From: a virus | IMG/VR virus record: IMGVR_UViG_3300010885_067404 | Location: 1-29,165 of that record | Length of the DNA: 29,165 bases | Reading direction: 5' to 3' (one strand) | Shown: positions 1 through 29,165 of the stretch, piece after piece | How the letters are laid out: the number at the start of each line of letters is the position of its first letter | Position numbering within the stretch: the first letter of the stretch is position 1 | The notes under the pieces: generated by a model | The model's database searches: none | Told to the model about the DNA's origin: nothing | What the model saw: only the letters and a program-made list of their open reading frames with translations | Made by a program: the position numbers and the translations under genes

Positions 1-423
1 GCAAATGCTGATTGGAAGAAGAACTACGGTGTAGGTCAGGCGATCGAATGGCAGGGTACTACTATCGGTTCAAAGGGTAACGAAGGTGTTGCTAATGGAG
101 TTAGCTTGACAAACGGCTCAATTGGTTATGTTGAATATGCATTTGCTAAGCAGAACGGTCTGTCATGGGCTAAAATGATTGGTACTGATGGTAAGGTTGC
201 TGCTCCTGGAATCAAGAGCTTCCAGACAAATTGGCCTATGGTTGCTACTAGCTATATCGTGATGTACAAGAATCCTTCCGATCCTGCTGCTTCTAAGGAA
301 GCAATCAAGTTCTTTGAGTATTCTTATGCACATGGCGACAAACAAGCAGAAGAACTAGATTATGTTCCTCTGACATCTGCTCAGAAGGCAGAAGTAAAAA
401 AAATCTGGAATATCATTCAGTAA
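1..423 (+). CDS. pstS: PstS-like phosphate-binding protein, C-terminal part (5' end outside window)
   Basis: The frame is open from base 1 to the TAA at 421-423 and gives the last 140 residues. The segments GNEGVANGV, GSIGYVEYAFA, NWPMVATSYIVMYKNP and LDYVPLT match the C-terminal lobe of PstS, the periplasmic phosphate-binding protein of the PstSCAB transporter. T4-like phages of aquatic bacteria often carry pstS, where it is thought to support phosphate uptake by the infected cell. Codon choice (many AAG, GGT, GCT) differs from the AT-rich structural genes further on, which suggests separate acquisition or selection for high expression. The signal peptide and N-lobe are outside the window, so completeness cannot be judged. 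Confidence 0.85.
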   Translation, partial: ANADWKKNYGVGQAIEWQGTTIGSKGNEGVANGVSLTNGSIGYVEYAFAKQNGLSWAKMIGTDGKVAAPGIKSFQTNWPMVATSYIVMYKNPSDPAASKEAIKFFEYSYAHGDKQAEELDYVPLTSAQKAEVKKIWNIIQ

Positions 424-440
424 TTTAACGAAAAAAACAG

Positions 441-469
441 TTGCTTATTTCCAAAAAACAGGTTATATT
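441..469 (+). promoter_or_regulatory. Host-type sigma70 promoter candidate
   Basis: TTGCTT (441-446), a 17-base spacer and TATATT (464-469) lie in the gap after pstS and before the small gene at 495. The same layout, with TTG-type -35 boxes, recurs in front of several other genes in this window. Called from box matching only. Confidence 0.45.
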
Positions 470-494
470 AAGATATAAGCTGAGGAGATAAGTG

Positions 495-611
495 ATGGTC
501 GTTAAACATAATAAATATGCTGCTGAGGTACGTACACCAAAGTATCGTATGCGTGTAGTTGCTTCTAAGAAAGCTTATAACAGAAAAATCAAGCACAAAA
601 AAAGTGCTTGA
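495..611 (+). CDS. Small basic protein, 38 aa, unknown function
   Basis: ATG at 495 follows a good Shine-Dalgarno (TGAGGAGATAAGTG); TGA is at 609-611. The product is short and strongly basic, with many Lys and Arg and little acid (MVVKHNKYAAEVRTPKYRMR at the start, then a Lys-rich tail). Its composition suggests nucleic-acid or ribosome contact, but no family is recognised with certainty. It has its own promoter candidate upstream, and its last codons form the hairpin at 587-613, so the gene looks like an independent unit. Confidence 0.65.
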   Translation: MVVKHNKYAAEVRTPKYRMRVVASKKAYNRKIKHKKSA

Positions 612-613
612 TT
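587..613 (+). terminator. Perfect 10-bp hairpin overlapping the end of the small basic gene
   Basis: AATCAAGCAC (587-596) and GTGCTTGATT (604-613) are perfectly complementary around a loop of seven A. The stop codon 609-611 lies in the 3' arm. Only a weak T-rich tail follows (AATTTCTG), so it could be a terminator or a 3'-end stabilising hairpin. The 3' arm also contains the -35 box of the next promoter. Confidence 0.55.
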
Positions 614-646
614 AATTTCTGTGACTATTATATTATTAGTTATAAT
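608..646 (+). promoter_or_regulatory. Host-type promoter candidate for the DUF932 gene
   Basis: TTGATT (608-613), a 17-base spacer and TATTAT (631-636) are followed by a perfect TATAAT at 641-646 that has no good -35 at 16-18 bases. One or both may serve the gene at 670. The -35 box is shared with the 3' arm of the preceding hairpin. Confidence 0.45.
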
Positions 647-669
647 GAGATGTGAAAGGAAAATACATA

Positions 670-1623
670 ATGGCTCATGAACTAGAATTAAATACAGACG
701 GTACGGCTAAGATGGCTTATGTTGGGGATGTCCCTTGGCATGGTCTTGGTAAGCAAGTTCACTATGACTTGACTCCTAAGCAGATGCTTATAGAAGCTGG
801 TCTCGATTATAAGAACCATAAAGTTCCGCTGATTGCTGAACTTGATGGCAAGAAGATTGATACTGGTCGTCAAGCTCTTATTCGAGACGATGGTAAATTT
901 CTTGATATTGTCGGACCTGAATGGCATGATATTAATAATGAAGATGCAATGAACTTCTTTAATGAGTTTGTTATGGAAGGTGATATGCAGATGCATACTG
1001 CTGGCTCTCTTAAGGATGGTCGCGTTATGTGGGCACTTGCTAAGGTTGGTGAAGACTTTGAACTCTTTAACGGTGATCGTGTTGAAGCCTATCTTCAGTT
1101 TAGTAACTTCCATCAGTTTGGTTATTCTAACGATGTGCGTTTTACACCAATTCGCGTCGTGTGTAATAACACTTTGAGCATGTCTCTTGCTAATAACGCT
1201 AAGCATCAGTTTAAGATTAATCATCGTGCAAAATTTGATGCTGAGCAAGTAAAGTCAGCTCTTGGTATTGCTCGTAATAAGCTTCATACGTATAAAGATG
1301 TTGCGGAATTTCTTGGTAGCAAGAGGTATAATGATGAGACGGTTTCTCAGTACTTTGCAGAAGTGTTTCCATCGCTTTCCTCTAAAAATGAAAAAGTTCT
1401 TAGCCGAGCGGCGATTCAAGCTCTTGACGTGCTTTATAATCAACCAGGTGCTGAATATGCAGAAGGTTCTTGGTGGCAGGGATTTAATGCAGTCACTTAT
1501 TTGACCGATCATGTTCTTGGTCATAGTGCTGATAGTCGTCTCTCAAGTTCTTGGTACGGAGTTAATCAGACCCGTAAAGTCAAGGCTCTTGAAAAAGCTC
1601 TTGAATACGCTACTGCAGCATAA
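670..1623 (+). CDS. DUF932 phage/plasmid-like protein
   Basis: The 317-residue product has features of the DUF932 (phage/plasmid-like TIGR03299) family: the N-terminal VPWHGLGKQV segment, a central TPIRVVCNNTLSMSL segment and a C-terminal WWQGFNAVTYLTDHV segment. Family function is unknown; members are common in phages and plasmids and are sometimes suspected to act in DNA metabolism. ATG 670 is chosen over an in-frame GTG at 652 because AAGGA sits nine bases upstream. A hairpin terminator follows directly. Codon use is closer to pstS than to the late genes. Confidence 0.85.
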   Translation: MAHELELNTDGTAKMAYVGDVPWHGLGKQVHYDLTPKQMLIEAGLDYKNHKVPLIAELDGKKIDTGRQALIRDDGKFLDIVGPEWHDINNEDAMNFFNEFVMEGDMQMHTAGSLKDGRVMWALAKVGEDFELFNGDRVEAYLQFSNFHQFGYSNDVRFTPIRVVCNNTLSMSLANNAKHQFKINHRAKFDAEQVKSALGIARNKLHTYKDVAEFLGSKRYNDETVSQYFAEVFPSLSSKNEKVLSRAAIQALDVLYNQPGAEYAEGSWWQGFNAVTYLTDHVLGHSADSRLSSSWYGVNQTRKVKALEKALEYATAA

Positions 1624-1625
1624 TA

Positions 1626-1652
1626 GAGGGGCCTAGAGCCCCTCACTTTTCC
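1626..1652 (+). terminator. Intrinsic terminator
   Basis: GAGGGGC (1626-1632), loop CTAGA and GCCCCTC (1638-1644) form a 7-bp GC-rich stem followed by a T-rich tail (ACTTTTCCTT). It closes the DUF932 gene. Confidence 0.7.
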
Positions 1653-1665
1653 TTGGAGTTAAAAA

Positions 1666-1887
1666 ATGTTTATCTTTAAAATTATTTGGTGGTTATGGTG
1701 TTCACCAGGCAAGTTTTGGATTTGGTATGATTATGTGCAAGCTAAGCCAAGAGATATGAACGATATTACTACTGTCATAGAATCAGAACGTCGTATGTTA
1801 AATATCAAAATTCTTGCACCGTTATACTCTTTGACATTATGGCCTCTTATAGTCCTTGTCCTATACGTAGCTTTTACTCATAAATAA
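1666..1887 (+). CDS. Small membrane protein, 73 aa, unknown
   Basis: ATG 1666 follows TTGGAGTTAAAAA, a good ribosome site. The N-terminus (MFIFKIIWWLWCSPGKFWIW) is very hydrophobic and Trp-rich, and the C-terminus (ILAPLYSLTLWPLIVLVLY) is a clear membrane helix. A polar charged segment of about 30 residues lies between. A protein with two membrane segments or a re-entrant N-terminus is likely. No family is recognised. It sits between the terminator at 1626 and the Dps-like gene. Confidence 0.6.
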   Translation: MFIFKIIWWLWCSPGKFWIWYDYVQAKPRDMNDITTVIESERRMLNIKILAPLYSLTLWPLIVLVLYVAFTHK

Positions 1888-1897
1888 AAGATAAATA
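1880..1897 (+). promoter_or_regulatory. Weak late-promoter-like boxes before the Dps-like gene
   Basis: CATAAATA (1880-1887) and GATAAATA (1890-1897) each differ at one position from TATAAATA, the T4 late -10 box. They lie 25-42 bases before the ATG at 1922. Tentative. Confidence 0.3.
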
Positions 1898-1921
1898 TTT
1901 TTTTAAACTTTGGAGACCTTT

Positions 1922-2353
1922 ATGCTAGTTGAACAAATGAAAGTGCTTTTAGCTTCTGTATTTTCTCTTTATTTGAAAACTCATAATTTTCATTGGAATA
2001 TTACAGGCCCTAATTTTCCTCAATACCATGATTTTTTAGGTAATTTATATAATGAGATTCATGAATCTGTAGATAAAATTGCGGAAGAGATTAGAGCGTT
2101 AGATTCATATGCTCCTGGTAGTTATATGCGTTTTCAAGAGCTTACAAAGATTGAAGATGAAACAAGTGTACCTTCAGCTCTTACTATGATAAACATTCTT
2201 TATTTTGATAATCAAAGAATTATTGATCAGTTAACTGCTTGTCATACGTTAGCACAAGAACAAAATATTGGTGGTTTAATTAATTTTCTCGAAGACCGTT
2301 TAGATATACATTCTAAACACGCTTGGAAGCTTCGTTCTATTTTTAAAACTTAA
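1922..2353 (+). CDS. Dps-like ferritin protein with altered ferroxidase site
   Basis: The 143-residue product belongs to the Dps/ferritin-like family, four-helix proteins that form a 12-mer shell, oxidise iron and protect DNA. Compared with E. coli Dps from memory, the iron ligands H24 (in HWNITGP), H36, D51 and E55 (DKIAEE) are present at the right spacing. The position of E. coli Asp67 is Gly40. The Lys-rich N-terminal tail used by E. coli Dps to bind DNA is absent. ATG 1922 is chosen over the in-frame TTG at 1910 because GGAG lies six bases upstream and the TTG overlaps that site. The gene is followed by a tRNA. Confidence 0.85.
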   Translation: MLVEQMKVLLASVFSLYLKTHNFHWNITGPNFPQYHDFLGNLYNEIHESVDKIAEEIRALDSYAPGSYMRFQELTKIEDETSVPSALTMINILYFDNQRIIDQLTACHTLAQEQNIGGLINFLEDRLDIHSKHAWKLRSIFKT

Positions 2354-2364
2354 TTAAAAAAATA

Positions 2365-2440
2365 GGTCACTTAGCTCAACTGGAAGAGCCAAAGATTTCT
2401 ACTCTTTAGGTTGGGGGTTCGAGTCCCTCAGTGATCACCA
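2365..2440 (+). tRNA. tRNA-Arg (anticodon UCU)
   Basis: The 76-base cloverleaf is complete. The acceptor stem is GGTCACT with AGTGATC (one G-T pair), the D stem GCTC/GAGC, and the anticodon stem AAAGA/TCTTT around loop TTTCTAC, giving anticodon TCT. The T arm has TTCGAGT in its loop and CCA is encoded at 2438-2440. It reads AGA codons, which are frequent in the AT-rich late genes of this window. It lies between the Dps-like gene and thyX, apparently in the same transcript. Confidence 0.93.
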
Positions 2441-2462
2441 ATTTTTAAAGAAAAAATACATT

Positions 2463-3188
2463 ATGTCAGCAAGAATAGTAGCACTTACACAACCTATCAT
2501 TAGTAATGATGGTAATATAGGAACTAGCGCACCTATGATGAGCGTTGATGAGTTTATCGCTTATGTTGCTCGTGTATCTAATCCTGGTAATCAAAATAAT
2601 CATGAGACAGCACCAAAGTTAATTAAGTATCTTATAAAAAATTATCATTGGTCTCCTCTTGAGATGGCCCATGTTGTGATGGAGATTAATACTACCCGAG
2701 ATATTGCTCGTCAGATCCTTCGTCATCGTTCATTCTCATTTCAAGAATTTAGTCAGAGATATGCAGATCCTACTAAAGATATGGGGTTTATTACTCGAGA
2801 AGCTCGTCTCCAAGATACAAAAAATAGACAAAACTCAATTGAGACAGAAGATACACAAATTAAGAAACAGTGGGATGTGTATCAAAAGAATCATATACAT
2901 GCTTCAGAGAGTATATATAAATGGGCAATTGAAAACGGTATTGCAAAAGAACAGGCTCGCGCAGTGCTCCCAGAAGGCCTTACCGTTTCTCGTATGTATA
3001 TGACAGGTTCAGTGCGTTCATGGATACATTATTGTCAACTCCGGATGACTAATGGTACACAGAAAGAACATCGTGAAGTTGCAGCTGAATGCTGGGATGA
3101 TTTAGTTAAAAAGTTCCCCTCCCTGAGTAATCTAAACTTGATGCTCAATACTACTAACCAACTTAAAGAAGGAAATACAAATGAATAA
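2463..3188 (+). CDS. thyX: Flavin-dependent thymidylate synthase ThyX
   Basis: The 241-residue protein carries the ThyX signature RHRxxSxxxxSxR exactly (RHRSFSFQEFSQR, residues 87-99). ThyX makes dTMP from dUMP with methylene-tetrahydrofolate, FAD and NADPH. Other expected segments are present: the early VARVSNP motif, HETAPKLIKYLI, and EQARAVLPEGL for substrate binding. Length fits the family. The ribosome site before ATG 2463 is weak (AAAGAAAAAA) and the gene follows the tRNA by 22 bases. Its stop overlaps the next start by 8 bp. It fits a phage that supplies its own thymidylate during AT-rich DNA synthesis. Confidence 0.95.
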   Translation: MSARIVALTQPIISNDGNIGTSAPMMSVDEFIAYVARVSNPGNQNNHETAPKLIKYLIKNYHWSPLEMAHVVMEINTTRDIARQILRHRSFSFQEFSQRYADPTKDMGFITREARLQDTKNRQNSIETEDTQIKKQWDVYQKNHIHASESIYKWAIENGIAKEQARAVLPEGLTVSRMYMTGSVRSWIHYCQLRMTNGTQKEHREVAAECWDDLVKKFPSLSNLNLMLNTTNQLKEGNTNE

Positions 3189-3801
3189 TATTCTTACAAT
3201 TACCGCAATCCTTGCTATGACTGCAACTGCTTTTGCATCAGATCTTCCTTCTAAGAAGACAGCGCCTATTATACCAGTTTCAGCTACAAACACAGATAGT
3301 CTGACTGTTTCTTACGGTCAGGATCTAGGTGTAGATTTTGGTGCTAAGACAAGTGATACGTATGCAGTTGCTTATAAGCATTCACTTGGTAGCGGATTTA
3401 GCGTTGGCGGTGTTGCTAGCACATCACAGTCTACTAATTCTCTGCTTAAGCAAAATATTGAAGCGCAAGCTAGCTATGCACTTCCTGCAATAGCAGGTGT
3501 TGTGGTAAGCGGTAAGGTGGGTGTTGGTGAGCGTTTCACCACAACTAACTTCCCATACTTTGCTCTTTACGGTAATGCTGACTACAAGTTGCTTGATGGA
3601 GTTACACTTAATGCTGCTCAGTATCGCTATCGTAACGCATTCGATACAGCAAACGATTACGAAAGCCATCAGATTGGAACAGGTGTAACTATTGACCTTG
3701 CTTCTAACTATGCAGTTAGTGCAAAGATTAGCCGTAGTTATGATGCAGATTATAATGCTACTGGAGATGCAGTTACAATCGGTCTTACTGTTAAATTTTA
3801 A
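3181..3801 (+). CDS. Outer-membrane beta-barrel protein with signal peptide
   Basis: The 206-residue product begins with a signal peptide (MNNILTITAILAMTATAFA, probable cleavage before SDLPSKK). A Pro-rich linker follows, then alternating hydrophobic strands rich in Tyr, Gly and Ser. It ends in VTIGLTVKF with a C-terminal Phe, the typical recognition end for beta-barrel assembly. It resembles small porin-like outer-membrane proteins of alphaproteobacteria. ATG 3181 lies inside the end of thyX (8-bp overlap) with AAGGA upstream. A phage-borne outer-membrane protein might alter receptor exposure, superinfection or uptake; that is inference. A strong terminator follows. Confidence 0.75.
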   Translation: MNNILTITAILAMTATAFASDLPSKKTAPIIPVSATNTDSLTVSYGQDLGVDFGAKTSDTYAVAYKHSLGSGFSVGGVASTSQSTNSLLKQNIEAQASYALPAIAGVVVSGKVGVGERFTTTNFPYFALYGNADYKLLDGVTLNAAQYRYRNAFDTANDYESHQIGTGVTIDLASNYAVSAKISRSYDADYNATGDAVTIGLTVKF

Positions 3802-3813
3802 TATTTAAAATAA

Positions 3814-3821
3814 TATAAATA
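3814..3821 (+). promoter_or_regulatory. TATAAATA late-promoter box
   Basis: An exact TATAAATA lies 59 bases before ATG 3873 and directly before the terminator hairpin at 3823. A transcript started here would begin within or near that hairpin. Confidence 0.5.
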
Positions 3822-3822
3822 A

Positions 3823-3855
3823 AAAGCGCTAGAATTCTAGCGCTTTCTTTTTTTT
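3823..3855 (+). terminator. Strong intrinsic terminator (perfect 24-base palindrome)
   Basis: AAAGCGCTAGAA (3823-3834) and TTCTAGCGCTTT (3835-3846) form a perfect palindrome followed by a T run (to 3855). It ends the thyX/barrel transcript. Confidence 0.85.
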
Positions 3856-3872
3856 ATAGGAGTCTAAATGAC

Positions 3873-4247
3873 ATGAGCAATTACTGGGGATATCACCTTA
3901 TTCTAGACTGCGCCGGGGCAGATCCAGAATTAATTAGAAGTTACGATAATATTTATAATTTTTCAAAAGACCTAGTTAAGCGTATTGATATGGTTGCTTA
4001 TGGTGAACCACAGATTGTACACTTTGGATCAGGTGATAAAGCTGGTTACACTCTAGTACAGCTTATTGAAACTTCTAATATATGCTGTCATTTCGTTGAA
4101 GATAATAATACATTTTATCTCGACGTATTCTCATGTAAAGAATTTAATCCAGATGTAGTAGCAGATCTTGTTAATGAGTACTTTAAAACAACACATCAGA
4201 AAATGGCTTATCTTGAACGTCAAGCTTCAATAGAAGAACAAGCTTAA
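3873..4247 (+). CDS. speD: S-adenosylmethionine decarboxylase-like (SpeD)
   Basis: The 124-residue product resembles short prokaryotic-type AdoMet decarboxylases, pyruvoyl enzymes that supply aminopropyl groups for spermidine synthesis. Recognised parts are the N-terminal YWGYHLILDCAGAD, the central LVQLIETSNICCHF and the following FYLDVFSCKEF. In bacterial SpeH enzymes self-cleavage occurs at Glu-Ser in an ISESH segment; aligned here the Ser is kept but Thr precedes it (ETSN). ATG 3873 is used because an ATG at 3868 runs into TGA after two codons. Polyamines neutralise packaged DNA, and speD is known from related cyanophages. A terminator follows. Confidence 0.75.
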   Translation: MSNYWGYHLILDCAGADPELIRSYDNIYNFSKDLVKRIDMVAYGEPQIVHFGSGDKAGYTLVQLIETSNICCHFVEDNNTFYLDVFSCKEFNPDVVADLVNEYFKTTHQKMAYLERQASIEEQA

Positions 4248-4252
4248 TAATT

Positions 4253-4275
4253 AAGGGCCTTAGGGCCCTTTTTTT
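4253..4275 (+). terminator. Intrinsic terminator
   Basis: AAGGGCC (4253-4259), loop TTAG and GGCCCTT (4264-4270) are perfectly paired and followed by seven T (4269-4275). It ends speD. Confidence 0.88.
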
Positions 4276-4276
4276 A

Positions 4277-4305
4277 TTGCATAATATTGCTTTTGGGACT
4301 ATTAT
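4277..4305 (+). promoter_or_regulatory. Host-type promoter candidate
   Basis: TTGCAT (4277-4282), a 17-base spacer and TATTAT (4300-4305) follow the speD terminator immediately and precede ATG 4326 by 20 bases. The layout matches the other early-type promoters of the window. Confidence 0.5.
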
Positions 4306-4325
4306 TAAATTATGGTGAGACAGAT

Positions 4326-4556
4326 ATGGAGAAAAAAGTGTTTCAACGTAAGTCAAATATGAAATTAGCTACTATTAATGATGGTTCACGTGTTCAGCTC
4401 GCAGATCTTATTAAGTTCTGTCAGCAAGCTAGTATTGATCTTAGTAAAAATGGAGATGATAATTCTAGTATTCGTTTTGAAATATTTGCTGATTATCTTC
4501 GCGAAGATTATCGAGGAGGAAAACTTATGTATAATTCTAATATTTTAGGATTATAA
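4326..4556 (+). CDS. Hypothetical protein, 76 aa
   Basis: ATG 4326 is preferred over an upstream in-frame TTG (4287), which lies inside the promoter spacer; GGTGAG precedes it. The protein is soluble, starts with a basic stretch (MEKKVFQRKSNMKLA) and continues with SRVQLADLIKFCQQASIDLS and FEIFADYL segments that look helical. No family is recognised. It is expressed from its own promoter and ends just before a late-promoter box, so it probably belongs to early transcription. Confidence 0.6.
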   Translation: MEKKVFQRKSNMKLATINDGSRVQLADLIKFCQQASIDLSKNGDDNSSIRFEIFADYLREDYRGGKLMYNSNILGL

Positions 4557-4560
4557 TTTA

Positions 4561-4568
4561 TATAAATA
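4561..4568 (+). promoter_or_regulatory. TATAAATA late-promoter box
   Basis: An exact TATAAATA sits 20 bases before the start codon at 4589. It implies late expression of the nuclease-like/ligase-like gene pair. Confidence 0.65.
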
Positions 4569-4588
4569 GCTTATTATAGGAGATTAAT

Positions 4589-5563
4589 ATGCTCAAGTTT
4601 ACTCAGATCATTAATGAAGTAAAAATGACTTCTACTGGTTCAGAAGGTCAACGCCATGCTAAACAATATCTTACAAATCCAGAAACTGCTACTTATAAGA
4701 CTGTTTCTAAAGTAGAACATATTCCAGCAGGCGAAACAGTTAAAGTTCACAGTCATTATTATGATGATAAGACTAATACAACTTATGCATCTATTTCACA
4801 TAGTAGTGATCCAAGTAAAAAAATTACAGTTCCAATTAGTAAGCTTCATAAGCCTATGGAAAGAGCTTCTGGTCATGGTAGACGTGAAGCAGAAAATGTA
4901 GCAATTGCTGATCTTCATAAAAAAATTCAAGCTCATAATGCTAAAAAACCGCTTATGATGACCGACCGCTTTGGTAAAATACATCATATTGTAGGAGCTG
5001 AACAAGTTAGTGGTAATCCTAAAGCTGATATTGCACTTGTTAATAATAAAGGTGAGCACGTCATACACATTAGTCATAAAAAGAGTGAAATAAGCCATCA
5101 AGGATATGGTGCATTTAACTCTAAAGAAAATGAATCACATCCTGTAATTAAAGATTTTAGTAATAAGCTCTCAGCTGATGTTGATACATTAAAAGGTAAA
5201 TCAAGAACTTATACTTTAAATCATAATGATAAAAAACATTCAGATATTATTAAAAGAGCTTTATTTGGTAGAGCACATTCTGATAGTAAATCAAGCACAG
5301 AAAACGTAGATGAGATTCATCATGGGTTAATGAACCTTAAGAGAAATTCAGATGGTACCCATAGTCTTACTTCTGAAAAAAAAGTAGATAGAAGTAATTA
5401 TCAAAAACAAAATTTTGAATTAGTTGCTAAAAACGCTCCAGATAGAAATATACCAGGCACTAAAATTAAAGGTATTTTAGGTCTTTGGGCTAAAGGTAGT
5501 CGTAAAGGTAGAGATGTTAAATCAATTTCAGAAGAATTTATCTTAAAGGTAGTAAATGCTTAG
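4589..5563 (+). CDS. Late protein with capsid-targeting-like N-terminus; possible PD-(D/E)XK nuclease
   Basis: The 324-residue product starts MLKFTQIINE-V, which resembles the T4 internal-protein capsid-targeting peptide (MKTYQEFIAE) cut after Glu by the gp21 protease. The body is rich in His, Lys and Ser. In the middle, GRREAENVA (98-104), NPKADIALV (143-151) and HVIHISHKK (157-165) fit the E / D-x(n)-S-x-K layout of a PD-(D/E)XK nuclease fold, with D147 and K164 as candidate catalytic residues; this is motif reading only. The C-terminus is basic (IKGILGLWAKGSRKGRDVKS). It has a late box at 4561, AGGAG before ATG, and overlaps the next gene by 8 bp. It could instead be a structural DNA-binding protein. 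Confidence 0.6.
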   Translation: MLKFTQIINEVKMTSTGSEGQRHAKQYLTNPETATYKTVSKVEHIPAGETVKVHSHYYDDKTNTTYASISHSSDPSKKITVPISKLHKPMERASGHGRREAENVAIADLHKKIQAHNAKKPLMMTDRFGKIHHIVGAEQVSGNPKADIALVNNKGEHVIHISHKKSEISHQGYGAFNSKENESHPVIKDFSNKLSADVDTLKGKSRTYTLNHNDKKHSDIIKRALFGRAHSDSKSSTENVDEIHHGLMNLKRNSDGTHSLTSEKKVDRSNYQKQNFELVAKNAPDRNIPGTKIKGILGLWAKGSRKGRDVKSISEEFILKVVNA

Positions 5564-6728
5564 TTTTTCAACAGTTATAAATTTAAATGAAGCAGCAGAT
5601 GTAGAGGGCAAGCTTACTCATCTTAAGCATGCTGAAGAAGGCGTAGCTGACGGTCATTCTGAATATAAACATGCTGTTGATACACTGCATGCTGTTCATA
5701 ATAAACTTAATGGTAAAAAAATACCAGGGTTACAAACTAGTACTAAATTTGATGGCTCACCATCTGTTGTATTTGGACGTCATCCAGATACTGGTAAATT
5801 TTTTGTAGCTTCTAAATCAGCATTTAATAAAAATCCTAAAATTAACTATTCACATGAAGATATAGAAAAAAATCATGGACATGCACCTGGACTCGTTGCT
5901 AAACTTAAACAAGCATTTACTCATCTTCAAAAAGTTGCTCCAGAACATGGTGTATACCAAGGCGATTTTATGTATTCACATCACGAATTACATCATCATT
6001 CTGACGGGAATATTAGTTCTACGCCTAATACGGTAACATATACTGCTCATAAAGATTCTGAAGCTGGTAAGAAAATGCAAAAGGCTAAAATGGGTTTTGT
6101 GGTGCATACAAAATACCAAGGCAAAGATTTTGCTTCTATGCATGCTACACCTCATACTGATACAAGTACCTTTAAACCTCATCCAGATGTTCATTTAATT
6201 TCTGCAGAATCATCACCAGATACTAAAATTAATAAAAAAGAAAGTAATGAATTTCATGAACATATGAATGCTGCAAAAGAATTGCATGATAAGTTACCTC
6301 ATGATTTTCATAATGTCGTTCAAAAACATTCATCTTTTTTAAAAACATATATTAATAAAACTATTAAGACAAATCAAGTACCATCTGTACAAGGTTTAAG
6401 AAAGCATATTGAAGGGGTACATCTTAAAGCAATAGAAGGTGTTAAAACAGAAAAAGCTAAAAATCAGAAAAGAATAGCAATGAATGCAGATTTAGAACAT
6501 CATGATACAAATGTATCTCATTTTAAAAATGCATTGAAACTTCATCAACACCTACAAAATGCTAAGAATGTTCTTGTTTCAGCTATGAATAAAGGCTCAG
6601 AGTTTAAACATTCTATTAACGGTAAGCCTACTGATCCAGAGGGACATGTTGCTACATATCAAGGTAAATCTTTAAAGTTAGTTAATAGACACGAATTTTC
6701 TAAAGCTAATTTTGAAAAAAATAATTAA
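5556..6728 (+). CDS. Ligase-like covalent nucleotidyltransferase with capsid-targeting-like N-terminus
   Basis: The 390-residue protein contains a KxDG motif I (STKFDGSPSVVFG, candidate nucleotidylated Lys64). It also has GVYQGDFMY at 132-140 resembling motif III, PEGHV at 361-365 resembling motif IV, and SLKLVNR at 372-378 resembling motif V. These are the landmarks of DNA/RNA ligases and capping-type nucleotidyltransferases. The family, I believe annotated DUF6267 in T4-like cyanophages, is uncharacterised. The N-terminus MLSFSTVINLNE-A resembles a capsid-targeting peptide. The start overlaps the end of the nuclease-like gene by 8 bp, suggesting coupled translation. The middle is very His/Lys-rich. 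Whether it joins nucleic acid or only transfers a nucleotide cannot be told from sequence. Confidence 0.6.
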   Translation: MLSFSTVINLNEAADVEGKLTHLKHAEEGVADGHSEYKHAVDTLHAVHNKLNGKKIPGLQTSTKFDGSPSVVFGRHPDTGKFFVASKSAFNKNPKINYSHEDIEKNHGHAPGLVAKLKQAFTHLQKVAPEHGVYQGDFMYSHHELHHHSDGNISSTPNTVTYTAHKDSEAGKKMQKAKMGFVVHTKYQGKDFASMHATPHTDTSTFKPHPDVHLISAESSPDTKINKKESNEFHEHMNAAKELHDKLPHDFHNVVQKHSSFLKTYINKTIKTNQVPSVQGLRKHIEGVHLKAIEGVKTEKAKNQKRIAMNADLEHHDTNVSHFKNALKLHQHLQNAKNVLVSAMNKGSEFKHSINGKPTDPEGHVATYQGKSLKLVNRHEFSKANFEKNN

Positions 6729-6736
6729 TTTTTACT

Positions 6737-6744
6737 TATAAATA
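6737..6744 (+). promoter_or_regulatory. TATAAATA late-promoter box
   Basis: An exact TATAAATA (ACTTATAAATAGTAA context) lies 25 bases before ATG 6770 and drives the structural genes that follow. Confidence 0.65.
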
Positions 6745-6769
6745 GTAATAAACTCAGAGGAATATTGCT

Positions 6770-7099
6770 ATGGCTACTAAGCTTAATTTAATTATAGATC
6801 AAGGTACAACTTTTACTAAGACTTTTACTGCTAATGATAGTTCAGGATCTCCTATTAATTTTACAGGTTATTCTGGATTATCTCAAATAAGAAAAGCATA
6901 CACTTCATCAAATTCTATTCCCTTTGCTGTTAATTTAAACTCAAACGGTATTGTTACTTTAACACTTTCTGCCAGTAATTCAGCAATGTTAACATCAGGC
7001 AGATATGTTTATGATGTAAGAGTAATAGCTAATACAACTAATAGTTACACAAGAATTGTAGAGGGACTTGTTACAATTACCCCTCAAGTTACTAGATAA
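6770..7099 (+). CDS. Small virion structural protein, BppU-like fold suspected
   Basis: The 109-residue product is beta-rich: LNLIIDQGTTFTKTFTANDS, INFTGYSGLSQIRK, SGRYVYDVRV and RIVEGLVTITPQV. This pattern is typical of small beta-sandwich proteins of baseplates or fibres (BppU-like N-terminal domains) and of a conserved cyanophage structural family. Thr, Ser and Asn are abundant, as in other phage adhesion proteins. AGAGG precedes ATG. It shares a late transcript with the 418-residue fibre protein 21 bases downstream, to which it may be a partner. Function is inferred. Confidence 0.65.
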   Translation: MATKLNLIIDQGTTFTKTFTANDSSGSPINFTGYSGLSQIRKAYTSSNSIPFAVNLNSNGIVTLTLSASNSAMLTSGRYVYDVRVIANTTNSYTRIVEGLVTITPQVTR

Positions 7100-7120
7100 T
7101 GAATTTTATTAGGATATAAA

Positions 7121-8377
7121 ATGGATGAAATAAAACTTTTAGAATCTTTATCTAAAATGCTCGGTGATCCTGTAGATACATCCGACATATTAAAAGATTT
7201 AGAAAAAATAGAAAAAGAAAAAGATCTACTTAAGATTTTTAAAAATCTATTACACAATAAACCTTTAGAAAATATAGAACAATTTGAAGCTAAACTTAAA
7301 AATATTGAAGCTCAAGTAGAAATTATTGAAACACTTCAGGATCAGCAAATACCTGAAGAAGAACAAGTAATAGTTGAAGAAATACCGTTCCAAGCAATCA
7401 CCCCTCAACCAGAAATACCAATCGATTTTGTAACAGCAGCAGCACGTTCTATTAGACAAACTAAAAAAGAAATTCTTCTTAATAATCAAGATAATACATT
7501 AATAAAAGAAATAGATCAGCTTAAAAAATCTGTTCTTGATCTTCATACTTTTGCTTCTCAAATATCAAATATGGGAGGTGGAGGTGAAGTCAATCTAAGA
7601 TACTTAGATGATATTAATCGTGGTAGTATCTTAGATGGCAACTTCTTAAAGTATAATGCATCTTCTAAGAAGTTTGAATTTACCAATGTTACTTCTGATG
7701 GCGTTGATTGGAAGCATATTCCATCTGATATGATACCAGAGGTGACTGGTACGTATTCTCTTGGTAATTCATCTGTACGCTGGGAATCATTATGGGTCGG
7801 TAGTAATTCTGCAACATTTAGCAGCAATATTTATATTACGAGTTCTAATAATACCGGTATTACATTTAACGATAGTACATTTCAAAATACCGCTTTTATA
7901 CCTCCTGGTTATATATCTACAGTGTATATTAACGCTAACGTGGCATATACTAACTCTAGAGCAGCTTATATCATACCACCTGGTTCTGTCATAAATGGCA
8001 ACAGAAATATAACATTAGGAAGCAATAATACATATGTCATTGGAAAGACAGGCAATTACATATTGAATTATAGCATACAGTATAAAAATACGGGAGCAGA
8101 TGCTGTTGACATCTATGTGTGGGTAAATAAAAATAATGCTCATCTTGAAGACTCTTCTACTGTATTTTCTATTCACGGTAAGAAAAGCACCAACGATCCT
8201 GGTAAAATGGTTGCGGTAACTCCAATATTTTTCCCTGCTAACACCGGAGATCTTATTCAAGTCTTGGCAGCTACACCATATGATACCACAGTATCGATGG
8301 TAACGATCCCTGCTGTTGTTTCGCCAGATATCCCTAGAACACCAGCTTCAATTATAACAATAACTGAAGTAAGTTAA
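7121..8377 (+). CDS. Tail fibre / receptor-binding-type protein with C-terminal jelly-roll domain
   Basis: The 418-residue product has three parts. Residues 1-150 are acidic and coiled-coil-like (EKIEKEKDLLKIFK, heptad Leu/Ile). Residues about 150-240 carry fibre repeats: YLDDINRGSILDGNFLKYN, then VTGTYSLGNSSVRWESLWVG, a phage-fibre motif seen next to trimeric tips. The C-terminal 160 residues resemble a C1q/TNF-like jelly roll (TGNYILNYSIQYKNTGADAV, then NTGDLIQVLAAT) and may be the receptor-binding head. It is transcribed from the late box at 6737. Related fibres form trimers; that is family knowledge applied by analogy. Confidence 0.7.
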   Translation: MDEIKLLESLSKMLGDPVDTSDILKDLEKIEKEKDLLKIFKNLLHNKPLENIEQFEAKLKNIEAQVEIIETLQDQQIPEEEQVIVEEIPFQAITPQPEIPIDFVTAAARSIRQTKKEILLNNQDNTLIKEIDQLKKSVLDLHTFASQISNMGGGGEVNLRYLDDINRGSILDGNFLKYNASSKKFEFTNVTSDGVDWKHIPSDMIPEVTGTYSLGNSSVRWESLWVGSNSATFSSNIYITSSNNTGITFNDSTFQNTAFIPPGYISTVYINANVAYTNSRAAYIIPPGSVINGNRNITLGSNNTYVIGKTGNYILNYSIQYKNTGADAVDIYVWVNKNNAHLEDSSTVFSIHGKKSTNDPGKMVAVTPIFFPANTGDLIQVLAATPYDTTVSMVTIPAVVSPDIPRTPASIITITEVS

Positions 8378-8387
8378 GATTTATAAT

Positions 8388-8413
8388 TATAAATAGATTT
8401 CTAATTATAAATA
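8388..8413 (+). promoter_or_regulatory. Two tandem TATAAATA late-promoter boxes
   Basis: Exact TATAAATA occurs at 8388-8395 and again at 8406-8413, 18 bases apart, in the gap before ATG 8443. It is the only doubled exact late box in the window. Confidence 0.65.
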
Positions 8414-8442
8414 ATTTATATTTTAAAATATACGAGGATAAT

Positions 8443-10209
8443 ATGCCAGAACAATATGCACAATCTCCAGTTTCTGTTAAGCAACTAAAAAGAGAAAAGT
8501 TAAAGGATATTATTAAAGGTGCTAAGACTGCAACAGGAGAAAAAGCAGCTATTGTAATGATTAATCCTGAAATAGATACAAATGTGCATGGTACTCATAA
8601 AATGCAAGAAGAAACAAGTAGCCCTGCTGTATTTACTTACGGAAGACAACAACCTTTACATAAAGGTCATGAATTAGTATTTAATAAAGTAATGGATGTT
8701 GCTTCTAAAGTTAGAGGTAAACCTTATGTTTTTACTTCACATAGTCAAGATGAAAAGAAAAATCCTCTCTCTACACAAGATAAAGTAAAATATATTAAGA
8801 AAATGGTACCTCACGCTGAGGTAGGATCAACATCAAAAGAAGAACCAAGTCTATTACATCTTGCTTCAAAATTACATAAGGCAGGTCACACTGATCTTCA
8901 TATGGTAGTAGGATCAGACAGAGCTGAGAGTATGAATAGTACTCTTCAAAAATATAATGGTGTTCAAGGTCCTCACGGTTATTATAACTTTAAAAGTATT
9001 ACAGTTCATTCTGCAGGTCACAGAGATCCTGATGCTGAAGATACAGGTGGTCTTTCAGCCACTAAAATGAGACAAGCAGTTTCATCAGGTGATAGATCAA
9101 CGTTTAGAAGCGGTTTACCCGATAAAATTAAAAAACATTCTGACGATATTTTTAATAAAGTTAAAAGCGGCATGGGTCTTAAAGAAGCTATTGAGTTATA
9201 CGGGTTTAGTATTAATGATTTATTTGAATCTACTGCTTTAAATAGAAACTGGAAAAAACTATCACCAACAACTAAAGATAAAATAATTAAAGTTTATACA
9301 TCTGATAATGATGATATTAAACCTAGTAGTTTTAAAAAATTTTCTCAAGTAATAAAAAAAAAGATAGATGAAGCAAAGAAATCTCCATGGGAAAAAATGC
9401 TTACAAGGAATCCTAAGCATGCAGAATCAGAAGCTCGTGCTCAAAAGGCAAAAGATGGTCTAAAACAAGCTGGTAAAGATTATCAAGCAATTCTTGATAG
9501 AGAAGCAGCTGCTAAACAAAAAAAAGTAAGTGAATCTGCAGACGTTCTTTCACAGTGGATTCTTTCACAGTGGAAAAATCAAGAACCTGTTAATTATACC
9601 AGGCATCTAACAAAGTTTTTTGGCAAACCAGATGAATTGACTGAGAACAGAGCAGTATGGTATAATGTTGATGGATTCAAACGAATAGAGATCTTAGATG
9701 AGTATGTAATGCATTCATCACCATCACCTCATTATGATTATGTATATTGCTATATTGATCTGAAGGTTCCGCACAATCTTTCTAATGTTTTAGCAGATAG
9801 CAGCGAAAGCATATTGTTAGATCATCTTAAGGGTGAAGTTGTCGCTCGTTGTGCTAGCTTGAGCGCAAATGCAGTGACCATACAATATGTCATGGATGTC
9901 GTAGAAGGCAATGTTAAACCAAGCAAAAAAGAATATGAGTCTCGTATTAAAGCAATGAAGAAAATGTTTGAGGATGGCAAGAGATATCAATTGGATTGGT
10001 GGCCTGATGTAACAAAAGATACTGATCCATCAAACACCTATTATGAACATGTAGATCATCATTGCTGCAGTATAAATGAGGTAAGGAAAGGCCTTTGGGC
10101 TAACATCCATGCCAAGCGTAAAAGAATTAAAGCTGGTTCTGGTGAGCGTATGCGTAAGCCAGGATCAGAAGGAGCCCCTACTCCAAAAGACCTTAAGGAT
10201 TCACAATGA
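8443..10209 (+). CDS. HxGH nucleotidyltransferase fused to an unknown C-terminal region
   Basis: The 588-residue protein has a cytidylyltransferase/NMN-adenylyltransferase-type core: FTYGRQQPLHKGHELV (HKGH at 73-76) and SATKMR (205-210), matching the HxGH and ISxTxxR nucleotide-binding motifs. These enzymes transfer AMP or CMP to phosphorylated substrates such as NMN; the substrate here is unknown. Residues about 225-360 are Lys-rich and helical. Residues about 365-545 form a separate acidic/aromatic region in less AT-rich DNA. The end has a basic tail (KGLWANIHAKRKRIKAGSGE) that I recall from other T4-like phage proteins. GAGG precedes ATG; the stop overlaps the next start (ATGA). Confidence 0.7.
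   Translation: MPEQYAQSPVSVKQLKREKLKDIIKGAKTATGEKAAIVMINPEIDTNVHGTHKMQEETSSPAVFTYGRQQPLHKGHELVFNKVMDVASKVRGKPYVFTSHSQDEKKNPLSTQDKVKYIKKMVPHAEVGSTSKEEPSLLHLASKLHKAGHTDLHMVVGSDRAESMNSTLQKYNGVQGPHGYYNFKSITVHSAGHRDPDAEDTGGLSATKMRQAVSSGDRSTFRSGLPDKIKKHSDDIFNKVKSGMGLKEAIELYGFSINDLFESTALNRNWKKLSPTTKDKIIKVYTSDNDDIKPSSFKKFSQVIKKKIDEAKKSPWEKMLTRNPKHAESEARAQKAKDGLKQAGKDYQAILDREAAAKQKKVSESADVLSQWILSQWKNQEPVNYTRHLTKFFGKPDELTENRAVWYNVDGFKRIEILDEYVMHSSPSPHYDYVYCYIDLKVPHNLSNVLADSSESILLDHLKGEVVARCASLSANAVTIQYVMDVVEGNVKPSKKEYESRIKAMKKMFEDGKRYQLDWWPDVTKDTDPSNTYYEHVDHHCCSINEVRKGLWANIHAKRKRIKAGSGERMRKPGSEGAPTPKDLKDSQ
9544..9573 (+). repeat. Tandem 15-bp duplication inside the nucleotidyltransferase gene
   Basis: GTTCTTTCACAGTGG (9544-9558) and ATTCTTTCACAGTGG (9559-9573) differ at one base and encode the doubled LSQWILSQW. 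It marks the junction between the Lys-rich middle and the C-terminal region of the protein. Confidence 0.9.
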
Positions 10210-10499
10210 TTTCCTTTAAAGAATTTATATCAGAAGTAGCAGCATGGCAGCGCAAAGAAGGTAAGAATCCTACAGGTGGTTTGAACCGTAAGGGTATAGC
10301 TTCTTATCGTAGAGAAAATCCTGGTTCTAAACTATCGATGGCTGTAACTACTAAACCTTCTAAACTAGATCCGGATTCAAAAGCAGCCAAGCGCCGTAAA
10401 TCGTTTTGTGCTCGAATGGGAGGAGTAAAGGGTCCTATGAAGAAGCCAAACGGAGAACCAACAAGAAAAGCATTAGCTTTAAGAAAGTGGAATTGTTAA
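10206..10499 (+). CDS. Small basic late protein with capsid-targeting-like N-terminus (DUF6321-like)
   Basis: The 97-residue product begins MISFKEFISE-V, closely resembling the T4 capsid-targeting peptide. The rest is strongly basic: AAWQRKEGKNPTGGLNRKG, YRRENPGSK, AKRRKSFCARMGGVKGPMKK and ALALRKWNC. I recall this domain as a conserved family of T4-like phages (DUF6321, from memory) of unknown function. High Lys/Arg and the N-terminus suggest a DNA-associated protein carried in the head. It is translationally coupled to the preceding gene by ATGA. Confidence 0.7.
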   Translation: MISFKEFISEVAAWQRKEGKNPTGGLNRKGIASYRRENPGSKLSMAVTTKPSKLDPDSKAAKRRKSFCARMGGVKGPMKKPNGEPTRKALALRKWNC

Positions 10500-10511
10500 T
10501 AGGAGAGAAAC

Positions 10512-10787
10512 ATGGAATTAATTATAAGTATAATAGTTATTATAGCAATTGTTAGTGTTCTTTATTATATGATGAATAAAAAAGAAAATTTTAAAGATGC
10601 TATTAACGATATTAAAATAGATGTAAATGATCAAATTACTGATGCAGTAACACTAGTTAAAAATGAAATTAAAACTACAGTAGATAATGTTCAAGAGATT
10701 GAAAATAAATTAGAAGAAGATGTTAAAAATTTCATTAAAAAAACAGGTATTACAGAAGTTAAGAAAAACAAAAAGAGTAAAAAATAA
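10512..10787 (+). CDS. Small membrane-anchored coiled-coil protein, 91 aa
   Basis: AGGAGAG precedes ATG 10512. Residues 1-21 form a membrane helix (MELIISIIVIIAIVSVLYYM). The remainder is a charged helix with heptad-like spacing (DAINDIKIDVNDQITDAV, then VDNVQEIENKLEEDV) and a Lys-rich end. Topology suggests an N-terminal inner-membrane anchor. It could be a membrane-remodelling or lysis-timing protein, or an immunity-type protein; there is no evidence to choose. No family is recognised. Confidence 0.6.
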   Translation: MELIISIIVIIAIVSVLYYMMNKKENFKDAINDIKIDVNDQITDAVTLVKNEIKTTVDNVQEIENKLEEDVKNFIKKTGITEVKKNKKSKK

Positions 10788-10827
10788 AATGCGCTAAATA
10801 TTTGTATCAGCGTATTAGGAGCTTAAA

Positions 10828-11154
10828 ATGTCAAATAAATACACATCATTAGAGTCTGATATATCAAAAATACTTAATAGAGTTTCTATTAAAGAAGATA
10901 TAGGTATGGGTATGACGGTACCAGTTAACGTAGCACCTATGCCAACAATGAATGCACCATCAGATAATAATGATGTAGACGATGAAGAAGGATCTATGGC
11001 TAAAGTTCAGCTACAAGCAATGGCTGATATGGCAACAGATCTTTATCGTAGTATTCAAGATAATCAAGAATTAGAAGCATGGGTTCAATCAAAATTAGCT
11101 GTGGCAAAAGACAACCTTACTGGTGTTTATCATTATATGAAATATAAGAGTTAA
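10828..11154 (+). CDS. Conserved small late protein with helical C-terminal domain
   Basis: ATTAGGAGC gives a strong ribosome site before ATG 10828. The 108-residue product has an N-terminal helix, a Met/Pro-rich acidic linker (GMGMTVPVNVAPMPTM, then DNNDVDDEEG) and a C-terminal helical segment (QLQAMADMATDLYRSI, then LEAWVQSKLAVA). The last part resembles a short domain repeated in many T4-like cyanophage proteins. Function is unknown; the context among late structural genes suggests a virion or head-assembly role. A weak late-like box (GCTAAATA, 10793-10800) lies upstream. Confidence 0.6.
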   Translation: MSNKYTSLESDISKILNRVSIKEDIGMGMTVPVNVAPMPTMNAPSDNNDVDDEEGSMAKVQLQAMADMATDLYRSIQDNQELEAWVQSKLAVAKDNLTGVYHYMKYKS

Positions 11155-11161
11155 TTTTTTT

Positions 11162-11169
11162 TATAAATA
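11162..11169 (+). promoter_or_regulatory. TATAAATA late-promoter box
   Basis: Exact TATAAATA, 30 bases before ATG 11199, in the 44-base gap after the preceding gene. Confidence 0.65.
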
Positions 11170-11198
11170 TAATTAAAGTACTTTAAAAGGAGATAAAA

Positions 11199-11861
11199 AT
11201 GCCAGTAGGTCAATGGGGTTCTGATGCAACTCTTGCTAATAATACACCGAATTGGAAAATGGCTTTAGGTGCAGGCACACAACCAGGTGCCAACGCAACA
11301 GGTAATTACCCATTTGGTAATACACAGTTAATGTTTGCTAACTCAACGGGTAATTCTATTATTCAAAATCAAAGAGTTGGTATTTTTGGTATTAACTCAA
11401 ACACAGTTAATTTAACTGGCGGTAATACTTTAGTTTATGGCGAGCACGCCGGTTGGGTTAAGATTACTCAAGGTTCAGGTCCTATTCTTAGTATTTCTAT
11501 ACCAGCAGGTTTAGGAGGAAGGGGTTATGCAAACGGACAATATTTAACTATTTCTAATACATCTGTAATAGGCACGGTTAATGCTGTTGCTAATATTTCA
11601 ACCACTACTTTAGGTAATCTTGCAGTTCTTACTCTTTTAAGCAACGGCAGTTTAATTGGAGGTAAATTTTTTACAACCAATACACAATTACTTTCATTTG
11701 TTGTAGCTAATGGTTCAGGTCTCGGTACACCAGGACAAACAGGTGCTAACTTAACAATTGAATTTGGTGGTAGAGCCGGACGCGTTCACGGTGAAACACT
11801 TGTAGCAATGGGTTCAATGACAGGTAACACAGCTACACCATACTACACATCTGTTATTTAA
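11199..11861 (+). CDS. Virion structural protein, beta-rich, 220 aa
   Basis: ATG 11199 follows AAAAGGAGATAAAA and an exact late box. The sequence is Gly/Asn/Thr/Ala-rich with almost no Lys: MPVGQWGSDATLANNTPNWK, then repeated GN-rich turns, a central GWVKITQGSGPILSISI segment and a C-terminal GRAGRVHGETLVAMGSM. This composition is typical of phage capsid-decoration, fibre or neck-associated structural proteins, and related cyanophage proteins are annotated as virion structural. The exact place in the particle is unknown. Confidence 0.6.
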   Translation: MPVGQWGSDATLANNTPNWKMALGAGTQPGANATGNYPFGNTQLMFANSTGNSIIQNQRVGIFGINSNTVNLTGGNTLVYGEHAGWVKITQGSGPILSISIPAGLGGRGYANGQYLTISNTSVIGTVNAVANISTTTLGNLAVLTLLSNGSLIGGKFFTTNTQLLSFVVANGSGLGTPGQTGANLTIEFGGRAGRVHGETLVAMGSMTGNTATPYYTSVI

Positions 11862-11887
11862 ATTATAAAAAAAATTGAAAGATAATC

Positions 11888-12202
11888 ATGTCAAATAAGG
11901 TCATTACAGATTTAGCTTCTATTACTTCTCCATATTCAAATGATTATCTTTTAATTGTTCATAATGCATCAGGTATACCTACTACTAATATTATTACAGT
12001 AAATAATTTTTTAAATAATGCTAATGTTAATGCTTTATATCCTGCTAGCGTTAAAACAGCTAACTTAATAATTAATTATAGAACTACTCCAGGCACATCA
12101 TCATATACTGCTCAGCAAGGTACTATTTTTCATGATAATAACTATATTTACATAGCTATATCTAATAATAATGTTAAGAGGGCAGCACTCAGTTCATTCT
12201 AG
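11888..12202 (+). CDS. Small fibre-like structural protein, 104 aa
   Basis: The product has MSNKVITDLASITSPYSND at the start, as in collar or fibre-tip proteins, and ends QGTIFHDNNYIYIAISNNN then VKRAALSSF. That ending is common at the C-terminus of T4-like fibre and tail-associated proteins (display-type beta repeats). It is Asn/Thr-rich. It follows the preceding gene by 26 bases without a late box of its own and only a weak ribosome site (GAAAG), so it is probably in the same transcript. Confidence 0.55.
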   Translation: MSNKVITDLASITSPYSNDYLLIVHNASGIPTTNIITVNNFLNNANVNALYPASVKTANLIINYRTTPGTSSYTAQQGTIFHDNNYIYIAISNNNVKRAALSSF

Positions 12203-12210
12203 AGGCTAAT

Positions 12211-12603
12211 TTGTTTAACAAAGTTGACGAGTCTAATTTTTTATTATACGCTGCAAAACATTATGATAATCCTCAATGCTTTGACACAGTTGAGTTTTAT
12301 GATGATTTAAATAGATTCAAATATTTAAAAAGATTATTTAATAAGTATATTGAAACTGGTGATATTAAAGAAAGACTAATAATAAATCATATAGTAATAC
12401 TTTATAATGTTTTTGGTGTAGAAGCTTCAAATAGAATGCTATTTCTTAAATTAAAGGGTTATGAGAAATTTCTCAAGCCCTTTTTAATTTTTTTAAATAA
12501 TTTACCAGATGTTATATATGGTATTAATGAAAATGGCGAGAATATTCATACTAATGAAATACCTTTAGATCAAAAAATTATAGATTTATTAAGAAAGATT
12601 TAA
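12211..12603 (+). CDS. Conserved T4-like phage protein, 130 aa, TTG start
   Basis: Nothing but TTG at 12211 offers a start with a ribosome site (AGAGGCTAAT, GAGG five bases upstream). The sequence MFNKVDESNFLLYAAKHYDN then FYDDLNRFKYLKRLFNKYIE and LIINHIVILYNVFG is a family I recognise from T4-like cyanophages, all-helical, function unknown. Low translation from TTG may be intended. The stop overlaps the next ATG region (TAAATG). It is possibly an assembly or regulatory factor, given its place in late genes. Confidence 0.65.
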   Translation: MFNKVDESNFLLYAAKHYDNPQCFDTVEFYDDLNRFKYLKRLFNKYIETGDIKERLIINHIVILYNVFGVEASNRMLFLKLKGYEKFLKPFLIFLNNLPDVIYGINENGENIHTNEIPLDQKIIDLLRKI

Positions 12604-12774
12604 ATGAAAAAAAGATTTTTAAATTTATTGGCTAAAGAAGACGCACCTGCTAATGCAGCGGGTGGTGGTAATATTGCTGGTATAGGTGTAGGAGCTAAAG
12701 GTGAGCCAGGCGTACCAGTAGACAATAAATACAAAAAGAAAAACATAATTATAAACAATATGCTAAAGAGATAA
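12604..12774 (+). CDS. Small Gly/Ala-rich protein, 56 aa
   Basis: ATG 12604 abuts the previous stop (12601-12603). The product starts with a basic, hydrophobic stretch (MKKRFLNLLAKEDAPANAA). It continues with a Gly-rich motif (GGGNIAGIGVGAKGEPG) and ends with a Lys-rich tail (NKYKKKN, then NNMLKR). I recall the Gly-rich motif in several short phage proteins whose role is unknown. The gene ends one base before the i-spanin start. Confidence 0.6.
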   Translation: MKKRFLNLLAKEDAPANAAGGGNIAGIGVGAKGEPGVPVDNKYKKKNIIINNMLKR

Positions 12775-12775
12775 A

Positions 12776-13162
12776 ATGTTTGGATTTATTTTTCGTTTGT
12801 TTACTGCAGGCTCATCACTCCCATGGATAATTGGCGGGGTAATGTTAGCTATTACATCTGGGTATGCATGGCTAAAGATACACGACTACAACATCTGGGA
12901 AGAAGCAACGCTTGCTTTCAATCAAGCACAAGAACAGTTGACTCAACAGAAAAAAGAAGAGTTTGTTCAAAAGACTGAAGTTATAAATGATAATGCTGCT
13001 CGTATTAGAGAAGTAATTGCCAAACGTGAAGAACAGATGAACGAGATATCATCTGGGATTGAAAAGCAAGCTATTACTGAACATAAGGGTAATGAACAAG
13101 CATCTAAGTATCTAAAAAACATTATCTATCAGCTAGATCAAAATTATGGTGTAAAGAAATGA
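12776..13162 (+). CDS. Probable i-spanin (Rz-like)
   Basis: The 128-residue protein has an N-terminal membrane helix (SLPWIIGGVMLAITSGYAW) followed by a long charged coiled coil (Gln/Glu/Lys-rich, about residues 45-120). This is the usual shape of inner-membrane spanins that fuse inner and outer membranes at lysis. The next gene, overlapping by ATGA, encodes a small lipoprotein, as in Rz/Rz1 pairs. The DNA of 12776-13790 is less AT-rich and uses CGT for Arg more often than its neighbours, suggesting a separate origin. The call rests on architecture and pairing, not on sequence similarity. Confidence 0.65.
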   Translation: MFGFIFRLFTAGSSLPWIIGGVMLAITSGYAWLKIHDYNIWEEATLAFNQAQEQLTQQKKEEFVQKTEVINDNAARIREVIAKREEQMNEISSGIEKQAITEHKGNEQASKYLKNIIYQLDQNYGVKK

Positions 13163-13437
13163 AGTGGTTGGCAATCGTACCTTTATTATTACTGACTGGA
13201 TGCATGCAAACATCTGTTCAACTGGTTGCGCCAGAGTATAAGATTGTTAAAGCACCTGACGATTTATACAAATGTCCTGTGTTGACTAAGTTTCCAAAAG
13301 ATGATACACTAACAGATCAGGAAGTCGGTTCGCTCATATTGAAACTTCAAAATAATAATATCACATGCAAGCGTTCATTAGATGCTATTAAGCTATTCTA
13401 TGACGATGCAGAAAAGACATTGGCAGAACAGAAATGA
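13159..13437 (+). CDS. Probable o-spanin lipoprotein (Rz1-like)
   Basis: The 92-residue product has a lipoprotein signal: MKWLAIVPLLLLTGC, with lipobox LTGC and Cys15 as the lipidated residue. The mature part is polar with two further Cys (KCP and TCK) that could form a disulfide, and ends in a short helix (LDAIKLFYDDAEKTLAEQK). It starts inside the end of the i-spanin-like gene (ATGA) and likewise overlaps the next gene. It is longer than the classic Rz1 and less Pro-rich, so a generic phage lipoprotein remains possible. Confidence 0.6.
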   Translation: MKWLAIVPLLLLTGCMQTSVQLVAPEYKIVKAPDDLYKCPVLTKFPKDDTLTDQEVGSLILKLQNNNITCKRSLDAIKLFYDDAEKTLAEQK

Positions 13438-13784
13438 AAAGCTTCATAGAATTCATTAATGAAGATGCCGACGAACCTAAACAGATCCATCAGATCGGAT
13501 TGAATAGATCTCAGTTAAACTCTTTGCATAGACATCCGTCATTTAGGACATATGTTGATTCTCCTTCGCATCCAAAAGTTTATGCAAAGTTAGATCAAAA
13601 TGATAGCGGATCAGGAAGAACACGAAACGTGATATTAACTAACTCTGGTAATAAACACAAGATGCATGTTGCTATCACCAACCGTGGTAAGATCCTAGGG
13701 CATACAATATACCGCAAGTCAGACAATCCACATCTAGATGCAAAGGTACAGTGGAACTTAGTTAAATCTAAAGATGGATCATAA
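13434..13784 (+). CDS. Small protein with capsid-targeting-like N-terminus, 116 aa
   Basis: The product starts MKSFIEFINE-D, very close to the T4 capsid-targeting peptide including the Glu at residue 10. The body is basic and polar (LNRSQLNSLHRHPSFRTY, then KVYAKLDQND and TRNVILTN) with no recognised family. It overlaps the o-spanin-like gene by ATGA and shares its codon character. If the N-terminus is a processing signal, the mature protein would begin at Asp11 and lie in the head. Confidence 0.55.
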   Translation: MKSFIEFINEDADEPKQIHQIGLNRSQLNSLHRHPSFRTYVDSPSHPKVYAKLDQNDSGSGRTRNVILTNSGNKHKMHVAITNRGKILGHTIYRKSDNPHLDAKVQWNLVKSKDGS

Positions 13785-13787
13785 TAA

Positions 13788-13982
13788 ATGAAAAGCTTCT
13801 CAGATTTTATCGATGAAAATTTTAAAGATGGAAAAAATCCTCAGGATAAAGGTGATTCTGCCCGGCACGGTATACCCAAAAAAGCCAGTCTTGAAACATT
13901 AGATAAGATAGTCAAACAAGGCGGCCGTAAAGGTCAGTTGGCTCACTGGCAAGCAAATATGCGTAGAGGAAGAAAAAAATAA
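13788..13982 (+). CDS. Small basic protein with capsid-targeting-like N-terminus, 64 aa
   Basis: The product starts MKSFSDFIDE-N, like its neighbour. The rest is basic (DSARHGIPKKASLETLDKI, then GGRKGQLAHWQANMRRGRKK). I recall this tail from several T4-like phage proteins, where it can occur alone or at the end of longer ones. The ribosome site is weak (GGATCATAATAA). Charge and N-terminus suggest DNA contact in the head. It is the last late gene of this block. Confidence 0.6.
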   Translation: MKSFSDFIDENFKDGKNPQDKGDSARHGIPKKASLETLDKIVKQGGRKGQLAHWQANMRRGRKK

Positions 13983-14002
13983 TTATAAATGCATAATAAC
14001 AG

Positions 14003-14030
14003 TTGCATTTTCTAATAGATATACTATAAT
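14003..14030 (+). promoter_or_regulatory. Host-type promoter candidate for primase
   Basis: TTGCAT (14003-14008), a 16-base spacer and a perfect TATAAT (14025-14030) precede ATG 14063 by 32 bases. This is the best-matching sigma70-type promoter in the window and marks the change from late genes to replication genes. Confidence 0.6.
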
Positions 14031-14062
14031 CATTATGTAATTATCACGTATAGGTTGTAGTA

Positions 14063-15100
14063 ATGAATACATTATGGTTAGATCATAAGTATACTAATTT
14101 AATATCAGTTAGATTAGAACACTTTAAAAGAAAAGATAATAACCTCTATAACTTTAGATGTCCTTATTGTGGTGACTCACATAAGAATAAATCTAAAGCT
14201 AGAGGTTATCTATTTGAGAACAAGGGAGCTATGATATTTAAATGTCATAACTGCCATACTAGTACTGGAATGGGATCTTTTTTAAAGCATTTAGATCCTC
14301 AACTATTTACTGAATATAGATTAGATATTCTTAAAGAAAACGGTCAGTCAAATAATACTCCTTTTGTTTCTGATATAACTAAATTTGCTAAGCAAAGAAT
14401 AGATAAATTTAATATTTTTTCTTGTGAGGGTATTAAAAAAATATCTCAGTTAAATCATGATCACCAAGCAAAAATTTATATAGATAATAGGCTTATACCT
14501 CCTAATAAGCATTATATGTTATATTATGTACCAAGATTTTGTGCATGGGTTAATACATTTGTTGAAAATAAATTTTCTGCTGAGTCTCTAAAACTTGATG
14601 AACCACGTATAGTACTACCGTTTATTGATGAAAAAGGATATGTTTTTGGGTTTCAGGGTAGATCTTATTTAAACTCAAGTCACAAGCTACGATATATAAC
14701 TATCATGTTAGATCAAACAAAACCAAAATTGTTTGGATTAAACAAAATAGACTTAACAAAGAAAATTTACTGCGTAGAAGGACCTATTGATTCTCTTTTT
14801 ATTTCTAATTGTATTGCCTTAGCAGGAGCTGATGGAGATTTAGAAAAGATAGCGGATAAAAGATCTTTAGTTATGGTTTATGATAATGAGCCAAGAAATT
14901 TTGATATAGTAAAAAAAATTAATAAATGCATAGACAATAATTATAATGTAGTTATTTGGCCTAAAGATATTGAGCATAAAGATATTAATGATATGGTAAT
15001 AGCAGGTTTGTCAGTTGATAATATAATGAATATAATAGATAATAATACATATAGAGGTTTGTCTGCTAAGATAAAATTTAATGAATGGAAAAGGATTTAA
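14063..15100 (+). CDS. DNA primase, T4 gp61-like
   Basis: The 345-residue protein has an N-terminal zinc-binding domain (FRCPYCGDS with C33 and C36; FKCHNCHTS with C61 and C64). A toprim-type catalytic core follows (KIYCVEGPIDSLF with its Glu, then GADGDLE and LVMVYDNEP). T4 gp61 works with helicase gp41 to make RNA primers for the lagging strand; length matches. The DNA is AT-rich and uses AGA. It has its own host-type promoter and is followed after three bases by a small gene. Confidence 0.88.
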   Translation: MNTLWLDHKYTNLISVRLEHFKRKDNNLYNFRCPYCGDSHKNKSKARGYLFENKGAMIFKCHNCHTSTGMGSFLKHLDPQLFTEYRLDILKENGQSNNTPFVSDITKFAKQRIDKFNIFSCEGIKKISQLNHDHQAKIYIDNRLIPPNKHYMLYYVPRFCAWVNTFVENKFSAESLKLDEPRIVLPFIDEKGYVFGFQGRSYLNSSHKLRYITIMLDQTKPKLFGLNKIDLTKKIYCVEGPIDSLFISNCIALAGADGDLEKIADKRSLVMVYDNEPRNFDIVKKINKCIDNNYNVVIWPKDIEHKDINDMVIAGLSVDNIMNIIDNNTYRGLSAKIKFNEWKRI

Positions 15101-15103
15101 AAT

Positions 15104-15280
15104 ATGAGTGAGCAATACATAACTAAAATTATTGAAGATCCTGAAACTAAAGAATTAGGTATTCTTCTCACAGAAGAATTAATGAAGAAATTAGATCTTC
15201 ATATTAATGAATACCTTGAATGGAGTTTCAACGGCAAAGAAATTATTCTTAAAAAAACAAAATATATTAATAATAATTAA
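15104..15280 (+). CDS. Small AbrB-like protein, 58 aa
   Basis: ATG 15104 lies three bases after the primase stop with AAAAGGATTT upstream; TAA is at 15278-15280. The sequence KELGILLTEELMKKLDLHIN then YLEWSFNGKEIILKK fits the swapped-hairpin AbrB/MazE pattern (small strand, helix, Gly-turn, final IIL-K strand). Such proteins bind DNA as dimers. The similarity is pattern-level only; a primase accessory protein is equally possible. Confidence 0.5.
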   Translation: MSEQYITKIIEDPETKELGILLTEELMKKLDLHINEYLEWSFNGKEIILKKTKYINNN

Positions 15281-15297
15281 AAATTAAAAATTAAAAA
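15277..15297 (+). repeat. Heptamer TTAAAAA repeated three times
   Basis: Three exact copies of TTAAAAA run from 15277 to 15297, between the end of the 58-aa gene and the ribosome site of nrdJ (TTTAGGAGC). It may be an unstructured leader that favours ribosome loading, or replication slippage. Confidence 0.8.
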
Positions 15298-15312
15298 TTT
15301 AGGAGCTAACTA

Positions 15313-17262
15313 ATGGGAAATTATTTTTCGTCTCCCTACCAAGAATTTATTTACAAAAGCCGTTACTCAAAATATCTCCCTGAAGAAAGTAGACGCGAAC
15401 AATGGCCTGAAACAGTTAGTCGCTATCTAAATTTTATGTTAAATTATATTAAACAAGAACATAATTATAATTTTACAGATGATGAGCGCTTAGTAATTGA
15501 AAATTCTATTCTTAATTTAGAAGTTATGCCTTCAATGCGCGCACTTATGACATCAGGTGCAGCTCTTGCGCGAGATCATGTTGCAGGATATAATTGCTCC
15601 TACCTGCCTTTTGATAGTGTAAAGAGTTTTGATGAAGAGATGTATGTTCTTATGAATGGTACTGGTGTAGGTTATACAGTAGAATCATCTTATGTAGAAC
15701 AACTTCCAGTAGTTGCAGAAGAGCTATTTGATACAAATACTACGATAGTTGTTGATGATTCTAAGATTGGATGGGTTAAATCATTTCGGGAATTAATTAA
15801 TTTACTTTATATTGGACAAGTTCCAAAATGGGATCTCTCATTGCTTCGCCCAAAGGGTGCACGTCTAAAAATATTTGGTGGTCGTTCTTCAGGTCCTGAT
15901 CCTCTTAATGAGCTTTTTGTTTATACTGTTAATATATTTCGAAAATCTGCAGGCCGTCGTCTTACGACATTAGAAGTACATGATATTGCATGTATGATCG
16001 CTAGCGTAGTAGTGGTAGGTGGAGTTCGTAGATCAGCGCTTATTTCTCTTTCTGATATTTTTGATGATAGATTACGCGATTGTAAATCAGGTGCATGGTG
16101 GAATGAAACAGTTCATCGTAGACTAGCTAACAATTCAGCTGTTTATGAAACAAAACCAGATATTGGCCTATTCATGAAAGAATGGGTATCTCTTTATGAA
16201 TCTAAATCTGGTGAAAGAGGTATTTTCTCTAGACAAGCTGTTAAAAAAGTTATTGAAAGCGCTAATAATTTTCGTAAAAAGCATTTTGGCAACGATGTGC
16301 GTACTCGTGACGCTAATTATGATTTTGGTACTAATCCTTGTTCAGAAATTATTCTTAGACCTTATCAATTTTGTAATTTAACTGAAGTTATTGTGCGCCC
16401 TAGCGATACTCTTGAAACTCTTAAAGTTAAAGTTCGTAATGCTACAATTCTAGGTACTATTCAATCTACTCTTACTAAGTTTAAATACTTAAATAAAAAG
16501 TGGCAAAAGAACTGTGAAGATGAACGTTTACTTGGAGTTTCATTTACCGGTATCTTTGATAATGAAATTATGAATGGTAAAAAGAGTAATATAGTCTTAG
16601 CAAATACTCTTGAAGAACTTCGTAAAGAAGCTATTAAGACTAATATTGAATGGGCTGAAAAATTAGGTATTAATGTATCGGCTGCTATTACTTGTGTTAA
16701 GCCTTCAGGTACTTCATCAGCTCTTAACGGTACATCAAGTGGTATTCATCCACGTCATTCAGAATATTATGTACGTTATGTTCGTAATGATATTAAAGAT
16801 CCAGTAACAGATTTTCTTAAAGACGTAGGTGTTCCGTGGGAAGTAGATAGCTACGATCCTAATCAAGTATGCTTTAAATATCCTATGAAGTCACCTGATG
16901 GTGCTATAGTACGTAAAGATCTTGGTGCTATTGAACATCTTGAACTCTGGAAAATGTATCAAATTCATTGGTGTGAACATAAGCCGTCAGTTACTATTAC
17001 TGTACGTGAGGATGAATGGCTTCAAGTAGGCGCTTGGGTATATGATAATTTTGATTGGATGTCAGGCGTTTCATTTCTACCGTATAGTGATCATGTTTAT
17101 AAGCAAGCGCCATTTACTGATTGCACAAAAGAAGAATACGAATCTCTAATTCCTTTAATGCCTAAATTAATTGACTGGTCAAAACTTACAGACTATGAGA
17201 AAGAAGATACAACAACCGGTACACAGGAGTTAGCATGCGTCGCGGGCGGATGCGAAATATAG
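15313..17262 (+). CDS. nrdJ: B12-dependent (class II) ribonucleotide reductase, monomeric type
   Basis: The 649-residue enzyme reduces ribonucleotides to deoxyribonucleotides with adenosylcobalamin as radical source. Against the Lactobacillus leichmannii enzyme (from memory), the radical Cys is C343 in NPCSE, and Glu345 is in place. The redox pair is C95 (AGYNCSY) with C354 (FCNLTE); the C343-C354 spacing of 11 is conserved. The C-terminal shuttle pair is C642 and C647 (ACVAGGC), ready for reduction by a glutaredoxin or thioredoxin; a glutaredoxin gene lies at 18840. CKPSGTSS matches a conserved phosphate-binding loop. AGGAG precedes ATG 15313. Class II avoids oxygen and iron dependence but needs host B12. 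Confidence 0.95.
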   Translation: MGNYFSSPYQEFIYKSRYSKYLPEESRREQWPETVSRYLNFMLNYIKQEHNYNFTDDERLVIENSILNLEVMPSMRALMTSGAALARDHVAGYNCSYLPFDSVKSFDEEMYVLMNGTGVGYTVESSYVEQLPVVAEELFDTNTTIVVDDSKIGWVKSFRELINLLYIGQVPKWDLSLLRPKGARLKIFGGRSSGPDPLNELFVYTVNIFRKSAGRRLTTLEVHDIACMIASVVVVGGVRRSALISLSDIFDDRLRDCKSGAWWNETVHRRLANNSAVYETKPDIGLFMKEWVSLYESKSGERGIFSRQAVKKVIESANNFRKKHFGNDVRTRDANYDFGTNPCSEIILRPYQFCNLTEVIVRPSDTLETLKVKVRNATILGTIQSTLTKFKYLNKKWQKNCEDERLLGVSFTGIFDNEIMNGKKSNIVLANTLEELRKEAIKTNIEWAEKLGINVSAAITCVKPSGTSSALNGTSSGIHPRHSEYYVRYVRNDIKDPVTDFLKDVGVPWEVDSYDPNQVCFKYPMKSPDGAIVRKDLGAIEHLELWKMYQIHWCEHKPSVTITVREDEWLQVGAWVYDNFDWMSGVSFLPYSDHVYKQAPFTDCTKEEYESLIPLMPKLIDWSKLTDYEKEDTTTGTQELACVAGGCEI

Positions 17263-17429
17263 TTACACCTTGTACTGGTTTATGTGATTTAAATGTTATT
17301 AATAATACTTGCTCTAAGTGTGGTCGTACTTCTGTTCAAATAGAAGAATGGATGGTATACTCACATGAAGAGCGGGTAGATATTATAAAAAATATAAAAA
17401 GAGAGAATAATGATAGAAAAGGAATATAA
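17235..17429 (+). CDS. DUF1289 Cys-rich protein
   Basis: The 64-residue product carries the DUF1289 pattern: PCTGLCDLN, then CSKCGRTSVQIEEW. The four Cys probably bind a metal or an Fe-S centre. DUF1289 genes are common in proteobacteria; function is unknown. ATG 17235 is supported by AGGAG six bases upstream and lies inside the nrdJ end (28-bp overlap), so translation is likely coupled to the reductase. An alternative ATG is at 17250. Confidence 0.75.
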   Translation: MRRGRMRNIVTPCTGLCDLNVINNTCSKCGRTSVQIEEWMVYSHEERVDIIKNIKRENNDRKGI

Positions 17430-17565
17430 ATTTACTTGTCAAAATTGTGATAATACTTTTACTATTATAACAGATGAAGACGAGATACCTACAGGATGTC
17501 CGTTTTGCGGATCTAACTTAGAAGAAAATTATGATGAACAAGACAATAATGAAGAAGACGATTAA
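17410..17565 (+). CDS. Zinc-ribbon mini-protein, 51 aa
   Basis: ATG 17410 has GAGAG upstream; TAA is at 17563-17565. The product has two CxxC knuckles (TCQNCD at 9-14 and GCPFCGS at 29-35) followed by a very acidic tail (YDEQDNNEEDD). Zinc-ribbon plus acidic tail is typical of small proteins that bind nucleic-acid or transcription machinery. It overlaps the DUF1289 gene by 20 bp, and its stop overlaps by 4 bp the stop of the convergent GIY-YIG-like gene. Confidence 0.65.
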   Translation: MIEKEYKFTCQNCDNTFTIITDEDEIPTGCPFCGSNLEENYDEQDNNEEDD

Positions 17566-17963
17566 TATTTTATAACATTTACTTTATACCATTTACCATT
17601 TATTTGATCATTATAATATTCATCCGTTAATAAAACTTTTCTTATAAACTGCTCATTTACTTCAAGAAAATTAGTTTTACCTTTAGATTCACATAGATGT
17701 AATATTTCTCTTTTAAATCTAAGAGGATCTAATTTAGATTCTTTTTTAATATAATCGTTTGAACTATAGTACTCTTTCCAATCTGACTCAGATCTTGATT
17801 TCCTAGTTTTACCTTTCACTTTCTTTAATGACCAGAAGTATTTACGACCTATATATTTTTTGTTTTCTTTTAAATCATATATACAATATACAAAACCATA
17901 ATATTTCTTAATATCATAACCATCATACACTTCATTATTAAATAACCACGGATTAGTATACAT
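17562..17963 (-). CDS. GIY-YIG-like endonuclease, possible homing endonuclease
   Basis: The 133-residue product contains YGFVYCIYD and, ten residues after GFVY, KKYIGRK, matching the GIY-(10-11)-YIG spacing. Further family-like parts are the Arg/Lys-rich helix (KTRKSRSESDWKEYYSSN) and NFLEVNEQFI with the candidate catalytic Glu, then YYNDQINGKW. It is the only minus-strand gene in 14-20 kb, sits just after nrdJ, and has its own promoter candidate. Free-standing homing endonucleases often lie beside ribonucleotide reductase genes in T4-like phages. AAGG precedes the start. A Holliday-type or repair nuclease is possible. Confidence 0.6.
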   Translation of the reverse strand: MYTNPWLFNNEVYDGYDIKKYYGFVYCIYDLKENKKYIGRKYFWSLKKVKGKTRKSRSESDWKEYYSSNDYIKKESKLDPLRFKREILHLCESKGKTNFLEVNEQFIRKVLLTDEYYNDQINGKWYKVNVIKY

Positions 17964-17965
17964 AG

Positions 17966-17993
17966 TTGCCTTTTATATAAAATATGTTATAAT
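17966..17993 (+). promoter_or_regulatory. Rightward promoter candidate
   Basis: TTGCCT (17966-17971), a 16-base spacer and perfect TATAAT (17988-17993) precede ATG 18026. The -10 overlaps that of a leftward promoter candidate. Confidence 0.5.
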
Positions 17994-18015
17994 GTATATA
18001 TAACGTTATAGTCAA
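17986..18015 (-). promoter_or_regulatory. Leftward promoter candidate for the GIY-YIG-like gene
   Basis: On the minus strand TTGACT (18015-18010), an 18-base spacer and TATAAC (17991-17986) precede the ATG at 17963. A perfect 12-base palindrome TATAACGTTATA (17999-18010) lies in the spacer and could be a repressor site. Confidence 0.4.
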
Positions 18016-18025
18016 GGAAAGTCTA

Positions 18026-18559
18026 ATGAGAGTATTTTTAGGTCGCTATCCTCGAGGTGAAAAAGAACGTAAAGTTAATATACGTATCGATGATTATGAT
18101 TTATGGTCTATGGATCATACTCTTTCACTTATTATTTTACCCATGCTTAAAAAACTTAAAGAAATAAAACATGGATCACCATACGTTGATATAGAAGATG
18201 CCCCTCATATAGGTAAAGGTGAAGAAACTGATTTTGGACATTCAGATGATAAAATTCATGATCGTTGGGATTGGGTTCTCGATGAAATAATTTGGGCTCA
18301 TGAACAAGTAATTGATGATGATAATAGCTATAACATCTACTATGATCCATATGAGCCAGATGAACCTCTTGATCCTCCTATGAAAATTGAAGTTCTTAAT
18401 GATGATGGTACGACACATCAAAATAATTCAATATGGGGTACAGAAGCCAGTCGACGTGAAATGGGAAAGTTTAATGTTGAAAAATATAAAGCTTATAATG
18501 ATAGAATTAATAATGGATTAACTCTTTTTGGAAAATATTATAGAGGACTTTGGGATTAA
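18026..18559 (+). CDS. Conserved phage protein of unknown function, 177 aa
   Basis: AAGGAA lies before ATG 18026. The sequence MRVFLGRYPRGEKERKVNIR, DYDLWSMDHTLSLIILPMLK, the HGSPYVDIEDAP segment and KIHDRWDWVLDEIIWAHEQ is a family I have seen in many large T4-like phages, always unnamed. Trp and Asp/Glu are abundant, and the HDRWDWVLDE helix is the most conserved part. It is transcribed from the promoter at 17966 at the head of a run of small genes. Confidence 0.75.
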   Translation: MRVFLGRYPRGEKERKVNIRIDDYDLWSMDHTLSLIILPMLKKLKEIKHGSPYVDIEDAPHIGKGEETDFGHSDDKIHDRWDWVLDEIIWAHEQVIDDDNSYNIYYDPYEPDEPLDPPMKIEVLNDDGTTHQNNSIWGTEASRREMGKFNVEKYKAYNDRINNGLTLFGKYYRGLWD

Positions 18560-18792
18560 TGAAGCGTCAATCTTTCACTACCGTAGCGCGAATCTGTGAA
18601 CTAAAAACACTATATCATGAACTTATAGAAAAAGTTACTGTACCTACAAAACGCAAAGTTCATAATGTAGAAAATGCAGCATGGTTTATTAAAAGTGGCT
18701 ATATTTTTAATAAAAATAATAACATGTATAATCAAATATTTGAAATTTGTAACGAAACTTTAAAAATAAAAAATGAAGATTACGCCAGCTAA
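18559..18792 (+). CDS. Hypothetical protein, 77 aa
   Basis: ATG 18559 overlaps the previous stop (TAATG), favouring coupled translation over an upstream in-frame TTG at 18550. The protein is basic and probably helical (FTTVARICELKTLYHELIEK, then VPTKRKVHNVENAAWFIKSG). No family is recognised. Confidence 0.55.
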   Translation: MKRQSFTTVARICELKTLYHELIEKVTVPTKRKVHNVENAAWFIKSGYIFNKNNNMYNQIFEICNETLKIKNEDYAS

Positions 18793-18847
18793 ACAAGTAG
18801 GTAATAAAAATAAAATAAATTTAAGAATAGGAAGAAGTAATGCTTAA
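18773..18847 (+). CDS. Possible 24-aa basic peptide
   Basis: ATG 18773 to TAA 18847 gives MKITPAKQVGNKNKINLRIG and four more residues. It overlaps both neighbours (20 bp and 8 bp) and fills what would otherwise be a 47-base gap, but has no clear ribosome site. It may be only a leader or noise. Confidence 0.25.
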   Translation: MKITPAKQVGNKNKINLRIGRSNA

Positions 18848-19094
18848 TGTAGAAATATATTCTAAAGAAGAATGTATATGGTGTGAGAAAACAAAAAATA
18901 TTTTAGAAAATCTTAATATTAAATATAAAGATTATGTTTTAAACAAGCACTATACTAAAGAAGAGCTGCAAGAAAAAATACCAGAAGTTAAAACATTACC
19001 ACAAATTTATGTAAATAATAAACATATTGGTGGTTATAGTGAATTTACAGCTTATATTGAAGAGGTGATTAGTAATTATGCTCACGACATATGA
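18840..19094 (+). CDS. Glutaredoxin
   Basis: The 84-residue protein has the glutaredoxin fold markers: VEIYSKEECIWCEKTK with active site CIWC (residues 12-15), then TLPQIYVNNKHIGGYSE with the cis-Pro and the GG glutathione-binding turn. The usual motif is CPYC; T4-like phages vary it. It probably reduces the C-terminal cysteines of the phage ribonucleotide reductase. AGGAAG precedes ATG, and the end overlaps the next gene by 17 bp. Confidence 0.9.
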   Translation: MLNVEIYSKEECIWCEKTKNILENLNIKYKDYVLNKHYTKEELQEKIPEVKTLPQIYVNNKHIGGYSEFTAYIEEVISNYAHDI

Positions 19095-19368
19095 AACTCC
19101 AGAAATTAAAAATTCAACAAATAATTTAATTGATATGCTTAAAGTAACTAACGTTGAAGTTATTTTTACAAAAACAGATGGTACAGAAAGAAAAATGAAA
19201 TGTACTCTTAAAGAAGATATAATTAAACCTTATGAAAAGAAAACCGATAAAATTAAATCCCAAACAGAAGGTGTATTATCTGTTTGGGATTTAGATAAAG
19301 AAGGATGGCGTTCTTTTCGTATAGACAATATTATATCTTATTCATATATTAATGATAGAGGGTATTAA
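19078..19368 (+). CDS. WYL_2/DUF2693-like small SH3-type protein
   Basis: The 96-residue product has VEVIFTKTDGTERKMKCTLK and VWDLDKEGWRSFRIDNI segments. These match a small beta-barrel phage family (DUF2693, now WYL_2 as I recall) of unknown, possibly nucleic-acid-binding or regulatory, role. GAGGTG lies before ATG 19078 inside the glutaredoxin gene. The glycosyltransferase start follows by two bases. Confidence 0.7.
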   Translation: MLTTYETPEIKNSTNNLIDMLKVTNVEVIFTKTDGTERKMKCTLKEDIIKPYEKKTDKIKSQTEGVLSVWDLDKEGWRSFRIDNIISYSYINDRGY

Positions 19369-19370
19369 TA

Positions 19371-20315
19371 ATGGTAGAATTAAATGAATTAAATAAAAAA
19401 GCAATGGGTGGTACAGAATTAATGATGTACGGTCTTAAAGATCGTATACCACCTGAGCTTTATAATCAATTTCAAATTATATGTTCTCGAGTTAGAGAAT
19501 TAGATGATAATAAGATAAAAATTTATTGGTTACATGATCTTCCATTAGATCCTGAAGCTTCTCATTTAAAAGATGAAATTAGTAGAAATAAATTTGATCA
19601 TTTTGTTTTTGCTAGCAATTGTCAATATCAACAATACCGTGATCATTTAAATATACCTTTTGATAGTAAGTGTTCAGTTATTGAAAATGCTATTGAACCA
19701 ATTAAGTACGAAAAAAAATCTAAAGATGAAGTAAGATTAATTTATCATACTACACCTCATCGTGGACTTGAAATACTTGTACCTGTATTTGAATATCTAT
19801 GTACAAAACATAATAATATTGTATTAGATGTTTTCTCTAGCTTTAAAATATATGGCTGGCCTGAACGCGATCGGATTTATGAAAGTCTGTTTGATCGCTG
19901 TCGTTCTAATGCTAAAATAAACTACCACGGCGTTGTTTCAAATGAAGAAGTAAAAGAACATCTTAAAAAAGCTCATATTTTTGCTTATCCGTCCATTTGG
20001 CAAGAAACAAGTTGTATAGCTGCTATTGAAGCAATGAGCGCAGGTTGTATGTTAGTACATCCTAATTATGGAGCTTTACCAGATACAACAGGTGGTTTAA
20101 CAACATCTTATCAATGGGATTCTAATGTTAATGCTCATGCCGGTAGATTTCATTCTATTCTTGATTTTGCTATTGAGGTAGTTAACAGATCTGAAGCACA
20201 AGAGTATTTACAATTTATTAAAACATATGCTGACTCAAGATATAATTGGAATAAAATTTCCGGTCAATGGATAGGATTAATGCAGTCATTAATAGAAAAG
20301 AAAAAGGGGGCTTAG
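19371..20315 (+). CDS. Glycosyltransferase, GT4 type
   Basis: The 314-residue protein resembles GT-B glycosyltransferases. It has the early MGGTEL motif (sugar-donor loop), a middle VIENAIEP turn and LIYHTTPHRGLEILV. A C-terminal donor-binding region follows with INYHGVVSNEEV, FAYPSIWQETSCIAAIEAMS (the E-x7-E-type motif) and GALPDTTGG. It transfers a sugar from a nucleotide donor, probably to phage DNA, a virion protein or host envelope; substrate is unknown. T4-like cyanophages commonly carry such genes. The early part is short compared with bacterial GT4 enzymes. A bidirectional terminator follows. Confidence 0.85.
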   Translation: MVELNELNKKAMGGTELMMYGLKDRIPPELYNQFQIICSRVRELDDNKIKIYWLHDLPLDPEASHLKDEISRNKFDHFVFASNCQYQQYRDHLNIPFDSKCSVIENAIEPIKYEKKSKDEVRLIYHTTPHRGLEILVPVFEYLCTKHNNIVLDVFSSFKIYGWPERDRIYESLFDRCRSNAKINYHGVVSNEEVKEHLKKAHIFAYPSIWQETSCIAAIEAMSAGCMLVHPNYGALPDTTGGLTTSYQWDSNVNAHAGRFHSILDFAIEVVNRSEAQEYLQFIKTYADSRYNWNKISGQWIGLMQSLIEKKKGA

Positions 20316-20330
20316 GCCCCCTTAATTTTT
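20304..20330 (+). terminator. Bidirectional terminator between convergent genes
   Basis: AAGGGGGC (20304-20311), loop TTAG and GCCCCCTT (20316-20323) are followed by AATTTTT on the plus strand. On the minus strand they are followed by TTTTTCTTTTC (complement of 20301-20305 and upstream). It ends both the glycosyltransferase transcript and the leftward transcript. Confidence 0.85.
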
Positions 20331-20496
20331 ACCTATTATCATAATTTAAAAGTGCATTAATATTCTTTGATTTTAATGCGTTTCTAAAATTTCTTGCTAG
20401 CTTTCTTTCTTTATCTTCTTTTACTTTATTAAGAGAAACTTTGCGATAATCTTCTTCACTATCATTATAATATGTTTTAATATTTTTTCTTTTCAT
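20329..20496 (-). CDS. Small basic protein, 55 aa
   Basis: On the minus strand ATG (20496-20494) overlaps the upstream stop in ATGA; TAA is at 20331-20329. The product is very basic and helical: MKRKNIKTYYNDSEEDYRKV, then NKVKEDKERKLARNFRNALK. Coupled translation with the gene upstream and its place right before the terminator support it being real. No family is recognised. Confidence 0.6.
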   Translation of the reverse strand: MKRKNIKTYYNDSEEDYRKVSLNKVKEDKERKLARNFRNALKSKNINALLNYDNR

Positions 20497-20900
20497 GTAG
20501 GTAACAATCCTGGAAAGGCCTCCTGAACCAGTTTCTTAGTTATATTTTTATAAGGTGATTTTTTATCTTTAGCTGCAATAATAAGCTCAGCTTCTTCTGC
20601 ATCTACTGTTTCTAGAAGTTCAATAAACATAGCTTCTCGTTTTGCTTTGTTAGGAATAGGCGTCGCACCTTCTACAAAGTAATTAAATTTGCGTATATTT
20701 TTAAATAAAATGCCAGGATTATCAAATTTACTTGGTTTATAAGGCGGATTACCTTCTGGAATAAGCCATTGCATGTTTTCATCAAACATGCAAAGTAATA
20801 TGTTTCTTACTGCTGGAAAATCGTTTTGCTGGAGAGCAATTACTCTTTCTTTAGCCGGTAATGTATCTATCTTCTTTAGTATATAACTTATATTATTCAT
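20493..20900 (-). CDS. Conserved T4-like phage protein (DUF6433-like), 135 aa
   Basis: The product matches, from memory, a family widespread in T4-like cyanophages (DUF6433): it begins with a YILKKIDTLPAKERVIAL segment, followed by LLCMFDENMQWLIPEGNPPY, then AEELIIAAKDK-type and VQEAFPGLLP ends. Function is unknown; its steady location near RNase H and replication genes suggests a role in DNA metabolism. It follows the RNase H gene by two bases and shares ATGA with the next. Confidence 0.7.
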   Translation of the reverse strand: MNNISYILKKIDTLPAKERVIALQQNDFPAVRNILLCMFDENMQWLIPEGNPPYKPSKFDNPGILFKNIRKFNYFVEGATPIPNKAKREAMFIELLETVDAEEAELIIAAKDKKSPYKNITKKLVQEAFPGLLPT

Positions 20901-20902
20901 AA

Positions 20903-21739
20903 TTAAAACTCGTTTATATGTTCCATTAAATTTTTAAGTTTATGTTCTACAAAGTAATTAAATAATTTTGTTTTACCTACTTCATTGGTTTCCTTATATT
21001 TATCGATTACCATTTCTTTAATATTTTTAGGTATTTTAGTTAAGTTAATTAATTGCTCATTACGAGCAAAATTACGTAATATTACATCGTCTTTAGAACC
21101 TTCTTGCTTAAAGTTATCTAATTTTTTTTGTGTAAGAGGTTTTTGACGTTTACTAGTTACAAAAGTATCATCGTCAGATAGTATATTTGGAATACCATCA
21201 CCTTGATCACCCCTACAGATATGCTCATACAAATATGATTCAGGATTACTATCTTTGATCCACTTCTTACGAATAGGATCATATTGCTTTACATTATTAT
21301 AACATTGTAACTGTACAAAGTCTTTATCACCTGAAAGGATAAGAATGTCTTGTAAATTATATTCTTGACACAGAGATGCTATTACATCATCTGCTTCTGC
21401 TCCTTCTATCTGAATAACTTTATAAGGAAAATTTTCTCTAAGTTCTTTTTTAATTTTATCAAGAGTTGAAAAAATTGTTGACCAATCAAGCTCTGATTGA
21501 TCTCGTGTTTTTTTCCTATTTGCTTTATAATATGGAAATATTTGCCGACGCCAGTAATTCCTATCATCACAGGCTATTACAATATCACCATAATCACCAC
21601 TAAACTTAGTATTATAACTTCTAATACTATTAAGAATCATATGTCTTAGCATGTTTTCATCTAACTTAGAGTTTAAATGATTACCAAGCTGTTGCATTAA
21701 ATTAGATATACAAACTTGATTTAAATCTATAATTATCAT
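20903..21739 (-). CDS. rnh: RNase H / 5' nuclease, T4 Rnh-like
   Basis: The 278-residue protein has the FEN/T4 RNase H acidic motifs: MIIIDLNQV (Asp5), VIACDDRNYWRRQIFPYYKA with its basic arch start, EGAEADDVIASL, and LILSGDKDFVQL. A later helix-turn segment includes GDQGDGIPNI, the usual helix-hairpin metal/DNA-binding part. It removes RNA primers and adjacent DNA from lagging-strand fragments. GAGGCGAG precedes the ATG. It is slightly shorter than T4 Rnh (305). Confidence 0.92.
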   Translation of the reverse strand: MIIIDLNQVCISNLMQQLGNHLNSKLDENMLRHMILNSIRSYNTKFSGDYGDIVIACDDRNYWRRQIFPYYKANRKKTRDQSELDWSTIFSTLDKIKKELRENFPYKVIQIEGAEADDVIASLCQEYNLQDILILSGDKDFVQLQCYNNVKQYDPIRKKWIKDSNPESYLYEHICRGDQGDGIPNILSDDDTFVTSKRQKPLTQKKLDNFKQEGSKDDVILRNFARNEQLINLTKIPKNIKEMVIDKYKETNEVGKTKLFNYFVEHKLKNLMEHINEF

Positions 21740-21774
21740 GGTCTCGCCTCATTTGATATTGTTATATATGAAGA

Positions 21775-22125
21775 TTACTCTTCATCATCATCATTAACAG
21801 AATTAATAATTTTTTGTGCTATTCCATTTTCTGCTTCAAGATCAACAATAGTATCAATTACTTCTTGAAGAAAATGAGGTACACCAATATATCTATAAAG
21901 GGTAGCATTCATAACTTCTGAGATCATTACTAGATCTTTTAAATGACTTCCTTCAACATTTACTTTAAAACCATAATTTACAAAATCATTAACAATTCGA
22001 TCTGTAATTTCTGATACTACCACATTAACATAATTTTTTCTTACTTCAAGAATCTTGTTCGTCGCTTCTTCATCTGTCGTAGGTAGACTATCATTCTTTT
22101 TTTTAAACTCTAGAACATTACTCAC
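21775..22125 (-). CDS. Conserved phage protein, 116 aa, GTG start
   Basis: The start is GTG (22125-22123), which shares one base with the upstream TAG stop (TAGTG), so translation is likely coupled. The protein is helical and acidic at the end (NSVNDDDEE), with VRKNYVNVVVSEITDRIVND and LKDLVMISEVMNATLYRYIG segments. I recall similar proteins in T4-like phages of aquatic bacteria next to RNase H; function is unknown. Confidence 0.6.
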   Translation of the reverse strand: MSNVLEFKKKNDSLPTTDEEATNKILEVRKNYVNVVVSEITDRIVNDFVNYGFKVNVEGSHLKDLVMISEVMNATLYRYIGVPHFLQEVIDTIVDLEAENGIAQKIINSVNDDDEE

Positions 22126-23192
22126 TATTTAACTACTTTCAATATAATAAGATTTTCATTAGTACGACCATTTGTATCGACAGGCGATGAATTAATATTA
22201 TCCATGAGCTTGCGTAGTGTAATTTTACCTCCAGAAAGTACTTCTTTAAGTACTGTTTCTGTTTTGCGTCCTATGCGTTTACTTAATGATAATTTATCAT
22301 CAAACCCCGTAATAGTAGTACGCTTAATAGATAAGCCAGCAGGACCTCGAGCTCTAAGAACACAAAGGATATTGTATTTAGTATTAAATGTCCAAAGCTC
22401 TTGAACACCTATTATACTAGCTGGATTAACTGACGTAAGTTTAAACTCTTTATTTTCTTTTTGATATTTAAAGTGCTTAAGAAGTTTATCAACAGATACT
22501 TCTTTCTTCTTACGCGGTGTACGTGCTTTTTTAACATTACCTGAAAAACGCTCACAATCTTCAATAAGTTTGAGAATATATCCCATCTTTACTTTAATGT
22601 CTGTTTTTGTATAACTTTGATACCCATCATCATTAACAGTTAATACATATGCATACTCATCTCGAAGAGGCGTATAGTATTCAGCTATCTTCTTAGCATG
22701 AGCAGCTGGAATCTCATTTTTTTGAAGCCATTCATAAATATTTACAAGTTCTCCTGAATCTAAAATAGTTTCTATATTACCAATAATGTCAGATAAACGC
22801 TCTTTTATTCGATCTTGAATAGAAGGACGCGCAACAACCGTTTTAGGTTTTTCTTCTTCGATATAATGCCCGATAGCATCTTGAATGTCATTGTTGACTC
22901 TGACCCAATCGTTGACTTGCAGTTCTTGTTTGTTGTTAGTTGCAATACGACAAAGCCATGCTGAGGTCAATGGTATACGATTATCTGGAATATTATCTAT
23001 TGTTTTATGCATCGCTTTATCAGTAAAATAATCTTTAAGATACTGTCTTGCTTTATTTCTATCGCACATTACATTATACCAGTTAAATGCACGAATAAGA
23101 TTTACCTTAGAACTAATAGATACTGGCTCGTCACCGTAAAACTTTTTATTTATTAGATAATCAGGGGATCTAGACATTTTTATCTTAGCCAT
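22125..23192 (-). CDS. Conserved phage protein of unknown function, 355 aa
   Basis: AGGAG lies before ATG at 23192. The product starts with a basic segment (MAKIKMSRSPDYLINKKFYG) and has a helical middle with DAIGHYIEEEKPKT and ERLSDIIGNIETILDSGELV. A Lys/Arg-rich linker (NVKKARTPRKKKEVSVDKLL) precedes a beta-rich C-terminal domain (KYNILCVLRARGPAGLSIKR, then TVLKEVLSGGKITLRKLMDN). The linker suggests DNA contact. It is first in the leftward group that includes RNase H. I recall homologues in T4-like phages but no function. Confidence 0.65.
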   Translation of the reverse strand: MAKIKMSRSPDYLINKKFYGDEPVSISSKVNLIRAFNWYNVMCDRNKARQYLKDYFTDKAMHKTIDNIPDNRIPLTSAWLCRIATNNKQELQVNDWVRVNNDIQDAIGHYIEEEKPKTVVARPSIQDRIKERLSDIIGNIETILDSGELVNIYEWLQKNEIPAAHAKKIAEYYTPLRDEYAYVLTVNDDGYQSYTKTDIKVKMGYILKLIEDCERFSGNVKKARTPRKKKEVSVDKLLKHFKYQKENKEFKLTSVNPASIIGVQELWTFNTKYNILCVLRARGPAGLSIKRTTITGFDDKLSLSKRIGRKTETVLKEVLSGGKITLRKLMDNINSSPVDTNGRTNENLIILKVVK

Positions 23193-23210
23193 AATATTCT
23201 CCTATAATTT

Positions 23211-23239
23211 ATAATAGTATATAATTATTAATAAATCAA
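23211..23239 (-). promoter_or_regulatory. Leftward host-type promoter
   Basis: On the minus strand TTGATT (23239-23234), a 17-base spacer and TATTAT (23216-23211) precede the AGGAG and ATG of the gene starting at 23192. It drives the five-gene leftward group. Confidence 0.6.
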
Positions 23240-23249
23240 CTGTTGATTT
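23233..23249. promoter_or_regulatory. Inverted repeat joining two divergent -35 boxes
   Basis: AAATCAAC (23233-23240), one base T and GTTGATTT (23242-23249) form a perfect inverted repeat. Each arm holds the TTGATT -35 box of one divergent promoter. It is well placed for a single regulator or for competing polymerases. Confidence 0.55.
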
Positions 23250-23271
23250 TTATTAAAAGATAAACTACTAT
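23243..23271 (+). promoter_or_regulatory. Rightward host-type promoter
   Basis: TTGATT (23243-23248), a 17-base spacer and TACTAT (23266-23271) precede the small gene at 23278/23296. It mirrors the leftward promoter with the same -35 hexamer and spacer length. Confidence 0.5.
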
Positions 23272-23295
23272 ATAAAGATGAAAGAGAGTAATAAT

Positions 23296-23481
23296 ATGTC
23301 ACGCACAGAAATACATATAGATTATGGAGATGAAACTATAATACTAGATTTTAATCTTTTAGAAAATATTATTCTTAAAGAGCTAATTGACGAAGGCCTT
23401 GATCCCCTAAATAGTAATGATATTATTAGTTTTTGGAAATACAAAGGAATTGATTTAGATAATGCCAACATACTCATTTAG
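23296..23481 (+). CDS. Small acidic protein, 61 aa (or 67 aa from ATG 23278)
   Basis: Two in-frame ATG occur at 23278 and 23296. The second has GAGAG seven bases upstream; the first would leave almost no leader after the promoter. The product is acidic: MSRTEIHIDYGDETIILDFN, then LIDEGLDPLNSNDI. No family is recognised. The end overlaps the next gene by 20 bp. Confidence 0.5.
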   Translation: MSRTEIHIDYGDETIILDFNLLENIILKELIDEGLDPLNSNDIISFWKYKGIDLDNANILI

Positions 23482-23710
23482 AGATAACATAACTAACAAT
23501 GAATTTAATGATTTTATGTCTATGTCGCAATTAGACACTTATCTTAAAGAAAACCCACATATTGAACAAACCATAACAGTTGCTCCTGCGCTGTGTGACC
23601 CTACACGTTTAGGTCTTAGAAAACCTGATTCTGGTTTTCGTGACATATTAAAGAAAATTAAACGTGAAGCGAATCGCGGTATTAAAAGGAGCACAATTAA
23701 CACCTGGTAG
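23462..23710 (+). CDS. FmdB-like conserved phage protein lacking zinc cysteines, 82 aa
   Basis: The start MPTYSFRDNITNNEFNDFMS resembles FmdB-type zinc-ribbon proteins and a family conserved in T4-like cyanophages, but the CxxC pairs are absent. The segment LKENPHIEQTITVAPALCDP followed by KPDSGFRDILKKI is the conserved middle. The end is basic. Function is unknown. The ribosome site (AAAGGAATTG) is rather distant, and the gene overlaps its upstream neighbour. Confidence 0.65.
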   Translation: MPTYSFRDNITNNEFNDFMSMSQLDTYLKENPHIEQTITVAPALCDPTRLGLRKPDSGFRDILKKIKREANRGIKRSTINTW

Positions 23711-23717
23711 GACAAAC

Positions 23718-24482
23718 ATGCATATTAACGAGGCTTATGACTTAACTATCGAAAACGCTATTTTAACAAGAACTCAGAGGAAAAAATTAAAAAAAACTAA
23801 GCGTATTGATCCAGTAGAAATAAGACGTCCTTTTATACTTAAGAGTATATTACCAAAGACTATTAATCAAAGTAAAATTTTTAAATCTTATAAAGAAAAT
23901 AAAAATTTACTACTTCACGGTTTACCAGGAACTGGGAAAACTTTTGTATCATTAGCTTTAGCGCTTAATGAAGTTATAAATGAAAGTAAATATAAAAAAA
24001 TTATTATCGTAAGAAGTGCAGTTCCAACTAGAGATATTGGATTTTTGCCTGGTAATATAAAAGAAAAAATTAAAGAATATGAAGCACCATATTATGCTAT
24101 TTGCGCTGAATTATTTGATAGAACAGATGCATATGAATTTTTAAAAAATAAAGGTATTATAGAGTTTATTCCTACCTCGTTTATAAGAGGTATTACTTTA
24201 AACGACGCTATTATAATTTTTGATGAAGTTCAAAATAATACCTTTCACGAATTAGACTCGGTTATTACAAGACTTGGAGAAAATTCAAGAATAATATTAT
24301 GTGGTGACTATAGACAATCTGATTTAAAATTACAAAATGAAAAAACAGGATTAATTAATTTTATGGATATTCTTCAAAAAATGAAGAGTTTCTATCATAT
24401 TGAATTAAATGAAGAGGATATAGTTAGAAGTGGGCTTGTCAGAGAATATATTATCTCAAAAGCTAGACTCGGGTACATTTAA
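23718..24482 (+). CDS. phoH: PhoH-like ATPase
   Basis: The 254-residue protein has Walker A GLPGTGKT (68-75), IIIVRSAVPTRDIGFLPG (a PhoH signature), Walker B IIIFDEVQN and the LCGDYRQSDL sensor segment. PhoH proteins are RNA/DNA-helicase-related ATPases, often part of phosphate-linked gene sets and common in T4-like marine phages; the phage role is unknown. ATG 23718 is chosen over an in-frame GTG at 23664 because TAGGA lies just upstream and the GTG overlaps the preceding gene. The N-terminal 50 residues are Lys/Arg-rich. Confidence 0.9.
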   Translation: MHINEAYDLTIENAILTRTQRKKLKKTKRIDPVEIRRPFILKSILPKTINQSKIFKSYKENKNLLLHGLPGTGKTFVSLALALNEVINESKYKKIIIVRSAVPTRDIGFLPGNIKEKIKEYEAPYYAICAELFDRTDAYEFLKNKGIIEFIPTSFIRGITLNDAIIIFDEVQNNTFHELDSVITRLGENSRIILCGDYRQSDLKLQNEKTGLINFMDILQKMKSFYHIELNEEDIVRSGLVREYIISKARLGYI

Positions 24483-25152
24483 AGAATTTAAATATAAAGA
24501 TATTAAATTACACTTACCTGAACTAGATGCAATCACTACGAATGAAGGCCGTAGGTATAAAACACCTAACGGCCTTTATCCGTCTGTAACTACAGTATTA
24601 TCTTTATTAAATAGAGATAGTATTTTAAAATGGCGTGCACATGTAGGTGAAGAAGAAGCTAATAGAATAACAAAACAAGCTACTTCAAGAGGCTCATTTA
24701 TTCACAAATATTGTGAAATGTATTTAAATAATAATAAAAAGTTACTTGAAGAAAATATTATGCCTTTTAATAAAAATAGTTTTTTATCTATTAAAAAGAT
24801 ATTAGATGAAAGTGTAAATAATATATATTGTTTAGAAGTACCTTTATATTCTGATTACCTTAAAGTAGCTGGTCGAGTCGATTTAATTGCAGAGTATAAT
24901 GGTAAATTATCTATTATAGATTTTAAAACATCTCGTAAAGAAAAAACAATAGAAGGTTTACAAGGATATTTTATGCAAACAGCTTGTTATGCTGTTATGT
25001 TTGAAGAGAGAACTAAAATACCTGTTAAAAACTGTGTTATTATAATTAATAATGACGAGACAGGAACAAATGTGCATCAAGTTGATAGAGACAAATATAT
25101 TTTTGACTTTATTAAGTTAAGAAACAAATATTCAGAAGAGTATAATTTTTGA
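24430..25152 (+). CDS. PD-(D/E)XK exonuclease (RecB/Cas4-like)
   Basis: The product (240 residues from GTG 24430, or 238 from TTG 24436) has the RecB-nuclease order: LYPSVTTVL, the RGSFIHKYCEMYL His motif, VAGRVDLIAEYNGKLSIIDF with the GRxD Asp, then DFKTSRK with the catalytic Lys, and the late LQGYFMQTACYAVMFEE Gln/Tyr motif. Related T4-like phages carry it as an exonuclease of recombination or host-DNA processing. The start is uncertain because it lies inside phoH (about 50 bp overlap) with only GAGG twelve bases before the GTG. Confidence 0.85.
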   Translation: MGLSENILSQKLDSGTFKEFKYKDIKLHLPELDAITTNEGRRYKTPNGLYPSVTTVLSLLNRDSILKWRAHVGEEEANRITKQATSRGSFIHKYCEMYLNNNKKLLEENIMPFNKNSFLSIKKILDESVNNIYCLEVPLYSDYLKVAGRVDLIAEYNGKLSIIDFKTSRKEKTIEGLQGYFMQTACYAVMFEERTKIPVKNCVIIINNDETGTNVHQVDRDKYIFDFIKLRNKYSEEYNF

Positions 25153-25155
25153 TTG

Positions 25156-25174
25156 CATAAATATCAGATAAATA
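25156..25174 (+). promoter_or_regulatory. Late-promoter-like boxes before the large structural gene
   Basis: CATAAATA (25156-25163) and GATAAATA (25167-25174) each differ at the first base from TATAAATA and lie 33-51 bases before ATG 25207. Confidence 0.4.
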
Positions 25175-25206
25175 ATCTATAATTTCATATATTGGAGCAT
25201 CAGCTG

Positions 25207-28200
25207 ATGGCTAGAAGAGTTATTCAAGACACTTATTACACGTTTGATCCGTCAACAAAAACTGTTGTTATCCCTAGATTTATTCCTCAAGAAAGAATTA
25301 TCACGTTAGTTAATACAACAACTAATTCGGTTCTTTATAACTTTGCTGATATTAATCTAGCTGTATCTTCTTATACCGCTAATTCTACTGCTTATACAAC
25401 AACAATTATTTTAAATACAAATATAAGCACAACTGGTATGGTATCAACAGATGCTATTCAAATAGTAGTTGACGAAATTAACGAATATGTTGTACCTGCT
25501 GAAGCACAGCTTGATCCTGTAGGTAAAATGAGAGTCAGTAATCCTCAGTCACTTATTGATACTGACTTTGAATACGGCCTTCAACCTACAAAATGGGAGT
25601 CTCTCTTCCTTAATAATAATAGACCTTCTTTCTTTTCAGACATGTCACTCAATCTTCCTGTTTCTAATGTTGCTGTAGAAACCAATAAATCTACAGTTAC
25701 AGTTACTGCTAACGCTTCATTAGGTTCAGGTGTTTTAACAACATCTACAACAAATACATCAGTTACAGGTATAGGTACACTTTTTACTACACAGCTTAAC
25801 TATGGCTTTGCTCTTTATGCCAACGGACTAAGTAACTCATTTATAGGATTAGTTTCCTCAATTTCAAATAATACTAATTTATTTTTACAATCTAATAGTG
25901 CTATTAATGCTGCCTCAAACGGATTCTTTACATTACCAGTTACAATGCCTACTAATGGATCACCATTTATATTGCAGGATACTTTATTTCCGCCTGCAAA
26001 CGGACCATTTCTAGTTGATAATACAACAGAACCAGATAATTTTACATTTACATATACTTCAAGGTCTGCTTATACAGGTACTAATACTTCTATATACGAT
26101 TCTGCTATTACAACTGCTTTTATTGGAAGTTTCTTCTCAGGAGCTGCTTATAATGTGGCTACAGTTAATACTACTCCTAGCGGCGTTTCTTCAAATCTAT
26201 TATATGTAACGACAAACGGCCCTCATGGCCTTACAGTTGGTAATCCAATTTATGTTACTAACGGTACAGTACTTCCTATTGGATCTAATAGTATTAACGG
26301 ATCATTTACTGTATCTACTATTTTATCAAGCAACGTTTTTGTTGCTAATCTTGCATCAGTTACTAATGCGTTTTCTAACGGTATATACGCTATTCCTACA
26401 ATATATCCAGGCGCTGCTGCGCAATTTTCTCATAGATCATATGATGGTGGTGTATATTTTACAACCGGTACTACATCATCAAATCAGCAAGCAATAAGAC
26501 AAACAAGAAGAGTGTTTAGATACCAGGCTGGTAAAGCAATACAAATGTCTACTGCTTCTCTTTTAAAGCCTGATTTTCAAATAGATAACGCTAATAACGT
26601 AAACTTTGGTTCTGGTAATACTATTCTTATTACTACAAGAACTCCTCATAATTTAACGGTTGGCGCTAACGTTTTTGTTTACTATAACAGTCAAATAAAC
26701 GTTAATCTGCAAGAAAATGACACAGCTTATACCGGAACGTTTGCAGTGACAAACGTAGTAAGTACATTTGCATTTAACTATGTTTCTCCTACTGCACCTA
26801 GATTAAATCCTGCTCCAGGTATTTTAAATATGAATGTTACCAATTGGTATGGTGCTTCTGTTAGAACTGGTATGTTTGATGCACAAAATGGTTTCTTCTA
26901 TGAATATGATGGTCAAATATTATACGCAGTAAGACGTAATTCAACAACACAATTATCAGGTATTGTAAACGTTACTAACGGAAGCCCAACTATCACAGGT
27001 GCATTAAATCCTGATGGTTCTGTATTCACACAATTTAGTCGTCAGTTATTACCTGGAGATTTTGTAGTAATTCGCGGTATGTCATATAAAATATTAAGTA
27101 TTGAGAGTGATACTTCTATGACAGTTACACCTCCATATAGAGGTATCACACTTTCAGGTCTTAACGGCGCTATCCTTAGTAAGACTATCGACTTTAAAGT
27201 TCCACAGAGTGAATGGAATATTGATAGATGTGATAATTCTGGTCCTTCAGGGTACGGTCTAGATCTTACAAAAGTTCAAATGTTCTATATGGATTATAGT
27301 TGGTATGGCGCGGGCGCTATTAGATTTGGATTTAAAGATAATTTAGGTCAAATTATATATTGCCACAGAATGATTCATAATAACCAATTAAATCAATCAT
27401 TTATGAGATCAGGTAACTTGCCTGCTCGCTATGAAGTTAATACTTTTCCGCCTACTACACAATTTTTTGGGGGAACAACTGGTAAATATTCTAATTTAAC
27501 TGTTAGTGATACTACAATGTTTGTTGCTAATGGTTTAGTATTACCATCAACCGGCACAGTTTTAGTTGATCAAGAATATATTACATATACAGCAAGATCT
27601 TCTACACAATTAACAGGTTTAACTAGAGCTGTTAAGGGAGGAACCCTTGCTAATACACATACATATTCAAACACATCACCTAAAATAGTTTCTCTTTCTA
27701 CCCCTAACTTCTCACCTATATTAAGTCACTGGGGAACATCTGTAATTATGGATGGTAGATATGACGATGATAAATCGTATATTTTCTCAAGCCCTGGTAC
27801 TACAGCAGCAAGTATTCCTGTCAATGGTACTGCTCCTATTATATCTTTAAGATTATCCCCAGCTGTTGATAATGGTGTTCCTAACTTATTAGGCGCCAGA
27901 GAAATTATTAATAGAATGCAGTTAACACTCCAACAAATGGATATTTATTCTAACGGTAACTTCTTAATTAAACTATTTCTTAATGCAAAGATTCTCGGTG
28001 ATACCTGGCAAAACGTAGGTGGTTCAAGCTTGTCACAAGTTTGCTATCATACAGCATCTGGTATTAATAAAAATGTTCAAGGTGGCGAGCAAATTTACGC
28101 TTTCTTCTCTCAGGCAACGACAGCAGCTGTATTTACTGTTACACAACAAGAATTAAATAAAGTTAGAGATCTTGGTAATAGTATTCTTGGTGGAGGAACT

Positions 28201-28326
28201 ACTAATAGTACAGGTTTTAATATTTACCCTGATGGGCCTGATGTTTTAACGATTGTCGCGCAAAATATTGGTAACGTATCATCTAGTATTTATGCAAGAC
28301 TTTCTTGGTCTGAAGCGCAAGCTTAA
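25207..28326 (+). CDS. Large virion structural protein (fibre/baseplate), 1039 aa
   Basis: ATG 25207 has GGAG nine bases upstream; an in-frame TTG at 25192 overlaps that site and is rejected. The start MARRVIQDTYYTFDPSTKTV, followed by VPAEAQLDPVGKMRVSNPQS and FEYGLQPTKWESLFLNNNRP, matches a large structural protein conserved in T4-like cyanophages. The middle holds repeated small beta domains: NGPHGLTVGNPIYV and TPHNLTVGANVFV; GTLFTTQLNYGFALY and TQFSRQLLPGDFVV; and a GTVLVDQEYITYTARSS domain. The C-terminal half has FYMDYSWYGAGAIRFGF and INRMQLTLQQMDIY. Asn, Thr and Ser are abundant. Exact location in the tail is unknown. Confidence 0.85.
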   Translation: MARRVIQDTYYTFDPSTKTVVIPRFIPQERIITLVNTTTNSVLYNFADINLAVSSYTANSTAYTTTIILNTNISTTGMVSTDAIQIVVDEINEYVVPAEAQLDPVGKMRVSNPQSLIDTDFEYGLQPTKWESLFLNNNRPSFFSDMSLNLPVSNVAVETNKSTVTVTANASLGSGVLTTSTTNTSVTGIGTLFTTQLNYGFALYANGLSNSFIGLVSSISNNTNLFLQSNSAINAASNGFFTLPVTMPTNGSPFILQDTLFPPANGPFLVDNTTEPDNFTFTYTSRSAYTGTNTSIYDSAITTAFIGSFFSGAAYNVATVNTTPSGVSSNLLYVTTNGPHGLTVGNPIYVTNGTVLPIGSNSINGSFTVSTILSSNVFVANLASVTNAFSNGIYAIPTIYPGAAAQFSHRSYDGGVYFTTGTTSSNQQAIRQTRRVFRYQAGKAIQMSTASLLKPDFQIDNANNVNFGSGNTILITTRTPHNLTVGANVFVYYNSQINVNLQENDTAYTGTFAVTNVVSTFAFNYVSPTAPRLNPAPGILNMNVTNWYGASVRTGMFDAQNGFFYEYDGQILYAVRRNSTTQLSGIVNVTNGSPTITGALNPDGSVFTQFSRQLLPGDFVVIRGMSYKILSIESDTSMTVTPPYRGITLSGLNGAILSKTIDFKVPQSEWNIDRCDNSGPSGYGLDLTKVQMFYMDYSWYGAGAIRFGFKDNLGQIIYCHRMIHNNQLNQSFMRSGNLPARYEVNTFPPTTQFFGGTTGKYSNLTVSDTTMFVANGLVLPSTGTVLVDQEYITYTARSSTQLTGLTRAVKGGTLANTHTYSNTSPKIVSLSTPNFSPILSHWGTSVIMDGRYDDDKSYIFSSPGTTAASIPVNGTAPIISLRLSPAVDNGVPNLLGAREIINRMQLTLQQMDIYSNGNFLIKLFLNAKILGDTWQNVGGSSLSQVCYHTASGINKNVQGGEQIYAFFSQATTAAVFTVTQQELNKVRDLGNSILGGGTTNSTGFNIYPDGPDVLTIVAQNIGNVSSSIYARLSWSEAQA

Positions 28327-28350
28327 GTTGATTATTATATAGTATTATTG

Positions 28351-28358
28351 TATAAATA
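28351..28358 (+). promoter_or_regulatory. TATAAATA late-promoter box before the tmRNA gene
   Basis: An exact TATAAATA begins 25 bases after the structural gene stop and ends just before the first hairpin of the tmRNA acceptor piece (28366). Transcription from it would start close to the mature RNA's 5' region. Confidence 0.65.
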
Positions 28359-28361
28359 ATA

Positions 28362-28675
28362 AGCTGATGTCGTTGACATCTAATGAAATAGACACTGAGG
28401 ACCCGGGGGCAGTACCCGGCGCCTTCACCAAAGATACTATCGCATTAGCTGCACCAGAAATGTAGTATGCAGGGGAATGTAAGTCGTTAGTATCTTTGAT
28501 GGGGGCGAAATAGGATCGACTGGTGTAGTAAAGATAAGATCGAGACTGAAGCAAAAAAACTAAATGCAAGAACTGCATCTAATGACAACGTTCCTTATTC
28601 CGCAATGAAAATTGCCGCTTAAGAATTGAGTCTGGGGTATGAGCTCCACCCTATTAAATAACGGGCTCACTTAAC
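28362..28675 (+). ncRNA. ssrA: Circularly permuted two-piece tmRNA
   Basis: The acceptor piece comes first: hairpin GATGTC/GACATC (28366-28380), T stem CCGGG/CCCGG around loop GGCAGTA (28403-28419), CGCCTTC, A and CCA (28420-28430). The coding piece follows: GGGGGCG (28501-28507) pairs with CGCCTTC and contains G3-U70, the alanine identity pair. It continues with AGGATCGAC, a tag frame from GCA 28575 to TAA 28622 (ASNDNVPYSAMKIAA) and an H-type pseudoknot: GGGT 28635-28638 with ACCC 28648-28651, and GAGCTC 28641-28646 with GGGCTC 28663-28668. tmRNA rescues stalled ribosomes and tags the peptide for proteolysis. Permuted order is typical of alphaproteobacteria. Ends and resume codon are estimates. 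Confidence 0.9.
28431..28497 (+). other. Intervening precursor segment of the permuted tmRNA
   Basis: AAGATACTA (28431-28439) pairs perfectly with TAGTATCTT (28488-28496) and so closes a 48-base loop between the acceptor CCA and the coding-piece 5' end. In permuted tmRNAs this segment is excised to give two RNA chains; here the 9-bp stem would stack on the acceptor stem in the precursor. Confidence 0.75.
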
Positions 28676-28699
28676 ACACAAACAAACACAGGAGACTAC

Positions 28700-28909
28700 A
28701 TGACTAAGACCCCATATGAAATTAGATATGATCTATTGAACTTTGCACAACATCAGCTATCTAGTGAGTATTATGCTAAATTAGAACAAGCTCGCGAGAT
28801 TAGAGACTTTGCAGAACGTGAAACTGTTATTTCAAGACTTAAATACTTTACAAAAGATGATATAGTCCAGCTTGCAGAAGATCTTAAAAGTTTTGTTGAT
28901 ACTAAGTGA
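28700..28909 (+). CDS. Conserved small phage protein, 69 aa
   Basis: CAGGAGACTAC gives a strong ribosome site before ATG 28700. The protein MTKTPYEIRYDLLNFAQHQL with KLEQAREIRDF and YFTKDDIVQLAEDLKSFVD is helical and charged. Similar short proteins starting MTKTPYEIR occur in T4-like phages; function is unknown. It lies between the two tmRNA-like units and may be cotranscribed with them. Confidence 0.7.
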   Translation: MTKTPYEIRYDLLNFAQHQLSSEYYAKLEQAREIRDFAERETVISRLKYFTKDDIVQLAEDLKSFVDTK

Positions 28910-28927
28910 CAATTAATATATTATGAT

Positions 28928-29036
28928 GGAGGCGAAACAGAAGCTAAATAACATAGATGTAAACGACAACTATGTCCCTAGTTACGCACTAGCTGCATAA
29001 CATGAGCTCGGGAGAGCTTGGAAACAGAATCTCCCA
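28928..29036 (+). ncRNA. Orphan tmRNA-like coding domain (second tag and pseudoknot)
   Basis: GGAGGCGAAACAGAAGC (28928-28944) resembles both ends of the 5' part of the first coding piece, with helix 2 and the first pseudoknot missing between them. TAAATAACATAG, typical just before tmRNA resume codons, leads into a frame from GTA 28959 to TAA 29000 encoding VNDNYVPSYALAA, a canonical tag ending. After the stop, GAGCTC (29004-29009) pairs with GAGCTT (29014-29019), and its loop GGGA (29010-29013) pairs with TCCC (29032-29035), an H-type pseudoknot. No acceptor piece or CCA is nearby. An in-frame ATG at 28926 without ribosome site would give a 24-residue peptide. It could be a functional second coding piece or a decayed copy. 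Confidence 0.6.
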
Positions 29037-29062
29037 CTTTTCAACAAAATAAGGTAAAACAA

Positions 29063-29165
29063 TTGCAAAAATTTTTAATAGCGCTTGCCGCTATGTTTTT
29101 GTTATCTTTTCCTGCACAATCTAAAGAAAAAATTTCCGATCAATTTACTTGCCTAGCATATAACA
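29063..29165 (+). CDS. Exported protein start, possible SleB-type cell-wall hydrolase (3' end outside window)
   Basis: TTG 29063 has AAGG eight bases upstream and opens a frame to the window end. The product begins with a signal peptide (MQKFLIALAAMFLLSFPAQS) followed by KEKISDQFTCLAYN. The segment CLAYN resembles the CLAxNIYxEA start of SleB/hydrolase_2 lysozyme-like domains, so an exported endolysin is a reasonable guess; only 34 residues are visible. An in-frame ATG at 29093 would cut the signal peptide, so TTG is preferred. Confidence 0.5.
   Translation, partial: MQKFLIALAAMFLLSFPAQSKEKISDQFTCLAYN

Follow-up and report, generated by a model that had tools for sequence, protein, structure and literature searches.

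The question raised by this locus is why a phage with an intact tmRNA gene should also carry, a short way downstream, part of another tmRNA coding domain, one that encodes a different tag. The window (the whole stretch of DNA analyzed here) is a 29,165-base virus record carrying T4-like phage genes, in which the order at the locus is tmRNA A, a 69-aa ORF, unit B (the partial second domain) and a cell-wall hydrolase gene. The features are as follows, with related sequences identified by L numbers.

28351..28358, + strand: TATAAATA, a T4 late-promoter motif just 5′ of the tmRNA A precursor
28360-28670, + strand: tmRNA A, an intact permuted two-piece tmRNA (Rfam RF01849 alpha_tmRNA, 96 bits; RF04321 tmRNA_permuted, 87.7 bits)
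28360..28430, + strand: acceptor piece of tmRNA A (Rfam RF01849, RF04321)
28420-28426, + strand: 3′ acceptor strand of tmRNA A, CGCCTTC
28428-28430, + strand: CCA of tmRNA A
28501..28670, + strand: coding piece of tmRNA A, whose terminal pseudoknot reaches 28670
28501-28507, + strand: acceptor strand of the tmRNA A coding piece, GGGGGCG
28566-28619 with stop at 28620-28622, + strand: tag of tmRNA A, ARTASNDNVPYSAMKIAA, amino acids conserved in 6 haplotypes
28700..28909, + strand: 69-aa ORF (MTKTPYEIRYD...), directly 3′ of the tmRNA in many relatives
28928..28937, + strand: acceptor-stem 5′ strand of unit B, GGAGGCG (28928-28934), plus AAA, by comparison with tmRNA A
28937..28938, + strand: approximate deletion junction in unit B, from the alignment of the window, L001 and L004
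28945..28956, + strand: leader of unit B, TAAATAACATAG
28959..29000, + strand: tag frame of unit B, GTA..GCA TAA, encoding VNDNYVPSYALAA and a stop; the resume codon is GTA here and GCA in L001/L004
29004..29035, + strand: orphan terminal pseudoknot of unit B, with S1 GAGC/GCTT, S2 GGGAGA/TCTCCC and loop GGAAACAGAA
29063..29165, + strand: start of the cell-wall hydrolase gene (PF07486), which runs off the window; the full gene was read in L001

The tmRNA A tag (28566-28622) is unusually long at 18 aa and ends in KIAA instead of LAA; its amino-acid sequence is nevertheless conserved. In 29 of 42 phage permuted tmRNAs the motif TATAAATA immediately precedes the acceptor piece (about 0.3 would be expected, an estimate from the background rate), and TTGAC(A) often lies 5′ of it at these loci. 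Between its acceptor and coding pieces the tmRNA precursor has an intervening segment, and this contains small ORFs in L004, L010, L014, L016 and L023, as well as in L065 (from 3961) and L046 (from 1169). One such ORF, MIYVRDEGQKIKNG..., whose end is the start of the coding piece, is kept in several contigs; in L003 it carries an in-frame insertion and in L019 a stop comes early. Elsewhere in the window, positions 17562-17963 on the − strand contain a gene for a SegE-like GIY-YIG endonuclease (PF19835). The 69-aa ORF has no significant match in PHROGs or Pfam and no relative in the phage collection searched, and the sole match of the whole region to that collection is 49 nt over the acceptor piece, in an unannotated record.

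Unit B (28926-29036) begins about 16 nt after the stop of the 69-aa ORF and comprises an acceptor strand, leader, tag frame and terminal H-type pseudoknot. Rfam calls only the first tmRNA in the region and ARAGORN calls neither tmRNA A nor unit B, so unit B is called by neither program. The original prediction, that this is a second tmRNA mRNA-like domain encoding a different tag, is nonetheless confirmed by its leader, its tag frame VNDNYVPSYALAA and its terminal pseudoknot. The unit B sequence TGATGGAGGCGAAA matches TGATGGGGGCGAAA of tmRNA A at 13 of 14 positions, and the tag frame is open and ends in LAA, a typical degron; an ATG at 28926 lies in the same frame. In the pseudoknot, 29004-29007 pair with 29016-29019 (S1) and 29010-29015 with 29030-29035 (S2). 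Any acceptor half had been thought missing, and this is correct for the acceptor piece, as the only one that Rfam finds in the window belongs to tmRNA A. It is not correct for the acceptor-stem 5′ strand of the coding piece, which is present at 28928-28934 and pairs 7/7 with CGCCTTC at 28420-28426; the corresponding pairing in tmRNA A has one more G-U pair. The predicted pseudoknot is real, since many intact permuted phage tmRNAs terminate in the same one. Among 16 copies, intact and orphan together, 98.8% of cells are paired, and double-sided changes number 23 vs 6.0 +/- 1.9 in shuffles. Because of this shared, covarying structure, the homology of unit B to tmRNA coding pieces is beyond chance.

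A search of relatives with the tag pattern matched only four other IMG/VR contigs, which represent two further haplotypes, L001/L045 with tag ANDNYVPSYVLAA and L004/L005 with tag ANDNYVPSYALAA. All unit B contigs share the order tmRNA A, ORF, unit B and hydrolase as far as each contig reaches. No intact tmRNA with tag B was found in IMG/VR, where the exact tag is present only as an orphan, and a looser tag pattern had no match in species genomes, so a host origin of the tag was rejected. A match of unit B to Acinetobacter phage 133 (E 0.1) lies between rnh and gene 34 and was taken as chance.

These haplotypes display unit B in different states of decay. The L004 copy is longer on its 5′ side and keeps what the window has lost, the D region and helix 2 strand (GAAATAAGATCAACAAGTGTATTAAAGGCAAACCGAGACAAAAGC). 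Its acceptor strand AGGTCAG makes only 3/7 pairs with the L004 acceptor strand CGCCTCC, and its D motif is TCAAC where 43/43 intact coding pieces have TCGA (a motif that partly defined their collection). In the window and L001 the acceptor strand is still present, and about 34-35 nt that include the D region and helix 2 strand are deleted. Thus, what is essential and missing from unit B differs between the two lineages. The tag B haplotypes differ by two changes, A1V in the window and A10V in L001, both of which alter the amino acid (0 are synonymous), vs 4 synonymous and 0 amino-acid changes among six haplotypes of tag A (Fisher p 0.067); full unit B is known in three haplotypes only, so such selection tests are weak. 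From these substitutions, tag B appears to be drifting. Against decay, none of the three unit B haplotypes has a broken tag frame or broken pseudoknot pairing. However, of the 117 single substitutions possible in tag B only 4 would yield a stop, and few substitutions separate the haplotypes, so the open frame says little, and the suggestion that a clean frame argues against decay is not supported. The broader form of that argument, that retention of both elements speaks against random decay, likewise finds no support, since essential parts of the coding piece have been lost differently in different relatives and the tag changes alter amino acids.

Could unit B still function? The original prediction considered a second coding piece giving an alternative degron, and unit B might in principle pair with the single upstream acceptor piece and add a second tag, so that proteins would end in NDNYVPSYALAA. 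The 7/7 acceptor pairing and the LAA end of the tag are as such a molecule would have them, but the window and L001 lack the D region and helix 2 strand, L004 has 3/7 acceptor pairs and a mutated form of the otherwise invariant TCGA, and the resume codon is GTA in the window. With parts that a coding piece requires thus lost, we consider this reading extremely improbable. We give next to no credence to translation of unit B from ATG 28926 as a short degron-decoy peptide (MEAKQKLNNIDVNDNYVPSYALAA): the in-frame ATG is present in the window and L001, but in L004/L005 the tag frame has no ATG, GTG or TTG after an in-frame stop, so the 24-residue peptide is not shared, and no obvious ribosome-binding site precedes 28926. 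A decoy for SmpB, also put forward earlier, would need the tRNA-like part that unit B lacks. A candidate promoter for unit B itself, TTGATA-17-TATTAT at 28896-28924, was rejected, as there are fewer promoter-like sites here than in shuffles. If unit B is instead a remnant, peptides from infected cells would be expected to end in NDNVPYSAMKIAA and not in NDNYVPSYALAA.

Comparison with other tmRNAs is informative in understanding where unit B came from. Its 5′ part is nearest to L030-L032 and its tag and pseudoknot are nearest to L075/L065, whereas tmRNA A is nearest to the L003/L014 group (161/165). By these affinities unit B is of a different tmRNA type from tmRNA A and not its copy. A diverged tandem duplicate of tmRNA A would lie, as unit B does, adjacent and on the same strand, but given these separate nearest relatives and the poor alignment of A with B, such an origin is very unlikely. 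L065 has an intact tmRNA with tag ANDNVAPSYALAA, and directly after it comes a homolog of the hydrolase downstream of unit B (35% identity, E 1e-25). The window and L001 share 99.9% identity as far as the ORF end and differ by about 3% from unit B onward. Between the window and L004 there is no difference in the spacer and hydrolase start and 5-13% difference in the tail gene and ORF, and their best match is downstream of the unit B tag. Because the identity of the window to L001 and to L004 switches there, unit B sits at a recombination joint.

Unit B is therefore very probably a decaying remnant at that joint, where the coding piece of a formerly resident permuted tmRNA would have left its 3′ part stranded. 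A two-piece tmRNA of another type would once have occupied the locus, and recombination there would have introduced tmRNA A and the 69-aa ORF as a cassette that displaced it, with the 3′ part of the old coding piece staying behind the ORF as unit B. Such a remnant would no longer function in trans-translation, having no acceptor piece and having lost either the acceptor strand, as in L004, or the D region, as in the window and L001. We infer the direction of these recombination events from the present arrangements.

Orphan pseudoknots behind this ORF are recurrent. Tagless orphans of the tmRNA type follow members of the same ORF family in L006/L007/L053/L060/L067, L055, L095, L106, L114 and L034-L039, and L041 has one in a looser, less clear form; overall they are found in at least seven lineages. 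A scan of the 160 bases after the ORF found the pseudoknot at 11 of 96 distinct loci vs 0.1 expected from shuffles, the 11 positives not being independent but representing six lineages; L095 and L041 were found separately. The L095 pseudoknot extends past the 160-base range and follows a truncated reading frame. That region (1992-2186), with a short, seemingly truncated frame and a cysteine-containing N-terminus FCPLPWNGVSIRNNGDLRICCNA, fits a recombination scar. Matches to the pseudoknot pattern lie in tmRNAs or behind this ORF, apart from two chance matches. L060 and L071, at 99.5% identity, are distinguished by 247 nt that lie between 51-nt direct repeats and consist of the ORF and one pseudoknot copy. 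This pair gives a direct view of presence and absence of the cassette, without the direction of change. Such a with/without-insert pair exists for the ORF-pseudoknot arrangement; for the window's own unit B there are decay states only.

Why, then, does the pseudoknot persist? Judged from its position, pseudoknot B has most likely been kept as a structure at the 3′ end of the ORF mRNA, because a terminator-like hairpin occupies the same place in many relatives that lack the orphan. In L002, whose ORF is 91% identical, a hairpin and then TTT stand where the window has unit B, and pseudoknot B would form the 3′ end of the ORF message at this site. A good U-tract is present only in the L106 orphan, and the scan called no strong terminator at the window pseudoknot. 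The same recombination could also have left the orphan pseudoknot as a pure scar without function, to which we assign a substantial but less than even chance. The orphans of L006 and L114 hardly differ from the pseudoknot of the tmRNA itself, which is how a recent duplication would look, and the restriction of the pattern to tmRNAs and the 3′ side of this ORF also fits a scar. On the other hand, the older-looking orphans (L034-L039, L041 and L106) keep paired stems despite diverged loops, and the orphan occupies the site of the terminator-like hairpin of other relatives. In L055 and L095 the orphan and upstream pseudoknots differ at four bases each, all within two compensated pairs; we do not take this as proof of selection on the orphan, as both copies may have diverged inside working tmRNAs. 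Extending the proposal that the pseudoknot caps the ORF mRNA, we suggest only tentatively that T4-like phages may have co-opted tmRNA terminal pseudoknots as portable mRNA 3′ ends, with the small ORF moving and being retained as a pseudoknot-bounded cassette in which the pseudoknots would give both recombination homology and a stable 3′ end; we think this possible but rather doubtful.

Fragments of tmRNA genes left by genomic-island integration are known (PMC4131195) and ssrA fragments occur in prophages (PMC9004378). Like unit B, an integration-left fragment is a 3′ part stranded across inserted DNA beside an intact tmRNA. Here, however, the intact gene is in a T4-like phage, the insert is a single 69-aa ORF, the fragment is a coding-piece end of another tmRNA type, and the nine window proteins searched included none named as an integrase. 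Aquatic phages are known to carry two-piece tmRNAs (PMC9004378; methylophage Melnitz), and unit B shares with the permuted phage form (RF01849/RF04321) the coding-piece leader, tag frame and terminal pseudoknot, but has no acceptor piece; in addition, the window copy has no D region, and the acceptor strand of the L004 copy is broken. Mycobacteriophage DS6A has a CDS-less tmRNA that hardly extends beyond the tRNA-like domain, and a DS6A-like molecule inhibits tmRNA, perhaps by titrating SmpB (PMC4131195, PMC11915505). That too is a partial tmRNA in a phage, but unit B represents the other half and is carried by a T4-like phage. In the open-licence literature we found no phage reported to carry a second tmRNA coding domain, and in the literature searched no description of the recurrent tmRNA-ORF-pseudoknot arrangement.

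An intact tag frame and pseudoknot are thus not in themselves evidence of a second working tmRNA. The remnant origin would mean that phages swap tmRNAs, with new tmRNA-ORF cassettes supplanting old ones and fossils remaining, so that the evolution of tags may be readable from the scars. If the orphan pseudoknot does cap the ORF mRNA, part of a tmRNA would have been reused as an mRNA 3′ end.
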